64,000 nt of DNA from Allopontixanthobacter confluentis (lineage in GTDB: Bacteria; Pseudomonadota; Alphaproteobacteria; Sphingomonadales; Sphingomonadaceae). Numbering within the stretch: the stretch's first letter is position 1; every line of letters begins with the position of its first letter. Position numbers and translations under genes: made by a program. The stretch lies in the NCBI RefSeq assembly GCF_009827615.1, contig NZ_WTYU01000002.1, positions 851,020 through 915,019 of the forward strand. Direction: 5' to 3'. Below the pieces are notes generated by a model. It was given only the letters and a program-made list of their open reading frames with translations, did not search any database and had not been told where the DNA came from. Of the stretch, positions 1 through 64,000 are shown piece after piece.

Positions 1-200
1 GGATACCGGCGCTGATCCGCCGGCTGGAAGAACAATATCCCCCGCGCGGCGGTGCGCCCGAAACGCCGCCGCTGCCCGACATCGAACTGATGTGGGACAG
101 CCGCGTGAAACGCGCCCGCACCTGGCCAGGCTACGTCTTTGCGGGCCTGGCCGGCGCAGGCGCTGTTGCAGGCGCACTGGCAGGGGGATGGATTGGTTAG
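1..200 (+). CDS. ubiB: UbiB/AarF-family protein, C-terminal end only
   Basis: An open frame enters from the left edge (codons in phase with position 3) and stops at TAG 198-200, leaving 65 residues. The visible tail has a charged, Pro-rich stretch and then a hydrophobic Gly/Ala-rich segment ending GWIG. UbiB, an ABC1/ADCK-family atypical kinase needed for ubiquinone biosynthesis, ends in such a membrane anchor. The assignment rests mainly on position: ubiB commonly precedes coaBC and dut in sphingomonads. No kinase motif is inside the window, so another membrane-anchored protein cannot be excluded. Confidence 0.6.
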   Translation, partial: IPALIRRLEEQYPPRGGAPETPPLPDIELMWDSRVKRARTWPGYVFAGLAGAGAVAGALAGGWIG

Positions 201-598
201 GCTGCGTCTTGTGAAGTGAAGGCTGTGTGGGGCAGCAAGCGGCTGCCCATCAGGCACAGTACCACCGCAATCGCTTCGACCAACATGGGCATCCAGTAAT
301 TTTCATAAGCGCCGACGCTGACGAGGTTCACCAGACGGCCAATAAAAGCGATGCCGAACAGTGCGGCCGACACCAGCAGCGGGTCGCCTTTGCGCTTCCA
401 TGCGCCCCAGATCATGCAGCCACCTGCCACCACGAAAAACGCGGTAAAATCGGCCCGCAGGCTGGCACGCCCCATTGCGCCATCCGGTATCACGCCGAAA
501 TCGGCCCCGGCTGTGGCCGGGTCCAGCAGGAAACCCATGCCGATAAACAGAAACATCAATCCGCCGGCAAACAGCAGCGCAGTCAAGATCAGTCGCAT
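197..598 (-). CDS. DUF4345-like small membrane protein
   Basis: The 133-residue protein has four hydrophobic segments (about residues 3-25, 45-65, 74-95 and 102-120), as in the DUF4345 family of inner-membrane proteins of unknown function. It converges on the upstream gene, the two stop codons overlapping by four bases. No catalytic residues are apparent. The family call comes from size, helix layout and the N-terminal LLDP region and is tentative; function unknown. Confidence 0.6.
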   Translation of the reverse strand: MRLILTALLFAGGLMFLFIGMGFLLDPATAGADFGVIPDGAMGRASLRADFTAFFVVAGGCMIWGAWKRKGDPLLVSAALFGIAFIGRLVNLVSVGAYENYWMPMLVEAIAVVLCLMGSRLLPHTAFTSQDAA

Positions 599-787
599 AT
601 GGTTTTCTCCCCTGCATCGGGCTTACACTGCAGTCCGGCAAAACCGCTAGGCAAAACTTAACCACTATGTTGCAGGGGTGACATGGGGTCATACGCGCGG
701 CTAAGCAGACTGCGTGCTAGATACATTGGGGAGACCTGCCATGCTGTCGCCACGCCGCCGTGCTGCGGTCATAGCGAGAATTGCCAG

Positions 788-2623
788 ATGAGCGCGGGGG
801 GAACGCCGCGTATCCTGCTGGTGGTGGGGGGCGGTATTGCCGCCTATAAATCGTGCGAGCTGGTGCGGCTGATCCGCAAGGCTGGCGGCGATGTCACCTG
901 CGTGGTGACTGCCGGCGGCCAGCAATTCGTCACCCCCATGGCGCTGGCCGCGCTGAGTGAAAACCCTGTGCACACCACCTTGTGGGATCTGAAGAACGAA
1001 GCCGAGATGGGCCATATCCAGCTGAGCCGGGAGGCTGATCTGGTGGTGGTCTGCCCCGCAACGGCCGATTTGCTGGCCAAGATGGCAGCGGGCATTGCCG
1101 ATGATCTGGCGACCACGCTGATTCTGGCGACTGACAAGCCGGTGATGGCTGTGCCTGCCATGAATGTGCGGATGTGGCAGCATGATGCCACCCAGCGCAA
1201 CGTCACATGGCTGCGGCAGGCAGGCGTGCGGGTGGTAGAACCTGATGTAGGCCCGATGGCCTGCGGTGAATTTGGGCCGGGCCGGATGCCCGACCCGGAA
1301 GCCATCTGGGCGCAAATTGCTGAAATATTCGGCATGGCTCATGATTATGTTGCCCCTGCAGTCGAGGATTACGATGGCGAAGGCGACAGTGACTTCGAAG
1401 AGGACATCGAAGCGCTTGAGCCGGAACCTGAAATTGCAGCCAGAGGCGGCGGTTTTGGCGGCGGCTTTGGCGGCGGGAGCGGAGGCGGGCTGGGCGGCCT
1501 GCTGGCATCCCTCATCCCGCGCAGCACCCCCAAACGTGCGGCAGAGGAAATAGAGCAGGAATGGCTCGAGATGCCCGATGGCGCATGGCCAGAGGAAGGC
1601 GTCCCCGCGCCAGAAACAGGAGCTGAAACCGGGGCCGAGGCCGAAGCCGAAGCCGAAGCCGTGATCGAACCGGCAGCGGAACTCGCCAAGCCCGGTTTTT
1701 CCAGCCCGCTGCTCGCCACCAAGGGCAAGGCAGCGTCCGCGCCGCCAACCGACCCAGAAGCGATGAACCATCTGGTCATAACCGGGGCTGGCAAGGCCGC
1801 GCCGCAGCCGATCGAAGGTGACGAACATCGCATTACCATTGGCGATGGCGGGGCCGAAGAAAGCGGAAATGGCGCCAATGTAGAAGGCGAAAACGCGGAA
1901 GAACGGCTGGAATTTGATCCGCTCTATGGTCAGCCAGATTTCGATACCGATCCGGAACATCGCCCGCTTTACGGCAAGCATGTCCTGATCACTGCCGGGC
2001 CGACCCATGAACCGATTGATCCGGTGCGCTATATCGCCAACCGTTCATCGGGCAGGCAGGGGTTTGCCATTGCCGCAGCCGCCGCCAATGCAGGCGCGCG
2101 GGTAACGCTGGTAGCCGGGCCGGTTACCCTGGCCACTCCGCATGGGGTGGACCGGATTGACGTCGAATCAGCCCGCGAAATGGATGCAGCAGTGAAGAAT
2201 GCCCTGCCGGTTGATGTCGCCATCATGGTGGCTGCCGTGGCAGACTGGCGAACCAGGGACTTCATTGCCGAGAAGATGAAAAAGCGCGGCTCTGCCCCGC
2301 CGGCGCTGCGCCTGATGGAAAACCCCGACATTCTGGCCAGCGTGGCGGCTGGCACCAAGCGGCCCGGCCTGCTGATCGGCTTTGCCGCGGAAACGCAGGA
2401 TGTGCTGGAAAATGCGAAAATGAAACGCAAGCGCAAGGGCGTGGACTGGATTGTCGCCAACGACGTATCGGGCGATGTGATGGGGGGTGACAGAAACCGG
2501 GTGAACATTGTTACCGAAGCCGGTGTGGAAACGCTGGACGATATGCCCAAGGCCGATGTGGCCCGCGCGCTGATCGAACGCGTGGCCGATGCGCTGGCAG
2601 ATAAAGTGAATGACGATGACTGA
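788..2623 (+). CDS. coaBC: Bifunctional phosphopantothenoylcysteine decarboxylase / phosphopantothenate-cysteine ligase with a long low-complexity linker
   Basis: CoaBC makes 4'-phosphopantetheine for coenzyme A by coupling cysteine to phosphopantothenate and decarboxylating the product. The CoaC flavoprotein domain (residues 1 to about 182) starts with ILLVVGGGIAAYK and contains PAMNVRMW and the flap Cys in PMACGEFGPGRM. The CoaB domain (from about residue 394) has ITAGPTHEPIDPVRYI, NRSSGRQG and VANDVSG. Between them lies an unusual insert of about 210 residues rich in Gly repeats, Glu/Ala repeats and acidic stretches; the usual enzyme is about 400 residues, this one 611. The start at 788 is preferred because conserved sequence begins there; the frame is open upstream to 683. 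The stop overlaps the remnant start of the native dut. Confidence 0.95.
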   Translation: MSAGGTPRILLVVGGGIAAYKSCELVRLIRKAGGDVTCVVTAGGQQFVTPMALAALSENPVHTTLWDLKNEAEMGHIQLSREADLVVVCPATADLLAKMAAGIADDLATTLILATDKPVMAVPAMNVRMWQHDATQRNVTWLRQAGVRVVEPDVGPMACGEFGPGRMPDPEAIWAQIAEIFGMAHDYVAPAVEDYDGEGDSDFEEDIEALEPEPEIAARGGGFGGGFGGGSGGGLGGLLASLIPRSTPKRAAEEIEQEWLEMPDGAWPEEGVPAPETGAETGAEAEAEAEAVIEPAAELAKPGFSSPLLATKGKAASAPPTDPEAMNHLVITGAGKAAPQPIEGDEHRITIGDGGAEESGNGANVEGENAEERLEFDPLYGQPDFDTDPEHRPLYGKHVLITAGPTHEPIDPVRYIANRSSGRQGFAIAAAAANAGARVTLVAGPVTLATPHGVDRIDVESAREMDAAVKNALPVDVAIMVAAVADWRTRDFIAEKMKKRGSAPPALRLMENPDILASVAAGTKRPGLLIGFAAETQDVLENAKMKRKRKGVDWIVANDVSGDVMGGDRNRVNIVTEAGVETLDDMPKADVARALIERVADALADKVNDDD

Positions 2624-2690
2624 TATCGTGGGCGTGCAAATTATCCGGCTTCCCCAATGGCGAGGGGCTGGCCGTAAGTGATAACCGAGC
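2616..2690 (+). pseudogene. dut: 5' remnant of the native dut gene
   Basis: ATG 2616 overlaps the coaBC stop in the usual coupled arrangement. The first residues read MTDIVGVQIIRLP, which resembles the start of alphaproteobacterial dUTPases. An extra C in the CCCC run near 2652 then shifts the frame. In the shifted frame the expected NGEGLAV follows, and similarity ends near 2685. The matching 3' end of this gene is at 11926-12078. The interpretation is mine: the ancestral dut was split by the inserted block. Confidence 0.75.
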
Positions 2691-2935
2691 GCGTATGCCT
2701 GAGCGTTTTCCGCAAAAATGGCAGCGTGTGCGCTAATGACGAAAGGCGCCGTGAAGGCAACTGGAGCGGTGAAAGTTGCGTTTTATGAAGGCATGCTTCG
2801 ATAGGCAGACACCGCTGTTTTGCCTTGGCGAGAAGAGCTTGAAGCTTTGCGGTGAGCAAACCAGCAGCCCCCGTGTTCAAATTGCTGAAACGGCCTCTCC
2901 TCGCGCAACTGTGGTTTTTATGGGGAAGATCAAGA
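2691..2935. other. Intergenic segment at the left edge of the inserted block
   Basis: No convincing coding sequence, tRNA, integrase fragment or clean direct repeat was seen between the dut remnant and the intact dut. Open frames here are short and lack family resemblance. A purine-rich GGGGAAGA stretch just before 2936 serves as the ribosome binding site of the intact dut. Confidence 0.5.
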
Positions 2936-3385
2936 ATGACTGATGTAAAATTCAAACGCGTAGCCGGGAATCAAGATCTACCCCTGCCATCCTATGCTAC
3001 CTCTGGTGCCGCAGGAATGGACTTGCGTGCATTTCTGCCGGACGGTCCGATAAAGTTCCGTAAAGGCGACTTGAAGTTGGTTTCGACCGGCTTTTGCGTT
3101 GAGCTTCCACGGGATGTGGAGATGCAAATCCGTCCCAGATCAGGCATGGCTCTCAAGCACCGTTTCACTATTCCCAATAGCCCGGGCACTGTCGATGAAG
3201 ATTATCGGGGTTGCGTGATGGTCGGCCTCCATTATTTCGGGGACGAAGACGTTGTTGTCTCCCATGGAGATCGTATCGCGCAGGCCGTCTTTGCCGACGT
3301 CAGGCGTGTCGTTCCTCGCGAAGTCAGCGAGTTGTCCCCTACCGAGCGCGGTGAGGGTGGTTTCGGCTCAACCGGCACCAAGTGA
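2936..3385 (+). CDS. dut: dUTP diphosphatase, replacement copy
   Basis: This 149-residue trimeric dUTPase hydrolyses dUTP to dUMP and pyrophosphate. All five family motifs are present: SGAAGMDLRA (1), RPRSGMALKH (2), GTVDEDYRG with the catalytic Asp (3), GDRIAQAVF (4) and RGEGGFGSTG (5). The start at 2936 follows a GGGGAAG ribosome binding site; the frame is open to 2852 but without homology. The protein differs strongly from the native remnant flanking the block (for example, motif 4 continues as ADVRRVV rather than LAPVTQ), and its codons and base composition are less GC-rich than coaBC. I infer a horizontally acquired dut that replaced the broken one. Confidence 0.95.
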   Translation: MTDVKFKRVAGNQDLPLPSYATSGAAGMDLRAFLPDGPIKFRKGDLKLVSTGFCVELPRDVEMQIRPRSGMALKHRFTIPNSPGTVDEDYRGCVMVGLHYFGDEDVVVSHGDRIAQAVFADVRRVVPREVSELSPTERGEGGFGSTGTK

Positions 3386-3802
3386 ATTTCAAACTTCCCA
3401 AGTCCCGCCATCCCCCGCATCGAATGGCAGGTTGGCTTGACCCATAGTCACAATTGCAACGCCAATGTCAGGGCAGCGACGTATCAATCTAATGGTGATC
3501 TTCAGCCGGGCTGTAACTGCAAGATCAACGGTTTAAAACCGTCGGAAGAATATTCGTTCGGGCCTGAATATGTCACGAAGCGTCGCTCTTTTGGTGGACT
3601 CGAGACATCTGCCGCATGTATAGTATTCAATTCGATTACAATATCGACGGTCGCAGAATATTCAGCAAGATAACGATGTCGCAAAAGATTGTCTTCGCAA
3701 CTATCTGATTTTTAATCGCTAGTCCTGAACCGCAGCGTTCTGCGTGGATGGTTTTTGACGCGCAAAATCAGATGCACCATTTGAATTTTTGGGGGCGCGA
3801 TC
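3386..3802. other. AT-richer intergenic region upstream of the regulator
   Basis: This 417-base stretch has visibly more A/T than its surroundings. It contains two copies of the palindrome GAATATTC (3548-3555 and 3656-3663); a third copy lies upstream of the amyloid operon (4651-4658). The open frame at 3437-3673 has no recognisable domain and is not called. The region probably holds the promoter of the LuxR-type gene. Confidence 0.5.
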
Positions 3803-4471
3803 ATGCAATGTTCACATGATGAATTCCTGAAGAAGCCGGGTAAAAATCAGCTTGCCGGTTCGGCGGCGCGCCGTTCCCGTGCAGCAGATGCCGATACGCC
3901 TGAAAAGAACCGTGAACCTGTCGGCCTGCAAGACCTTATAGATGCGCTTACTGCTCTTGATGGCCGGTCAAGAATGGTTGTCCGGCGCGATGGCACGCTG
4001 ATAGCCGGAAGTTCGGTTCTGAACGAATTGTTCGAGACTGGCACTTGTCTTCTTCTTCACGCCGACACTGTCCGGACGGCGTTGCCGGAATATAGCGACC
4101 CGTTCCACGAATTGCTTCAGGTCAACGCGCCAGAAGTGCGCAATCTGGCTTTGCCGTATTCCAAAATTGATGGCCATATGATCCTTAGTGCAACGTCGCT
4201 GTGCAAGACGGCGGTGTGCATGAGTTTGCAGCGCGCCACGCAAATGGACCAGCCTGAACTGGCCGATCTGGAGGATGTGTTTCATCTGACCAAGGCCGAA
4301 GCGTCGATCGTTTACGGCCTGTTCATGGGGCATACGCCGCAGCAAATCGCCATCGAACTCGACAATTCGATCCATACAATCCGGGCGCATATCCGGAGGT
4401 GTTATGACAAGCTGGGCATCACCTGCCGCGAAGAATTGTGGCGCAAACTGAATGCCTACCGCTTGAAGTGA
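3803..4471 (+). CDS. LuxR-type HTH transcriptional regulator, likely controller of the amyloid operon
   Basis: The protein has 222 residues. Residues about 162-215 form a LuxR/GerE-type helix-turn-helix: LTKAEASIVYGLFMGHTPQQ followed by an HTIRAHIRRCYDKLG recognition-helix region. The N-terminal 150 residues match neither a receiver domain nor an autoinducer-binding domain that I recognise; they may be a degenerate sensory domain. The gene lies 264 bases upstream of the amyloid operon on the same strand, and the intervening DNA contains a four-copy hexamer dyad (4537-4573) in activator position. Control of the operon is inferred from this context. Confidence 0.85.
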   Translation: MQCSHDEFLKKPGKNQLAGSAARRSRAADADTPEKNREPVGLQDLIDALTALDGRSRMVVRRDGTLIAGSSVLNELFETGTCLLLHADTVRTALPEYSDPFHELLQVNAPEVRNLALPYSKIDGHMILSATSLCKTAVCMSLQRATQMDQPELADLEDVFHLTKAEASIVYGLFMGHTPQQIAIELDNSIHTIRAHIRRCYDKLGITCREELWRKLNAYRLK

Positions 4472-4536
4472 ATGGGCTGGCGTAGGGCCCGCCCGGCATA
4501 ATGTGTCATCCATCGCCTGACGGCACGGCGACACAG

Positions 4537-4573
4537 TAGTCAATAGTCATTTTTGACTATTTAATAATGACTA
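4537..4573. promoter_or_regulatory. Four-hexamer dyad, candidate operator of the amyloid operon
   Basis: Two direct copies of TAGTCA (4537-4542, 4544-4549) face two copies of TGACTA (4554-4559, 4568-4573). The inner pair extends to a perfect 8-bp inverted repeat (AATAGTCA/TGACTATT, loop TTTT, 4542-4561). A possible -10 element TATAGT lies at 4610-4615, which puts the dyad roughly 50-85 bases upstream of a start site, a usual activator position. Binding by the adjacent LuxR-type protein is inferred. Confidence 0.55.
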
Positions 4574-4735
4574 ACAAGACCTTGTGATGTCAGCTTAAGC
4601 GAATCGCCCTATAGTAATTTCATAACAACAAGTCGCGTTTCCGAAATCGAGAATATTCGGTTTCGATTTTATCCGCCTGAAATTCGCGTTTCAGGTGGCG
4701 GGGCAGTTGCGTCCCGAAATCAAGGGAATTTTGCG

Positions 4736-5236
4736 ATGCGTAAGGCAGTCAACATAAAACAATTGGTAATGCCAGTTCTTGGTTTGTTGATAGCTGCTGC
4801 AGCAGGCACAGCCCTTCCAGCACCGGTATTTGCCCAGCAATCGGCCACCAATGCGCCTGATGCCAATGAAGGTCAGGTCATCTATTCGCGCAATGTGCCA
4901 TATGGCACTGCGATCGGGCCGCGCACGCCGGGGCAGGCCAATACTGTGGTTACCGGTCCGACCAGCCTTCTTCTGCATAGCGTTGCAACCGGCCTTGAGC
5001 CGATTACCGATGATGAGAATGCAGGCATTGCCGCAGCGACCAGTTTGCAGGCCAGTCTTATTGGCAGCCATGTGATGAACGGGATGAGCGCTTTGTCCAA
5101 TATGGGCAGTTCCGGCGCAGCGTCCACCATTACTGCCGGACAGGGTTCAGCGACCAGCGGCGCGATCAGCCAGGCGACCGGCGCGCTCAGCGCTGCAATG
5201 AACAGTCTGCGCGGCGTTCTGGGTAACGGACAATGA
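4736..5236 (+). CDS. Small secreted protein, first gene of the Fap-like operon (FapA position)
   Basis: The protein has 166 residues with a signal peptide (basic start, hydrophobic residues about 10-28, cleavage near APVFAQ). The mature part is rich in Ala, Ser, Gly and Thr and has no cysteine; its C-terminal third looks helical. A GGGA ribosome binding site precedes ATG 4736. The stop overlaps the next start (ATGA at 5233-5236), so translation is probably coupled. In Pseudomonas the first fap gene encodes a small exported protein that affects amyloid composition. Equivalence here rests on position and size, not recognisable sequence identity. Confidence 0.7.
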   Translation: MRKAVNIKQLVMPVLGLLIAAAAGTALPAPVFAQQSATNAPDANEGQVIYSRNVPYGTAIGPRTPGQANTVVTGPTSLLLHSVATGLEPITDDENAGIAAATSLQASLIGSHVMNGMSALSNMGSSGAASTITAGQGSATSGAISQATGALSAAMNSLRGVLGNGQ

Positions 5237-5862
5237 TCATGCCAAAACCTCCCATTTGGCACACGGCCACCGCCCTACTGGCGCTGACCTGCGCCCCGCA
5301 AGTGGCGGCGCAGGACGCGCAGCAAATTACACCGCAGGTCAGCGATGAGGTGGTGGTGGCATCCAACAATGCCGCCGGCAGCACGGGCCGCATCGCAGTC
5401 AACATTGCCGCAGGCAATACGAACCAGCAGGCAGGCAGCGCAGTTGTCGCCATAGGTGACATTGCCCTGGCAGCGCAGTCTGTCAGCCAGCGCATGAGCG
5501 GGATGGCAGCCAGCGACCATATCACCGACATTACCGTGGGGGATGGTGCCTTTGCCGGCACCACCGGCCTCACCAGCATCAACATCACCGCCGGAGCGCA
5601 AAACCAGATGGCAAATCTGGCTCTGCTGGCGGTTGGGAATAGCGGCGTCATGTCCGACCAGCTCCTGGAGCAGTCGCGGGCGCCCATTCTACCGAAAGGG
5701 GGCAGCCTGGAAGGGACTGTGCCCGCCAATGACCGCATCGCCGTTGGCGATAGCACGTTTGGCGATGGCCATGGTCTGATCCAGGTAAACCTGATCGGCG
5801 GCGAGGGCAATTCCTCCGCCAACACCTTCGGCCTGTCAATTGCAGGCGAAGGATCACCCTGA
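5233..5862 (+). CDS. fapB: FapB-like amyloid-repeat protein
   Basis: The protein has 209 residues with a signal peptide (cleavage near PQVAAQ). It carries three imperfect repeats of the form G-x-I-x-V-N-I/L-x-x-G-x-x-N-x-x-A: about 52-75 (IAVNIAAGNTNQQAG), 112-135 (TSINITAGAQNQMAN) and 181-205 (IQVNLIGGEGNSSAN). Linkers of 36-45 residues separate them. Three Asn/Gln-rich repeats split by linkers is the layout of Pseudomonas FapB and FapC. The third repeat is degenerate. Being the smaller repeat protein just before the larger one, it fits the nucleator FapB. Start is ATG 5233 or ATG 5239. Confidence 0.8.
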   Translation: MIMPKPPIWHTATALLALTCAPQVAAQDAQQITPQVSDEVVVASNNAAGSTGRIAVNIAAGNTNQQAGSAVVAIGDIALAAQSVSQRMSGMAASDHITDITVGDGAFAGTTGLTSINITAGAQNQMANLALLAVGNSGVMSDQLLEQSRAPILPKGGSLEGTVPANDRIAVGDSTFGDGHGLIQVNLIGGEGNSSANTFGLSIAGEGSP

Positions 5863-5866
5863 ACTA

Positions 5867-5883
5867 CCCCCCCCCCAAAAAAA
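5867..5883 (+). repeat. C10-A7 homopolymer pair before fapC
   Basis: Ten C residues (5867-5876) are directly followed by seven A residues (5877-5883) in the 36-base gap between the fapB-like and fapC-like genes, just upstream of the AAGGAG ribosome binding site. Such runs slip during replication, so length could vary between cells or be a sequencing artefact. It lies outside both reading frames. Confidence 0.8.
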
Positions 5884-5898
5884 CCAAGGAGAAGGAAA

Positions 5899-6918
5899 AT
5901 GAGAAGTATTCTTATGGCCTCAGCCGCCGGTCTGGCAATGATTGCCGCGCCCGCACTGGCGCAAGACACAGGAGCCGATGGTGAAAGCTCGGTCGAAGTG
6001 GATCTGCGTTATGCCAATAACATTGACACCAGCGTCACCACTGATGTGACATATAACAAGAATGTTGCTCTTGGTGGTGCTGTCAGCCTGACCGGGGTCG
6101 TCAATGTCGACAGTTCCGCAGTCGCGGTGACGGATGCCAAGCAATTGCAGCAAGGCGTCCAGGTCACCTATCACGAGGAAAACGAACTGAACGGCGAGAA
6201 CGGCTTTGTCGATCCAGTGTTCGGACCTGGCGTCAGTGAATATGGTCAGGACCCTGCCGATGGCCTGCCAGACGGTGTGGTCCAGCCCCAGATTCGCGTG
6301 GGTTTCTTCGCGCCCATCATCAATACGGTCGAAACGTTTGATGTGGAAGGTTCGGGCAACATCGGTGTCAATCTGGCCGCTGGTTACTTTAATGACCAGA
6401 TGAACGCTGCGTCCATTGCGGTTTCCAGCAATTCCGATCCTGATGCCGTTGGTGGCTGGGCCGAAGCGTCGACCACTTCGCTGCAATCGCAGCTGGGTGT
6501 GGCACAGTTCCGCGCTGAAGATACGCTGGAAGAAGATGACATCAACAACTTCCGCGATCGTAACACCGTGGCAGGTGCGACCATTACCGGGTCGGGCAAC
6601 ATCGGCGTCAATGCGGCTGCGGGCAGTCTGAACCAGCAGGCCAATTTGATGACGTTGGCAGTGGCCAATAACACCACACTCTCCGAAGCCAATGCCGGCC
6701 TGATTCAGGCGACCACGATGTCGTTTGTCGAACAGCAGGACAGCATCAATGTCATAAGCGGACTGTCGATTGCCGGTGCATCGGGTAACATCGGCGTGAA
6801 CATGGCGTCGGGTGTTGGCAATCAGCAGCTGAATTCGCTGACGATTGCTGCGTCGCAAGGCGGTGCCGCTCCTGGCAACGGCAACGGCGGCAATGGCGGC
6901 AATGGCGGTGGTAGCTAA
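5899..6918 (+). CDS. fapC: FapC-like major amyloid-fibre protein
   Basis: The protein has 339 residues with a signal peptide (cleavage near APALAQ). Three well-conserved repeats sit at about residues 151-177, 231-257 and 294-320, each with the core SGNIGVN followed by A/S-G-x-x-N-x-Q-x-N and a hydrophobic stretch. Linkers of roughly 54 and 36 residues separate them. The acidic N-terminal 145 residues may hold a decayed fourth repeat near 60-80. The tail is Gly/Asn-rich (GNGGNGGNGGGS) and lacks the CXXC motif seen at the C-terminus of Pseudomonas FapC. Size, repeat conservation, strong AAGGAGAAGG ribosome binding site and position make it the likely main extracellular fibre subunit. Confidence 0.8.
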   Translation: MRSILMASAAGLAMIAAPALAQDTGADGESSVEVDLRYANNIDTSVTTDVTYNKNVALGGAVSLTGVVNVDSSAVAVTDAKQLQQGVQVTYHEENELNGENGFVDPVFGPGVSEYGQDPADGLPDGVVQPQIRVGFFAPIINTVETFDVEGSGNIGVNLAAGYFNDQMNAASIAVSSNSDPDAVGGWAEASTTSLQSQLGVAQFRAEDTLEEDDINNFRDRNTVAGATITGSGNIGVNAAAGSLNQQANLMTLAVANNTTLSEANAGLIQATTMSFVEQQDSINVISGLSIAGASGNIGVNMASGVGNQQLNSLTIAASQGGAAPGNGNGGNGGNGGGS

Positions 6919-6927
6919 GCCACTGGC

Positions 6928-7003
6928 GGGCGGAACCGCCCCCCCGCTGGTCTAGCCGTCCGTCAAGGGGGAAGGGCAGTAGCCTGTCTGGCGCTGCCCT
7001 TCC
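6928..7003 (+). promoter_or_regulatory. Two stem-loops between fapC and fapD
   Basis: GGGCGG-aa-CCGCCC (6928-6941) lies 10 bases after the fapC stop. A second hairpin has a perfect 10-bp stem, GGAAGGGCAG (6970-6979) with CTGCCCTTCC (6994-7003). Neither is followed by a T-run, so they are more likely RNA-stabilising or partial-attenuation structures than full terminators. This would let the fibre subunit be made in excess over the export genes. Confidence 0.5.
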
Positions 7004-7050
7004 TTGCCCCGCAAATCCCTGCTTCATTTCATGAAAAGTCCGCATTGCTC

Positions 7051-7776
7051 ATGTCTCAGCTTCCGCCCATCGTGTATCAGGCCCTGACGCCGCTGTTTGC
7101 CGTTACACTGGCAGGCTGCATGACGGCACCGGCCCAGAACGCGCCGCTATGGCTGGGACAGACAGCCGAGGGCGCCCGCATAACGCCAGTTTCGGTCACC
7201 AGCTGGAAAGATCGAAAATTTATGGGCCTGGTCCGGCAACGGACGGATTTCAGCTGCGGTGCTGCGGTCATGGCGACAATTTTCAACGAAGCATTCGGCC
7301 ACAGCACGACAGAGCAGCAGGTGCTGGTCAATATGCTCAAGATTGCCGATCCCGACATTGTGCGGGAAAAAGGCTTTTCCCTGCTGGATATGAAGACTTA
7401 CGCCCAATCCGTCGGCATGGAAGCTGAAGGCTACCAGCTGGATTATGACAAGCTGACCGCGATTGATCTGCCATCTGTCGCCCTGCTGGATATCAAGGGG
7501 TACAAGCATTTTGTCGTCATCCGCAAAGCGTTTGCAGACCGGGTGGCAATTGGCGACCCGGCTTTGGGCAACCGCACAATGTCCCGTGCGGACTTTCAAA
7601 AGGCGTGGAACGATGTCGCCTTCATCGTGGTGGGCGATGGGTATGATCCGCAAAATGCGTTGATCAACCCGCCTTCGCCGCTGTCCGCCAAGCGTCTGCT
7701 GGCGCTTCACGCCGCCCTTCCCGCTGCTGACACTGCCGAATTTGGCAACAATGCAGCATTCAGTTTCTCATTCTGA
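7051..7776 (+). CDS. fapD: C39-type cysteine peptidase, FapD-like lipoprotein
   Basis: The protein has 241 residues. The N-terminus has a lipobox, LAGC (Cys23), so it is probably a lipoprotein. The peptidase C39 fold is shown by the oxyanion Gln63 and catalytic Cys69 in QRTDFSCGAAV, His153 in YKHFVVI, and Asp169 in AIGDPALG. In the Pseudomonas operon FapD, also C39-like, occupies the same place and is required for amyloid secretion, possibly processing Fap proteins. A TTG two codons upstream (7045) is an alternative start; ATG 7051 gives a normal signal peptide. Confidence 0.88.
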   Translation: MSQLPPIVYQALTPLFAVTLAGCMTAPAQNAPLWLGQTAEGARITPVSVTSWKDRKFMGLVRQRTDFSCGAAVMATIFNEAFGHSTTEQQVLVNMLKIADPDIVREKGFSLLDMKTYAQSVGMEAEGYQLDYDKLTAIDLPSVALLDIKGYKHFVVIRKAFADRVAIGDPALGNRTMSRADFQKAWNDVAFIVVGDGYDPQNALINPPSPLSAKRLLALHAALPAADTAEFGNNAAFSFSF

Positions 7777-7788
7777 TGGAGAGTTACC

Positions 7789-8631
7789 ATGCGTATTTCG
7801 ACCTCCGTTCACACCTTGATGCTCCTGAGCCTTGCCGGCGCTGTATCGCTTGCCGCTGCAAGTCCGGCGGAGGCGCAGGAACGCGCGCCTTATGACGATG
7901 CAAAACTGGCAACGATCGGCGCCATTTTGCCGGATCCTGAGCTGGCCGATATGCGCGGCAAGTTCATGCGTCAGAATAATGTGTCATTTTTCGGCATAAG
8001 CTTGCTGACCAGCTGGCAGGATGCGCAAGGCATCACGACCAATGCGCGGCTGGTTTTCAACGTAGATTTTCTGAAACTGGGCACGGATGGAAAACCCACC
8101 CCGGCCCTGATGGTTGGCTGGCAGCGGGAAGGCGATCCGGCGATGGATGTGACCGACACCCATTCGGGATACGTCCCGCTCATGACGCCTGCCAATGTTT
8201 TGCCTGTCGGCGGGATCGGCACGCATCAGGGCGCGGCGCAGGCCAATGTCATTGCCGGAGCGAATAATCTGGCGCGCAACAACATGCAGATCGCCATTGT
8301 CCCTGCATCGGCAATTTCGGCTTTGTCGATGGCCGGACTGCAATCTGCTGATGGCACGACCAACATCGGCTTTGCAGATGGCGACCAGCTGCAGTTTCTC
8401 GCGGCAAACAACCAGATCGGCATTGTCATGACTGGCGGCGATGGGCTGGACAGTTCGCTACAGTCCCTGGGCAGCGATGTCGGGCAGATGCTGCAACAGA
8501 CCATGCTGAACACCAGCGGCAATTCCATCCTCAACTCAGCTTCCATCATCCTGGGGGCGGACAATTTTGCCCAGTCGCGCGGTGTCAGTCTGAATAGCGC
8601 GCTCAGCGCTATGAAGGGGCACGGATATTGA
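7789..8631 (+). CDS. Secreted protein in the FapE position
   Basis: The protein has 280 residues with a signal peptide (cleavage near PAEAQE). The early mature region, LADMRGKFMRQNN then VSFFGISLLTSWQDAQG, looks like a conserved short domain. The rest is Ala/Asn/Gly/Ser-rich with N-x-x-A-x-x-N patterns that recall the amyloid repeats (ANVIAGANNLARNNMQIA at about 152-169 and LGADNFAQSRGVSLNSALS near the end). No cysteine is present, unlike Pseudomonas FapE with its C-terminal CXC. It lies 12 bases after fapD, with GGAG before the start. It may be a minor fibre component or chaperone; assignment to FapE is by position only. Confidence 0.7.
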   Translation: MRISTSVHTLMLLSLAGAVSLAAASPAEAQERAPYDDAKLATIGAILPDPELADMRGKFMRQNNVSFFGISLLTSWQDAQGITTNARLVFNVDFLKLGTDGKPTPALMVGWQREGDPAMDVTDTHSGYVPLMTPANVLPVGGIGTHQGAAQANVIAGANNLARNNMQIAIVPASAISALSMAGLQSADGTTNIGFADGDQLQFLAANNQIGIVMTGGDGLDSSLQSLGSDVGQMLQQTMLNTSGNSILNSASIILGADNFAQSRGVSLNSALSAMKGHGY

Positions 8632-8662
8632 CTGAAATGTAAATCCCGGCGGGGGAAAACAG

Positions 8663-9253
8663 ATGAAGAAATCAATGCTGGCGGCCATGGCCGCAACCTT
8701 TATCGCTTCTGCGGCAAATGCTGCTGAGCCACACGACAACAGCTTTGCAGTGGAGGGCGCAGGTCGGTTCGACTGCGCCGCTTTCCTGACAGCGCGGCAG
8801 GATAAATCATCGGCTGAATATCAGCGCCTTATCGGCTTTGTCGAAGGCTATCTCAGCGCGGCGAACAGATATGAGCCCAACACATTCGACCTGACGCCGT
8901 GGCATAATGCCGCCGCGTTCGACATTATCCTGAATTCCCATTGCACCCAGCATGCGCAGGACACCGTCGTCAGCGTAGTTCAGCGCATGGTGACCGGCTT
9001 GCGGCCCGTTCGGGTGGCTCAGTTCTCGCCCCTGGTTGAGGTGGGCGATGCTAAGCACCGGGCGTTTGTTTACGAAGCAATCCTGCGCCGATCGCAGGCC
9101 GCCTTGAAAGTAAAGGGTCTCTACAAGGGCGAAGAAACCGGCAAGTTTACGCCCGAAATGCGCAATGCGCTGGCCGCCTTTCAGAAGCAGCATTCGCTGG
9201 ATGCCACAGGTGTTCCCGACCCGGCGACCCTATGGACTCTCCTCAATCCCTGA
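8663..9253 (+). CDS. Secreted protein with C-terminal peptidoglycan-binding domain, extra gene of the Fap-like operon
   Basis: The protein has 196 residues with a signal peptide (cleavage near AANAAE). Residues about 30-115 are a helical domain with two cysteines (FDCAAFL and NSHCTQH, likely a disulfide) and the motif IGFVEGYLSAANRY, resembling small periplasmic helical domains of the Rap1a/HdeA type. Residues about 145-196 fit a type 1 peptidoglycan-binding domain: LYKGEETGKFTPEMRNALAAF followed by TGVPDPATLWTLL. It is inserted between the FapE-position gene and the fapF-like gene; the Pseudomonas operon has no such gene. I infer a periplasmic anchor tying the export pore to the wall. Confidence 0.75.
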   Translation: MKKSMLAAMAATFIASAANAAEPHDNSFAVEGAGRFDCAAFLTARQDKSSAEYQRLIGFVEGYLSAANRYEPNTFDLTPWHNAAAFDIILNSHCTQHAQDTVVSVVQRMVTGLRPVRVAQFSPLVEVGDAKHRAFVYEAILRRSQAALKVKGLYKGEETGKFTPEMRNALAAFQKQHSLDATGVPDPATLWTLLNP

Positions 9254-9310
9254 ACTTTCAGACCCATACCAGTGCCGGCACGGCGGAGTAGCAAAACAGG
9301 AAGATTAAAC

Positions 9311-10741
9311 ATGCGCCATGATCTGACATCGAAAGCATCGATAATCGCTTCAGCGGTTGCCACATCAGGCGCGGCGATTTTCCTGCCGCCGTCAGCCTAT
9401 GCGCAGGATGCCCCTCTGACAGGCAGTGCCATGCAGTCTTCTGATGCAGATAGCCGCGCCGATGCGGAAATCATGTCACTGCGGGCGCAAGTCGCCATTC
9501 TCGAAGCCCGCGAGCAGGAAGCGCGCAGGCGAGTGCAGTCCCTCGAGGAACGTCTGTTGCGACTGGAACAGTTCGATGTAGAACCCATCACCGGCGATGA
9601 AGCGGCCGGCATTCGTGGTCGTTATGCGCAAGGTGAAGCACAAGCCCGGTCGTCAGATCCAGGATTCCGGCGCTTTCCCATGCCCGCGTTCGGCTTCCCC
9701 GAGCAGACGTCCAGTAATCTTGTCGTGCAGCAGCCTGAGCAAAACAATGATACAGCCGCCGTATCCGGAGTGGACCGCAAGGCCCCTGCGCCAACCACCG
9801 CGCAGGAAAATGTGACACAGCAGCAGCAAGGCACTTTCGGGCGACGGTTCGGTGTCGAACTGGGTGCATCCTATACCCATTTTAGCAATGCCAGAATCAA
9901 TCTCGACGGGTTTCTGGCGCTGGATGCCATTTTTCTGGGCACGATCAGTATTGACCAGATTAAAGCCGATATATTCACGCTTGAACCTTCGGTCGATCTC
10001 GGCCTGTCTGACCGGCTTTTCGTCGACGCCAGCCTGCCGATCCTCTCGCGCACGTCGAACTTCCAGTCGGGCGGTGCCGGCGGATCGGCAGCGGGCCTGG
10101 TTGAACGCACGGTCCATGGCACAGGTATTGGTGACGCCAGCGTAGGCCTGAGTTACCGGATGCTGGCGGAAACCACCGACTTGCCCGATGTCGTGCTCAA
10201 CGGAAGGGTTAAATTCCCTACCGGAAAGCATCCGTTCGGAATTGAGTTTACCGAAGTAGAAGGCAGCGAAGGCAACCTGTCGATCCCTGAACGGCTATCG
10301 TTCGGCACGGGCGTATATGGTGTGTCCCTCGGCTTTTCGATGCTCAAGACACTGGATCCGATGATTGTGTTCGGCAGTGCGACCTATTTTCACAATTTCA
10401 AACGCAGCTTTGCCGATATCGATGAAACGCCAGGTGATCAGCCCGGCAAGGTTAAATTGGGCGATGCCGTCCAGTTTGGTGCCGGCCTTGCCTTTGCGCT
10501 TAACGACAAATCGAGCATATCGATGTCCTACACCCAGCGCATTGTCGAGCGCACGCGCCTGACGCCCGATCTTCAGACTGACCGTTTCGTCGTTGGCAGC
10601 CAGGCCAATGTCGGCCTTGTGAATCTTGGTGCCACATTCTCGCTTGGCGAGAATGTGGCACTGGTGACAAATGTAGGCATAGGCCTGACAGACGACAGCC
10701 CGGACATGGCACTGAGCATCCGGGTTCCCTACCGTTTCTAG
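9311..10741 (+). CDS. fapF: FapF-like outer-membrane export channel with N-terminal coiled coil
   Basis: The protein has 476 residues with a signal peptide (cleavage near PSAYAQ). Residues about 51-88 form a heptad-patterned coiled coil (EIMSLRAQVAILEAREQEA and following). A disordered linker runs to about 175. Residues about 178-476 alternate in beta-barrel fashion and end in the outer-membrane signature VPYRF with terminal Phe. Coiled coil plus plug/linker plus barrel is the architecture of FapF, the pore that secretes FapB and FapC. A frame extends upstream to 9272, but ATG 9311 has ACAGGAAG before it and begins the signal peptide. Confidence 0.82.
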   Translation: MRHDLTSKASIIASAVATSGAAIFLPPSAYAQDAPLTGSAMQSSDADSRADAEIMSLRAQVAILEAREQEARRRVQSLEERLLRLEQFDVEPITGDEAAGIRGRYAQGEAQARSSDPGFRRFPMPAFGFPEQTSSNLVVQQPEQNNDTAAVSGVDRKAPAPTTAQENVTQQQQGTFGRRFGVELGASYTHFSNARINLDGFLALDAIFLGTISIDQIKADIFTLEPSVDLGLSDRLFVDASLPILSRTSNFQSGGAGGSAAGLVERTVHGTGIGDASVGLSYRMLAETTDLPDVVLNGRVKFPTGKHPFGIEFTEVEGSEGNLSIPERLSFGTGVYGVSLGFSMLKTLDPMIVFGSATYFHNFKRSFADIDETPGDQPGKVKLGDAVQFGAGLAFALNDKSSISMSYTQRIVERTRLTPDLQTDRFVVGSQANVGLVNLGATFSLGENVALVTNVGIGLTDDSPDMALSIRVPYRF

Positions 10742-10751
10742 AGGCTGGCTG

Positions 10752-10946
10752 ATGGGCCAAAACAAGGATAGCGCCAGGACAAAAACCAGGCGTTGTATTG
10801 TGGCAGAGATGGTGGGCGCCGACACAAAGCCGCAGCTTCCTGAATTGTCTATGACACAATTCATTCCTGGACCGCCTGCCAGCGGACATCAGCGCACGGA
10901 TGATGAAATATCGGCCTTGTCAGACAATTCTGACAGTATGCTTTAA
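10752..10946 (+). CDS. Possible small ORF at the tail of the Fap-like operon
   Basis: A 64-codon ORF begins 10 bases after the fapF stop, with AGAGG seven bases before ATG, and ends 19 bases before a strong terminator. The product is hydrophilic, has one Cys and no recognised domain. Placement between the last operon gene and the terminator favours it, but composition alone does not, so it may be chance. Confidence 0.3.
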   Translation: MGQNKDSARTKTRRCIVAEMVGADTKPQLPELSMTQFIPGPPASGHQRTDDEISALSDNSDSML

Positions 10947-10965
10947 GGGTCGCGACGCCGATTGG

Positions 10966-11002
10966 CTGCCGTTCGTTCACGCCATAAACAAACGGCAGTT
11001 TT
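10966..11002 (+). terminator. Rho-independent terminator of the Fap-like operon
   Basis: A 12-bp stem with one mismatch (CTGCCGTTCGTT 10966-10977; AACAAACGGCAG 10987-10998) and a 9-base loop is followed by TTTT at 10999-11002. Confidence 0.75.
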
Positions 11003-11410
11003 ATGCCCGTTACGTCATCCTGGATCATTTGGCAGAAACCAAGAGAAGGCCGTCTGGAATGGACCAGATTGTCGACAATCCGACGAGCGCTTGACTAGCC
11101 GATCGCAGCCTGCGTTGTTGCCGCAAAGTAGCATCTGGTGGAGCGATGGCTTTCCAAGCCATTGCATGGTTTCAAGCCGTGATGGAATGGGGCTACGCGT
11201 AATCGCGGCAGGCGGAAAAGCTACCGCGACTGATACTTCCAGCGCGCCCATTCATACTGCCCAGCACCCGATATCTCTGCCAAGAGCCGCAACCCAAGTC
11301 GTCCAGCCTGCCGATGGAAGCACTGCGCCAAGACCATCTATGCGTAACGGCGACGTGGTAGCGGGAGAGCATGGGCGATAAAAAATAGCAGGGCGACCAG
11401 GAGAGTGGGT
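11003..11410. other. Non-coding remainder of the inserted block
   Basis: No domain, tRNA, transposase fragment or repeat could be supported here. Short overlapping frames on both strands lack ribosome sites and family resemblance. Confidence 0.5.
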
Positions 11411-11662
11411 TCAAGCAACGCGATTGGCAGCAATGATATCAATGCCACTGTAGACCCACGGTAGGGCCCGTATTGGGGCAATAATGCTGGTAGCCACGCC
11501 GCAGGCCCCGATGGTCGCGACCGCATCCATGAGTATGTCAGGGACTGAAGTCAGGCCGAGCATGCGGGTGACAACCCGCCTGGTCGCATCACCATTGAAC
11601 AGCGCACTGCCACCAACCGCCAGACATGCGATTGCGAAAAGGCAAAGAGGGTGAGCAGTCAT
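11411..11662 (-). CDS. Small two-helix membrane protein, unknown
   Basis: The 83-residue protein has hydrophobic stretches at about residues 5-22 (LCLFAIACLAVGGSALF) and 45-62. Its ATG overlaps the TGA of the upstream minus-strand ORF (ATGA at 11659-11662), the sign of a coupled pair. I recognise no family. It lies inside the inserted block, opposite in direction to the amyloid operon, close to the right junction. Confidence 0.5.
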   Translation of the reverse strand: MTAHPLCLFAIACLAVGGSALFNGDATRRVVTRMLGLTSVPDILMDAVATIGACGVATSIIAPIRALPWVYSGIDIIAANRVA

Positions 11663-11880
11663 TTCGCACCGCGCAAAATGCCATGGGGAAATGATGAAAA
11701 ACCGATCATACCGGCAGGTGGCGCAATCAAAATGAGGGCCGTGAGATCCAATTCGGTTTTGAAGTATGCTGCCATGCTGCCATGCTGGCCTCGGCCTAGT
11801 CTTTGTATGATGCGCACCTCGATGTATTCGCGCCGGGCGACTATCTCTTGCAGGTTCAATGAAGCATCTGTCTTGAACAT
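11659..11880 (-). CDS. Small membrane protein, possibly truncated at the island junction
   Basis: The 73-residue frame from ATG 11880 has a charged N-terminal half ([20 protein letters not shown]) and one hydrophobic helix ([18 protein letters not shown]). It is coupled by ATGA overlap to the next minus-strand gene. The start lies only about 45 bases from where native dut sequence resumes, so the gene may have lost its 5' part when the block was inserted. Function unknown. Confidence 0.45.
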
Positions 11881-11925
11881 CAGCGGCAACGGTCTTCCCG
11901 GCAGACGGTCGGCCAAAAGCTGACG

Positions 11926-12078
11926 GCGCCATTCGATATCGAGCGCGGCGACCGCGTGGCGCAGCTGGTGCTGGCTCCTGTGACACAGGCCCGCTGGGAA
12001 GAAGTGGCCACGCTGGACGAAACAGAACGGGGCCACAGCGGCTTTGGATCAACCGGCGGGCACGCCAGGCTGGTCTGA
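11926..12078 (+). pseudogene. dut: 3' remnant of the native dut gene
   Basis: Fifty in-frame codons ending at TGA 12076-12078 read [19 protein letters not shown] and continue to [14 protein letters not shown]. These are dUTPase motifs 4 and 5 with the C-terminal arm. Motifs 1-3 are missing. With the 5' remnant at 2616 this shows one dut interrupted, and its middle lost, by the intervening block. Confidence 0.88.
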
Positions 12079-12134
12079 CGGCCTGAAATTCGCAAATCAA
12101 CCGTTTAATAAGGTTTTTGCGGCGCACCATCGGC

Positions 12135-12392
12135 ATGAGCGAGATCATCTCCCTGTTTGCCGCGATGCTGCTGAAAGTGGGCTTTGTGCTGTTTGCGGCC
12201 AATGAAATTCGCGGCGCGATACTGGCCGGGCCAGTGCTTTACGGCATTTACCAGTCCGGCGGCACGCTGGTGGCCATCTGGTTGGGCGTATGTTCGCTGG
12301 CCGGGATTGCCTTATCCCTACTGGTGCCGCTGGTGGCCGCCAAAAAGTTCAAGCGTTACAGCGCAGCACGCGGCGCCGCCCGCGCGGCCTGA
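12135..12392 (+). CDS. Small inner-membrane protein
   Basis: The 85-residue protein has two or three hydrophobic helices (about 5-24, 27-45 and 48-68) and an Arg/Ala-rich tail. ATG 12135 is preferred to TTG 12117. It lies 56 bases after the native dut 3' remnant, so it was probably the next gene of the ancestral ubiB-coaBC-dut operon. Function unknown. Confidence 0.6.
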   Translation: MSEIISLFAAMLLKVGFVLFAANEIRGAILAGPVLYGIYQSGGTLVAIWLGVCSLAGIALSLLVPLVAAKKFKRYSAARGAARAA

Positions 12393-12418
12393 CCCCGGTT
12401 TTCTGTTACTGACACAAA

Positions 12419-12458
12419 AAAGGCGGACCTTTCCAGGCCCGCCTTTCTGATTTTTTTG
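12419..12458. terminator. Bidirectional terminator between convergent genes
   Basis: AAAGGCGG (12419-12426) pairs with CCGCCTTT (12439-12446), extended by CCT/AGG toward the loop. A seven-T run lies at 12451-12457. It serves the + strand membrane gene and could serve the minus-strand gene ending at 12471. Confidence 0.75.
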
Positions 12459-12470
12459 GAGTGCAGCCGG

Positions 12471-13175
12471 TCAGTCGATGCGGCGCACGGTCTTTTTTTC
12501 CGGCGCGATCGAAATCCGCACTGTCTCGCCTGAATTGCCGGGGAAATCGGTAAACATCGCTTCAACGAGGTTCGGCACCAGATATTGCAAACGGTCGGAT
12601 GTGGACATGGCCTGCGCCTTGCCTTCGAACAGGCGTTCGCCATCCGCACGGTCGATCTTCATGTCGATGCCGCTGGTGTAGACGGTGTAACTGGTCACTT
12701 CCGGCCCGCCAAAGAACGGATCGTAATAGCCATAGCCCCACGCCCTGCTGCGGAACGAACCGGGGTAAAAGCCCCTGCGGGAATAGGGCGAATAAAAGCC
12801 CCTGCGGCCATAGCCATACCATGGGCTGTAGAACGGGTCCTGAAACCCGGTTGTGCGAAGCCGCTCGCGGCCCTTGTCCACGCCATAATCAAACCGGACG
12901 AGCAGATTGGCACTTTCCGGTGCTGCCTGTACATAGCCGAGGCGTTCCATCTGGGTTTCGACCAGATCTGCATATTGCGAAAATTCCAGCCCGCCTGCCA
13001 TCGCAGGATCATCTGCCACCACGGCAAAAGTCTGGCCCGAAGGCGCTGGAAGCTGGCTCTGGAAACGGGAAACATCCGCCTTGAACGGCGTGGCGCAGGC
13101 AGCAAGGCTGGCCAGCAGCAGCGGAACAGACGCCAGTTTCAGGATGCGACCTGCGGAATTGGTCTTCTTCGTCAT
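12471..13175 (-). CDS. DUF4136-family lipoprotein
   Basis: The 234-residue protein has a lipobox at its N-terminus (SLAACATPF, Cys near residue 27). The DUF4136 fold follows: FAVVADDPAMAGGLEFSQYA, then a YVQAAPESANLLVRFDYG segment. A Tyr/Gly/Arg/Phe-rich insert (about residues 115-155, with repeated RRGFYSPYSRRGFYP-type sequence) interrupts the domain. Family members are outer-membrane or periplasmic lipoproteins of unknown role. It is transcribed alone, convergent with the preceding gene. Confidence 0.8.
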   Translation of the reverse strand: MTKKTNSAGRILKLASVPLLLASLAACATPFKADVSRFQSQLPAPSGQTFAVVADDPAMAGGLEFSQYADLVETQMERLGYVQAAPESANLLVRFDYGVDKGRERLRTTGFQDPFYSPWYGYGRRGFYSPYSRRGFYPGSFRSRAWGYGYYDPFFGGPEVTSYTVYTSGIDMKIDRADGERLFEGKAQAMSTSDRLQYLVPNLVEAMFTDFPGNSGETVRISIAPEKKTVRRID

Positions 13176-13338
13176 GGGAAACCTTTCGAAACGTGCAAAA
13201 GCAGCGCGTCCGCCCCTAAGCCCGGCCGCAAGCTGTCATCGATAGGGCGTGTTGTAAAGCAGACTGGCTGAACCGCCTTTGAATGGGCGGGTTAACAAAT
13301 GTTTGGAAATGCAGCCGTTTTGACCGCCAAGCAGCCCG

Positions 13339-13371
13339 TCAATTTAGCCCATCAATTTAGCCCATCAATTT
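13339..13371 (+). repeat. 13-bp tandem repeat
   Basis: TCAATTTAGCCCA occurs at 13339-13351 and 13352-13364, with a partial third copy to 13371, just downstream of the trpS stop. Confidence 0.85.
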
Positions 13372-13383
13372 AACGGCGCCAAT

Positions 13384-14400
13384 TCAGCCCCGTACCAGAC
13401 CCAGCGCATCATAGGCGGCCTTCAATGTGGGGCTGCCCAACTCGCGCGCTTTGGCAGCGCCCTTGGCCAGAATGGCATCCAGCGATTCGCGGTCCTGTTT
13501 CAATTCGTTGAAGCGTTTGGAAATGGGTGCCAGCGTTTCGATCAGCACTTCTCCCAGCGCAGGTTTGAATTTGCCGAACCCTTCGCCGCCAAAGGTGCGC
13601 AGGATCGAATCGACGCTTTCGCCGGTCACAGCGGCATAAATGGTCACCAGGTTCTGCGCTTCGGGCCGGCCTGCCAGACCGCCTTTTTCAGAAGGTAGAG
13701 GCTCGGCATCGGATTTTGCCTTCTTGACCGCCTTCATGATCGTGTCGGCATCGTCCGACAGGTTGATCCGGCTGCGTTCGGAAGGGTCGGATTTGCTCAT
13801 CTTGGCCATTCCGTCGCGCAGGCTCATGATGCGTGCGGCTTCTGGCGGCACGATGGGTTCGGGCATGGTGAAAACGGGGGCTTTTTCGGCGCAGAAATCA
13901 TTATTGAACTTCTGGGCAATGTCGCGTGCCAGTTCCAGATGCTGCTTCTGGTCATCGCCCACCGGCACATGGGTTGCCTGATACAGCAATACGTCGGCGG
14001 CCTGCAGCACGGGGTAGGTAAACAGCGCGATGCTGGCGCCTTCGCGGTTCTGGCCGGACTTGTCCTTGAACTGGGTCATCCGGTTCAGCCAGCCCATCCG
14101 CGCCGTGCCATTCAGCAGCCATTGCAGTTCTGCATGGGCGGGAACCTGCGCCTGATTGAACAGCACGGATTTTGCCGGATCAATCCCGCAGGCGACCAGT
14201 GCCGCGGTCATTTCCAGCGTGCCGGCGCGCAGGTCTGCCGGATTATGCGGCATGGAAATGGCATGTAGATCCGCCAGGAAAAACAGGCATTCGCTGCCGT
14301 CCTTCATGGTGTCCTGCATCCGCACCCAATTGCGGATCGCCCCCAGGTAATTGCCAAGGTGGAGATTGCCCGTGGGCTGGATACCGGAAACGACGCGCAT
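13384..14400 (-). CDS. trpS: Tryptophanyl-tRNA synthetase
   Basis: TrpS charges tRNA-Trp in the cytoplasm. The 338-residue protein, normal for the family, starts with RVVSGIQPTGNLHLGNYLGA, containing the HIGH-type signature. It contains the KMSKSDPS loop at about residue 199 and the DLHAISMP region of the Rossmann fold. It lies 21 bases downstream of murJ on the same strand and may be co-transcribed with it. Confidence 0.97.
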   Translation of the reverse strand: MRVVSGIQPTGNLHLGNYLGAIRNWVRMQDTMKDGSECLFFLADLHAISMPHNPADLRAGTLEMTAALVACGIDPAKSVLFNQAQVPAHAELQWLLNGTARMGWLNRMTQFKDKSGQNREGASIALFTYPVLQAADVLLYQATHVPVGDDQKQHLELARDIAQKFNNDFCAEKAPVFTMPEPIVPPEAARIMSLRDGMAKMSKSDPSERSRINLSDDADTIMKAVKKAKSDAEPLPSEKGGLAGRPEAQNLVTIYAAVTGESVDSILRTFGGEGFGKFKPALGEVLIETLAPISKRFNELKQDRESLDAILAKGAAKARELGSPTLKAAYDALGLVRG

Positions 14401-14421
14401 GATGTTCTCTCAGATTACCCC

Positions 14422-15993
14422 TTAGCCGGGGCGATTGACCAATTGCCGGATTGTGGCGCGGTTGACCACGCCCAGCATGATGGCTGCCGCGAAGTAGACA
14501 GCAGCGCCTGTCAGCACAAGCGCAAGGATGGAGCCGACGCGCTGGCCGATGTTGCCTGCATACCATTCGCTGCCCACCGGCATGGCAAAATAGAGCGCCG
14601 CGCCCATCAGCGCAGCAGCGATGCCAATTCTGAGAATCCGGCTGACGGCCTGCCCACCAATGCGGAAATATCCCTTCCGCGTCAGCAGCACGTAAAGAAG
14701 GGTGGCATTGCACCATGCAGCCGCAGACCCTGCCAGCGCCAGGCCGACAACGCCCAGGCGCGGCACCAGCATGAAATTCAGCCCGATATTGAGCAGCAAT
14801 GAGGCAAGCGCGGTAAAGACCGGCGTCCGCGTATCCTTGCGGGCAAAGAAATTGGGTACCAGCACCTTGATCAGCACATAGGCAGGCAGGCCCACCACCA
14901 GCGCGGACACCACGGCGCCGGTGGCGATGGAATCCGCCAGAGTATATGCGCCGCCTGTGTAGAATGCGCGGGTAAAGGCGCTGCCGGTAACAAACAGCGC
15001 CACAGCGGCGGGCACCGTCAGCAGCATGGCCAGTTCCACCGCATTGCTTTGCAGGCGGGAGGCCGCGTTCCCTTCATCATTGGCAATATGGCGGGACAGG
15101 GCAGGCAGGATGGCCGTGCCCAGCGCAATGCCGATAATGCCCAGCGGCAGCTGGTTCAGCCGGTCCCCCATGGCCAGGAAAGTATAGGCACCATCAGGCA
15201 GGGTGGAGAGGAAGAACAGGTCGATAAACCGGCTGATCTGATAGACACCGGCGCCAAATACGGCGGGCAGGATCAGTATGCCCAACTCCTTCACGCCCTT
15301 GGTCAGGCGCGGGGCGCGCAGTGTCATGCGGAAGCCTGATCGGTAGGACCACATGGCCAGCCACAGCAATTGCAGCAGGCCCGAAATGGTGACCGCGATG
15401 GCCAGATAGACGCCCGTTTGCCGCCGCGCTTCCATCCCGTCGCCCAGCGTCATGCCGATCAGCAGTGCGGTAATGAGGCAGATGTTGAGCATGATCGGCG
15501 CCGCAGCTGCCGCAGCAAAGCGGGACAGGCTGTTGAGAATGGCGGCAAACAGCGTCGCCAGGCTCATGAAGAACAGATAGGGGAAGGCAACCCGCGCCAT
15601 CAGCACCGCGAGGTCGAATAATTTGGGGTCGGAGGATATGCCTTCATTGGCAAACAGGCCGGCAATCCAAGGCATCGCAATCAGCGCCAGCGCGCCGAAC
15701 ACGATCAGAATGGGAATCAGAAACGCCAGCACCTGTTCGGCGAACAGGCGCGCTTCGCTGATATCATCGCCATTGGTCATGCGCCGGTTGAACAGCGGCA
15801 CGAAGGCAGAGGCAAAGGCCCCTTCGGCAAACAGGCGGCGGAAGATGTTGGGCAGCTGAAACGCCAGCTGCCACGCATCGCCCACGCCGCCTGCGCCCAG
15901 CACGCGGGCCAGCAGAATATCGCGCACGAAACCGAAAAGGCGGCTGACCAGGGTCAGACCGCCAATCGTGCCGACGTTTTTCAGAAGGCTCAT
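14422..15993 (-). CDS. murJ: Lipid II flippase MurJ (MviN)
   Basis: This 523-residue polytopic membrane protein of the MOP superfamily moves lipid II across the inner membrane for peptidoglycan synthesis. The N-terminus SRLFGFVRDILLARVLGAG and the following DAWQLAFQLPNIFRRLFAEG are the MviN signature. About 14 hydrophobic segments are visible. The downstream neighbour is trpS and the upstream neighbour secB, both on the same strand. Confidence 0.97.
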   Translation of the reverse strand: MSLLKNVGTIGGLTLVSRLFGFVRDILLARVLGAGGVGDAWQLAFQLPNIFRRLFAEGAFASAFVPLFNRRMTNGDDISEARLFAEQVLAFLIPILIVFGALALIAMPWIAGLFANEGISSDPKLFDLAVLMARVAFPYLFFMSLATLFAAILNSLSRFAAAAAAPIMLNICLITALLIGMTLGDGMEARRQTGVYLAIAVTISGLLQLLWLAMWSYRSGFRMTLRAPRLTKGVKELGILILPAVFGAGVYQISRFIDLFFLSTLPDGAYTFLAMGDRLNQLPLGIIGIALGTAILPALSRHIANDEGNAASRLQSNAVELAMLLTVPAAVALFVTGSAFTRAFYTGGAYTLADSIATGAVVSALVVGLPAYVLIKVLVPNFFARKDTRTPVFTALASLLLNIGLNFMLVPRLGVVGLALAGSAAAWCNATLLYVLLTRKGYFRIGGQAVSRILRIGIAAALMGAALYFAMPVGSEWYAGNIGQRVGSILALVLTGAAVYFAAAIMLGVVNRATIRQLVNRPG

Positions 15994-16038
15994 CTACCGG
16001 GCCTGCGGTTTTTCAAGGTCAGGCAAGGTGGGGCAGGG

Positions 16039-16560
16039 TCAGGCGTTGCCGGCCGCTGATTCGCCAGCCATCTGCTCTTCGGCCTTGCGCTGCAACTGCT
16101 GGATATACAGCCCGTTGAAATCAATCGGGTCGAGCATCAGCGGCTGGTAGCCTGCATCGCGCGTGGCATCGGCAATGATGCGGCGGGCGAAGGGGAACAG
16201 GATGCGCGGGGCTTCTGCGTAAAGGAATGCATGCACCTGTTCGTCAGGCATATTGCGCATGCCAACCAGGCCGCAATAGGACAATTCGACCAGATAGGCA
16301 TTGCCCTGTTCGGCCTTGGCGGTGATGTTGATTTTCAGTTCCACTTCGTGGACTTCATCATTGACCGGCACGGCGCCAATGTTGAATTGCAGGTCGATCT
16401 GCGGCTGGTCTGCCCACTGGTAACTGGCCGGCGCATTGGGGTTTTCGACCGACAGATCTTTTACATATTGCGAAATGATTCCGGCCACCGGCTGCGTGTC
16501 TTCGCCATTGGGCGCAGGGTTCATGTTGAGGTCGGTCAGGATGTCGGCTTCGTCGGCCAT
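16039..16560 (-). CDS. secB: Protein-export chaperone SecB
   Basis: SecB tetramers hold precursors unfolded and deliver them to SecA. The 173-residue protein shows YVKDLSVENPNAP near the start, followed by the family's beta-sheet core and the segment VELSYCGLVGMRNMP. Length is typical for alphaproteobacteria. A 46-base gap separates it from murJ downstream. Confidence 0.97.
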   Translation of the reverse strand: MADEADILTDLNMNPAPNGEDTQPVAGIISQYVKDLSVENPNAPASYQWADQPQIDLQFNIGAVPVNDEVHEVELKINITAKAEQGNAYLVELSYCGLVGMRNMPDEQVHAFLYAEAPRILFPFARRIIADATRDAGYQPLMLDPIDFNGLYIQQLQRKAEEQMAGESAAGNA

Positions 16561-16656
16561 AATGCTGGTGCTTTCTGCTATGTGATACTGTCATGCCTGC
16601 GGCAAATGGTTCCGACGCAGGCTTCGGCGGCGCGCGTAGCACTCAAGACAGCCTCC

Positions 16657-16690
16657 CGCAACTTCGGGCCCGCAACTTCGGGCCCGCACC
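16657..16690 (+). repeat. 14-bp tandem repeat
   Basis: CGCAACTTCGGGCC occurs at 16657-16670 and 16671-16684, with a decayed third start after it, between the divergent secB and Tim44-like genes. Confidence 0.85.
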
Positions 16691-16832
16691 TTCATAGGCC
16701 AGACGGGGGCACCTGTATGACTGGCTGATCATGCTGGGCTGTTGTTCATTTGTAATGCCTTCCTATTTAGGGCAATATCACTTCACATTTCGCAGGCGCG
16801 TGCTGTGCCTGCCCTGATACAGGTAAAAGCCC

Positions 16833-17492
16833 GTGATTATTGAAATCGTCATTCTTGCCATGATCGCCGCCTTTCTCGGCATGCGGCTATATTCCGTGCT
16901 GGGCCGCCGGGCCGAGCATGAGGAAGAATCGATTCCAACCCGTTTCGAAGCGCCAGACCAGGCGGCGGTGCAGGCAAACCGCACGCGTCCTGTCCCGCCT
17001 GCCGCGTTGCAGCGCCCCGCTGATCTTGCTGGCGTGTCACCAGCGGTTGAACAGGGCGTGCGAGATATTGCCGCAGCAGACCGCACATTCGACATCACTG
17101 CGTTTCTTGAAGGCGCAAAGGGTGCCTATGGCATGGTGCTCGAAGCATTCTGGAACGGCGACAAGGCGACCTTGCGCGAATTATGCGACGATGATGTCTA
17201 CGCCAGTTTTGCAGGCGCCATCGATGCGCGCGATGCAGCCGGCGAAACGCTGGCCAACCGTCTGATTCGCATCGAAGAAGCGATCATTCAGGGCGCACGC
17301 CTTGATGGCCGTATTGCCCGCGTTGCGGTGCGTTTCGTGGCCGATATTGCCGCTGTTACCCGCGACAAGGAAGGCGTGATGATTGCAGGCTCGCTTGATG
17401 ATGCGATCGAAACCCGCGACATCTGGACATTCAGCCGCGATGTAACGGCTGCTGCGCCTGACTGGGTGCTCGACGAAACCGACGAAGGCTGA
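16833..17492 (+). CDS. Tim44/TimA-family membrane-anchored protein
   Basis: The protein has 219 residues with a single N-terminal transmembrane helix (IIEIVILAMIAAFLGMRLYS) followed by a basic/acidic linker. The Tim44-like (mtim44) domain runs from about residue 88 to the end: FLEGAKGAYGMVLEAFWNGD and the later VRFVADIAAVTRD. Start is GTG. Bacterial homologues are adaptor-like proteins of the inner membrane of uncertain role. mltA starts 11 bases after the stop, and secB lies divergently, the usual sphingomonad neighbourhood. Confidence 0.88.
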   Translation: MIIEIVILAMIAAFLGMRLYSVLGRRAEHEEESIPTRFEAPDQAAVQANRTRPVPPAALQRPADLAGVSPAVEQGVRDIAAADRTFDITAFLEGAKGAYGMVLEAFWNGDKATLRELCDDDVYASFAGAIDARDAAGETLANRLIRIEEAIIQGARLDGRIARVAVRFVADIAAVTRDKEGVMIAGSLDDAIETRDIWTFSRDVTAAAPDWVLDETDEG

Positions 17493-17503
17493 TCAGGGAC
17501 TTG

Positions 17504-18727
17504 GTGCGGCGCGGACCAGTCTTGCAGCGTATTGCAATTCTTGCGGCAATGATGCTGGGGGGCTGCGCGCAAATTGTGCCGCAATCAGCAGCGCCGCCGC
17601 GACCTGCCGCGCAATTGCCGGCACCGCCGCAAGCCGCGATACCTGCTGCAACCACCGCCGCATTTTCACAAGTTACCAACGGGCCGCCGGTGGCGGGCCT
17701 TGGCATGTCCGTGGCGGATGCTGGCGCTGCGCTGGCGTCTTTTCGGGAAAGTTGCCCCAAGATTGTACGCCGCAGCGATGCCAGCGGGCTGACCAGCCAG
17801 GATGACTGGCGGCCGGCCTGTACTGCTGCTGCCACATGGCCCGCAGGCACCGCACCGCAATTTTTCGCCGCCCATTTCGAAACAGCGCAAGTGGGAGACG
17901 GGACATCCTTTGCCACTGGATATTTTGAACCGGAAATCCGCGGCAGCCGCGTTAAACTGCCAGGGTACGATACGCCGGTATATGCCATGCCGCCTGAACT
18001 GGTGCGCGGCTGGCCCGATGAGGTGCCCGAGGCAGAGCGAACAGGCCGCCCGCCGCTGGGCCGCCTGGATGCAAGTGGCAAATTCGTGCAGTTTTACGAA
18101 CGGGCCGAGATCGAAGATGGCGCGCTTGCCAATCGCGGGCACGAAATAGGGTGGGCGGCCGATCCGGTGGAATTCTTTTTCCTCCAGATACAAGGCTCCG
18201 GCAGGCTGATCGCGCCTGATGGCACGGTTACGCGGATTGGCTATGCAGGCCAGAACGGCCGGGAATATGCAGGCATTGGCAGCATCATGCGCGAACGCGG
18301 CCTGCTGGGCGACGGGCCGGGACAATATGCCGGCAGCATGCAGGGCATCATGCAATATATTCGCGAAAACCCCGAAGCGGGCCGCGATCTGATGCGGTTG
18401 AACAAAAGCTGGGTGTTTTTCCGCATCCTGAACGGTGACGGCCCGCTGGGCGCGCTGGAAGTGCCCGTGCGCCGCGAATCGAGTGTGGCTGCTGATCCCA
18501 GATTTGTGCCGCTGGGCGCGCCGGTATGGCTTCAGATGGACCGCAATGAAGCCAACGGCCTGTGGATCGCACAGGACACCGGCGGCGCAATCAAGGGCCC
18601 GAACAGGTTCGACACATTCTGGGGTGCGGGCGAAGATGCCCGCCTGATCGCCGGCGGGATGAGCGCGCGCGGCCGGGCGCTGATCTTGGTGCCCAAAGGC
18701 ACGGTGCAACGTTTAAGCGGGCAATAA
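17504..18727 (+). CDS. mltA: Membrane-bound lytic murein transglycosylase A
   Basis: The 407-residue lipoprotein has a lipobox in MMLGGCAQI and cleaves glycan strands with 1,6-anhydro formation. The MltA domain begins near residue 120 (HFETAQVGDGTSFATGYFEP). The C-terminal 3D domain contains IAQDTGGAIKGPNRFDTFWG, including the catalytic-type Asp. GTG 17504 has AGGG five bases upstream; TTG 17501 is an alternative. It is followed at four bases by an Smr-domain gene. Confidence 0.94.
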   Translation: MRRGPVLQRIAILAAMMLGGCAQIVPQSAAPPRPAAQLPAPPQAAIPAATTAAFSQVTNGPPVAGLGMSVADAGAALASFRESCPKIVRRSDASGLTSQDDWRPACTAAATWPAGTAPQFFAAHFETAQVGDGTSFATGYFEPEIRGSRVKLPGYDTPVYAMPPELVRGWPDEVPEAERTGRPPLGRLDASGKFVQFYERAEIEDGALANRGHEIGWAADPVEFFFLQIQGSGRLIAPDGTVTRIGYAGQNGREYAGIGSIMRERGLLGDGPGQYAGSMQGIMQYIRENPEAGRDLMRLNKSWVFFRILNGDGPLGALEVPVRRESSVAADPRFVPLGAPVWLQMDRNEANGLWIAQDTGGAIKGPNRFDTFWGAGEDARLIAGGMSARGRALILVPKGTVQRLSGQ

Positions 18728-18731
18728 GCCC

Positions 18732-19337
18732 ATGGCGAAAATGCCGCGCGGGCTGACCGCCGACGAACAGGAAGCCTGGGAACGGGTGGCAGCGACGGTA
18801 AAGCCGCTGGCCCGCGTCAAAAAGACTTTTGCAACGACCAATGTAAAGGCCGCTGCTTCCTCCATATCAACCCCCGTTTTGCAACAGTCTCCCCTGCCAA
18901 TCGCGCGCCTTGCCAAGGCGCCTTCGGCAGGCCGCATTCCGCAACCCTTGATACGGCCGCCAACGCGCCCGCCACTTCGTCCAGTGGGGCAGGGCGGGCT
19001 GGATTCCCATTGGGACAAACGCCTTAAAACCGGGTCTATCGACCCTGATTTCTCGCTCGATCTGCACGGCCACGGGCTGGATGCGGCGCATGACCGGCTG
19101 GAAACGGGTATTGCACAAGCGCGCGCCATGGGCGCACGGCTGGTGCTGGTGGTTACTGGCAAGCCGCGTCCGGTAGATGCTGCCGACACGGCAACGCAGC
19201 GCGGCGCCATCCGGGCCAAGGTGCTCGACTGGCTGGCGGCTGGCCCCCATGCCGATGCGATTGCCGCCATCCGAAAATCGCACCGCCGCCACGGGGGCGA
19301 TGGTGCGATTTACATTGTTCTCCGCCGGGGTATCTAG
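18732..19337 (+). CDS. Smr (MutS2 C-terminal) domain protein
   Basis: The 201-residue protein has a charged, Pro-rich N-terminal half. Its Smr domain in the C-terminal half is marked by DLHGHGLDAAHDRL and a VLVVTGKPRP segment where family members carry the HGKG/TGKG motif. Smr domains have nicking or RNase activity; stand-alone forms are poorly characterised. It directly follows mltA, probably in one operon. Confidence 0.88.
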   Translation: MAKMPRGLTADEQEAWERVAATVKPLARVKKTFATTNVKAAASSISTPVLQQSPLPIARLAKAPSAGRIPQPLIRPPTRPPLRPVGQGGLDSHWDKRLKTGSIDPDFSLDLHGHGLDAAHDRLETGIAQARAMGARLVLVVTGKPRPVDAADTATQRGAIRAKVLDWLAAGPHADAIAAIRKSHRRHGGDGAIYIVLRRGI

Positions 19338-19358
19338 GCCCCGTCAGGCTTTGTAAAG

Positions 19359-20969
19359 TCAGGCGGATTGCGCCGCTTTCTGCGCTGCCTGGGCAATTTC
19401 GGCCACCGGCTCATTGCGAATGATGTAATCAAACGCGCTGAGGGCGGCCTTGGACCCTTCGCCCATGGCGATAACGATCTGCTTGTATGGCACGGTGGTC
19501 ACATCGCCCGCTGCAAAAATGCCGGGAATGTTGGTGCCTGCGCGATGATCGATCACGATTTCCCCGAAACGTGACAATTCCAGCCCCGAATCCTTCAACC
19601 ATTCGGTGTTGGGCACAAGGCCGATCTGGATGAAAACGCCGTCCAGCGGGATATGAATTTCCTCCGCGCTGTCACGGTCCTGATAGGTCAGGCCGTTCAC
19701 CTTCTCACCATCGCCGGTCACTTCGGTGGTCTTGGCAGAAGTGATGATGTCCACATTGGCCATGGACCGCAATTTCTTCTGCAACACCTCGTCCGCCCGG
19801 AGGCTGCTGTCGAATTCGATCAGCGTGACATGGCCGACGATGTTGGCAAGGTCAATCGCTGCTTCCACGCCGGAATTGCCGCCGCCGACAACCGCCACGC
19901 GCTTGCCCTTAAACAATGGGCCATCGCAATGCGGGCAATAGGCCACGCCCTTGTTGCGATAGGTATCCTCGCCCGGAACGCCCAGCTGCCGCCACCGCGC
20001 GCCGGTTGTGAGGATGATGGAGCGGGCTTTCAGCGATGCGCCATTGGCCAGGCGCACTTCATGGAAGCCGCCGTCTTCGCTGGTCGGGACAAGGGCTTCG
20101 GCCTGCTGCAAATTCATCACATCAATATCGTAATCCGCGACATGGGCTTCCAGCTGTGCGACCAGCTTCGGGCCTTCGGTATAGGTGACCGACGGCAGGT
20201 TCTCGATCCCCATCGTGTCCAGCACCTGTCCGCCGAAGCGTTCTGCCGCAATGCCTGTGCGAAACCCCTTGCGCGCAGTATAGATTGCCGCCGACGCACC
20301 TGCTGGTCCGCCGCCCACGATCAGCACTTCGAACGGGTCTTTGGCGGCAATCTTGCGGGCCATCTTTTCGCCCGCGCCGCTATCCAGCTTGGCCAGGATT
20401 TCGGAAACTTCCATCCGGCCATTGGCGAAGGGTTCACCGTTCAGGAAAATGGCGGGGACTGCCATGACCTTGCGGCTGTCGACTTCATCCTTGAACGCGC
20501 CGCCTTCGATCAGCGTGGCGGAAATGCGCGGGTTGAATATGGCCATCAGCGTCAGCGCCTGCACCACGTCGGGGCAGTTCTGGCAGGATAGCGAGAAATA
20601 CATGTCGAAATCGAAAGTGCCGTCCAGCGCCCGGATCTGTTCAATCACATCGGCATCCACCTTGGGCGGGTGTCCTCCAGCCCACAACAGGGCGAGGACG
20701 AGCGAGGTAAATTCATGGCCCATGGGCAGACCGGCAAAACTTACCGCCGCAGCATGGTCCGCCGCACGGCGGATGAGAAAGCTGGGCGCGCGGCTTGCGG
20801 TGCCGTCAAACGATGCTGTCACCATGGGGTGCAGCGCGGCAATGTCTTCCAGCAATGCGCGGGTCTTGGCGGAGGTTTCGTCGCTGCCGATGGTGCCGAC
20901 CAGCTCGATCGGCTCGCGCAGATTGCCAAGATAGGTCGTCAACTGCTGCTTCATGGCGGTGTCGAGCAT
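19359..20969 (-). CDS. ahpF: Alkyl hydroperoxide reductase subunit F
   Basis: AhpF passes electrons from NADH through FAD and two disulfides to AhpC. The 536-residue protein has two N-terminal thioredoxin-like folds with the CXXC in SLSCQNCPD. The FAD-binding site is at about residue 212 ([18 protein letters not shown]), the redox-active pair in AYCPHCDGP, and the NADH site in [18 protein letters not shown]. All key cysteines are present. It lies downstream of ahpC, as in enteric bacteria. Confidence 0.96.
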
Positions 20970-21093
20970 CGAAATTCTCCGAAATGCGTAATACTATCAG
21001 GGAGGAAACGACCCGGGGCGGGAGGGGGAGCCCCGGGCCATCCTTTGCCGCAACAGAGGTTGCGGCTAGCTGTATTCAATCAGCCTGATCAGC

Positions 21094-21675
21094 TCAGATC
21101 TTGCCGACGAGGTCGAGCGAAGGTGCGAGCGTGTCGTCGCCTTCTTCCCACTTGGCAGGGCAGACCTGGCCGGGGTTGGCGCGCACATATTGTGCAGCCT
21201 TGATCTTGCGGACCAGTTCCGTGGCATTGCGGCCAACGCCTTCCGAAGTGATTTCCATCACCTGGATCACGCCATCAGGATCAACCACGAAGGTGGCCCG
21301 GTCAGCCAGGCCCTGGCCTTCACGCAGCACGCCGAAATTATTGGCGATGGTGTGGTTCTGGTCGCCCAGCATCGGGAACTTGATCTTGGCGATCTTTTCC
21401 GATGTTTCGTGCCATGCCTTGTGGCTGAAATGGGTATCGGTGGAGACGGAATAGACTTCCACGCCCATGCCCTTCAGCGTGTCATACTGTTCAGCCAGAT
21501 CTTCCAGTTCAGTCGGGCAGACGAACGTGAAGTCAGCCGGATAGAAGAAGAATACGGCCCAATTGCCGCGCACGTCACCGTCGGTAACTTCGACGAATTC
21601 GCCTTTGCCCTGGGCGGTTGGTTTGAAAGCCTGTGCGACGAAAGGCTGGATTTCCTTGCCGATCATGGTGGTCAT
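21094..21675 (-). CDS. ahpC: Peroxiredoxin, alkyl hydroperoxide reductase subunit C
   Basis: This 193-residue typical 2-Cys peroxiredoxin reduces peroxides. The peroxidatic Cys is in [13 protein letters not shown] and the resolving Cys in [13 protein letters not shown] lies upstream of the start at 21675; a second ATG is three codons in. It forms an operon with ahpF. The upstream DNA (21676-21878) is AT-rich with imperfect dyads, but I cannot assign an OxyR site. Confidence 0.97.
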
Positions 21676-21878
21676 AATATGCTCCGATATGTTGCAGTTG
21701 CGAATATGAATATTGCAACCGCGAGATAGGGAGCAGCCCGGCCCAATGAAAGGCGAGTTTTCCGATGATATTGATTGAATAAATTAATCGTGGAACTTTG
21801 ATTGGTTGCATCGATTTATCAGGTTGGCGACCACACCGTTGTGCAGTTGCGAGAAACGGGGCCGAGAGCCGCCGCTTT

Positions 21879-22946
21879 CTAGCCGCATTGCGCCCGGTGG
21901 AGCATCATGTGATCCGCCAGCACCAGCGCCATCATCGCTTCAACCACCGGCGTACCGCGTATGCCAACGCATGGGTCATGCCGCCCCTTGGTGCTGATCT
22001 GCGTGTTTTCACCGTCACGGCCAATGGTGTCCACGGCTGACAGGATCGAACTCGTCGGCTTGAATGCCACCCGCACGATGACTGGCTGGCCGGTTGAAAT
22101 GCCGCCGGCAATGCCGCCTGCATTATTGGCTTCGAACTGCGGTCCGTCCGCGCCCGCCCGCATCGGGTCGGCATTTTCTTCGCCGCTCAACATCGCAGCC
22201 CCGAAACCTGCACCAATTTCCACGCCCTTGACGGCATTGATGCCCATCATTGCGCCTGCCAGGTCTGCATCCAGCTTGCCATAGACGGGCGCGCCCCAGC
22301 CTGCGGGGACGTTTTCCGCGACACATTCCACCACTGCGCCCAGCGATGACCCAGCCTTGCGCGCCCCATCCACCAGCGCTTCCCAGCGTGTGGCTGCGGC
22401 GGCATCGGGACAGAAGAAAGGGTTCTGGCCAATTTGAGAAAAATCCATTGCGCTGCGGTCTATCTCGTCCCGGCCAATCTGGCTGACGTAAGCGGTGATT
22501 TTCACGCCTGGCAGGATCAGCCGCGCCACCGCGCCTGCGGCCACGCGCGCGGCAGTTTCACGGGCGGAACTGCGCCCGCCGCCGCGATAATCGCGCAAGC
22601 CATATTTGGCATCATAGGCATAATCCGCATGGCCCGGGCGATAGGCCTTGGCCACTTCGGAATAATCTTTCGAGCGTTGATCGACATTCTCGATCATCAG
22701 ACTGACCGGAGTGCCGGTGGTCCGGCCTTCGAACACGCCGGACAGGATTTTTACCGCATCGGGCTCGCGCCGCTGGGTGGTGAATTTTGATTGTCCGGGC
22801 GCGCGGGCATCCATGAAAGGCTGGATCATCGCTTCTGTCAGGGCAATGCCCGGCGGGCACCCGTCCAGCACGGCGCCCAGCGCAGGGCCATGACTTTCAC
22901 CCCAGGTGGTGAACCGCAGAACCCTGCCGAATGTGTTGACGCTCAT
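21879..22946 (-). CDS. aroC: Chorismate synthase
   Basis: AroC makes chorismate from EPSP using reduced FMN, the last shikimate-pathway step. The 355-residue protein has the family signatures [33 protein letters not shown] with [19 protein letters not shown], and near the C-terminus [14 protein letters not shown]. Length is normal. It is transcribed alone, divergent from ruvA. Confidence 0.97.
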
Positions 22947-23067
22947 GCTTGTCCCTCAAACTGCGCCGGTTCATGTCGCAAAGGCGGCCCGCTGTCCATA
23001 AATGTCCATAAAGGGTGGACCAAGCGCAGCTTTACGCGCAAGAACAAACCATGCCCAAGGACATCAG

Positions 23068-23670
23068 ATGATCGCAAAGCTCAAGGGACTGCTGGACGAA
23101 ACCGGTGCCGACTGGGCCGTGATCGATGTGGCGGGTGTGGGCTATCTGGTCCATTGTTCCGCACGCACTCTGTCTGCGCTGGGCGATGTGGGCGGTGCCT
23201 GCACGGTCTATACCGATTTGCAGGTCAGCGAAAACGACATGCGCCTGCTGGGTTTTGCCGATGCGGCAGAACGCGACTGGTTCCGCCTGCTGACACAGGT
23301 GCAGGGCGTGGGCAGCAAGGTCGCGCTGGCGATCTTGTCGGCGCTGTCCATTGCAGAAGTGCAGGCCGCCTGCGCCAATGGTGATGCGGCCATGGTGGCC
23401 CGCGCCAATGGCGTGGGGCCGAAACTGGCGGGGCGGATCGTCAATGAACTGAAAGACAAGGCGGGCGGAATGCCCGGCGGCGGGGTTGCGGCAGGCATGG
23501 TCAACATCGCCGCAGGCTCGGCCAGCGCGGATGCAGTGTCGGCCTTGCAGAACTTGGGGTTCAAACCCGTTGTTGCATCGGCGGCGGTCGCCAGGGCGCA
23601 GGCCGCGTTGGGTGAGGATGCCGATCTTAACGCCTTGATTCGCGAAGGGCTTAAACATGCCGCGAAATAG
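23068..23670 (+). CDS. ruvA: Holliday junction helicase subunit RuvA
   Basis: The 200-residue DNA-binding subunit of the RuvAB branch-migration complex has an OB fold ([26 protein letters not shown]), two helix-hairpin-helix motifs ([35 protein letters not shown]) and the C-terminal RuvB-contacting domain ([12 protein letters not shown]). ruvB follows 73 bases later. ruvC is not in the window. Confidence 0.97.
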
Positions 23671-23743
23671 TCTTCGCGCGGTTGCCTTAACCTGGCAGCA
23701 AACCGACACGTCACATCCCTTTTGAAAGCTGGCACTGGCTGCG

Positions 23744-24784
23744 ATGACTGATCTTCCCGACCTTACCCCGAACCGCCAGCCGGAAGACCCGGATGCGGCG
23801 CTGCGGCCAAAATCGCTCGCCGAATTTGTGGGCCAGGAAGCGGCGCGTGACAATTTGCGCATCTTCATCGAGGCGGCGCGCGGGCGCGGCGAGGCGATGG
23901 ACCATGTGTTGTTCTTCGGCCCGCCGGGGCTGGGCAAGACCACGCTGGCGCAGATTGTAGCCAAGGAACTGGGCGTGGGTTTCCGCGCCACATCCGGCCC
24001 GGTGATTGCCAAGGCAGGCGATCTTGCCGCGCTGCTGACCAATCTTGAACCCCATGATGTGCTGTTCATCGACGAGATTCACCGCCTCAATCCGGTGGTG
24101 GAAGAAGTGCTGTATCCTGCGATGGAAGACCGCGCGCTGGATATCATCATCGGCGAAGGGCCATCGGCGCGCAGTGTGCGGATTGATCTGCCGCCGTTCA
24201 CGCTGGTGGGTGCGACCACGCGGCAGGGCCTGCTGACCACGCCGCTGCGGGACCGTTTCGGTATTCCGGTGCGCCTGAATTTCTACACCGTGCCGGAACT
24301 GGAACGGGTGGTGACGCGCGGTGCGGGCCTGCTGGATATGAAAATCCATCCTGATGGCGCGCGCGAAATTGCGCGCCGTGCGCGCGGCACGCCGCGGGTT
24401 GCCGGCCGCCTGATGCGGCGGGTGCGGGATTTTGCCCATGTGGCAGGGGACGGGGTGGTGACTGCCAAGGTGGCTGATGATGCGCTGACCCGGCTGGAAG
24501 TGGACCGTCTGGGGCTTGATGCGATGGACCGGCGCTATCTCACCATGATTGCCGATATTTACAAAGGCGGGCCGGTGGGCGTGGAAACGCTGGCTGCGGG
24601 CCTGTCAGAACCGCGTGATACGGTGGAAGAAGTGATCGAGCCCTATCTCATCCAGATGGGGCTGGTGGCGCGCACGGCACGCGGGCGCTGCCTCAATGAT
24701 TCGGCATGGGTGCACCTGGAAAAAAAGCCTCCGGCACCGTCCGGCGCGCCTGAACAGAACGGCTTGTTTGACGCACAGGGTTAA
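23744..24784 (+). CDS. ruvB: Holliday junction helicase ATPase RuvB
   Basis: This 346-residue AAA+ motor drives branch migration with RuvA. Walker A is in [14 protein letters not shown], Walker B in [11 protein letters not shown], sensor 1 in VGATTRQG, and the arginine finger region in PLRDRFGI. The C-terminal winged helix contains [17 protein letters not shown]. Length is normal. Confidence 0.98.
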
Positions 24785-25002
24785 TCCTGCGTCAGCAAAT
24801 GGCCGTCCTTCGGTTCCATAGTGGGACAGGTGTGCGCAAATGCGGCGTGAGCTGCGTGTCTTTTGCGAATTTCAGGCGCAAATCATGGTTAACGCGATTG
24901 CGGCAGGGCGGCGCCGGGCGTCTGATGTGCTGACAGGGAAGTGCCGGATTGCGGAATCGCCGCTGCCAAGGCTGCCCTGGAAAGTAACAAGAGAGCGTGC
25001 CC

Positions 25003-26010
25003 ATGTCTGTAAAGATGGCCTTGGCGAAACTATCCGCAACTGCTGCAGGCGGCGCGCTGCTGGCTGGCGGCGCGGTGCATGTCGCTGAAAAGCCTGTGGC
25101 TAATCCTCCAACCTATAAATCGGTAAAGTCGGTAAAATCCGCGCCGGTGAAATATGTCAAGGAACGTCGGGCAGAACGCCGCATCCCCAAGCCGGAAAAG
25201 GCCAGGCGCCGGATTGTAAAACGGGTGGTCGAATGCCAGCCAGCAGGCCCCGGCATGGTCGTTGTGCCTGGCGCAAGCGCGCCTGCCTATGATGACAGTG
25301 TGGAATGCCCGCCCACCTACCGCATGGCGATGGCGGCAGTTCCGCTGCCCCAGTCAGGCCCGGTTTCCGGCGGCGATGGCGGCAGTGTTACAGTGATTGG
25401 CGGCGGCGGCGGATTTGGCGGCGGGTTCGGCGGCGGATTTTTTGGCGGCTTCTTCGGCGGCGGCGGGGGCGGCTCCAGCAGCGGTAATGTGACGGTTACA
25501 TCCACCACCACGACAACGGGCGGCACGACCAGCGGCAGCTCATCAAGCAGCAGCTCATCAAGCAGCAGCTCGAGCAGCAGCGGCGGTGATGTGACCCCGC
25601 AGCCATCCTCGTCCACAACTACAACGACGACCTCGACGTCAGGCAATGTGTCAAGCACGTCAACCTCGGGCAATATGTCCAGCACCACGTCAACATCGGG
25701 GAATGTGTCGAGCACATCCACTTCCGGAAATGTGTCCAGCACCACCTCAACGTCGGGCAACGTGTCGAGCACTTCGTCCACATCGGGCAATATTTCGACC
25801 AGCACGACCACGTCGGGCAACATGACCAGTTCAACGTCCACCACGACGACAAGTTCGGGCATGACCACATCCGGCATGACTACTTCGGGCATGACGACGA
25901 CCACCACTGGCGGCACGCAGGTTCCGGCCCCGCCCATGATGATCCTGTTCGGGATCGCAGCAGCGGCAGTCTTGTCCCGCCGCAAATTCCGGCTGGTCAG
26001 GGGCGCCTGA
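25003..26010 (+). CDS. Secreted Ser/Thr/Gly-repeat protein with PEP-CTERM-like tail
   Basis: The 335-residue protein begins with a signal-like segment (LAKLSATAAGGALLAGGAVH) followed by a basic region with VECQP and VECPP cysteines. A Gly/Phe-rich stretch is at about 128-155, a poly-Ser run near 185-200, and at about 205-275 seven copies of an STSGN(V/M/I)S unit coded by repeats of 30-36 bases. The C-terminus VPAPPMMILFGIAAAAVLSRRK matches the PEP-CTERM layout (Pro motif, hydrophobic helix, basic end) recognised by exosortase. No exosortase is in the window. A surface or exopolysaccharide-associated protein is likely; role unknown. Confidence 0.75.
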   Translation: MSVKMALAKLSATAAGGALLAGGAVHVAEKPVANPPTYKSVKSVKSAPVKYVKERRAERRIPKPEKARRRIVKRVVECQPAGPGMVVVPGASAPAYDDSVECPPTYRMAMAAVPLPQSGPVSGGDGGSVTVIGGGGGFGGGFGGGFFGGFFGGGGGGSSSGNVTVTSTTTTTGGTTSGSSSSSSSSSSSSSSSGGDVTPQPSSSTTTTTTSTSGNVSSTSTSGNMSSTTSTSGNVSSTSTSGNVSSTTSTSGNVSSTSSTSGNISTSTTTSGNMTSSTSTTTTSSGMTTSGMTTSGMTTTTTGGTQVPAPPMMILFGIAAAAVLSRRKFRLVRGA

Positions 26011-26038
26011 CCCTACTGATCCGGTCTTCCAGTCCAGC

Positions 26039-26074
26039 AAAAAGGGCGGCCCCCGCGAGGGAGCCGCCCTTTTT
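26039..26074. terminator. Bidirectional terminator
   Basis: A-run then GGGCGGC (26044-26050) pairs with GCCGCCC (26063-26069), followed by TTTTT (26070-26074). It separates the convergent repeat-protein gene and acnA. Confidence 0.85.
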
Positions 26075-26101
26075 CTGACCCGCATTACTGGCGGGCGCGA
26101 A

Positions 26102-28774
26102 TTACGCTGCCAAATTGCGCAGCACGTATTGGAGAATGCCGCCGTGGCGGTAATACTCCATTTCGTTAGCGGTATCGATCCGGCATTTGGCGGTGAAGCT
26201 GAAGGTTTCCCCATTGGCGCGGGTCACATCCACGGTCACGTCCTGGCCGGGGGTGAGATCAGCCAGACCGCGCACGGTAAAGCTGTCATCGCCGGTCAGG
26301 CCCAGCGTGGTGCGCGTATCACCATTTGCAAATTGCAGCGGCAGCACGCCCATGCCCACCAGGTTTGACCGGTGAATACGCTCGTAGCTTTCGACAATCA
26401 CGGCGCGCACGCCCAGCAGATTGGTGCCTTTGGCAGCCCAGTCACGGCTGGAGCCAGTGCCATATTCCTTGCCCGCGATAACCACCAGCGGCGTGCCATT
26501 GGCCTTGTGTTTCATGGCAGCATCATAAATCGCCATGGTCTCGCCGCCATAGGTGGTCATGCCGCCTTCGACGCCGGGGACCATTTCATTCTTGATGCGA
26601 ATATTGGCAAAGGTGCCGCGCATCATGACTTCATGGTTGCCGCGGCGCGAGCCGTAGGAATTGAAGTCCGCCTTGGCGACCTGATTGGCCATCAGATATT
26701 CACCGGCTGGCGAATCTTCCTTGATCGAACCGGCAGGCGAGATGTGGTCGGTGGTGACAGAATCGCCCAGCATCGCCAGCGGCTTTGCATCCACGATGTC
26801 CATGATCACCGAAGGCGTCATGCTCATGCCCTCGAAATAGGGCGGGTTGGCCACATAGGTGCTGCCCGGACGCCACTGGTAGGTGTCCGAACCCACCACA
26901 TTGATTGCCTGCCAATGCTCGTCGCCCTTGTAGACGTCGGCATAGCGGGCTTCGAACATGCCCCGGTCGATGGAGCTGGCGCGCAGGTCGGAAATTTCCT
27001 GATTGGTCGGCCAGATGTCCTTCAGATAGACATCATTGCCGCTGCGGTCCTGCCCGATGGGGGTGGATACCATGTCGGTTGTGACAGTGCCGCGCAGGGC
27101 ATAGGCCACCACCAGCGGCGGCGATGCGAGGAAGTTGGCCCGCACATCGGGGCTGACGCGGCCTTCGAAATTGCGGTTGCCCGACAGTACGCTGGCCGCA
27201 ACAATGTCATTATTGTTGATTGCGGCGCTGATCGGCGCGGCCAGCGGGCCGGAATTGCCGATGCAGGTGGTGCAGCCATAGCCGACCAGATCGAAACCGA
27301 GGGCATCCAGATCAGCCTGCAGTCCGGCTTTCACCAGATAATCCGTCACCACTTGTGAACCCGGTGCCAGGCTGGTCTTCACCCATGGCTTGGGCTTCAT
27401 GCCCAGCGCATTGGCCTTGCGCGCCACCAGACCGGCGGCAATCAGCACATCGGGGTTGGACGTGTTGGTGCAGCTGGTAATGGCCGCAATCACCACGTCG
27501 CCATCACCAATGTCATGGTCCTTGCCTTCTACTGCCACGCGTTCCGGCGCGGATTTCTTGTAGATGGACGCAAGATCGGTGTTGAACAAATCGTCCACTT
27601 CGGGAAGCGCAACCTTGTCCTGCGGCCGCTTGGGCCCGGCCAGTGACGGCACCACGCTGCCCATGTCGAGCGACAATGTCTTCGTAAAGACCGGCTCATG
27701 CGCAGGATCAAACCACATGCCCTGTTCGCGGTAATACGCTTCTACCAGCGCCAGCTGGTCTTCGCTGCGGCCGGTCAGGCGCAGATATTCCATGGTCTTG
27801 TCATCAACGCCGAAGAACCCGCAGGTCGCGCCATATTCGGGCGCCATATTGGCAATGGTGGCGCGGTCGGCCAGGCTCAGTTTGCTGACGCCGGGGCCAT
27901 AAAATTCGACAAAGCTGCCCACCACGCCCACTTCGCGCAGCATCTGCACACACGTCAGCACCAGGTCGGTTGCGGTAATGCCTTCAGCCATTTCGCCGGT
28001 CAGTTTGAAACCGACGACTTCGGGGATCAGCATGGAAACCGGCTGACCCAGCATCGCGGCTTCCGCCTCGATCCCGCCAACGCCCCAGCCAAGCACGCCA
28101 AGACCGTTAATCATGGTGGTGTGGCTGTCAGTGCCGACGCAGGTGTCAGGATAGGCGACTGTCGCGCCGCTCGGATCCTGGCTGGTCCATACGCATTGCG
28201 CGATATTTTCCAGGTTCACCTGATGGCAAATGCCGGTGCCCGGAGGGACAGCCTTGAAATTGCTCAGGCTTTTGCTGCCCCATTTCAGGAAGTCATAGCG
28301 TTCTGCGTTGCGCTGATATTCCAGTTCGACATTATGTTCGAACGCCTTGGGGTGACCAAATTCGTCCACCATGACCGAGTGGTCGATCACCAGGTGAACC
28401 GGAACCTGCGGATTGATTTTCTGCGTGTCGCCGCCCAGCTTGGCAATGGCATCGCGCATGGCGGCCAGATCGACCACGCAAGGAACGCCGGTGAAATCCT
28501 GCAGCAGCACGCGGCCGGGCCGGTACTGGATTTCATTGCCGGTCTTGGGGTTGTTCTGCCAATCGGCAATGGCCTGGATGTGGTCTGGTGAAACGGTGAA
28601 ACCGCCATCTTCAAAACGCAGAAGATTTTCCAGCAGGACTTTCAGGGAATAAGGCAATCGGCTGATATCGCCAATTTTCGCGGCCGCCTTGGCCAGGGAA
28701 TAATAAGCGATTTCCTTGCCGCCGACATTCATCGTGCTGCGAGTTGCGAGTGTGTCCTTACCGACCTGGGTCAT
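26102..28774 (-). CDS. acnA: Aconitate hydratase
   Basis: This 890-residue monomeric aconitase interconverts citrate and isocitrate in the TCA cycle. The [4Fe-4S] ligand cysteines are in [10 protein letters not shown] and [13 protein letters not shown]. The substrate motifs [22 protein letters not shown] (His/Asp) and [14 protein letters not shown] are present. Length matches the AcnA/IRP1 group. It is transcribed alone. Confidence 0.98.
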
Positions 28775-28983
28775 CCTGCGCGGGTTCCTTTCATGGGTGG
28801 CGCTCGTTCCGCCGCGAAATTCCGGGATTGTCCATCAGACTGTACCCAGAACGGACTCGCGGGCGGGGAGCCAATATCTGCTGCGCCGCTTGCGCGTTCA
28901 CGCCCGCAAGGTCAAGAGCGCGGGCATGAACGCAGCATGTCAAATCGGAACCTTTGGCGCTCTATCTGCATTGTTCCGGTAAT

Positions 28984-28995
28984 AATTGGCCAATT
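28984..28995. promoter_or_regulatory. 12-bp perfect palindrome
   Basis: AATTGGCCAATT lies 25 bases before the start of a small predicted secreted protein and about 210 bases upstream of acnA on the other strand. It may be an operator, or chance. Confidence 0.3.
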
Positions 28996-29020
28996 ACAAG
29001 GCTGCAACAGGGACAATACA

Positions 29021-29197
29021 ATGAACGGTCTGCAACCATCAGACAAATGCAATGCCCATTCACTCCGCGCTGGTCTGGTCGCCGCGGTGCTGGGCGTGAC
29101 AGCATGTTTCGGGGCCGCCGTCAGCTTTGCTGGCGAAACCGTGCAGGCATCGGAAGTGGGCGTGGAAGAGAGTGGCCCGAACACAGCCGCGCGCTAG
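29021..29197 (+). CDS. Possible small exported protein
   Basis: The 58-residue frame has ATG 29021 preceded by CAGGGA. It has a basic start, a hydrophobic stretch (LVAAVLGVTACFGAAVSFAG) with possible cleavage at VSFAGE, and an acidic tail. It ends four bases inside the convergent DMT gene's stop. No family is recognised. A small secreted peptide is possible, but support is only the ribosome site and signal-like profile. Confidence 0.4.
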   Translation: MNGLQPSDKCNAHSLRAGLVAAVLGVTACFGAAVSFAGETVQASEVGVEESGPNTAAR

Positions 29198-30102
29198 ACG
29201 GCACCTTGTCCTGGCGGCGCGTGTTGTGCTGGGGACCGTGTGCCAATCCAGCAACCAAACACAATCAGCACCGCCCCTGCGATCGTGGCCGGACTGACGG
29301 GTTCACGAAAGAATATCCACCCGAACAGGACGGCCCACAGAAACCCGGTATATTCAACAGGCACCAGCCGCTGTGTTTCAGCCCGGGCATAGGACCATGA
29401 CAGGATCATGGAGGCTGCAACGCCCAGCACTGCGGCGGCCACCAGATCCCCCCACACGCCTTGTGGCGGCACGGAAAACAGGAACGGGGCAGGACCCAGC
29501 AGTGCCAGCCCGACAATTCCGTTCTGGAATGTCGCCACTTCTACCGGTCTGGCAACCAGAGCCTGTTCGCGCTGAAGCACCAGGTTCCAGGCATAAAGAA
29601 CCGCCGAAATGAACAGCGCGGCCAGCCCGATCATTGCATCATCCGTCATGCGTTCGCGGCCCACGCGCCCGCCGACTATGATGATGACCCCGCCCAGCCC
29701 CAGCAATGCAGCGATGATCGCGCGCGGCTGAATTTTCTCGCCCAACAGCATTGCCGCCAGAAACAGCGCGATCAGCGGGGCGATGAAGGACATGGCAATG
29801 GCTTCTGCCAGCGGGAGGCGGACAAGCGCGAAAAAGAACGTCAGCGCCATCCCTGCAATGACCACGCCGCGCCGCAGATGCAGCCGGATTACGGCGGGCT
29901 GCGGCCATTTGCGGCTGCCTATCCACCATGCCGGCCCCACCAGCATTACCCCGATGACCGACCGGACCAGCAGCGCGCTATAGGCCCCGGCAGCCATGGA
30001 TGCGCTTTTCATGAACGCATCCATCAAGGAGAACACCGCAATTCCGGCAATAGTCGTTAAAACCGGAATGATCGGGCGGGTAGATGTGGCTGCATCCGGC
30101 AT
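29194..30102 (-). CDS. EamA/DMT-family membrane transporter
   Basis: The 302-residue protein has ten predicted helices arranged as two EamA repeats. The end of repeat 1 has LPLAEAIAMSFIAPLIALFL, and repeat 2 ends with VPVEYTGFLWAVLFGWIFF. Members export small metabolites or drugs; the substrate cannot be read from sequence. Monocistronic. Confidence 0.9.
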   Translation of the reverse strand: MPDAATSTRPIIPVLTTIAGIAVFSLMDAFMKSASMAAGAYSALLVRSVIGVMLVGPAWWIGSRKWPQPAVIRLHLRRGVVIAGMALTFFFALVRLPLAEAIAMSFIAPLIALFLAAMLLGEKIQPRAIIAALLGLGGVIIIVGGRVGRERMTDDAMIGLAALFISAVLYAWNLVLQREQALVARPVEVATFQNGIVGLALLGPAPFLFSVPPQGVWGDLVAAAVLGVAASMILSWSYARAETQRLVPVEYTGFLWAVLFGWIFFREPVSPATIAGAVLIVFGCWIGTRSPAQHAPPGQGAV

Positions 30103-30256
30103 GTGACAGGCTGGTTCCGGCAGTCTGATCCGAAATTATCCGTGCCAATTCAGCAAGGAGTCAGCCGGAACGGTTGATGACAGACCCGTAATTGGGCTAA
30201 TTTGGGAATCATGCAATTCCCGGACATCACCTTTCCGGCACAGGACTGACGCATTT

Positions 30257-31657
30257 ATGACATTTTCCATTCGCATTTCGTTGCTTGCCACTGCGGCGCT
30301 GGCCGTGGCGGCGCCACTTTCCGCGCGCCAGGCAGCACCGGCCAACCTGTTGCCGCAGGATGCAGAAGCGCCAGCGAAGCAGGAATCGAAACAGCCTGCT
30401 GCGGCGAATGCTGTTCCGGTCAGCGCTCCTGCACAAAGCGTGGCCGAGGCGTTTTCGCAAGAAATGGTGCAGGACATCCCTTCAATCACCCAGCCATGGT
30501 CGCTTGGTAATGCCAAGGCGTTGGTCACCCTGATCGACGGCATTGGCGCTGAAGGGCTGGACAAGGCCGATTACAATCCTGCCGAATTGCGCGCCGCCAT
30601 TGCCCTTGGCGAAAGTGAGCAGTTGAACGAATTGGCGAGCCAGACTTTCGCGTGGCTGGTGGAAGACCTGCGCGATGGGCGCACGCCGATGGATGCGCGC
30701 AAACAGTGGTTCGTATTCGACCCCGATGCTGACCGTTACCCGATATCCACGCTGATGACGCAGGCGCTGGAAAGCGGCGATCTTGAGGGCACGCTGGCGC
30801 AGATCATGCCGGAACATCCCGATTATGCGCTGCTGAAGGCGGAACTGGCCAAGACACCCGTGGCAAAGGCCGGCCACCGCAAGATGATCCGCGCCAATAT
30901 GGACAGGTGGCGCTGGCTGGCCCGGGAATTGGGCAGCCAGTATCTGATGACCAATGTGCCGGAATTCCAGCTGCGTCTGACGGTGAACGACAATATCGTC
31001 CGCACCTATAAAACCGTGGTGGGCAAGCCCGGCCGCACGGCAACCCCGCAATTGGCTGAAAGCGTGGAAGGCGTCATTTTCAACCCGACATGGACTGTTC
31101 CGCAATCCATCGTGAAGGGTGAAGGGCTGGGCGCACGCGTGCTGGGCAACCCGTCATGGGCGCGCCGAGCAGGTTATACCGCGACCAAGGGAGAAAATGG
31201 CTGGGTCAGCGTGGTGCAGCAGCCCGGGCCGACCAATTCGCTAGGCCTGATGAAGCTGGATATGCCCAACCGCCATGCCATTTTCCTGCATGATACGCCG
31301 TCGCGCAGTCTGTTTGCCAATGCCAATCGCGCGTTGAGCCACGGCTGCATCCGCACCGAACGCGCCACCGAACTGGCGATTACGCTGGCCATACTACAAG
31401 GTGGGCTGACCCCGGAAGAAGGCGTCGGCCTGATCAAGGGCGGTGAATATACCAAGGTCGGTTTCCAGAAAACCATGCCGGTTTACATCACCTATTTCAC
31501 CATGGCGAAGGACATTGACGGCAAACTTTCCACCTTTGCCGACATTTATGACCGGGATGCACCTGTGCTGGCCAGCCTTGATGCGCCGCGCAAGCCCAAC
31601 CGCAGCCGGGTAACGGGCGAACAGATCATCGTGATTGAGGATGACCTTCAGACTTGA
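30257..31657 (+). CDS. L,D-transpeptidase, YcbB/LdtD type
   Basis: The protein has 466 residues with a signal peptide (cleavage near PLSARQ). It forms 3-3 peptidoglycan crosslinks or attaches proteins in the periplasm. The scaffold domain precedes the YkuD catalytic domain, which contains NRHAIFLHDTPSRSLF and the active-site SHGCIRT (Cys about residue 371). YcbB-type enzymes are usually 500-600 residues, so this one is on the short side, lacking an obvious peptidoglycan-binding domain. Confidence 0.92.
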   Translation: MTFSIRISLLATAALAVAAPLSARQAAPANLLPQDAEAPAKQESKQPAAANAVPVSAPAQSVAEAFSQEMVQDIPSITQPWSLGNAKALVTLIDGIGAEGLDKADYNPAELRAAIALGESEQLNELASQTFAWLVEDLRDGRTPMDARKQWFVFDPDADRYPISTLMTQALESGDLEGTLAQIMPEHPDYALLKAELAKTPVAKAGHRKMIRANMDRWRWLARELGSQYLMTNVPEFQLRLTVNDNIVRTYKTVVGKPGRTATPQLAESVEGVIFNPTWTVPQSIVKGEGLGARVLGNPSWARRAGYTATKGENGWVSVVQQPGPTNSLGLMKLDMPNRHAIFLHDTPSRSLFANANRALSHGCIRTERATELAITLAILQGGLTPEEGVGLIKGGEYTKVGFQKTMPVYITYFTMAKDIDGKLSTFADIYDRDAPVLASLDAPRKPNRSRVTGEQIIVIEDDLQT

Positions 31658-31674
31658 TTAGGTGGAGGCCATAG

Positions 31675-31694
31675 GCGCCGCAGTTTTGCGGCGC
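31675..31694. terminator. Hairpin after the L,D-transpeptidase gene, possible terminator
   Basis: GCGCCGCA (31675-31682) and TGCGGCGC (31687-31694) form an 8-bp stem with a GTTT loop. No clear T-run follows, so this is weak. It sits between two convergent L,D-transpeptidase genes. Confidence 0.4.
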
Positions 31695-31704
31695 TGAGGC
31701 TTTG

Positions 31705-31736
31705 TTCAATAGATGCCGGGTTCAATAGATGCCGGG
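31705..31736 (+). repeat. 16-bp tandem duplication over a gene end
   Basis: TTCAATAGATGCCGGG occurs at 31705-31720 and again at 31721-31736. The second copy holds the stop codon of the minus-strand YkuD_2 gene, so its last codons are duplicated downstream. Confidence 0.85.
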
Positions 31737-32432
31737 ATTGGCCAGCTGTTCTGCGCTGGGCCTTTCCGGCATCAGCGGGTCAATCACCGGCGCACGATAG
31801 GGCTCGACAATCTGACCGTCAGCGCCAAGGCCCAGCCGGTCAGCATATAGCACCCGTCCGCCGCCCAGATGCAGCAGCGCCAGTTTGAAATCGGCATCGC
31901 TCATCGCGAAACACCCGTTCGAACGGCCGAGACGGCCCCAGCGCGCCAGATGTTCCGGCTCTGCATATTGGGCGCGGTGCATCACGATGGCGCGGTCCAG
32001 CGCATTGGAATTGGAAGGTTCAAGCCCTTCCAGCCGGATGGATGTGCCGTAACGGCCAGTGTACCAGCCATAGGTCATATAAGCGCCGGCGCTGGTGGCA
32101 TTCGACCCGTTCTGATTGGAAAACCAGTTCAGCCAGCCATCATGTTCCGGATCAGAACCGGTGCCATGGGCTACGCGGTAGGATGTAATTGCGTCACCTT
32201 CGACATTGACGAAGTGAAACCGGGGTTCGGACGAGCGCAGGCCAAAATCGGCAATGCCGACAAAATCCTTGCGCCACAGCAGGCTGCCGGCCTTTTCCTG
32301 TTGAACCCGCGCAATTTCGAACAGTTTGCGGTCCCGCAACCCATGGGGGCTGGCCTGTGCAAAAACGCGTGGTGCCAGGGCCATCGAAATGCCTGCTGCC
32401 ACACTGCCGGTAAGAAGTTCACGCCGTTTCAT
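31722..32432 (-). CDS. Tat-exported L,D-transpeptidase-like protein (YkuD_2 family)
   Basis: The protein has 236 residues. MKRRELLTGSVAAG at the start is a twin-arginine signal. The catalytic-domain family (YkuD_2) is shown by RAIVMHRAQYAEP and GRSNGCFAMSD, with the active Cys in SNGC. Members are murein L,D-transpeptidase-like enzymes that are little studied. The frame is open to 32447, but 32432 starts the Tat signal. It is convergent with the larger L,D-transpeptidase. Confidence 0.85.
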   Translation of the reverse strand: MKRRELLTGSVAAGISMALAPRVFAQASPHGLRDRKLFEIARVQQEKAGSLLWRKDFVGIADFGLRSSEPRFHFVNVEGDAITSYRVAHGTGSDPEHDGWLNWFSNQNGSNATSAGAYMTYGWYTGRYGTSIRLEGLEPSNSNALDRAIVMHRAQYAEPEHLARWGRLGRSNGCFAMSDADFKLALLHLGGGRVLYADRLGLGADGQIVEPYRAPVIDPLMPERPSAEQLANPGIY

Positions 32433-32476
32433 AACCGCATCATACATAAACGATGATAAAGGAGGGGTGAATGGCT

Positions 32477-32998
32477 TTAAGGCAGCAAATAGGCCGATAA
32501 TTCGTCATATATCGCATCTTCATCGCGGCTCGCCGCATTTCTCCAGCCTGGCGCGGTGGCTGCGTTGAGCACGGTGCCATCAGGCGACACGATCAGAACG
32601 GTGGGTGTGCCGGCAATATCGGCAAGGCCGAAGCGGCGCGCAATATCCAAATTTCTGCCCTTTGCCTGCTGCGGGTTGCCGACATCGACAAACACCGTTT
32701 CGTAACGCTGCGCCAGCATGGCGGCAAAGCGGGGCGTTTCCATCCAGCCGGCAAAGGCCCGGCTGTCATGGCACCAGTTGGCACCCAGCGCGATCAGCAC
32801 ATTCTTGCCGCCCGCACCTGCGCGAACCAGCGCGGCATCCACATCGGCTGCGGCATTGCGCTGTTCATCATAAGCGCGTGCTTCCGGCGCGCTGTGGGCG
32901 GATATTGACGGCCGCATGGGCGGATCGACAATGGCAGCGCAACTGCCCAATAATCCAGCGCCCAGCAGCGCTAGTAATACCACAGCGCTTTTGTTCAT
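32477..32998 (-). CDS. Thioredoxin-fold lipoprotein with a single active-site cysteine
   Basis: The protein has 173 residues. The lipobox is in AGLLGSCAAI. The thioredoxin fold spans about 60-170, with ALGANWCHDSRAFAGW in the active-site place and the cis-Pro loop IAGTPTVLIVSPDG. The usual CXXC is CHDS here, so it cannot form the normal dithiol; a reductase with one Cys, or a non-redox role, is possible. Its start overlaps the stop of the upstream flavoprotein (ATGA), so the two are translationally coupled. Confidence 0.85.
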   Translation of the reverse strand: MNKSAVVLLALLGAGLLGSCAAIVDPPMRPSISAHSAPEARAYDEQRNAAADVDAALVRAGAGGKNVLIALGANWCHDSRAFAGWMETPRFAAMLAQRYETVFVDVGNPQQAKGRNLDIARRFGLADIAGTPTVLIVSPDGTVLNAATAPGWRNAASRDEDAIYDELSAYLLP

Positions 32999-34446
32999 CG
33001 TGACCTGTCTTGAGGCGCAGCGGGCAGCGCGCCAAGGGCGGCCAGCCGGTGCAGGTTGGGCAGGGCCGCCCGCGTGGCATCCTGAACCTTGCCCAGCAGG
33101 GCAAAACGCGGATCGCCTTTTGGCAGCGATGCAATCAACGGCCCGGCCGGATCGAGGCGGGATTTTGCCAGCCAATCGCTAATCGGCTTGCTCATCGACC
33201 AGCGGATCCTGTTCATGGTGGTGGTGAGAAGAGCAATCGGATATTCATGGGCGCTATCCACAAAGGCGCTGACTTCGCCCAGCGTATTCTTGTCAGCATC
33301 ATTATCGAAATTCGCTTCGATGAACGCCGCCACTGCCGCGTTCAGTGCCACCAGCGGCACATGCATCATCTGCAGCGTGATCAGGCCGTCTTCAAATTGC
33401 GGGCGGGTCTCGCGCACTGCCACGGCAGTCGCGGTGCAATCCACAAACAGGGTGTTTTCCGGCACTGCCACCGTGCCCGTGGGAAACATCAATTCCCCCG
33501 GTGCAATGGCAGTGAGCCGGCCCATGCGGACCACGTTTTTGACGGAGCGCAGCAGCTCCAGTTCGCCATGGGATATGACCGGGAAGTGGAATTTGGTCGG
33601 CAGGACATCAGGGTCGATGCGGAGCATGAAATCGTCGCGTTCCAGTTTCAGGAACAGGTCATCGGCCGTTTCGGCATCGGCTACCGCGTTCATCAAGGTG
33701 AGCTGCGCCTGCATCAATTGTTCGAAGAACGCTGGCCCTGATTGCGTGTTGGCGCGGTTGAACATCCATGTCTCCCGCGGGCGGACCCAGGTGATATTGT
33801 CCTGCGGTACACCGGAACGCAGCAGCCATACGGCCACATCCATGGCAGTCTTGCCAGCACCCAGAATGGCGTAATGCGCCGGTATTTCATTGCTGCGCAT
33901 CCACAGGCCGGGAAGGTCGTTGGGAATGGCAATCTGCGTGCCTTGCGCCACTGTAAACCTGCGCGTGTGGGTGGCCGGAACAGAAGTGTTGTAATAGGTG
34001 GCATCCACCACTTTGCGCCGGACTTTCACCGCACGTTCTTCGCCCGACAAAATGCCGCTGATCCGGTGATTGCCCAGATAATCGGTCATCGGAAGATATG
34101 CCACCCTGCCACTTGGCAGGAAACGGGTGTTCATCACCCTTTCGTAATAGGCGCACACTTCCGTGCCGGTAGCCAGTTCGTAATAGCCCTTGTTGGGCCC
34201 ATCTGTATCAATCTGGTTATTGCCCAGCGGCGTGGAATTCAGGCCGTAATAGGATGCCGGCTGATGCAGCGCCACGAAGGGGTAGGCATCGTTCCAGTGC
34301 CCGCCAGGCTTCGCATGGCGGTCCACCAGCGTGATATGGGCGTCAGGGTCTTCGTCCAGCATGGTGTCGGCAAAGGCCATGCCCACCGCACCTGCGCCAA
34401 TAATGAGGTAGTCCGTCTCGATCGTAGGCGCAGGCACGGTGGGCAT
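32995..34446 (-). CDS. FAD/NAD(P)-dependent oxidoreductase, monooxygenase-like
   Basis: The protein has 483 residues. The N-terminal FAD Rossmann motif is YLIIGAGAVGMAFADTML, followed by ITLVDRHAKPGGHWNDAYP as in flavin-containing monooxygenases. A second nucleotide site is at about 185 (YAILGAGKTAMDVAVWLL). The substrate is unknown. It is coupled to the thioredoxin-fold lipoprotein downstream; I see no other hint of pathway. Confidence 0.85.
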   Translation of the reverse strand: MPTVPAPTIETDYLIIGAGAVGMAFADTMLDEDPDAHITLVDRHAKPGGHWNDAYPFVALHQPASYYGLNSTPLGNNQIDTDGPNKGYYELATGTEVCAYYERVMNTRFLPSGRVAYLPMTDYLGNHRISGILSGEERAVKVRRKVVDATYYNTSVPATHTRRFTVAQGTQIAIPNDLPGLWMRSNEIPAHYAILGAGKTAMDVAVWLLRSGVPQDNITWVRPRETWMFNRANTQSGPAFFEQLMQAQLTLMNAVADAETADDLFLKLERDDFMLRIDPDVLPTKFHFPVISHGELELLRSVKNVVRMGRLTAIAPGELMFPTGTVAVPENTLFVDCTATAVAVRETRPQFEDGLITLQMMHVPLVALNAAVAAFIEANFDNDADKNTLGEVSAFVDSAHEYPIALLTTTMNRIRWSMSKPISDWLAKSRLDPAGPLIASLPKGDPRFALLGKVQDATRAALPNLHRLAALGALPAAPQDRSR

Positions 34447-34494
34447 GGCTGACTTCCTGTAAATAAGTGTGACGCGACCGTTTGAGTTTTGCTT

Positions 34495-35637
34495 TTATTG
34501 GGCAGGTTCGGCAAGGGCAGCCGCTGCGTCAGCTTCCGCTTCCAGCTGCGCGGCCTTGGCTTCCACCAGTTCAACGATATGGTCCAGCATATCGGCAGAT
34601 TGCACATGATGGTCCGTCACGCCGGACAGGTAAACCATGTGTTTCCCATTGCCGCCGCCGGTAATGCCAATATCGGTTTCGCGCGCTTCGCCCGGGCCAT
34701 TGACCACGCAGCCAAGCACGGACAGCGAAAGCGGGGTCTTGATATGCGACAGGCGTTCTTCCAGCGCCGATACGGTGCGGATCACGTCAAACCCCTGCCG
34801 TGCGCAGCTGGGGCAGGATACCACGCGCACGCCGCGGGTGCGCAGACCCAGTGATTTCAGGATTTCAAAGCCGACGCGCACTTCTTCTTCCGGTTCTGCC
34901 GAAAGCGACACGCGGATGGTATCGCCAATCCCGGCCCACAGCATATTGCCGATGCCGATGGCGCTTTTGACCGTTCCGCCAATCAGCCCGCCTGCTTCAG
35001 TGATGCCCAGATGCAGCGGACAATCCACCGCATCTGCCAGCCCCTGATAGGCGGCCACTGCCAGAAATACGTCACTGGCTTTCACTGCCACCTTATATTC
35101 GTGGAAATCATGGTCCTGCAGCAGCTTGATATGGTCGAGCGCGCTTTCCACCAGTGCTTCGGGGCACGGCTCGCCATATTTTTCCAGCAGGTCCTTTTCC
35201 AGGCTTCCGGCATTCACCCCGATGCGGATGGCGCAGCCATTGGCCTTGGCCGCGCGCACCACTTCGGCGACGCGCTGGCTGGAACCGATATTGCCAGGGT
35301 TGATGCGCAGGCACGCAGCGCCAGCATCGGCGGCTTCCAGCGCACGTTTGTAATGAAAATGAATGTCTGCCACCAGCGGCACGCGGGCTGCCTTGACGAT
35401 GCGTTTCAGCGCGGCGGTGCTTTCCACATCAGGGCAGGAAACCCGGATGATGTCGGCACCAGCCTCTTCGCACCGGCGGATCTGGTCAATCGTCGCTACC
35501 GGATCGGACGTCAGCGTATTGGTCATGGTCTGCACGGTAATCGGCGCGTCGCCGCCTACCGGCGTATTGCCGATCATGATCTGCCGGCTTTTGCGGCGGT
35601 CAATATCGCGCCAGGGTCTGATTGAGGACATAGCCAT
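34495..35637 (-). CDS. ispG: 4-hydroxy-3-methylbut-2-enyl diphosphate synthase
   Basis: IspG (GcpE) catalyses the sixth step of the MEP isoprenoid pathway with a [4Fe-4S] cluster. The 380-residue protein has [16 protein letters not shown] and [15 protein letters not shown], and the cluster ligands in [13 protein letters not shown] and [13 protein letters not shown]. An Ala/Glu-rich tail extends beyond the usual end. Confidence 0.97.
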
Positions 35638-35748
35638 GCCTATAGCTCCCTAAATGCGGTGAAACAACGCCCGAACATGCATGGGATGTGTTGCATGGTG
35701 GCGGCAGCCGCTTACAAACGCACAGATTGCTCCCTTGTTGAAGGCCCG

Positions 35749-36771
35749 ATGCCCGCGATGAACACCGACACACCCACCCTGACCAACGGCATCCACGATG
35801 ATACGCCGCTGCTTTTCGGCAGGGTTCTGGACGGGAAGGGCGGCGGCCGCCCGATTGGCTGGAAGGAAATCCAGACCTGGCAGCCAGCCTCCCCGGACGA
35901 GGTTCTGTGGATGCATTTGTGCCGTGACAAGCCCGGCGTTTATGAATGGCTGCAGGAAACCATAGGGATACCGGAACCCACCGCGGAACTGCTGACCAGC
36001 GATGCCACCCGCCCGCGCGCCTTTCGCGAAGGGGATGCACTGGTGGCCACGCTGCGCGGGATCAATTTCAACCCCGGCGCGGAACCGGAAGACATGGTCT
36101 CTATGCAGTTGTGGTCAAACGGCAAATATCTTCTAAGCCTGCGCCGCCATCCCTTGCAGACCCCGCGCGATACGCTGGCGGATATCGATGCCGGCAACGG
36201 CCCCAGCGATGCAGGGGCGCTGGTCACATCGATGACGGAATATATGGTCAACCGGATGAACAGTTCGATTATCGACATGAACGATCATATCGATTTGCTG
36301 GAAGATGCCGATCCTGAACAGAATGCGGACCAGATGCTGGACAAGATCACTACCATCCGCCGTAATTGCCTGGGGCTGCAACGCCACATGGGCCCGCAGC
36401 ATGAAGCGCTGGAAATTATTGCGCGCGATGCCCCTGGCTGGTTTGAGGACCATGACCGCCGCGAAATCGATGAGACGATTGCACGGCTGCGGCGATTTCT
36501 GGATGATATCAATATCAGCAAGGAAAGCGCCATGGTGTTGCAGGACGAGTTGCGAGCCCGCGCGGTCGCTCGGTCAAACCGCACCAATTATCTGCTGACG
36601 ATTGTTGCGGCCATTTTTCTGCCGCTGAGTTTCGTGACGGGCCTGCTGGGCATCAATGTTGGCGGCATACCCGGATTTGATCATCCCCATGCCTTCTGGA
36701 TCGTGGTGGCAATATGCGCTGTTATTCTGGCAATGCAGGTGATGTTGTTCTGGAAATGGAAATGGCTGTAA
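35749..36771 (+). CDS. CorA-family divalent cation transporter, ZntB-like
   Basis: The protein has about 340 residues. A soluble N-terminal domain and long helix (about 170-270) lead to two C-terminal transmembrane helices. The family G-x-N loop between them reads GLLGINVGGIPG, GIN in place of the CorA GMN and closer to ZntB. It probably moves Zn or Mg. ATG 35749 has GAAGG upstream; ATG 35758 is equally possible, and the frame is open to 35659. Confidence 0.88.
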   Translation: MPAMNTDTPTLTNGIHDDTPLLFGRVLDGKGGGRPIGWKEIQTWQPASPDEVLWMHLCRDKPGVYEWLQETIGIPEPTAELLTSDATRPRAFREGDALVATLRGINFNPGAEPEDMVSMQLWSNGKYLLSLRRHPLQTPRDTLADIDAGNGPSDAGALVTSMTEYMVNRMNSSIIDMNDHIDLLEDADPEQNADQMLDKITTIRRNCLGLQRHMGPQHEALEIIARDAPGWFEDHDRREIDETIARLRRFLDDINISKESAMVLQDELRARAVARSNRTNYLLTIVAAIFLPLSFVTGLLGINVGGIPGFDHPHAFWIVVAICAVILAMQVMLFWKWKWL

Positions 36772-36782
36772 CCAGCGTGACG

Positions 36783-37166
36783 TTATTTCTTTTCCAGATG
36801 CGGGTAGACTATCCGTAACGCATCCAGCAGCTTGCGCCCACTGACAGGTTTTTTGACGACCTTATCATCATCCTGCAAAAACGTGATCTGATGGGCATCA
36901 TAGGCGGTGATATACACATAGGGGATGCCGCGATCGCGCAGGATTTCGGCCACCGGTTTTGATGTTTTGCCTTCACCCAGATTCACATCGAGGCAGGCCA
37001 CGTCAATCTCGCTTGAAGCGGCGGTTACCGTGGCATCTTCGAGGTGATTGCTGGGGCCTACAACCTCAAAACCGAGGTCTTCCAGCACGTCGCTCATTTC
37101 AAACGCAAGAAGGGCTTCGTCCTCGACGATAAAGATGCGGGTGGGTTTGTCTGATCGCTCTGTCAT
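36783..37166 (-). CDS. Single-domain response regulator
   Basis: The protein is a 127-residue receiver domain only. The acidic pocket is in IFIVEDEALLAFEM, the phosphoacceptor Asp in DVACLDVNLGEGK, the conserved Thr in YVYITAYD and the Lys in VVKKPVSG. The start overlaps the stop of the upstream kinase (ATGA), so the kinase is its likely partner. Such stand-alone receivers often feed into the PhyR stress pathway in sphingomonads; that link is inference. Confidence 0.92.
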   Translation of the reverse strand: MTERSDKPTRIFIVEDEALLAFEMSDVLEDLGFEVVGPSNHLEDATVTAASSEIDVACLDVNLGEGKTSKPVAEILRDRGIPYVYITAYDAHQITFLQDDDKVVKKPVSGRKLLDALRIVYPHLEKK

Positions 37167-38257
37167 GTCTTGGATGTAACGGGCAAAGGCATGGTCAGGT
37201 TCCAGCAAAACCCCGACTTATTATAGTCCATTCTGACGCGGCCCTTGGTTTCTGCACTCAGCGCCCGGTCGATGACGAATGACCCGAAACCCTTGCGGGT
37301 CGGCGCCTGTGGTTGAGGCCCGCCGCTTTCTTTCCAGTCGATCGCAAGGATCCTGTCGGGCCCTTCACCCGTCACTTCCCACGACAGATCAACCTTGCCG
37401 CCGGGAACAGAAAGGGAGCCGTATTTGACGGCATTGGTGCCCAGTTCGTAAAAAGCCATGGATGCTGCCAATGCCTCACGCGAAGGCAACAGAACTAGCG
37501 GGCCGCTGGTGGTGACACGGTCAGCGCCGATGCGCCCGGCGGTTTCTTCTGCAACATCGCTCAACAATGCCTTTTCCCAGGTCATATTGACCAAGCGGGC
37601 ATGGGCAGCGGCATAGGCGTTCAGCCGTTCATCCAGCGTTTCACGCATCTGGGCAGGCACATTTTCGCGCCGCAGCGTTTGGGAAACGATGGATTTGACC
37701 ACGCTGAAGGCGTTCTTCACCCGGTGGTCCAGTTCCTTGATCAGCAGATTCTGCGTTTCTGTCAGACGCACCTGCTTGTCGATGTCGAGCAGGGCAACAG
37801 TCGCGCCGATCTTGTTACCTTCAGCATCGACGACCATTTTGCCGATAATGCGCATCCAGAAACGGGTGCCATCGCCGCGCTGGTAATGCACATCCAGCTC
37901 GGCGCGCTCAAGATTGCCGACGATGACTTGCGATAGCGGATATTCGTGATTTTTCACCCGCGTTCCATCCGCATGGTAGGAAACCCATTGCTCATATTCG
38001 TTCACATCGGCCGAATTATAGACCGGGTGCCGCAGCATTTCGACAACCTGGCTGTTGCCGTGGATGATCTGCCCCGTCTCATCGGCCATGACCACACCGA
38101 CCGGCACGGTTTCCAGCACCGCTTCGAGCATATTTATCCGCTGGACGTTTTTGCGCTGCTTGTCTGTGCTGCGCTCCTTTTCTTCCGACAGTTCGGCCAG
38201 CCGAGCCTGCAGCTTGAGAATTTCGTCTTCGTAATTGGTTGGTGAATCCTGGGTCAT
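37163..38257 (-). CDS. PAS-domain HWE/HisKA_2 sensor histidine kinase
   Basis: The protein has 364 residues. An N-terminal coiled coil (about 8-45) precedes a PAS domain (ETVPVGVVMADETGQIIHGN and the later RFWMRIIGKMVVDAEGN). The H-box is LIKELDHRVKNAFSVVKSIV with the phospho-accepting His. The HWE-type ATPase region contains ELGTNAVKYGSLS and GFGSFVIDRAL. The PAS lacks the flavin-binding Cys motif of LOV domains. ATG 38257 is preferred; the frame runs upstream through the 18-bp repeats to 38347. Confidence 0.92.
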   Translation of the reverse strand: MTQDSPTNYEDEILKLQARLAELSEEKERSTDKQRKNVQRINMLEAVLETVPVGVVMADETGQIIHGNSQVVEMLRHPVYNSADVNEYEQWVSYHADGTRVKNHEYPLSQVIVGNLERAELDVHYQRGDGTRFWMRIIGKMVVDAEGNKIGATVALLDIDKQVRLTETQNLLIKELDHRVKNAFSVVKSIVSQTLRRENVPAQMRETLDERLNAYAAAHARLVNMTWEKALLSDVAEETAGRIGADRVTTSGPLVLLPSREALAASMAFYELGTNAVKYGSLSVPGGKVDLSWEVTGEGPDRILAIDWKESGGPQPQAPTRKGFGSFVIDRALSAETKGRVRMDYNKSGFCWNLTMPLPVTSKT

Positions 38258-38287
38258 TTTCCCCAGCGCCCCTTGAATGAAATGCCA

Positions 38288-38356
38288 AAGCAATTGTGAA
38301 AGCCGAAGCAATTGTGAAAGCCGAAGCAATTGTGAAAGCCGAAGCAATTGTGAAAG
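38288..38356 (+). repeat. 18-bp tandem repeat, 3.8 copies, upstream of the HWE kinase gene
   Basis: AAGCAATTGTGAAAGCCG occurs at 38288-38305, 38306-38323 and 38324-38341, with a 15-base partial copy at 38342-38356. It starts 31 bases upstream of the kinase ATG in the leader. Copies are identical, pointing to recent expansion. Confidence 0.95.
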
Positions 38357-38461
38357 AATGCCGCTTGCCGTCTGCTGCTGTCTGCCGCGTTTCAGCGTGA
38401 TCGTCCATTTCCTCCAGACCTCAAGGCGCAGCGGGCCTAATGGTTCCGGCGGCAGCGCGGA

Positions 38462-38989
38462 TTAGCTGCGGGGTTGGCCAATCGGCAATTCATACAGGAA
38501 TTCTTCGTCCAGCTGGCTGCCGACCTGAAAATGGATGTCGGCAATCCTGGCAAAGCCATAGCGCTGATAGAAACGCTGGGCCCCGAAATTCTCGCTGTAG
38601 ACAGATAGCTGGATGGCATCGCGCCCCTGCTGGTGGGCAACATCCATGGCCCAGTCCATCAACGCTGCGCCAATCCCGGCGCCGGTCATTTCCGGCGCGG
38701 TATAGAGCTGTGACAGAATGATCGGGTTCCGCGCGGCGGAATGGTCGGCATACTGATTTTCCAGACCCAGTTTGCAGAAGCCGGTCAGCATATCTCCATC
38801 CATTGCCAGACAGTGCAGGAAACGGTCGCTGGCAATTTCCGCCGCGACCTTTTCGGTAGCATAGCTTTGGGTGAGGAAAATTGCGAGATCGGCGGGCGAA
38901 TACAAGCCATCAAACGCTGCACAGAAGCTGGCCCTGCCAAGGGCGGCAAGCGCGGGAGCATCAGCCAATAAAGCGGGGCGCAGGATCAT
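38462..38989 (-). CDS. GNAT-family N-acetyltransferase
   Basis: The 175-residue protein begins MILRPALLADAPALAAL. The acetyl-CoA binding motif A is LSQLYTAPEMTGAGIGAALM, and motif B is QLSVYSENFGAQRFYQRYGF. Substrate unknown. The frame is open to 39082 across a 15-bp repeat, but conserved sequence starts at 38989. Confidence 0.9.
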   Translation of the reverse strand: MILRPALLADAPALAALGRASFCAAFDGLYSPADLAIFLTQSYATEKVAAEIASDRFLHCLAMDGDMLTGFCKLGLENQYADHSAARNPIILSQLYTAPEMTGAGIGAALMDWAMDVAHQQGRDAIQLSVYSENFGAQRFYQRYGFARIADIHFQVGSQLDEEFLYELPIGQPRS

Positions 38990-39044
38990 GGTACTGCGCC
39001 CCTTACTCTTTCTTACCCTCGCCTGTAAGCGGGGAATGCCAGCT

Positions 39045-39074
39045 GTATTCAGAACAGCCGTATTCAGAACAGCA
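39045..39074 (+). repeat. 15-bp tandem duplication
   Basis: GTATTCAGAACAGCC at 39045-39059 is repeated with one change at 39060-39074, between the acetyltransferase start and the channel gene's stop. Confidence 0.85.
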
Positions 39075-39078
39075 ATGT

Positions 39079-40344
39079 TCAACTCAGCGGCGGAGTGCCT
39101 GTATCAGCCGCCTTCGGCGCGCGCGGCGCCTTGGGCTTGGTTACAGGCGCAGTCGGCGCTGCAGGTGTGGTTGGCGTTGGCACACTGCCGCTGTCCATCT
39201 GCTCCAGCTTGCGCGCGGCCCATTCACGACCGCCCAGACCAAAGGCAAGCGCCCCTGCCACGGCCATACCCACCACAATCGCAGTGAAGGCTGTTTCGGT
39301 GATGATGTCACCCACGCCGGTATATTGCAGGCCCATGAAGGTGAACAACACGATGGTGGCCCATTTCACGATTGTTCCGGCCATGGACGAATTGTCCGCG
39401 CCGCCCAGCACCCGTGCCAGCGAATTGGCAATCAGGAAGCCAAGGCCAATGACAACTGCGCCAAAAATGACCCGGCCGCCCAGAACCAGCACTTCATCCA
39501 GAATAGCGGTCAGTTCAACAAAGCCGAGCATACGCGTTGCAGCAATGGCGAAGAACAGCACAATCGCGATTTGGGCCACACGGGCCAATATGCCGGTTGC
39601 GGTGGTGCCTTCGGGCAGCAATTCGGTGGCCCCCAATGTGCGGTCAACCCCGAGGCCGGTCAGCACTTCGGTCATGATATTGGCAACGAATTTGCTGATC
39701 ATATAGCCAATGCCCAGCAGGATGGCTGCGCCGATGACATTGGGAATGGCGTTGAACACCAGTTGCAGCATATTGCTGGCCGGTGCCGAAACGCTTTCAA
39801 GGCCCAGCGTATCCAAGGCCAGGATAGAGACGAAAATCACGATAATCGCATAGATGATCGTACCGATGGTCTTGCTGATGGCGCTGTTGCCGGTGGCGCT
39901 TTCCACGCCGCCGCGATTGGCCCATTTGTCGAAATCAACCGTCTGCAAGGCAGTGATGGTAATATCGCGGACAATCTTGGCAATCATCAGGCCCACAAAG
40001 AACAACAGCCCTGCACCGACCAGATTGGGCACAAAGCCCATAATCGAATTGAGCAAAGTCTGGACCGGGCTCATCACGCCGCCCAGTTCGAACACCTGCA
40101 ATATAGCCAGCAGGCCGAACAGCCAGATCAGCAGGCTGACAATGGAACCAAGGCTTTCACCCAGGCTTTTTCCGCTGCCTGTATGGCGCTGGAAAAAGCT
40201 GACATTGTCGACCAGCTTGGCAAATGCCCATTTGGCCGCCTTGGCCAAGGCCCATGTTGCGATCAGAATCAGCAACGCAAGCCCCAGTTTTTCGATGACC
40301 TGCATCGCCACTTCTTCATCGAAGCGGTATCTGCCCATGTTCAT
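39079..40344 (-). CDS. Mechanosensitive-channel-like membrane protein with repeated TM_helix segments
   Basis: The 421-residue protein has about nine to ten hydrophobic helices. Repeated conserved TM-helix units (for example FVPNLVGAGLLFFVGLMIAK, IPNVIGAAILLGIGYMISKF and VIFGAVVIGLGFLIANSLAR) are the hallmark of the TM_helix (PF05552) group related to small-conductance mechanosensitive channels. The tail is Pro/Lys/Ala-rich. ATG 40344 is chosen because GGGGAGA lies before it. Confidence 0.88.
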   Translation of the reverse strand: MNMGRYRFDEEVAMQVIEKLGLALLILIATWALAKAAKWAFAKLVDNVSFFQRHTGSGKSLGESLGSIVSLLIWLFGLLAILQVFELGGVMSPVQTLLNSIMGFVPNLVGAGLLFFVGLMIAKIVRDITITALQTVDFDKWANRGGVESATGNSAISKTIGTIIYAIIVIFVSILALDTLGLESVSAPASNMLQLVFNAIPNVIGAAILLGIGYMISKFVANIMTEVLTGLGVDRTLGATELLPEGTTATGILARVAQIAIVLFFAIAATRMLGFVELTAILDEVLVLGGRVIFGAVVIGLGFLIANSLARVLGGADNSSMAGTIVKWATIVLFTFMGLQYTGVGDIITETAFTAIVVGMAVAGALAFGLGGREWAARKLEQMDSGSVPTPTTPAAPTAPVTKPKAPRAPKAADTGTPPLS

Positions 40345-40690
40345 AAATAAGTCTCCCCGTTGTTTATTACCTGACATGATAACACGGCTGGGCTTGTTTT
40401 GGAAAATCACACGCTGGTCCAAGTGGATAACCACCTGCCGCGCAATCATTCGGATGGTGGCTGCCGCCCATCTCCCGGCCAGACAAGCCCGCAAACACCC
40501 GCTGCGGGGTTCGCCGCTGGCGGGGCCTTCAATTTCAGCATGTGCAATCAGTCTGGGCGAGAAAGCAATGTCTGCTCCCCGCACTGTTTCTCAAAAAGCG
40601 GTCATTCCGCTAACGACCCAATGTTGCCGTTCACGATGAAAAATCGACTGCCCGATAGCCGCCGTCAGACTACCGCGATACATTGATCGT
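40345..40690. other. Intergenic region between divergent genes
   Basis: This 346-base stretch holds the promoters of the channel gene (minus) and the Imm33-like gene (plus). I see no RNA gene or coding sequence with support. Confidence 0.5.
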
Positions 40691-41026
40691 ATGGAAGAAG
40701 AGCAGCGAGACATTTGTAAGCGGTATGGCGCTGGTTTCACGCCACCGGACGGCACCGATAAGGTAGGCGTTTCTGAGAGCGCCTTGCGTGGCGAACTTCC
40801 ACTTCATGGCCTGCGTCATAGGTCAGAGAGTGGAACGACGGGCTGGTTCATATGGGCTGGTGATTGGTCAGACGACCCTGACTTCTTCAAACCATTGCAC
40901 CTCTATCATCTTACCGATCATTGCCCGGCTGTCCTTCCATTCTTGGCCCTGCCGCCGGGATGGAGGTTCATGGTAGCCCCCGGGCATGACGACGTATGGT
41001 CCGATCGCGGCCTATTGAGCGCCTAA
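40691..41026 (+). CDS. Imm33/DUF2185-like protein, orphan
   Basis: The 111-residue protein resembles the Imm33-like DUF2185 fold in its C-terminal two thirds: GWFIWAGDWSDDPDFFKPLH, LYHLTDHCPAVLPFLALPPG and WRFMVAPGHDDVW. Family members occur as immunity proteins beside polymorphic toxins and as stand-alone genes. No toxin gene lies nearby. No strong ribosome site is visible. Function inferred from resemblance only. Confidence 0.7.
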   Translation: MEEEQRDICKRYGAGFTPPDGTDKVGVSESALRGELPLHGLRHRSESGTTGWFIWAGDWSDDPDFFKPLHLYHLTDHCPAVLPFLALPPGWRFMVAPGHDDVWSDRGLLSA

Positions 41027-41139
41027 AGCCGCCATTCGCCTATCCACCCAATTTCGGACATTCCGACGATTTTCGAATTGCGCCAAAAGCTGACCTTCCG
41101 CTGATGAGCTGGCTTACCGGTGGTAAGCCAGAAAGGCGG

Positions 41140-42108
41140 TCAGACGGGGGCCTGATATGTTCGTCTGTCATTCGAAAATTGGGCAATGACACGGCCCACT
41201 TGCGCCAGCACATCTTCGGAGGCAGGGTCCATCTCTGCTTGCGGTCTGATGGTGCGTAGATAGGTCGCGAAGGTCAGCATCTGGCGCGGGTCGCTGGTGC
41301 CGGCAGGCGATGCAAAGCCGATATCGACATAGATGCCGCCGGTTCCGGGCCAGATCGATGTGCCGGTCTTGTCGCCTGCGCGCCAGTCTGCGGGCAATCC
41401 GGCACGCACCCGCCTAACGCCGGTTCGGGTATCTGCCATCCATTGCTGCAACAAGGCGCTGTTAGAGGCTGACAGCACATCGCCAAACAGGATTTTCTCG
41501 GTTGTAAGCGCCATCGCGGCGGGGCTGGTGGTATCGCGTATTTCGCCCGGGGGAACATTGTTGAGTGCAGGCTCTGTCCGGTCAAGCCGGCTGACATCAT
41601 CACCCAGCGATCGCCAGAAACGGGTGAGCGCCGCTGGCCCGCCCAGCCCGGTGGCCCTGCCAAGCCGCGCCAGAAGAACATTGGCGGCGGTGTTATCGCT
41701 GTATGTCTGGGTATTTTCCGCCAGTTCCAGCACGGTTGCACCCTGATCGATCCGGCTGGCGGTGAAGGGGGATGTAGCCATCAGTTCCGATCTGCTCCAG
41801 TGCAGTTTTTCGGACAGATCAAGCTGACCATCCTGCCCCATTTTCAGCACCATCGCGGCGAGCGAAAATTTGAACGAGGAACATTGCGCAAACCGCTGGT
41901 CAGCCCGGTAATCCAGGGTGCGGCCCGTGCCGACATGGCGCACAGATACGCCCAGTACCCCGCCCGATGCTGCTTCGATAATGCGCAGCTTCGCTGCCAG
42001 CCGGCCCGCTGTGCTGGCATCAATCGGGACGCATCCCGGCAGGGTGCTTGCACAAATTGCACTGGCAGCGCTGCCCAGTATGAGGCCCCGGCGGTCTATC
42101 TGCATCAC
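41140..42108 (-). CDS. bla: Class A serine beta-lactamase
   Basis: The protein has 322 residues. The N-terminus carries a Tat-like RR signal ending in a lipobox (STLPGC), so it may be lipid-anchored. Catalytic motifs are complete: S77-x-x-K80 in CSSFK, the SDN loop in TYSDNTAAN, the omega-loop Glu in EPALNN and the KTG triad in GDKTGTSIW. The residue before the catalytic Ser is Cys, but no partner Cys follows KTG, unlike KPC-type enzymes. No mobile element or regulator ampR is nearby, so it looks like an intrinsic chromosomal gene. Spectrum cannot be read from sequence. Confidence 0.93.
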   Translation of the reverse strand: MMQIDRRGLILGSAASAICASTLPGCVPIDASTAGRLAAKLRIIEAASGGVLGVSVRHVGTGRTLDYRADQRFAQCSSFKFSLAAMVLKMGQDGQLDLSEKLHWSRSELMATSPFTASRIDQGATVLELAENTQTYSDNTAANVLLARLGRATGLGGPAALTRFWRSLGDDVSRLDRTEPALNNVPPGEIRDTTSPAAMALTTEKILFGDVLSASNSALLQQWMADTRTGVRRVRAGLPADWRAGDKTGTSIWPGTGGIYVDIGFASPAGTSDPRQMLTFATYLRTIRPQAEMDPASEDVLAQVGRVIAQFSNDRRTYQAPV

Positions 42109-42158
42109 ACATCCCCTTATCAGATCGTTCCCTTATCGAATCGTTTTTGGCAGCGGCG

Positions 42159-43079
42159 TTATGAATATTTATCCGCCTTGCGCTGGCCAAACCGCAGCCC
42201 CCCTTCCAGCCTGGCCCGCAATTGTGCGTAAAACGCTTCGAGGAACGCGCGTTCGTCCCCTGCGCCAGTGGTCCAGCCGATTTTGCGGCAGATCGTCTCG
42301 GCCACCTGACCGATTGTGTCATCATTGCTGTCACGCAGCACCCGTTCAAGGGTTTGCAATTCATATTCACCATAGACGCCGAGTTCCGAATCGCTGAAGT
42401 CGTATCTTGCGCCGGTAAGGCTGCTGGTGCCGCTTGCTGCCGCAGCGCTGGTGGACAGGGCAGCGGCCAGCCGCGCGCGCGGTGCTTCTACCACCCATGT
42501 CCCGGCGATCAGATCTCCGGCGCGCATTGCATCCTTGTTGAACACGGCAAACAGCATGAAACAGGCAAACCATGCGGCGGCCGCCACGCCCGCGGGGCCG
42601 CCTTCACCGCTTGGGGCAGAAAAGATGAGCACCAGCGGCAGGAAAATTTCGATATCGCGCAGCAGATTGCGGGCAATGACCGCTTCTGCTGTCAGCCGCC
42701 CGCCATCGCGCGCGGCCACCCTGAGGCCCAGCAATCGCTTGCCCGGAGTGGCGCCGCGCGGGCCCATTTCAAAGCCGAGGAAATAGCCATAGCGCGCAGC
42801 AAACAGCAGCAGGAAATAGAAAATCATCAGAAATTCCGCCGCTCCGTTCATCGCGCCGGTGCCGTCTGTGGCAGAAAACAACCCGCCGAACATCCAGATC
42901 AGCAGCAGCGTCAGTGCCAAAAGCGCCAGCCCGATAATCAGAAAATCAAGCAGCAGGGCGCCAAAACGGGCCGCGCGCGAGCCGATGGTGAAGGGCAGCG
43001 CAATTCCCTCTGGCGTCACCACGGTGCGGCGGCGTTTGTCAGGCAGATTGCGCATGGGTGCAGAAGCGGGCCTGTTCAT
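42159..43079 (-). CDS. RDD-family membrane protein of the MoxR operon
   Basis: The 306-residue protein has an RDD domain (about 30-180): SRAARFGALLLDFLIIG with the Arg/Asp signature, and later GATPGKRLLGLRVAARDGG. Three or more helices are predicted, followed by a soluble C-terminal 100 residues. The start overlaps the SpoIIM-like stop (ATGA at 43076-43079). It is the last gene of the six-gene operon. Confidence 0.88.
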   Translation of the reverse strand: MNRPASAPMRNLPDKRRRTVVTPEGIALPFTIGSRAARFGALLLDFLIIGLALLALTLLLIWMFGGLFSATDGTGAMNGAAEFLMIFYFLLLFAARYGYFLGFEMGPRGATPGKRLLGLRVAARDGGRLTAEAVIARNLLRDIEIFLPLVLIFSAPSGEGGPAGVAAAAWFACFMLFAVFNKDAMRAGDLIAGTWVVEAPRARLAAALSTSAAAASGTSSLTGARYDFSDSELGVYGEYELQTLERVLRDSNDDTIGQVAETICRKIGWTTGAGDERAFLEAFYAQLRARLEGGLRFGQRKADKYS

Positions 43080-44149
43080 TCGCCATGCGCCAGTTGCAAG
43101 GCCGGTTTGCGTGGACGCACAGCAAAGAAATAGGCGAGCCAGATCGCCAGCATGCTGCCGCCGATCAAAAATCGTTCGTTCATGCCCAGCAATTGGCGCG
43201 GAAATGCTTCCAGCATGGCGGCCACAATCAGCATCAGGACCACGCCTGCCATGACCTGCGCTGCCCGCTGCCCGCTGCCCGCTGCTGCGGCCATGATGGA
43301 CCGGGCACCGGGAAACGCCATCGAGCGGCCAATATGGATGCCAGCCGCGCCCGCCAGCAAAATGGCGAATAATTCGGTGGTGCCATGCACGCTCAGCCAG
43401 GCGGCAAATTCCCAACTGAGCCCGGCGTCGGAAAACAGCCACCACATTGCGCCCAGCACCGCCATATTATGCACCAGCAGCAGCACGGACGGCACGCCAA
43501 AGGCAAAGCCCAGCGCAAAGGCAAGAATGGCAACGCCCGCATTATTGCTGAACAGATAAGCAGCAAAGGCGCTGAGGCCTTGCGCATCCTGCTGCACGGC
43601 CAGACTTTCCAGCAAGGTTTCCCGCGTAGCGCCGGGTACCCGGCTGTCGGTAAAGCCGGCAGGAACAAGCGCATAATACCATTCCTGATCGCGGCTGACG
43701 AGAAGCCAGCCGGTAATCGTGCCTGCCACCATTGCCGCCAGCGCAATGCAGATATCCAGCCAGATCTGCTGGATGGACCGGCTGAGGCCGCCGCCCAGAA
43801 AACCGCGCAGCCAGCTGAAAAACCCCTGTTGGGGGCGATAAACCTGAAACCATGCCCGCTGGACCAGCGCTTCAAGATAGGCGAGAGCTGCCTGATCGAG
43901 CGAGGTTTCCCGCGCCACTGACAGACTGGATGCCGCCGTGCGATAAAGGGCCGGTAACGCCAGCACATCATCATCGGGAATGCGGCGCAGGCGCCCTTTT
44001 TCCATCATCGTGACGATGGTGTCCAGCCGCCGCCAGTCTGCCTCGCGGTCCAGCCGGAACCTGTCTGAACGCAGTGCCGCTTCCTCGGTTGCGGGGGGCG
44101 TTTCCAGCGATTGTCGGCGGAACAGGTTTCTGAGCGCGGGCGCTTTCAT
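43076..44149 (-). CDS. SpoIIM/DUF95-like membrane protein
   Basis: The 357-residue protein has a soluble N-terminal 110 residues (DREADWRRLDTIVTMMEKGR, FQVYRP) and about six helices. The stage II sporulation protein M fold is suggested by YLFSNNAGVAILAFALGFAFG and SVHGTTELFAILLAGAAGIH. The organism is not a sporeformer; such proteins accompany MoxR/DUF58 systems. The start overlaps the DUF58 frame end by four bases. Confidence 0.9.
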   Translation of the reverse strand: MKAPALRNLFRRQSLETPPATEEAALRSDRFRLDREADWRRLDTIVTMMEKGRLRRIPDDDVLALPALYRTAASSLSVARETSLDQAALAYLEALVQRAWFQVYRPQQGFFSWLRGFLGGGLSRSIQQIWLDICIALAAMVAGTITGWLLVSRDQEWYYALVPAGFTDSRVPGATRETLLESLAVQQDAQGLSAFAAYLFSNNAGVAILAFALGFAFGVPSVLLLVHNMAVLGAMWWLFSDAGLSWEFAAWLSVHGTTELFAILLAGAAGIHIGRSMAFPGARSIMAAAAGSGQRAAQVMAGVVLMLIVAAMLEAFPRQLLGMNERFLIGGSMLAIWLAYFFAVRPRKPALQLAHGE

Positions 44150-45476
44150 CCAATTGCTCCTGACCGTTTGATGGAAAGATAACGGTCGATCAGACGGTAG
44201 CCAATGGCATCGAAAGGCGCCTCGATAATGTCGACCCCCATCTGGCGCAGCCGTTCCAGCACCAACATTCTTTGCCGCGCCAGCGTTTGCGCGCTGACTG
44301 CCATGGCCAGCGTATGCAGATCGACAGGATTGGCATCGGTCATTGCCGCAATTTCGGCATCGGTGATGGTGACAAACAGCACGAGGTGTTTGTCACCAGC
44401 CGGCCAACGCTTTCGACCATCATTTCCGCAGCCGTGGGGTCGGTAAAATCGGAAAACAGCACGATAAGCGACCGGCGCTGCAACCGCGCCGTCAGGGTGG
44501 CCATGGCATAAGTGAAATTGGGTTCTTCGGCATGATAATCGAGATTGGCCGCGGCACTTTGCAGCTGGGTAAATTCGCGCGTGCTGCCGACAAAGGGGGT
44601 CATAACCTGCGGCTTTCGGGCAAAGCCGAACAGCGCCACCCGGTCACCGCTTTTCAGGGCCACATAGGCCGCAGTCAGCGCGGCAGTCACTGCGCGGTCA
44701 ATGCGGGCAAGGCCGTCCACCGGTTCGCACATGGCCTGCCCGCAATCGAAGGCAAAGACGATCTGGTTGTTGCGTTCGCTTTCATTTTCGCGGGCATAAA
44801 GCCTGGTGTGACGGGCGCTGGCTTTCCAGTCGATCCGGCGGCGGTCCATCCCCGGTTCGTATTCACTCAACGCTTCAAACTGCGTGCCTTCACCGCGGAT
44901 ACGCCGCGCAATCAGGCCAAATTGGGCATCGCGCAGATATTGCTGCAATTCGGGCGAACGGATGGGCGTAAGATCAGGCCAGATCCTGATGGCCGTTTCT
45001 ACCTGGCGGCTGGTCTGCCGCGCGCCCAGACCCAGCGGCCCGGCCAGCCGCAGCCACATCTGCGTTATCCGGGCGGTGCCGCGCCGCGTGGGCAGCAATA
45101 TGGCATCCCCCTGCCACTGGCCGGCTTGCGCGCCGGGATGCAGCAGCGTCGCGCAGCGCCCGTCGCTGCCCAGCCGCGGGTCAAATGCCAGTGCGGCTTG
45201 GGGCCCGCCAGCGCCACCGTGGCGTCCGCTGATATTGGCCACGATGCTGACAGGCAGCGGTTCGCCCACTTCGGCATCTGGGGGCGCATTGATTTGCCAA
45301 TGGTCCAGCCGGCCCGCAACCAATCCGTCCACCACCACCAGCAGCAGCAATACAGCCCCTGCAACAGGTGCCACCACCCATGCCGCAGGGGCCGCTGCGG
45401 CAATCACCACCGCCAGCGGCGCGGCCAGTGCCGCCAGCCACGCCGCGCGGGCAGTGGGAATGATGGGAAATTTCAC
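44146..45476 (-). pseudogene. DUF58 (von Willebrand factor-like) protein gene with a frameshift
   Basis: The upstream frame (from GTG 45476) reads two N-terminal helices and the DUF58 core (GEGTQFEALSEYEPGMDRRR, IDWKASARHTRLYARENESE). It continues to VESVGRLVTNT and then runs out of frame, stopping at 44340. The missing C-terminus continues in another frame from about 44390: LVLFVTITDAEIAAMTDANP to the end at 44146. One base appears to be missing in ACAAACACC near 44387-44395. It could be a real inactivating change, an assembly error or recoding. DUF58 proteins partner MoxR chaperones, so loss would disable the operon's core. Confidence 0.85.
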
Positions 45477-45507
45477 GATGATCGCATCATCCTGCCAGCC
45501 CCACTGC

Positions 45508-46470
45508 CTATCGCGGTGCTTCGACGGCGTCGACCATATCGGCCACCAGCATTTCCATTTCGCGCCCTTCGATTTCTGCCGCAGGGCTGAGCACCAGCCG
45601 GTGGCGCAGGACCGATGTGGCAAGCGCTTTCACATCATCAGGAATGACATAATCGCGCCCTTCCAGCGCGGCGCGGGCGCGGGCGGCATTGGCCATCAGC
45701 ACTGCGGCACGCGGGCTGGCCCCGGTGGTAAGATCAGCGCTTTGCCGGGTGGAGCGGATCAGCCGGACGATATAATCGATGATTTCGCCTGCCACTGTCA
45801 CGCCGCCAATGGCTGCGCTTGCCTGCGCCAACTGGCCGGCACCAGCCACGGCATTGACGCCGAAATCGGCAGCGCGGGGCGGGCCCTGCCGGTCGCCGAA
45901 GCGGGTCACGATGGCGGCTTCTTCCTCGGCGCTGGGGTAGGGGATAAGCAGTTTGAACAGGAACCTGTCCAGCTGCGCTTCCGGCAGGGGGTAAACACCC
46001 TGGTTTTCAATCGGGTTCTGGGTTGCCACCACCATGAACTGGGCGGGCAGGGCATGGGTTTCCCCATCCAGCGTCACACTGCGTTCCTGCATGGCTTCCA
46101 GCAATGCCGCCTGTGTCTTGGGCGGTGTGCGGTTGATTTCATCGGCCAGCAGCAGATCGCAGAATATCGGCCCGCGCGTCAGCGAAAATTCGCTGGTCTG
46201 GAAATTGAACAGGTTGGACCCCAGAATATCGCCGGGCAGCAAATCCGGTGTGAACTGGATGCGCCCGAAATCAAGACCCAGCGCCGTCGCGAAACTTTGC
46301 GCCAGAAATGTCTTGGCAGTGCCGGGCGGCCCTTCCAGCAGGACATGGCCTTGCGCAAACAGCGCCACCAGCAAATGGTCCACTGTTTCTTCCTGCCCGA
46401 CAATCGCCTTGGCCACCTCGGTCCGGATGGCGGCGGCCAATGTTCTTACATCGTCAAGGGTCATGGTCAT
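45508..46470 (-). CDS. MoxR-family AAA+ ATPase
   Basis: The 320-residue protein has Walker [18 protein letters not shown] and Walker B in [23 protein letters not shown]. The sensor is in [25 protein letters not shown]. MoxR proteins are chaperone-like ATPases that act with DUF58/VWA partners on envelope or metal-cofactor assembly. The start overlaps the DUF4350 gene stop (ATGA). Confidence 0.96.
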
Positions 46471-47768
46471 CGGGAAAGTTTCCTTTCAAGGGATTTAAGC
46501 GCTGCGGCAGCGCGCAAGACTTGGATCTGGGTGCGGGCATCGCGCAGCTGGGCAATCAGCTGGCTGAATTGCGGTTCATCGCCCAGCCTGCGGGCCAGCG
46601 CCGCATCAATTTCTGCCAGGTCTGGATGGCGCAGCCCCAGCGCGTCCGCGACCCGGTGCTGCATCATCAGCGCATAGGGCGCCGACAGCAGGTGCAGCCG
46701 CCCGGTCCGCTGCATCAGGCTGGCGCTGTTGGCCACCAGCTGGCGTTTGCCAAAGGCGATGGCGCGGCTTTCGGCAACCGGCGGGCCGAACCTGTGGAAC
46801 GCGCGCCAGCCGATTACCAGCATGGCCAGCATCATGCAGATGGTCGCTGCCAGAAACGGCGGGGTGAACGCCAGTGTCAGCAGGTTTTTTGCACCGCCAA
46901 GCCCGCTTTGCGTCAGGTCGAAAACAATCGGCAGGTCTTTACCCTGCATGGCAAGCGTGATGATCCGGCTGGCCAGCAATGCCCGGTCGCGGTCCGCCAT
47001 GCCGTAATTGTTCATCAGGTCAGGCTCTGCCACCACGATGACGCCCCAGCGGTCTGCGTCCCGGTCCTCATAGGCGCCCGGATCAAACCCTGCCGCCTCG
47101 GCCAGCGTGGGGTAATATCCGTCATCATCGACATAGCCGACGATGGTTTCATCCGCCGAATTTCTGACCAGCGTGACGATCTGCGACGCAAAGACCGACA
47201 TGGACTGGCTGCGGTCGGGCAATTGGCCGGAAAGTCCCATGCCCTGCCAATCTGGCCGCGGCTGCGTTGACTTGACCTTGGCCAGCGATTGCAGGGCAAT
47301 GGCGAAGTTCAGATCTTCGGTCAGCGCCTCACTCCAACGCGGGGTCATGGCGCTGCCGAGGACCACCCAGCCGGGTGCCTTTTTCACCTGCCATTGCGGC
47401 GGAATTGGCGCCGCCTGCCATTTGGGCAGCACGATGATGGTGGGGCCCTGATAGCGCCTGTTTTCCACGGCTTCCTGCAGTTCTGCGGCATCCATGTCCA
47501 GCGGCGGGGTCAGCACCAGCAGCGCGTAATCATCCATTGCGCCCGGGCTGCGCGACAGGGTGACATCATGGCCCCCTGCTTCCAGCATGGCGGCCAGCGC
47601 AGCATAACCATTGATGCCGCTGGCAGCGGCATGGCCGCCGCCATCATTGGTGCTGCCGGTCTGGCCGGTGGCGGTAAAATACAGCGCCGCAAAAAAGGCA
47701 CAGGCACCTGCCAGCACCAGCGCCAGCACGGTTTTCGGGTTGAAGGGGGATGCGGACCTCTCGTTCAT
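46467..47768 (-). CDS. DUF4350-containing membrane protein of the MoxR operon
   Basis: The 433-residue protein has an N-terminal helix ([18 protein letters not shown]). A Rossmann-like DUF4350 region ([36 protein letters not shown]) follows, with a second helix near 305-325 ([19 protein letters not shown]) and a helical cytoplasmic tail. Function unknown. It overlaps both neighbours by four bases. Confidence 0.88.
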
Positions 47769-48475
47769 GCAGCGGGGCCATCATGTGCGGGGCCATCCAG
47801 GCCATCCCGGCCATGCACGCCATCGCGGGAAGGCAGGGTGGCAAGGGCAAAGCTGGCATAGGCTTCGCGGGCAATATCCCAGTCCCCCGCGCCCAGTGAC
47901 CGCAAGGCAAACAGGCTGCGTTCAACCCGCTCGGAAATGACCGAAAATGCCACCCGTGCGCCATCGGGCAAAGCGGGCAAGGCGGCGATTTCGCGGGCGG
48001 TGGTGGATGTTTCCACCCAGTCAGGCCGGGCTGCGGCAATCTGGCTGACGGACCGCAGCAGCAGCAGATGGGCAGCTTCGTCAAACCGGCCTTCGGCGGC
48101 CAGCCGGTCTGCATCTTCCAGCAGGGCCATGGCTTCGGCGCGCTGCGGCACCCAGTCTTCGTCAGCGCCGGTCGCCGCACTATTCCTGTTCAGTAATGGC
48201 AGGGCCAACCGGTAGATCAGATACAGCAAAGCTATGATCGCAAGCGCCAGCAGCACCCATTTCAACACCGGCCATGATGCGCCGAAAAACCGCCCCAGCG
48301 GCGCGAAAAAATCCGCCAGCCATTCCCCCAGCCGTTGCAGCCAGCCGGGCATTTCGGGTGTTTTGGGCGGCGTTACCGGATCATATTGGATGGACGTATC
48401 GTTGCGGACGGTTTCCCATCCTGTTGCAGCCACACTATCGCTGCCTGCCGTAACTTCCCCGTTTGCCCGTGCCAC
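47765..48475 (-). CDS. DUF4129-like membrane protein, first gene of the MoxR operon
   Basis: The 236-residue protein has one central helix (VLKWVLLALAIIALLYLIYR) and a C-terminal domain of the DUF4129 type: FDEAAHLLLLRSVSQIAAAR and ISERVERSLFALRSLGAGDW. It often accompanies MoxR-DUF58 operons. The start overlaps nothing upstream; two palindromes lie in its leader. Confidence 0.82.
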   Translation of the reverse strand: MARANGEVTAGSDSVAATGWETVRNDTSIQYDPVTPPKTPEMPGWLQRLGEWLADFFAPLGRFFGASWPVLKWVLLALAIIALLYLIYRLALPLLNRNSAATGADEDWVPQRAEAMALLEDADRLAAEGRFDEAAHLLLLRSVSQIAAARPDWVETSTTAREIAALPALPDGARVAFSVISERVERSLFALRSLGAGDWDIAREAYASFALATLPSRDGVHGRDGLDGPAHDGPAA

Positions 48476-48499
48476 GATGCCGGTGGTGGCAGGTCACGC

Positions 48500-48548
48500 C
48501 GCAGCGTGCAAGCGCTTGAAGATGCCGCAGCATGCAAGCGCTTGAAAA
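48500..48548. promoter_or_regulatory. Duplicated 26-bp unit with CAAGCGCTTG palindromes
   Basis: The palindrome CAAGCGCTTG occurs at 48509-48518 and 48535-48544, centres 26 bases apart, inside a near-perfect duplication. It lies just upstream of the MoxR operon's first gene (minus strand) and may be a paired operator or a slippage duplication. Confidence 0.5.
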
Positions 48549-48594
48549 TGATTGCAGAACCTATGTTAAATCAACGGGCGGATCGAAGCCCGCT

Positions 48595-49521
48595 TTACCC
48601 GCGGGCGCGGCCCTGCCGGTAACTTCCCAGGATGCGCAACTGCTTGCAATGAAATGCCAGTTCTTCCAGCGCGCGGTCCACTGCCGGATCACCCGGCGCG
48701 CCGATTATGTCGGCATAAAAGGTGGTGGCCGCAAAACTGGCGCCTTTCTGATAGGATTCCAGCTTGGTCATATTGACCCCATTGGTGGCAAAACCGCCCA
48801 TCGCCTTATACAGCGCCGCGGGGATGTTCTTCACTTCAAAAACAAAAGTGGTCATCGCCGTATCGCCTGCCAGTGCATCAGGCGTCAGAGTGGCCGCGCC
48901 CAGTGGTTCGCGCGCCAGAATGACGAAACGCGTCATATTGTCGGCTGCATCCTCCACCTTGTCTTCCACGATGGTCAGCCCATAAAGATCAGCCGCCAGC
49001 ACCGGCGCGATGGCCGCGGCGGTAGGATCGCCTTTTTCCGCCACATAGGCCGCAGCGCCAGCGGTATCGGCATGGCTCAACGGAACAATCCCGCGTTTAC
49101 GCAGATAATGCCGTGACTGGCCCAGCGCCTGCGGATGACTGTAGGCAACGGAAAAAGGCCCGAATGATCCGTCCGGATGGGGCAGGGCCATCAGCGCATG
49201 GGTGATCGGCATGAAATGTTCGCCCACGATGGACAAGCCGCTTTCCGGCAGCAGGAAATGGATGTCCGCCACCCGGCCATGCTGGCTGTTCTCAATCGGG
49301 ATAATGGCGCTGGCCGCCCGGCCATCCTTCACTGCATCCAGCGCATCTTCGAAACTGAAGCAGGGCAGGGGCAGGCAGTCTGGCGACGCTTCACAGGCGG
49401 CGCGATGGGAATTTGCGCCCGGTGACCCCTGAAAGGCCACAGCCTGCATCGGGTTGGCGGCCGCAGCGGCCTGCATACGCTCCACCATGGCAAGCGCGGG
49501 GGCTGGAAAACTATGCGTCAT
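48595..49521 (-). CDS. pheA: Prephenate dehydratase
   Basis: PheA converts prephenate to phenylpyruvate. The 308-residue protein starts the catalytic part with VAFQGSPGANSHRAACEA and includes IIPIENSQHGRVADIHFLL and the catalytic DNMTRFVIL. The ACT regulatory domain (TTFVFEVKNIPAALYKAMGG, NMTKLESY) would bind phenylalanine. No chorismate mutase domain is fused. Confidence 0.96.
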   Translation of the reverse strand: MTHSFPAPALAMVERMQAAAAANPMQAVAFQGSPGANSHRAACEASPDCLPLPCFSFEDALDAVKDGRAASAIIPIENSQHGRVADIHFLLPESGLSIVGEHFMPITHALMALPHPDGSFGPFSVAYSHPQALGQSRHYLRKRGIVPLSHADTAGAAAYVAEKGDPTAAAIAPVLAADLYGLTIVEDKVEDAADNMTRFVILAREPLGAATLTPDALAGDTAMTTFVFEVKNIPAALYKAMGGFATNGVNMTKLESYQKGASFAATTFYADIIGAPGDPAVDRALEELAFHCKQLRILGSYRQGRARG

Positions 49522-49748
49522 GCACGGCGACTAACGCTACAACGGCGGCCCTGCAATGTGCAAAAACCGCCAAAGCGGCATTACCGGCCGTTTGAGAAAG
49601 CCATCAGCGCGGCTTCTGCGCGCCAGAGACTGCCATCTGCGCCGTCCCTGTGCGCCAGAGATTAATTGCCGCACTTGCAGTCTTGTCTGGCCCGCCCTAA
49701 AGCGGCGCGCGATACATTCACTTAACGCAGACGCCGGATTCTTGACGC

Positions 49749-50423
49749 ATGGACGATCGTTTTAACACTACCGCAGGATGGGTGCTTTTCGCCGGGATCA
49801 TCGCTTTGGGCCTTTCTGCCGTCAGTTCGCGCGTATATCACGCCGACAAGGCAGAGCTTCCCGAAGAAGGCGGATACCCGATTGAGGGCGCGGCTGAAGA
49901 AGGCGGCGAAGATGCTGGCCCGTCGCTGGCCACGCTGCTGGCCACGGGCGATGCGGCCGCTGGTGAAAAGATTTTCGCTAAATGCACTGCGTGCCACACC
50001 ATCGCGCAGGGCGGACCAGCAGGCATCGGTCCCAATCTTTACGGCGTGGTTGGCGCCGGCATTGGTAAACACGCTGCCGGCTTTGCCTATAGTTCCGATC
50101 TTGCAGGCCATGGCGGAAACTGGGATTACGAATCGCTTGACGCATGGCTGAAAAGCCCGCGTGCGTTTGCTGCTGGCACGAAGATGAGCTTCGCTGGCCT
50201 CGGCAACCCTGCGGACCGTGCCAATATCATTCTGTATATGCGTGAAAATGGCGGCGGTCCGGCATTGCCAACACCAGAAGCGCCAGCAGCCGAGGAACCT
50301 GCGGCTGATGCTGTGTTGGACGGTGCCGTGCCAGCTACTGAAACGCTCGGCGGGGAAGCGGCAGGCGCAGTGGCAGCGCCAGTGCCCGCAGGCGAAGCAA
50401 CGGCCGACAAGCCTGCTGCCTGA
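49749..50423 (+). CDS. Membrane-anchored class I cytochrome c
   Basis: The protein has 224 residues. An N-terminal helix (TAGWVLFAGIIALGLSAV) serves as anchor. The haem site is KCTACHTIAQGG at about residue 78, with the distal Met in GTKMSFAGLG. The fold ends at ANIILYMREN. The C-terminal 50 residues are Ala/Pro/Glu-rich. It resembles CycM-type cytochromes that link the bc1 complex to oxidases. Confidence 0.93.
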   Translation: MDDRFNTTAGWVLFAGIIALGLSAVSSRVYHADKAELPEEGGYPIEGAAEEGGEDAGPSLATLLATGDAAAGEKIFAKCTACHTIAQGGPAGIGPNLYGVVGAGIGKHAAGFAYSSDLAGHGGNWDYESLDAWLKSPRAFAAGTKMSFAGLGNPADRANIILYMRENGGGPALPTPEAPAAEEPAADAVLDGAVPATETLGGEAAGAVAAPVPAGEATADKPAA

Positions 50424-50443
50424 CCGGCCACGCACATGAATTC

Positions 50444-50479
50444 AATAAAAAGGCCCCGCGCAAGCGGGGCCTTTTTATT
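50444..50479. terminator. Bidirectional terminator, 16-bp perfect stem
   Basis: AATAAAAAGGCCCCGC (50444-50459), loop GCAA, then its exact complement to 50479. It separates convergent cytochrome c and rlmE genes. Confidence 0.92.
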
Positions 50480-50509
50480 GAGCGGGAGGGTTCACTTAAC
50501 CCACGTAAA

Positions 50510-51184
50510 TCAGGCGTCCTGCGGGCGGCCCTTGAAACCCTGGGCGACGACATACCATTCCGATGATCCCTTGCGGCTGGCGGGGGGCTTGGCATGTTTT
50601 ACGCTGGTGAAATGCTTTTTCAGCAGGGTCAGCAATTCAGTATCAGTCCCGCCTGCCAGCACCTTGGCCACAAAGGTGCCACCCGGTGCCAGATTATCGA
50701 CTGCAAACCACGCGCCGGCTTCCACCAGACCCATGGTGCGCAAATGGTCGGTCTGCTTGTGGCCCACCGTATTGGCGGCCATGTCGGACAGGATCAGATC
50801 GGGCCGCCCGTCCAGCGCCGCTTCCAATGCGGCAGGCGCGTCATCGGCCATGAAGTCCATTTCGAATATGATCACGCCGTCAATCGGTTCGGTCGGCAGC
50901 AGGTCAATCCCGACAATGGCCGCCTTGGGGCTGGCCTTGCGCACCACCTGGCTCCACCCGCCGGGTGCAATGCCCAGGTCAACGACCCGTTTTGCACCTT
51001 TCAGCAGGTTGAACCGTTCATCCAGTTCCAGCAATTTATAGGCCGCACGGCTGCGATAGCCATCCGCCTTTGCCAGTTTGACGTAGGGATCGTTCAACTG
51101 CCGCTCCAACCAGCGGACGCTGGATGCGGTGCGCCCCTTGGCAGTGCGCACACGCTTGTCGGGATCGCGGCCTGAACGGCTCAT
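50510..51184 (-). CDS. rlmE: 23S rRNA (uridine-2'-O)-methyltransferase RlmE (FtsJ)
   Basis: The 224-residue enzyme methylates U2552 of 23S rRNA. The SAM site is VVDLGIAPGGWSQVV; the catalytic K-D-K-E residues fit SRAAYKLLELDE, LSDMAANTVG, VAKVLAGGTD and the later KPPASRKGSSEWY. The start overlaps the ppx stop (ATGA). Confidence 0.96.
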   Translation of the reverse strand: MSRSGRDPDKRVRTAKGRTASSVRWLERQLNDPYVKLAKADGYRSRAAYKLLELDERFNLLKGAKRVVDLGIAPGGWSQVVRKASPKAAIVGIDLLPTEPIDGVIIFEMDFMADDAPAALEAALDGRPDLILSDMAANTVGHKQTDHLRTMGLVEAGAWFAVDNLAPGGTFVAKVLAGGTDTELLTLLKKHFTSVKHAKPPASRKGSSEWYVVAQGFKGRPQDA

Positions 51185-52536
51185 ATCGGGTCACTCCGTA
51201 AACTTTTAACCGCAGCGCGGCTTTTCTCGCCCTCGACATCGGCGGCCATCAGGCTGCGCAGGATGCCTTCGCGAATGCCGCGGTCTGCCACCCCCAACCG
51301 GTCCGCGGGCCAGATGTCCAGAATTGATTCCAGAATTGCGCATCCTGCCACTACCAGATCTGCCCGGTCATTGCCGATACACGGCAGTTTGCGCCGGTTT
51401 TCAGGGGACATGGTGGAAAGCCGCTCGCTGATGTCGCGCATGGATGCTGATGGCACGATGAGGCCGTCCACCGCCCGCCTGTCATATTGCGGCAGTTCAA
51501 GATGCAGGCTGGCCAGAGTTGTCACCGTGCCGCTGGTGCCCAGCAGGCGGATTTCCTGCGAATCGCGCGCGGTTTGGGCGATGCGTTCGGCAAAGGGGGC
51601 AAAACTTTCCGAAACGATGCGGCGCATTTCGCCATAACGCGTCATCCGTTCGTTCGTTTTGCCTTCAGCGCGGCCAACCGTGTCGGTCAGTGACACCACC
51701 CCCCACGGCACACTTTGCCAATCCAGAATGCGCGGCACCGGGCCGCCCGGTTCGATCAGGATCAACTCGGTTGAGCCGCCGCCAATATCGAAAATGACGG
51801 CCGGGCCCTGCCCGCCTTCCAGCAGGATGTGGCAGCCAAGAACTGCCAGCCGCGCTTCTTCCTGCGCGGTGATGATATCCAGCACGATGCCGGTTTCCTG
51901 CCGCACGCGTTCGATAAAATCCATGCCGTTGGACGCGCGGCGGCACGCCTCTGTCGCGACAGACCGGGCCAGATGCACATTCCGGCGGCGCAGCTTTTCC
52001 GCGCATACCTGCAAAGCGCCCAATGCGCGGTCCATCGCAATGTCACTCAGCCTGCCCGACATGGCCAGGCCTTCACCCAGCCGGACAACCCGGCTGAAGG
52101 CGTCGATTACGGTAAAATTCTCGCCTTCGGGCCGGGCGATGAGCAAGCGGCAATTGTTGGTGCCCAGGTCCAGCGCGGCATAGGCCTGCCGCCGGTGGGG
52201 CGCTGATGGCTCCAGTGCGATGGCATCTGCCTCACCGCCGCTGAATGTCGCAGCAGGCTTTGCCGGCGATGGTTCGGGCTGCGCGTCGTGGCCGTTGCTT
52301 CTGCCATTGCTTTTGCTGTGGTGCTGGTGGCCCTGTTTTTGGCCCTGTTTTTGGCCCTGTTTCTGGCCGTGCTTCTTGCCGCGTTTCTTGTCGCGGCGCG
52401 GAGCCCTGTTGGCACCGGGCGCGAGTGTGTCTGGCTGCGAGGGACGCTTGTAGCGAAAATCGGCTACCTTGCCGGACTTGTCGACCTCGTTTTGTTCAGC
52501 CCTATTCTGACTGTCCGGCGGAGAAAATTCCGCCAT
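51181..52536 (-). CDS. ppx: Ppx/GppA phosphatase with basic low-complexity N-terminus
   Basis: The protein has 451 residues. The Ppx/GppA fold starts near residue 117 (YAALDLGTNNCRLLIARP) and includes IFDIGGGSTELILIE and FIERVRQETG. These enzymes split polyphosphate or pppGpp. The first 110 residues are extra, Lys/Gln/Gly/His-rich with KQGQKQGQKQG coded by 12-bp repeats (about 52333-52368), maybe a polyphosphate- or RNA-binding tail. Downstream coupling to rlmE is by ATGA overlap. Confidence 0.9.
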   Translation of the reverse strand: MAEFSPPDSQNRAEQNEVDKSGKVADFRYKRPSQPDTLAPGANRAPRRDKKRGKKHGQKQGQKQGQKQGHQHHSKSNGRSNGHDAQPEPSPAKPAATFSGGEADAIALEPSAPHRRQAYAALDLGTNNCRLLIARPEGENFTVIDAFSRVVRLGEGLAMSGRLSDIAMDRALGALQVCAEKLRRRNVHLARSVATEACRRASNGMDFIERVRQETGIVLDIITAQEEARLAVLGCHILLEGGQGPAVIFDIGGGSTELILIEPGGPVPRILDWQSVPWGVVSLTDTVGRAEGKTNERMTRYGEMRRIVSESFAPFAERIAQTARDSQEIRLLGTSGTVTTLASLHLELPQYDRRAVDGLIVPSASMRDISERLSTMSPENRRKLPCIGNDRADLVVAGCAILESILDIWPADRLGVADRGIREGILRSLMAADVEGEKSRAAVKSLRSDPI

Positions 52537-52739
52537 TACACTTACTTTCTTTTCCTCCCGCGAAGGTTTCGCGGGGACCTGGGGCCGATGCTAGCGGCGG
52601 CAGGGCGAGGGGGCAAGCACGCCGTGTGGATGGATTAGCGCCGGTGAGTTTCATTCTGGGGCGAAAGCGCCCTTGACGCGGGCCTCAAGCAAAACTAGAT
52701 GCACGCCCGCTTACAAGCTCTATGCCATGTTTCGCATAT

Positions 52740-52813
52740 TGCCCTGTCGTCTAATGGTAAGACTACGGACTCTGACTCCGTCAATTGAGGTTCGAATCCT
52801 CACGGGGCATCCA
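52740..52813 (+). tRNA. trnQ: tRNA-Gln (anticodon CTG)
   Basis: Acceptor TGCCCTG pairs with CGGGGCA (one G-U). The D arm contains GTCTAATGGTAAGAC, the anticodon stem ACGGA/TCCGT encloses loop CTCTGAC with anticodon CTG, and the T arm is GTTCGAATC with a GAGG/CCTC stem. CCA is encoded at 52811-52813. Confidence 0.95.
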
Positions 52814-52890
52814 GCTTTTGGGCCAAACCTCATCTTCGCGCTGATAAAAAGCACCTTGCCGTTCGGCATGGCCCTCCTTAATTGCGCCGC

Positions 52891-53772
52891 ATGACAGATA
52901 AAAAAATTGATCAAGATCACGACTTGTCGGGCCGCAAATTCTATCCTGCCGAAAAAGAGGCCGAATTTTCCAAGGCGGTTCCCCACAGCACTCCGCAGAC
53001 CGAACATCCCGCTTACAAGCTGGCCTTTCAGGACCGCGATTTCCTGCTGCGCGAGGAATTGCGCCCCGTCCGTTTTCAGCTGGAATTGCTGAAACCCGAA
53101 ATGCTGCTGGATGAAGCCGGCGTTGGTTCAACGCTGGTGATGTATGGTTCGGCGCGCATTCCCTCGCCCGAACAGGCAGAGGCGCTGGTCGCCAATGCCA
53201 CCGGCGACAAGAAGGCCGTGGCCAAGCGCCTTGCGGCAAAAGCGAAATATTATCAGGAATCCTATAATCTGGCGCGCATCGCCAGCGAAAAATCCATCAT
53301 TCAGGATGGCAAACGCCAGTTCGTCATCTGTTCAGGTGGCGGCCCGTCCATCATGGAAGCGGCCAATCATGGCGCATCTGATGCCGGCGCGGAATCCATC
53401 GGGCTGAACATTGTGCTGCCGCATGAGCAGGCGCCCAACAGCTATGTCACCCCATATCTGTCGTTCCAGTTCCATTATTTTGCCTTGCGCAAGATGCATT
53501 TCCTGTTGCGAGCAAAGGCTGTCGCAGTGTTCCCCGGCGGGTTTGGCACGTTCGATGAATTTTTCGAACTGCTGACCCTGATCCAGACCGGCAAGATGAA
53601 AGCCATGCCGATCCTGCTGTTCGGCAAGGAATTCTGGAACAAGGTGATCGATTTTGAAGCCCTGGCCGATGAAGGCACGATCAACCATGAAGATCTGAAC
53701 CTGTTCCGCTGGTGCGAAACTGCCGAAGAAGCATGGACGCACATCGCCAAATTCTACGATCTGGAAGAATAA
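52891..53772 (+). CDS. LOG-family protein (TIGR00730-like nucleotide phosphoribohydrolase)
   Basis: The 293-residue protein has the LOG signature PGGFGTFDEFFELLTLIQTG, and a GGGPSIMEAANHG nucleotide-binding loop. Family members cleave nucleoside 5'-monophosphates (cytokinin-activation type) or are annotated as lysine decarboxylase-like; the substrate here is unknown. About 70 N-terminal residues are additional to the core. ATG 52891 is preferred to TTG 52882. Confidence 0.9.
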   Translation: MTDKKIDQDHDLSGRKFYPAEKEAEFSKAVPHSTPQTEHPAYKLAFQDRDFLLREELRPVRFQLELLKPEMLLDEAGVGSTLVMYGSARIPSPEQAEALVANATGDKKAVAKRLAAKAKYYQESYNLARIASEKSIIQDGKRQFVICSGGGPSIMEAANHGASDAGAESIGLNIVLPHEQAPNSYVTPYLSFQFHYFALRKMHFLLRAKAVAVFPGGFGTFDEFFELLTLIQTGKMKAMPILLFGKEFWNKVIDFEALADEGTINHEDLNLFRWCETAEEAWTHIAKFYDLEE

Positions 53773-53801
53773 ATCTCAAGGCAGGGTCATGTAAGGCGCC
53801 G

Positions 53802-54617
53802 TCAGCCGGTGACTGCCTGATGGCCAAGCGGCCCTGACCCTGCACCGAAACCTGGGGCGAACCGCAGGGCAGCCCGGACAAATTTGCGGGCAGCAAGAAT
53901 TGCATCCTCCAGCGTCATGCCCTGGCCAAGGCCAGTGGCAATGGCGCTTGAGAGGGTGCAGCCGGTGCCATGCGTATGGCGCGTTTCGATCCGCGCTGCG
54001 CGCCAGGTGATGTCTGCCAGACCGGGGCGCACCAGCCGGTCTTCCACTTGCGGGCCGCCAGCGTCCCCGCCTTTTGCCAGATAGATTGCGCCGCGCCGCT
54101 GCATTCCCGCAAATCCGCCCAAGGCGGCCAGTTCTGCCACATTGGGTGTGGTCAGCGTTGCCGCCGCCATCAGCCGGTCGAAAGCGGCAATCGTATCACT
54201 ATCGGCCAACACCGCGCCGCTGGTCGCCACCATGACCGGATCAAACACCACAGGAATGCCGGTATTCTCCACGCAGTCCGCCACCACTTGTGCGATTTCA
54301 GCCGAACCCAGCATGCCGATCTTGATGGCATCTGCGCCAATGTCCGACAGGCAGGCGTCAATCTGCGCTGCCACCATTCCGGGCGAGAGGGATAGCACCT
54401 GGCTGACACCCAGCGTATTTTGTGCAGTGACCGCGGTGATCGCAGTCATCGCATATCCGCCCAACATGGTGATGGTCTTGATATCGGCCTGAATGCCTGC
54501 CCCGCCTGAACTGTCCGATCCGGCAATGACCAATATCCGCGCTGGCTGCGGAACGGGTGTTGGAGCATTGCCAGAAAAGGGGCCAGAAGAGGGGCCAGAA
54601 GAAGAAGCCGAGCTCAT
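53802..54617 (-). CDS. thiD: Hydroxymethylpyrimidine/phosphomethylpyrimidine kinase
   Basis: The 271-residue ribokinase-fold enzyme phosphorylates HMP and HMP-P in thiamine synthesis. It has ILVIAGSDSSGGAGIQADIK, DPVMVATSGAVL and the ATP/anion loop RHTHGTGCTLSSAIA. Its N-terminus has a Ser/Gly run coded by 12-bp repeats (54570-54605). The start overlaps the DUF1272 stop (ATGA), so it is translated from the glmM operon. Confidence 0.95.
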   Translation of the reverse strand: MSSASSSGPSSGPFSGNAPTPVPQPARILVIAGSDSSGGAGIQADIKTITMLGGYAMTAITAVTAQNTLGVSQVLSLSPGMVAAQIDACLSDIGADAIKIGMLGSAEIAQVVADCVENTGIPVVFDPVMVATSGAVLADSDTIAAFDRLMAAATLTTPNVAELAALGGFAGMQRRGAIYLAKGGDAGGPQVEDRLVRPGLADITWRAARIETRHTHGTGCTLSSAIATGLGQGMTLEDAILAARKFVRAALRFAPGFGAGSGPLGHQAVTG

Positions 54618-54838
54618 TTTCCGAAACTGGCCTGCGTGCCGGGCGGATATTTTTCCTGCAACTGGCTGCTGCGGGTTGGCCTGTCCATCAGTTCGCCGCC
54701 GCAATTGGGGCAGCGATCATCCAGTTCCTCGGCACAATTTGCACAAAAGCTGCATTCAAAGCTGCAAATGAACGCGCCGCTGTCCTGCGCTGGCAAGGCT
54801 GTGTTGCAGCGTTCGCATTGGGGGCGCATCTCCAGCAT
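54614..54838 (-). CDS. DUF1272 zinc-ribbon protein
   Basis: The 74-residue protein has four CXXC-type pairs: CERCNTALP, CSFECSFCANC and CPNCGGELM, fitting one or two zinc sites. The start [11 protein letters not shown] is typical of DUF1272. Function unknown. It overlaps both neighbours (glmM upstream by TGATG, thiD downstream by ATGA). Confidence 0.92.
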   Translation of the reverse strand: MLEMRPQCERCNTALPAQDSGAFICSFECSFCANCAEELDDRCPNCGGELMDRPTRSSQLQEKYPPGTQASFGK

Positions 54839-56175
54839 CAGACCGCTTTCTCAACCGCATCGCAAATGCGGTCCACCACCGCGTGGACCTGCTCTGCATC
54901 ATCGCCTTCCGCCATTACGCGGATAAGCGGTTCGGTGCCTGATGCCCGAATTACCAGCCTGCCTTTGCCCGCCAGTTCTGCCTCTGCATTGGCAATCACT
55001 TGCTGAACCGCGGCATTATCCAGCGGTGATGCGCCGGAATAGCGCACATTCTTGAGCAATTGCGGCACCGGATCAAACATATGCAGCAATTCGCTCGCCT
55101 TTTTGCCTGATTGGACCAGAGCGCCCAGCACCTGAAGCGCGGCAATGGTGCCATCGCCCGTGGTGGCATGGTCCAGCATGATCATGTGGCCGGATTGTTC
55201 GCCGCCCACATTGAAGCCGCCCGCGCGCATTTTTTCCAGCACATATCTGTCGCCCACCTTGCTGCGTTCCAGCGTCAGGCCCTGGCTTTCAAGATAGCGT
55301 TCCAGCCCCAGGTTGGACATGACCGTGGCGACAATTCCGCCGCCTTTCAATTTGCCGCTTTGCGCCATCTGGGTTGCGATCAGCGCCATGATCTGGTCGC
55401 CATCGACTGTCTGGCCCTTTTCATCGATGACAATCAGCCGGTCCGCATCACCGTCGAGCGCGATGCCGATGTCGGCGCCTTCGGCAATCACCGCCTGCTT
55501 CAGCGCAGCAAGTGACGTGGAGCCCACGCCATCATTGATGTTGCGGCCATTGGGGTTGACGCCCAGCGTGATCACCCGGGCACCCAGTTCCCAAATGGCG
55601 GAAGGCGTGACCTCGTAAGCGGCGCCATTGGCACAATCGACCACGATCTTCAGGCTGTCGAAACGAATATGTTCGGGCAGGGATGCCTTTACGGCATGGA
55701 TGTAGCGCCCGCGTGCATCCTCGATCCGGCGGGCCCGGCCAATATCGCCGGAAGGTGCCAGTTCCTGATCGGTCTGGATTGCCGTTTCAATCGCCATCTC
55801 GTCCTGATCGGACAGTTTGAACCCATCGGGGCCAAACAGCTTGATGCCATTATCCTCGAACGGATTGTGGCTGGCGGAAATCATCACCCCAAGGTCGGCG
55901 CGCAATTCCCGCGCCAGCAGCGCAATGGCAGGGGTGGGCAGGGGGCCGGTCATGACCACATCCATGCCCACGCTGGTAAAGCCTGCCACCAGCGCGCTTT
56001 CCATCATATATCCGGACAGGCGGGTATCCTTGCCAATCACCACCCGGTGGCGGTGGTCGCCGCGCAGGAAATGGCGGCCCGCTGCCTGCCCGACCCGCAT
56101 GGCAGTGGCAGCGGTCATCACGCCTTCATTGGTGCGCCCGCGAATACCGTCAGTGCCAAAAAATTTGCGTCCCAT
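54838..56175 (-). CDS. glmM: Phosphoglucosamine mutase
   Basis: GlmM converts glucosamine-6-P to glucosamine-1-P for UDP-GlcNAc. The 445-residue protein has [13 protein letters not shown] at the start, the phosphoserine loop in [17 protein letters not shown], the metal loop in DGDADRLIV and the sugar loop GGEQSGHMI. The C-terminal phosphate site is [15 protein letters not shown]. It leads the glmM-DUF1272-thiD operon. Confidence 0.97.
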
Positions 56176-56302
56176 ATTTATCCCAGTTCAATTAAGTGCG
56201 CCAGCGGCACGGCTGCATGGTTCAGCTGCACCGCGCGGCGTGCATTGTGTTGCCAGCGGCTTCTGGCGCGTTAAACAGCCAAAGGAAAGGGGAGTAGCCA
56301 AT

Positions 56303-57568
56303 TTGCCTGATGCGACAGACGTAAAAACAACCGATGACGACAGTCTGGTTTCCATCCGCCTTCCGGTGTGGTGGACTTTTGGCGGATTGATTGCGGGCCT
56401 GGTGGCCGGTTTGCTGCTGGCTGACAACGCTGCGCTGGATATGGTTCTTGCCATTACCCAGCCAGTGGGGTCGCTATGGCTGCGCGCCTTGCAGATGACC
56501 ATCATTCCGCTGGTTGCTGGCTTGCTGGTGCTGGGCATTACGCAGATGGCGCTGGCGGCGCGCGCAGGCAGGGCCGCGCGCCTGATGCTGGCCTGCGTCT
56601 TTGCAGTGCTGATTGCCAGCGGGACAGCCACCGTGCTGGCGATGCCGCTGCTGCTGGAGGCATTCCCCATCCCGCAGGCGGCCACAGGCATGCTGGAGGC
56701 AGGCGATATGGCCGCGCAGGAAGTGCCGGTTATTGCCGATTTCATTACATCGCTGATTGCGCCCAACGTCATTGCTGCAGCCGCCGAAACCGCCATGCTT
56801 CCGCTGACTATATTTTTCGCGCTGTTTGCCCTTGCCATGGTGCGTATTCCGGTCAGCCAGCGGGCGGTGCTGCTGGGGTTCTTCCGGGCGCTGGCCAATA
56901 CCATGCTGACCATCATCGGCTGGGTGCTGTGGGCCGCGCCAGTGGGCGTGTTTGCGCTGGCCGTGGGGGTTGCCGCACGCAGCGGCGGGGGCGCGTTTGC
57001 CACGCTTGGCCACTATATACTGACCGTTTCTGCCATGGGGCTGATCGTGTTGCTGGGTGCCTATCTGCTGGCGCTTCTGGGCGGGGGCATTTCGCCGTTG
57101 AAATTTGCACGGGCGCTGGTTCCGGCGCAGGCAGTCGCCATCAGCACGCAAAGCTCGCTTGCCAGCCTGCCCGCCATGCTGGACAGCGCCAGCAGGCTGG
57201 GTATCCGGGAACGAACGGCGGATTTCGTGCTGCCACTGGCAGTCGCCATTTTCCGTGCGACCAGCCCGGCCATGAACCTGGCGGTAGTCATTTATGTGGC
57301 ATCGCTGGCGGGGGTTGAACTGACCGCAGCGCAGATGCTGGCCGGCATTGCCGTGGCCTTTGTGATCAGCGTCGGCTCTGTCAGCCTGCCCGGTTCCATC
57401 AGCTTTGTCGTTTCAATCGGGCCGATTGCCATTGCCATGGGGGTGCCGGTGGAACCGCTGGCATTGCTGGTGGCAGTGGAAATGCTGCCAGACATCATGC
57501 GGACACTGGCCAATGTGACAATGAATGTGGCCGTGACAGCGACGGTTGATCGTTCTACTCAGGACTAG
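56303..57568 (+). CDS. Dicarboxylate/amino acid:cation symporter (DAACS family)
   Basis: The 421-residue protein has about eight helices and the two re-entrant loops of the GltPh/DctA family. The serine-rich HP1 loop is at AVAISTQSSLASLP, and the unwound TM7 motif appears as ATSPAMNLAVVIY, near the NMDGT position. The start is TTG 56303 with GGGGAG nine bases before; the longer frame to 55817 overlaps glmM and lacks homology. Substrate may be C4-dicarboxylate or an amino acid. Confidence 0.92.
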   Translation: MPDATDVKTTDDDSLVSIRLPVWWTFGGLIAGLVAGLLLADNAALDMVLAITQPVGSLWLRALQMTIIPLVAGLLVLGITQMALAARAGRAARLMLACVFAVLIASGTATVLAMPLLLEAFPIPQAATGMLEAGDMAAQEVPVIADFITSLIAPNVIAAAAETAMLPLTIFFALFALAMVRIPVSQRAVLLGFFRALANTMLTIIGWVLWAAPVGVFALAVGVAARSGGGAFATLGHYILTVSAMGLIVLLGAYLLALLGGGISPLKFARALVPAQAVAISTQSSLASLPAMLDSASRLGIRERTADFVLPLAVAIFRATSPAMNLAVVIYVASLAGVELTAAQMLAGIAVAFVISVGSVSLPGSISFVVSIGPIAIAMGVPVEPLALLVAVEMLPDIMRTLANVTMNVAVTATVDRSTQD

Positions 57569-57652
57569 ACGCAAACCTTGCAACTCTTTTGCCCGACAGG
57601 CGTTGGAATTGTGAACACACTGTTTTCTCGACAATCGACCGATGGAGATACC

Positions 57653-58264
57653 ATGGCTTTCAAACTGACCCCGCTGCCTTACGCAGACACCGCGCTGGAC
57701 CCTGTGATTTCGGCGGAAACGCTGTCGTATCACCATGGCAAGCATCATCAGGCCTATATCGACAAAACCAACGCAGCTGTCGAAGGCACAGATAATGATG
57801 GCAAGTCGCTGGAAGACGTGATTGCCGCGGCCCGCGGTTCGGACAAGGGGTTGTTCAACAATGCAGCCCAGTCCTACAATCACGGCTTCTACTGGCATTC
57901 GCTTGCGGAGGACACCACCGCCGCGTCAGACGAGCTGACTTCGCTTATCAACGAAGCATTCGGCTCGGTTGATGACCTCAAAACCAAACTGGCTGAGAAG
58001 GGCGCAGGCCACTTCGCCAGCGGCTGGGTCTGGCTCGCGGAAAAGGGCGGCAAGCTGTCCATCGAAGAAACCCATGATGGCGATACGCTGGCCGACAGCG
58101 ACTTCAACCCTCTGCTGGTGATCGATCTATGGGAACACGCCTATTACCTCGACCATCAGAACAAGCGTCCTGCCTATCTTGACGGTGTGCTCAACAAGAA
58201 ACTGAACTGGGCATTTGCGTCTGACAATCTGGCGCGCGGCAGCACATGGAAATATCCCGCCTGA
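57653..58264 (+). CDS. sodB: Iron/manganese superoxide dismutase, likely Fe type
   Basis: The 203-residue cytoplasmic enzyme removes superoxide. Metal ligands: His in LSYHHGKHHQAY, His in NHGFYWHSL, and Asp and His in VIDLWEHAYYLDHQ. The residue pattern AGHFASGWVWL is close to FeSOD. ATG 57653 has GGAGATA upstream. A terminator follows directly. Confidence 0.97.
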   Translation: MAFKLTPLPYADTALDPVISAETLSYHHGKHHQAYIDKTNAAVEGTDNDGKSLEDVIAAARGSDKGLFNNAAQSYNHGFYWHSLAEDTTAASDELTSLINEAFGSVDDLKTKLAEKGAGHFASGWVWLAEKGGKLSIEETHDGDTLADSDFNPLLVIDLWEHAYYLDHQNKRPAYLDGVLNKKLNWAFASDNLARGSTWKYPA

Positions 58265-58288
58265 TCTGACGACAGGCACAAATTATGC

Positions 58289-58326
58289 AAAAGGCCCGCC
58301 ATGGTGTTCCATGGCGGGCCTTTTTT
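58289..58326. terminator. Terminator after sodB
   Basis: AAAAGGCCCGCCATGG (58289-58304), loop TGTT, its complement to 58324 and TTTTTT (58321-58326). Confidence 0.92.
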
Positions 58327-58371
58327 ATGCCGTAAGGCGTCGGGGCAATGCAATGGGCCCTCACGTGCTGG

Positions 58372-59580
58372 TCAGGCAGCAATGCCCTGTTCTGCCGCAT
58401 TTTCGGCGCCGCGTTCCAGCGCTTCACCTGAAAACAGCGGTTCACCGAAGAAAAACCCAACCAGATTGGGGCGGCCCACATGGTCGAAAAACGCGGTGAG
58501 CATCAGCAGGATCGGCACGGATAGCAACGCGCCGAAAACGCCCCAAATCCAGGAAAAATAACTCAGCGCGATCAGGATCATCACCGGGTTCATGGTAAAT
58601 CTGGCACCCAATATCGACGGTGTGACAATGTTTGATTCAACCGTATGCAGGCCCAGATAGGCAAGCGCCGGGATCATGCCCAGAAATGCGGTTTCTGCCG
58701 TTCCGATGCCGAACAGCGCCAGCAGCGCTGTCATGATCAGCGGGCCGATATAGGGGATAAAATTAAGCAGCGCCGCCAGCCCGCCCCACATGACCGGGGC
58801 TTCAACGCCCAGCGCCCATGCACCCAGTGCCACCACCACACCCACGCATCCGTTGATCCAGGTGACAGTCAGAATATAGGCCGCCACACGGTCCTGCATT
58901 TCGCGCATGGCGCGGGCTGCCTTGATGCTGGTGCCAAATGATGTGCGATCAAGCAGCAAGTGCCGCCGCATACGCACCCGCGCTTCGATCATGAAGAAGG
59001 TCATCAGCAGCGTCAGCAGCGTTTCCAGAACCACCGATGGCGTAGCAAAGGCAAGTTGCTGCATGACTGACGGTGTTGCCAGCACGACTTCGCGCCCGTT
59101 TGACTGGCCGGTTACTTCTGCCAGCCGGTCATTGGTGATCGAAATCCAGGCAAATTCAGCCTGAAATTCCGTAAATCGTTCGCCCACTTTTTCTGCCATG
59201 GCTGGCACGCGTTCAAACAGATCAATCGCCGGTTGCAAGATCAGTGCAAGAGCCATCAGCAGGATTGCGAAAAACGACAGCAGAGCGACAATGGATGCCA
59301 GCGTGTTGGGCAGACCCCAGGCTGCCAGCCTGTCTGCCAGGGGGGACAGCATGATGGTCAGCACCAGGGCTGTCACCACTGGCAGAAATACGACTGAGCC
59401 GATGGACAGGACAAATGGCAGGGCAAGGAAGAACCCGGCGCCGAGCAGCAGCACCAGCGCGGAAATCAGGCGCAATTCCTGTTCGGCAAAAGCCATTCGC
59501 CGGCGCGGGCGGGACAGGCCCGGATTGGCGGCGGCATCGGCTGCCAGCGGGCGATCGGCAGAGGGGATTTCACCTGTCAT
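58372..59580 (-). CDS. AI-2E family transporter (PerM type)
   Basis: The 402-residue membrane protein has about eight helices. The UPF0118/AI-2E signature is seen in WGGLAALLNFIPYIGPLIMT and in the later GLHTVESNIVTPSILGARFT. Members export small molecules or act as Na/H antiporters; naming as AI-2 exporter is not proof. It lies convergent to sodB, just before the stress locus. Confidence 0.92.
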   Translation of the reverse strand: MTGEIPSADRPLAADAAANPGLSRPRRRMAFAEQELRLISALVLLLGAGFFLALPFVLSIGSVVFLPVVTALVLTIMLSPLADRLAAWGLPNTLASIVALLSFFAILLMALALILQPAIDLFERVPAMAEKVGERFTEFQAEFAWISITNDRLAEVTGQSNGREVVLATPSVMQQLAFATPSVVLETLLTLLMTFFMIEARVRMRRHLLLDRTSFGTSIKAARAMREMQDRVAAYILTVTWINGCVGVVVALGAWALGVEAPVMWGGLAALLNFIPYIGPLIMTALLALFGIGTAETAFLGMIPALAYLGLHTVESNIVTPSILGARFTMNPVMILIALSYFSWIWGVFGALLSVPILLMLTAFFDHVGRPNLVGFFFGEPLFSGEALERGAENAAEQGIAA

Positions 59581-59715
59581 CGAACGTCCTTATTGCAGCC
59601 GGCAAGGTGCGGTTGCGCGTCAGCGCGGCAGATCGCTGCATCATGTCAGCAAATGCACCGGCGCGTCCCATTTTCAAACGGATTTCTCACAGCGGAGAAT
59701 ATCCGCCGGTATGTA

Positions 59716-60324
59716 TCAGTCTTTTGACGCCAGTCCGTTGCCGCTGGCAACCATGTCCAGTTCTTTCAGAATGGCACGGTGGGCAGTAGCATCATTGACG
59801 GAACGCTGCGGAATGTCGCCATCTTCCATCATGGAATTAAGCGCAGATCGCGCGCGCCCGACACGGCTTTTGATCGTGCCGACTGCGCAGCCGCAAATGC
59901 TGGCCGCTTCTTCGTATGAAAAACCGCCTGCACCCACCAGAAGCAACGCTTCGCGGCGTTCCGGCGGCAGGGTCAGCAAGGCACGGTGCATATCGGACAG
60001 GTGGATGGGATCTTCCTGGCCTGCCGGGGCTGTCAGGATGCGTTCGGCCACGTTTTCATCATATTCGCCGCGGAAACGGTTGCGGCGCATATCTGTCAGA
60101 TAGGCGTTACGCAGAATAACGAAGGTCCATGCGCGCATGGATGTGCCGGGTTCAAACCGGTCCTGAGCGGCCCATGCCTTCAACATGGTTTCCTGTACCA
60201 GATCGTCGGCCATATCAGGACGCCCGCACAAGCCGCGTGCAAAAGCACGCAGATGCGGCACGACATCTGTCAATTCGCGTTTGAAATCAGCCTTCTGGGA
60301 GGGCGTGCGGGTATCGTCAGCCAT
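59716..60324 (-). CDS. ecfG: General stress response sigma factor EcfG
   Basis: The 202-residue ECF sigma factor has region 2 (ADDLVQETMLKAWAAQDRFE, RAWTFVILRNAYLTDMRR) and region 4 (LPPERREALLLVGAGGFSYE, GTIKSRVGRARSAL). It directs RNA polymerase to GGAAC-N16/17-GTT promoters; three such sites are in this locus. It is held inactive by NepR. nepR overlaps its start (TGATG), giving coupled synthesis. Confidence 0.96.
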   Translation of the reverse strand: MADDTRTPSQKADFKRELTDVVPHLRAFARGLCGRPDMADDLVQETMLKAWAAQDRFEPGTSMRAWTFVILRNAYLTDMRRNRFRGEYDENVAERILTAPAGQEDPIHLSDMHRALLTLPPERREALLLVGAGGFSYEEAASICGCAVGTIKSRVGRARSALNSMMEDGDIPQRSVNDATAHRAILKELDMVASGNGLASKD

Positions 60325-60500
60325 CAGGACTTCTTGTCCAGCTTCGCCAACAAATCCTTGAAAGTATCGGGAAGCGGTTCTTCCACGACAGCATCATACA
60401 GTTGGCGCAAGCCGTTGGCCCATTCGGGGCGCTGTTGCTCGCCAGTCATTTTCTTGCTTTCCGAACCTTTCTCGGGCTTTTCGTTCTTTTCAGACGTCAT
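60324..60500 (-). CDS. nepR: Anti-sigma factor NepR
   Basis: The 58-residue protein has a charged N-terminus and the NepR core GLRQLYDAVVEEPLPDTFKD followed by LLAKLD. It binds EcfG and is released when phosphorylated PhyR captures it. It is first of the nepR-ecfG operon, driven by the EcfG promoter at 60577-60603. Confidence 0.95.
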   Translation of the reverse strand: MTSEKNEKPEKGSESKKMTGEQQRPEWANGLRQLYDAVVEEPLPDTFKDLLAKLDKKS

Positions 60501-60576
60501 GTGTTGTTTGAAACATCCCTGATCATTCCGCGTCGTAACCGCTGTGCGCGGAAGATGAAATACATTCTTATATCGG

Positions 60577-60603
60577 GGAACGAAGAGGCGCTTCTTTGGT
60601 TCC
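60577..60603. promoter_or_regulatory. Palindromic divergent EcfG promoters
   Basis: On the + strand GGAAC (60577-60581), 17 bases, then GTT (60599-60601) points to the kinase gene. On the - strand GGAAC (60603-60599), 17 bases, then GTT (60581-60579) points to nepR-ecfG. The -35 of each overlaps the -10 of the other. Both match the EcfG consensus. Confidence 0.85.
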
Positions 60604-60655
60604 CTGCACGAGACATTAGATATAGGCGACCGGAGACGCGGCGTTGTAGAAAGGC

Positions 60656-62320
60656 GTGCAAACCTTGGAACGGGCGGAAAATCGGATCAGACGGGCACGC
60701 CAGTTGCTCGTGGATTATCCGCGCGCCGTCCCGTTGGCGATTTTTCTGCTCATTGCATCGATCACCGCTTTGAGCGTCTATGCCATCGAGAAGGGCGAAA
60801 ACCAGCGCGACCGGGGGCGGTTACGCGAAACAGCGCAGGCCGTTGCCTCTGCGATAGAGCGGCGCGGCAGTGCCAGTTCATCCTATCTGCGGGCAGGGGC
60901 CGCGTTGCTGGCCACGGTTGACGAGGTAGAGGCGCCCCTGTTTCGCAAGTTCGTGAACGAATTACGGCTCGACACAGATTATCGTGGCGGTGGGGGTATC
61001 GGCTGGGCCGAGGCAGTACGGCCATCCGATCTGACACGGTTTGAAACGGCGCTGGAATCCAGCACCAATGGTTTCAACAGGGTCCGTCCCGCACCCGGCC
61101 CGGCCCAGCGCCTGATTGTGCCGGTCACCTATCTGCAGCCCGACACTGCCAGAAACAGGCTGGCACTCGGCTTTGATATGTATTCGGAAAAAACCCGCAA
61201 AGCCGCGATGGATGCCGCGGTGGCCAACAACCGCCCCACAGCCAGCGGCCGGATCATTCTGCAACAGGATGGCTCCAGCGATGAGCCGGGTTTCCTCATC
61301 TATATGCCGGTATACAATAATGGCGCGATCAGGCGGGAGCTGAAAGGCTTTATATTCAGTCCGTTCAATTCGCAGGATTTCCTGCTGTCGGCGCTGGAAC
61401 TGGAAGGCCGCGGCAAATCCGGCATCAGCCTGTATGACGGCGAAATATCCGACGCCAACCTGCTGGCCGAAGTGCCCCTGGGCACTAAGGCCGGTGATGC
61501 GGTTTCGGAACAGGTGATGGTGGCCAACCACCCGATGACCCTGCTGGTGGTATCGGCGCAGAGCGGTTCTCTTTCCCAGCTTTCAATGGCCACGCTCATA
61601 TTCGGTATGCTGGTGGCCACCCTGCTGATGCTGATGTCCCGGCTGTTGGCGCAGCAGGCGCTAGAGGACCGGGCTTCGCTGACCTGGCTGCATGAACAAA
61701 ATTCCATCCGCAATTCCCTGACCCGTGAATTGAACCACCGGGTCAAGAATACCCTTGCCAATGTGCTGTCGATCATCGCCATGACACGCCGCAGGACCAC
61801 ATCGCTGGATGATTTTGCCGAAGGTATCGATGGCCGGATTCGCGCCTTGTCTGCCACCCATGATCTGCTGACGCAGTCGGAATGGGGCACGACCCCTGTA
61901 AAGGCTGTGATTGAAGCGGAACTGGCGCCTTATGCGCAGGGGGATGGCGGGGTCACCACCATTGCTGGCAGCGATGTCGATCTGGCACCGAACGAAGCTT
62001 TGTCGCTGGGCCTTGCCATCCACGAACTTGCCACCAATGCCGCCAAATATGGGGCATTGTCGGTCGCTGACGGTAAAGTAAGCGTCACCTGGACGCATGA
62101 AAACGGCGTGGCCAGAATTGTCTGGCAGGAAAGCGATGGTCCCCCTGTAAAGCAGGACCGCACACGGGGGTTCGGCACCGATCTGATTGAAAAGATCGTC
62201 GCCCATGAATTGCAAAGTCCTGTCGAACTGGACTTCAACCCGGCAGGCGTGCGCTGTGTCATTACCGTGCCCATCCGCACACCGAGCGATTTTGCCATGC
62301 GCGCAAAACGCACATCCTGA
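60656..62320 (+). CDS. CHASE-domain HWE/HisKA_2 sensor kinase of the general stress response
   Basis: The protein has 554 residues. TM1 is at about 23-42, then a periplasmic CHASE domain (about 75-270, with YRGGGGIGWAEAV), TM2 near 312-330, the H-box ELNHRVKNTLANVLSIIAM and an HWE ATPase region (LAIHELATNAAKYGALS, RGFGTDLIEKIV). It probably phosphorylates PhyR (a PhyK/PakF-type role). Start GTG 60656 or TTG 60665; the latter is better spaced from AAAGG. It diverges from nepR under an EcfG promoter, giving feedback. Confidence 0.93.
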   Translation: MQTLERAENRIRRARQLLVDYPRAVPLAIFLLIASITALSVYAIEKGENQRDRGRLRETAQAVASAIERRGSASSSYLRAGAALLATVDEVEAPLFRKFVNELRLDTDYRGGGGIGWAEAVRPSDLTRFETALESSTNGFNRVRPAPGPAQRLIVPVTYLQPDTARNRLALGFDMYSEKTRKAAMDAAVANNRPTASGRIILQQDGSSDEPGFLIYMPVYNNGAIRRELKGFIFSPFNSQDFLLSALELEGRGKSGISLYDGEISDANLLAEVPLGTKAGDAVSEQVMVANHPMTLLVVSAQSGSLSQLSMATLIFGMLVATLLMLMSRLLAQQALEDRASLTWLHEQNSIRNSLTRELNHRVKNTLANVLSIIAMTRRRTTSLDDFAEGIDGRIRALSATHDLLTQSEWGTTPVKAVIEAELAPYAQGDGGVTTIAGSDVDLAPNEALSLGLAIHELATNAAKYGALSVADGKVSVTWTHENGVARIVWQESDGPPVKQDRTRGFGTDLIEKIVAHELQSPVELDFNPAGVRCVITVPIRTPSDFAMRAKRTS

Positions 62321-62417
62321 TCCGAATAGGCGGCTACCTTACGCACCTGTTGGTGATAGGTGGGGGGTTGCTGATAGCGGGGTTGCGCATGACGCTGCCG
62401 GCACCGTTGTCCCCACG

Positions 62418-62449
62418 AAAAAGGCCCGCCAGATACTGGCGGGCCTTTT
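62418..62449. terminator. Terminator between the kinase gene and phyR
   Basis: AAAAAGGCCCGCCA (62418-62431) pairs with TGGCGGGCCTTTT (62437-62449), loop GATAC. It is symmetrical, so it can serve the kinase gene and convergent phyR. Confidence 0.9.
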
Positions 62450-62477
62450 CAATAGGCTTGCGATGGTTCGCGGGTTG

Positions 62478-63272
62478 TCAGGACAGGGGCCGGCTCGATC
62501 CGAAGAACAGTGCCTGGCTAATTGCAGCCCGCACAGTGGCTTCCTGAAATGGCTTGGTCACCAGATAGGTCGGCTCGGGCCGGTCGCCTGTCAGCAGGCG
62601 TTCCGGATAGGCCGTGATGAAAATGACCGGCACGCTGCCGATAGCCAGAATATCATCAACCGCGTCGAGGCCCGAAGAACCGTCAGCCAGCTGGATGTCA
62701 GCCAGAACCAGCCCCGGGGTGCGTTCTGCCACCACTTCCTGTGCCTGTGTCCGCGTGGCGGCCGTACCGCAGATTTCATGACCCAGGGACGACACAAGGT
62801 CTTCCAGCTGCATGGAAATGAGCGGCTCGTCTTCGATGATCAGCACACTGGTGGTGGATTCGCGGTCAATTTCTTCAACCGCTTCCTGCACCAGCGATTC
62901 CACGTCAGCGGAATCCAGATCCATGATCTCTGCTGCCTGGTCGATGCTAAAATCTTCCAGCGTCGTCAGCAGCAAAGCCTGCCGGTTGAGCGGAGTGATG
63001 GAGCGAAGGCGGGCATTGGCCGCATCTTCGTGATCCGATCCTTGCGACGAAGTCTCGTCCACTTCGAGATAGGCACTCGACCACACCTTGTTGAAGGCAC
63101 GGTATAGCGGCACCCGGCCGTTTTCGAGCGAGGCTTTGAGTTCCTCGTCAGCCAGCGCTGCTTCCAGCGTGGCCCGCACGAATGCATCGCCTGTTGCCTG
63201 CGATCCGGTAAGCGCACGCGCATAACGGCGTAAATACGGTAAATTTGTAGCGACCTGTTCACCAAGTGACAT
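62478..63272 (-). CDS. phyR: General stress response anti-anti-sigma regulator PhyR
   Basis: The protein has 264 residues. The sigma-like domain (1 to about 130) is marked by LPYLRRYARALTGSQATGDA and LLTTLEDFSIDQAAEIMDLD. The receiver domain (about 138-260) has VLIIEDEPLISMQL, the phospho-Asp in GLVLADIQLADG, Thr in IFITAYPER and Lys in LVTKPFQE. Phosphorylated PhyR binds NepR and frees EcfG. ATG 63272 begins the conserved sequence; an EcfG promoter lies 34 bases upstream. Confidence 0.96.
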   Translation of the reverse strand: MSLGEQVATNLPYLRRYARALTGSQATGDAFVRATLEAALADEELKASLENGRVPLYRAFNKVWSSAYLEVDETSSQGSDHEDAANARLRSITPLNRQALLLTTLEDFSIDQAAEIMDLDSADVESLVQEAVEEIDRESTTSVLIIEDEPLISMQLEDLVSSLGHEICGTAATRTQAQEVVAERTPGLVLADIQLADGSSGLDAVDDILAIGSVPVIFITAYPERLLTGDRPEPTYLVTKPFQEATVRAAISQALFFGSSRPLS

Positions 63273-63305
63273 GGTAACCCTTCCCTCATAGATTTGCGCG
63301 AATTT

Positions 63306-63330
63306 AACGTCTGCGCGTCGTGATTGTTCC
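63306..63330 (-). promoter_or_regulatory. EcfG promoter of phyR
   Basis: On the minus strand GGAAC (63330-63326), 17 bases, GTT (63308-63306). It matches the EcfG consensus and gives positive feedback on phyR. Confidence 0.85.
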
Positions 63331-63508
63331 TCGCGCAATAATCTGCACATGCATATTCTTAAACGAGCCGGTGCTGGCATAAGCAGGATTTGCCGCCATG
63401 TGCCAACCTGCAATATTCCGAAGAAACCATAATGCTCTCAAAAATATAGATAAATCGCAATCTCTTTTGACTGAATGCAGAATTATTTGCATCTTTTCGC
63501 AAGGGGCG
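63331..63508. other. AT-richer intergenic segment upstream of phyR
   Basis: No coding sequence is supported here. It separates the phyR promoter (minus) from a candidate small RNA promoter (plus). Confidence 0.5.
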
Positions 63509-63533
63509 GGAACTGCTTTCCTGGCGGGGCATT
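63509..63533 (+). promoter_or_regulatory. Candidate EcfG-type promoter of the small RNA
   Basis: GGAAC (63509-63513) is followed after 17 bases by ATT (63531-63533), one mismatch from the GTT -10. A start around 63538-63541 would begin the first hairpin of the RNA. Confidence 0.5.
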
Positions 63534-63537
63534 ATGG

Positions 63538-63631
63538 TATTATCACCGCCGAGACCCCCCCTCCCGTCCAAGCGGCGGTGATACGATCCCGAAGGGCCTC
63601 CGCTCAATCAGAAGAGCGGAGGCCCTTTTTT
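63538..63631 (+). ncRNA. Candidate stress-response small RNA with C-rich loop
   Basis: The first hairpin has an 11-bp perfect stem (TATCACCGCCG 63541-63551; CGGCGGTGATA 63573-63583) with a 21-base loop carrying CCCCCCCTCCC. The second is a strong terminator: 14-bp stem (63592-63605/63614-63627) and a T-run to 63631. Total is about 94 nt without a usable ORF. The layout (exposed C-rich loop, terminator, EcfG-like promoter, place beside phyR) matches GsrN-type RNAs of the alphaproteobacterial stress response. Homology is not established. Confidence 0.7.
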
Positions 63632-63715
63632 CGTTTGGGTCGGCAGTAAAAATCATCAATCACGTCGAAAATGCAATTTGCAGCCAAAGTAGCAGTCATT
63701 GGGCGCTGCAACACG

Positions 63716-63748
63716 TGACAAGCGCAGCTGAAACAGCTGCGCTTGTCA
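63716..63748. terminator. Perfect 15-bp stem-loop, possible terminator of the minus-strand regulator
   Basis: TGACAAGCGCAGCTG (63716-63730), loop AAA, exact complement 63734-63748. It lies 27 bases past the stop of the minus-strand gene but lacks a T-run on either strand. Confidence 0.5.
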
Positions 63749-63774
63749 GGATAACGGCGATGGGGACTTTGAAA

Positions 63775-64000
63775 TCAGGATTTGCGTAAAAGCGAAAACA
63801 GCCCGCGCCGTTCAGGTCCGCGGATTGCCTCGATCAGATCAGCAGGGTCATACGGCTTTTCCAGCACCGAACCCAGTTCGGCGATAGCCTGCGGAATATC
63901 CTGCGGCGCGCCGGTTGAAAATACGATGCGCGGCGGGCGCGGGCCAACTTCATTGACGAGTTCCGCCAGGGCCCAGCCATCATCCCGGTCCGCCAAGTGC
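63775..64000 (-). CDS. Response-regulator receiver domain, C-terminal part
   Basis: The gene enters from the right edge; about 74 residues are visible. They match the second half of a receiver: WALAELVNEVGPRPPRIVFS with the Ser/Thr strand, then the conserved Lys in VLEKPYDPADLIEAI. It ends in a basic tail. The phosphoacceptor Asp lies outside the window. Next to phyR it may be another input to the stress response; that is inference. Confidence 0.75.
   Translation of the reverse strand, partial: HLADRDDGWALAELVNEVGPRPPRIVFSTGAPQDIPQAIAELGSVLEKPYDPADLIEAIRGPERRGLFSLLRKS

Follow-up and report, generated by a model that had tools for sequence, protein, structure and literature searches.

A predicted Fap functional-amyloid operon with an additional wall-binding gene in the sphingomonad Allopontixanthobacter confluentis

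Seven co-directional open reading frames at positions 4736 to 10741 of the window, the 64,000-nt stretch of DNA analysed here as a whole, correspond to FapA-B-C-D-E-X-F and almost certainly constitute a complete Fap functional-amyloid system, here in an alphaproteobacterium. Some bacteria secrete amyloid fibres for their biofilms by means of such a system. By analogy with characterized systems, their products are very probably fibre-forming at the cell surface. The explanation that best accounts for the locus is a Fap operon in which the extra gene, given the working name X, is a seventh component and the protease FapD cleaves FapE; we place its probability at roughly 85%. The extra wall-binding protein and a probably membrane-anchored protease mark the operon as a variant of the known Fap system rather than a new one. 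The features are as follows.

3803 to 4471, plus strand: LuxR-type regulator with a GerE HTH, probably controlling the operon (Pfam GerE 2e-6, 27.8 bits against a cut-off of 23.5)
4542 to 4561, no strand assigned: inverted repeat AATAGTCA-TTTT-TGACTATT between the regulator and fapA, candidate operator
4736 to 5236, plus strand: FapA-like small secreted protein (NCBIfam FapA models 3.7e-4 and 3.1e-3; position; conservation)
5233 to 5862, plus strand: FapB, minor subunit and proposed nucleator, three imperfect repeats (NCBIfam FapB 1.5e-20, residues 14-203)
5899 to 6918, plus strand: FapC, the main subunit of the fibre, with three imperfect repeats of the form GN-I-G-V-N-x-A-A/S-G-x-x-N (NCBIfam FapC 1.1e-21)
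7045 to 7776, plus strand: FapD, C39 cysteine peptidase, predicted lipoprotein (NCBIfam FapD 3.4e-67; Pfam Peptidase_C39 4.5e-22)
7789 to 8631, plus strand: FapE, secreted fibre-associated protein (NCBIfam FapE 6.2e-16) with the leader-like motif D49-P-E-L-A-D-M-R-G-K-F59
8663 to 9253, plus strand: X, with a signal peptide, an HdeA-like, predicted helical domain with two cysteines (C38, C94) and a C-terminal peptidoglycan-binding domain (PG_binding_1 3.1e-12)
9272 to 10741, plus strand: FapF, putative outer-membrane export barrel with a candidate N-terminal periplasmic coiled coil (NCBIfam FapF 3.8e-97)
10917 to 10936, plus strand: hairpin downstream of fapF, weak candidate terminator (similar sites in the region are no commoner than in shuffles)

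Identity and distribution of the operon

The first-pass annotation had described a fapABCDEF-like gene order, and NCBIfam Fap models match all six Fap genes in that order, from 4e-97 for FapF to 4e-4 for FapA. All of these proteins, including the repeat proteins and barrel for which a profile search had been proposed, score under the NCBIfam equivalog cut-offs, which are a naming threshold and not a defining trait; of the 21 genomes in the phylum sample where FapE was matched, 14 likewise fall below, as do most other matches in the phylum. A Fap operon is expected to have at least four fap-type genes close together, less than 5 kb apart by a published rule, in fapABCDEF order. In the window all six models match in sequence over 6.0 kb, with neighbours no more than 126 nt apart barring X (the intergenic distances are, in order, −4, 36, 126, 12, 31 and 18 nt). 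FapA, which is often missing from known fap operons, has the least sequence support among the six, yet it lies in the expected position.

FapB and FapC contain the three repeats each that had been noticed at first reading. Counted with the pattern G-x3-[hydrophobic]-N-x2-[AGS]-G-x2-N, the copies start at residues 52, 112 and 181 of FapB and at residues 153, 233 and 296 of FapC, while shuffled versions contain 0.002 and 0.005 copies on average and, in 2,000 of them, never more than 1. Both sets agree with the published FapB/FapC consensus of imperfect repeats and with its near-universal count of three (PMC12392863). A FapC profile built from sphingomonads only matches the cryo-EM FapC chains 9nqd and 9u4u at 1e-12. 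A second FapC-like gene was not found elsewhere in the genome. An AlphaFold2 model of FapC with five rows was discarded (pLDDT 34).

For the predicted barrel, the window protein alone matches the FapF crystal structure 5o65 with an E-value of 1.4e-76, and it shares 34-36% identity with aligned proteins from outside the Alphaproteobacteria. Its long, periplasmic N-terminal region is coiled-coil-like, with a heptad-like aligned region at about residues 69-99, and a profile including non-alphaproteobacterial FapF matched the coiled-coil chain 6fue at 3e-5. The first PTG motif of FapF is present at residue 316 and the second is replaced by SFG at about residue 343; possession of both is a reported conserved detail and no requirement for a Fap system. 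FapD and FapF also match the FilB and FilC models (5e-33, 1.5e-16), and related genomes have C39/barrel pairs alongside N-rich repeat proteins of other kinds, so that the repeat proteins could be conceived as secreted, non-amyloid surface fibres, akin to a Fil-like pilus or an adhesin, that use such a pair. This is very improbable, since the Fap models outscore the Fil models by far, the FapC repeats match the FapC chains whose amyloid structures are solved, and in a tree of FapD and FapF the C39/barrel pairs that lack FapB/C fall into a clade of their own (100/100).

The fap operon is carried by about 5% of sampled Sphingomonadales genomes (19/398 in one sample) and by two of the six sampled genomes of the window's own genus. 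The survey of sphingomonads suggested by the first-pass annotation recovered the gene order in 21 distinct loci, one with an inverted fapF, and the order is also kept in one locus of another alphaproteobacterial family (L048). Conservation of the whole order in about 20 other genomes argues that the operon is not a chance arrangement. In the FapD and FapF tree the sphingomonad loci, drawn from several genera, form one clade (100/97), which agrees with the distinct branch anticipated earlier; the placement of G522/L048 has support of 83/55, and the AU test of an alphaproteobacterial clade gives p 0.49. The restricted distribution might indicate a non-functional remnant, either in decay or recently transferred, but all reading frames are intact, the catalytic residues are kept and the sphingomonad operons form their single clade over several genera, making a remnant hardly credible.

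The statement, also made at first reading, that Fap is described only in beta-, gamma- and deltaproteobacteria reflects a 2013 result (PMC3792158) and no longer holds. According to the text of later surveys, 25 genera were added to the Fap carriers (PMC6173800), and a 2025 survey of GTDB reports about 1,600 fap clusters in many families of Pseudomonadota and in Desulfobacterota, Nitrospirota and Bacillota (PMC12822426). Alphaproteobacteria were not found named in the searched text of these three papers, where genus names stand in figures, and sphingomonads were not found named as Fap carriers in the text of the literature searched. What is new here is the architecture of the sphingomonad branch, with X between fapE and fapF and a lipoprotein-like FapD.

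The operon's own regulator had likewise been recognized: of the 19 sphingomonad loci with upstream sequence, 16 have a LuxR-type gene of this family immediately before the fap genes, and P. flavimaris has a Crp/Fnr-like gene at that position. The inverted repeat between the regulator and fapA shows no conservation in the other genomes compared. A search of the upstream DNA of 16 loci for a common operator found no word common to more than four of them, and no regulatory site is therefore claimed. Promoter- and terminator-like sites in the region do not exceed their frequency in shuffled sequence.

The extra gene X

The C-terminal domain of X scores 46.9 bits with PG_binding_1 against a Pfam cut-off of 23, and 21/21 members of the family match, in keeping with the extra peptidoglycan-binding protein first annotated here. 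The match of the N-terminal domain to Pfam HdeA (PF06411) is 0.022 and 15.6 bits, under the cut-off of 22; HdeA is matched at E<0.05 in 6 of 21 members, and hhalign of X with E. coli HdeA alone gives a weak probability of 8.7. The cysteine pair aligns with that of HdeA. The AlphaFold2 model of X is helical (pLDDT 58 overall), and Foldseek matches its wall-binding domain only, leaving the HdeA-like fold unmatched. Scanning FapA, FapE and X against PHROGs gave nothing useful besides endolysin-type wall-binding matches.

In 20 of 21 sphingomonad loci, as in L048, X occupies the interval between fapE and fapF. It is absent there from all 11 non-alphaproteobacterial fap operons, whose genomes contain no full-length X anywhere. 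In the class sample, about 10 of 289 genomes have weaker full-length homologues, mostly distant from fap loci; so do 13 genomes of the 398 in the order sample, all 13 lacking a fap locus. This would be expected if X belonged to a wider alphaproteobacterial family and were a bystander with no part in fibre export. A bystander is improbable, however, because the fap-linked form keeps the exact fapE-fapF slot over several genera, the fap-linked sphingomonad proteins form one clade (100/100), and presence tracks fap: among 398 Sphingomonadales genomes, strong matches (E<1e-79) occur in 18 of 19 with a fap locus and in 0 of 379 others. X is thus very likely a dedicated Fap component. For a single recruitment of X to fap in alphaproteobacteria, AU tests give p 0.49 (FapD and FapF) and 0.32 (X). 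No description of a seventh Fap component like X was found in the literature searched.

How X would act is less certain. It may be only a peptidoglycan tether or localisation factor that brings either FapD or the trimer of FapF to the wall, in which case its N-terminal domain is no chaperone. The peptidoglycan-binding domain is the sole part of X assigned beyond doubt, FapF has its long periplasmic region, and the text of PMC12822426 has FapA already filling the chaperone role in Pseudomonas. Against this, the N-terminal domain is well conserved, with C38, C94, E61-G62-Y63 and W80 invariant in 21 sequences, and it is related to stand-alone proteins, one of which (L116) reaches 31.2 bits, above the HdeA cut-off. 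The tether is a serious contender at somewhat under even odds, and X as a chaperone rather than a plain tether is proposed only tentatively.

FapD and the leader-like motif of FapE

FapD retains the catalytic residues Cys71, His155 and Asp171 that make up the intact triad first reported for the C39 peptidase, and also Gln65. Its N-terminus carries the lipobox LAGC, identified by the pattern [LVI]-[ASTVI]-[GAS]-C behind a hydrophobic stretch. A lipobox-like cysteine is found in FapD of 20 of 21 sphingomonads, some deviating at one position, and most non-alphaproteobacterial FapD proteins have an ordinary signal peptide. Sphingomonad FapD is probably a membrane-anchored lipoprotein, judging from its sequence. 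The first-pass annotation was silent on this lipobox, on the role of the extra gene and on the FapE motif described below.

The consensus of double-glycine leaders is LSxxELxxIxGG. All 33 FapE proteins examined contain an N-terminal motif, D-x-x-[LM]-x4-G-[KRG]-[FYW], that occurs in 0.4% of shuffles. Every one of them has G-[KR] where a double-glycine leader ends in GG or GA, so the likeness is a resemblance only; L080 encodes a FapE-like protein in which the double glycine is genuine, LSNEELADLRGGF. This shared motif makes FapE a concrete candidate substrate of FapD. In Pseudomonas sp. UK4, FapE is the sole Fap protein with complete N-terminal processing, and secretion is abolished by FapD C38A (PMC5557850). 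Cleavage by FapD directly after the conserved R-G of the motif is, from sequence, about an even bet. The motif turns the question of FapD's target into a single N-terminal sequencing experiment, in Pseudomonas as well.

Proposed mechanism and comparison with known systems

Inspection by eye shows a Sec-type signal sequence at the start of FapA, B, C, E, F and X, and FapD begins with a lipoprotein signal; all seven are therefore expected to enter the periplasm. The roles of FapA, B, C, E and F are taken from work on Pseudomonas through homology and gene order. FapA would keep FapC, and FapB, unfolded, and the trimeric FapF barrel, with its periplasmic coiled coil, would export FapB, FapC and FapE. 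FapC would then polymerise on FapB into surface amyloid fibres, which FapE would anchor. X, tethered to the wall near FapF, might hold unfolded subunits or dock the export complex to the wall, and FapD would cut FapE just past R-G. Taken together, a wall-anchored alphaproteobacterial Fap, in which X is a dedicated, peptidoglycan-tethered HdeA-like chaperone feeding unfolded subunits to FapF, while FapD, anchored in the outer membrane, cleaves FapE at a degenerate form of the double-glycine leader that every FapE carries, is a speculative and, as a whole, rather unlikely composite; if true, it would name the substrate and site of FapD. Sphingomonads would join the experimentally approachable Fap amyloids, and the system would gain a conserved seventh component.

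The window operon matches Pseudomonas Fap (fapABCDEF; FapF 5o65, FapC 9nqd/9u4u) in its six fap genes, in their order and direction, and in the triple repeats of FapB and FapC; a C39 FapD with an intact active site, FapE, and a FapF barrel with a coiled-coil-like N-terminal region are further likenesses. The window operon differs in having X between fapE and fapF, the FapD lipobox and a LuxR-type regulator directly upstream, in lacking one of the two PTG motifs of FapF, and in a FapC without cysteines. The G522/L048 operon shares the order fapB-C-D-E-X-F, with X in the same place and Fap models matching B, C, D, E and F, but there fapA was not found, FapD has no lipobox and both FapF PTG motifs are kept.

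The remaining comparisons concern single components. Like the periplasmic chaperones HdeA and HdeB (PF06411), X has a small, predicted helical periplasmic domain with two alignable cysteines; unlike them it carries a wall-binding domain in the same protein, does not reach the Pfam cut-off and matches the E. coli HdeA profile weakly. The FapE motif D-x-E-L-x-x-M-R-G-[KR]-[FY] resembles the leaders of bacteriocin ABC exporters, and L080 has their actual GG, whereas every FapE examined has K or R in place of the second glycine, and FapD, predicted to be periplasmic, stands alone, outside any ABC exporter. Finally, the putative FilBC pilus system and other C39/barrel pairs share with Fap a C39 peptidase plus a FapF-related barrel, but they are without FapB/C repeats, and the sampled pairs belong to their separate clade.

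Identity of the operon

In gene content, order, domains and conservation, the seven genes at window positions 4736-10741 are a fap operon. The first-pass annotation had called them Fap-like, and profile searches bear this out: each of the six NCBIfam Fap models finds the right gene, in fapABCDEF order. The seven open reading frames stand where it placed them, in a single direction and spaced -4 to 126 nt apart.

Genes of the operon, in order, with matches to the NCBIfam models
FapA, gene 1 of the operon: FapA model, 3.7e-4
FapB: FapB model, 1.5e-20
FapC: FapC model, 1.1e-21
FapD: FapD model, 3.4e-67
FapE: FapE model, 6.2e-16
X, window 8663-9253: extra gene
FapF: FapF model, 3.8e-97

The window FapF, used alone, hits crystal structure 5o65 of FapF at 1.4e-76, and a FapC profile built solely from the window and four relatives finds the chains of cryo-EM FapC at 1e-12. 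FapB and FapC carry three repeats each, as first counted, and shuffles contain essentially none. The C39 active site of FapD, also recognized earlier, is intact (Cys71, His155, Asp171 and Gln65). No window score reaches the NCBIfam naming cut-offs; this probably reflects how the cut-offs were set rather than failed membership, because in a phylum sample the same holds for 14 of the 21 genomes that the FapE model matches. Elsewhere in the window, the translated CoaBC (Dfp) reading frame (683-2623, 646 aa) has an acidic, Gly-rich insertion of ~200 residues between its two domains.

Distribution and phylogeny

The restriction of Fap to beta-, gamma- and deltaproteobacteria assumed in the first-pass annotation is the view of Dueholm 2013 (PMC3792158), and later surveys make it outdated (PMC6173800, PMC12822426). 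The 2018 survey adds 25 genera, named in a figure only (PMC6173800); the 2025 survey reports 1,602 clusters from many Pseudomonadota families and other phyla, more than 90% with canonical synteny (PMC12822426). Given this breadth, alphaproteobacterial operons are probably among the clusters of these surveys, though a literature search found no paper describing Fap in Alphaproteobacteria, Sphingomonas, Sphingomonadales or Erythrobacter.

The FapE model matches 23 of 398 Sphingomonadales genomes, 19 convincingly. Three of the four weak matches are pairs of a FapD-like C39 peptidase and a FapF-related barrel without FapB/C; no Fap genes were seen at the fourth genome. Named carriers are Parasphingorhabdus flavimaris, Pontixanthobacter luteolus, an uncultured Erythrobacter and a Sphingomonadaceae MAG, and FapF occurs in 2/6 genomes of the window's genus. 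Among 385 sampled alphaproteobacteria, G522 is the sole genome outside the family with a fap operon. A FapD+FapF tree of 21 sphingomonad loci, 11 non-alphaproteobacterial loci, G522 and the C39/barrel pairs unites the sphingomonad loci in one clade (100/97) and clusters the 11 others at 92/91. G522 joins the latter weakly (83/55), and an alphaproteobacterial clade including it is not rejected by a test on the same proteins (p 0.49).

In P. flavimaris a Crp/Fnr-like regulator (L003:2321-3052) replaces the LuxR-type one upstream of fap. Genome G852 holds two B-C-D-E sets in tandem (L072:2736-12266); double clusters are very rare in a published survey (PMC12392863). One non-alphaproteobacterial operon has a PAS-GGDEF (diguanylate cyclase-like) gene between fapE and fapF (L074:7870-8886), which suggests built-in c-di-GMP control.

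Gene X and FapD in sphingomonad operons

The interest of these operons lies in a branch-specific sphingomonad architecture and in a FapE motif. X has a signal peptide followed by a domain of ~90 residues, in which two cysteines are invariant, and ends in a PG_binding_1 domain. It lies between fapE and fapF in 20/21 sphingomonad loci and in G522, and is absent from 11/11 non-alphaproteobacterial operons, whose genomes yield only partial matches to the wall-binding domain. The only sphingomonad exception, G304 (L034:3117-8813), lacks X throughout its genome; its fapF is inverted and ahead of the operon, and its FapD has no lipobox, so that all three departures occur together.

Strong X matches (E<1e-79) occur in 18 of the same 398 genomes, all within the 19 that bear fap; 13 other genomes have weaker, distant homologues, and such homologues in the Alphaproteobacteria sample lie mostly apart from fap genes. 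Fap-linked sphingomonad X forms one clade (100/100). X is therefore one branch, dedicated to fap, within a larger family. Full-length homologues away from fap occur in several alphaproteobacterial families (L106, L107, L109, L112, L113), that of L106 between acyl-CoA carboxylase-pathway and deacetylase-like genes.

By sequence comparison, the N-domain of X is HdeA-like. It falls short of the Pfam HdeA cut-off, which a stand-alone homologue exceeds (31.2 vs 22 bits), and its cysteine pair aligns with that of E. coli HdeA and HdeB. Direct profile comparison with HdeA is weak, and the structure model of X was too poor to yield a fold match. X may act as a chaperone.

FapD has a lipobox-like Cys in 20/21 sphingomonad loci and is predicted to be lipidated there; FapD of G522, like most FapD from outside the alphaproteobacteria, starts with an ordinary signal peptide. 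In E. coli, the residue after the Cys points to the membrane destination of a lipoprotein. This residue is mostly M, A, S or T in sphingomonad FapD, which by the E. coli rule suggests the outer membrane.

The FapE motif, related pairs and comparison with Pseudomonas

Secretion in Pseudomonas needs FapD activity, the target of which is called unclear; FapE is the sole Fap protein there with complete N-terminal processing (PMC5557850). All 33 FapE compared have an N-terminal D-x-x-[LM]-x4-G-[KRG]-[FYW]-type motif (D49-F59 in the window), in practice always ending G-[KR]-[FY] and found in 0.4% of shuffled sequences. This motif is proposed as the FapD recognition site, at which FapE would be cut. 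GG and GA motifs in FapE had been noted, yet canonical C39 sequences were said to be lacking (PMC5557850).

C39/barrel pairs without FapB/C, with small secreted proteins by the C39 gene and their FapE-like leader stretches
L114:8168-15909, beside an 838-aa N-rich QQNNG-repeat protein; secreted protein 11827-12264, SDGELEASRGM
L080:4984-15001, beside an N-rich QQNNG-repeat protein of >1,900 aa; secreted protein 7265-7822, LSNEELADLRGGF
L047:6108-10915, N-rich neighbour with SDSGN or SFDDNS repeats; secreted protein 9195-9704, ISEAELAATTGRE
L083:5797-9361, N-rich neighbour with SDSGN or SFDDNS repeats; secreted protein 6248-6757, VVDDKALAKIAGRED
L084:5705-9735, FapD-like peptidase and FapF-like barrel, N-rich repeat protein alongside

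These pairs group in a clade of their own (100/100) and may represent a further alphaproteobacterial fibre system of the C39/barrel kind. The stretch LSNEELADLRGGF in the FapE-like protein of L080 fits the double-glycine leader consensus. An X homologue lies immediately upstream of the L114 pair.

The window operon presumably forms fibres much as in Pseudomonas: its proteins would be exported by Sec, the subunits held unfolded by FapA, with processing by FapD and export through FapF, and FapC fibres nucleated by FapB, with FapE. Two sphingomonad changes would set it apart from this scheme: the protease FapD would be fixed to a membrane, and X would be an added wall-bound protein for subunit handling or docking.
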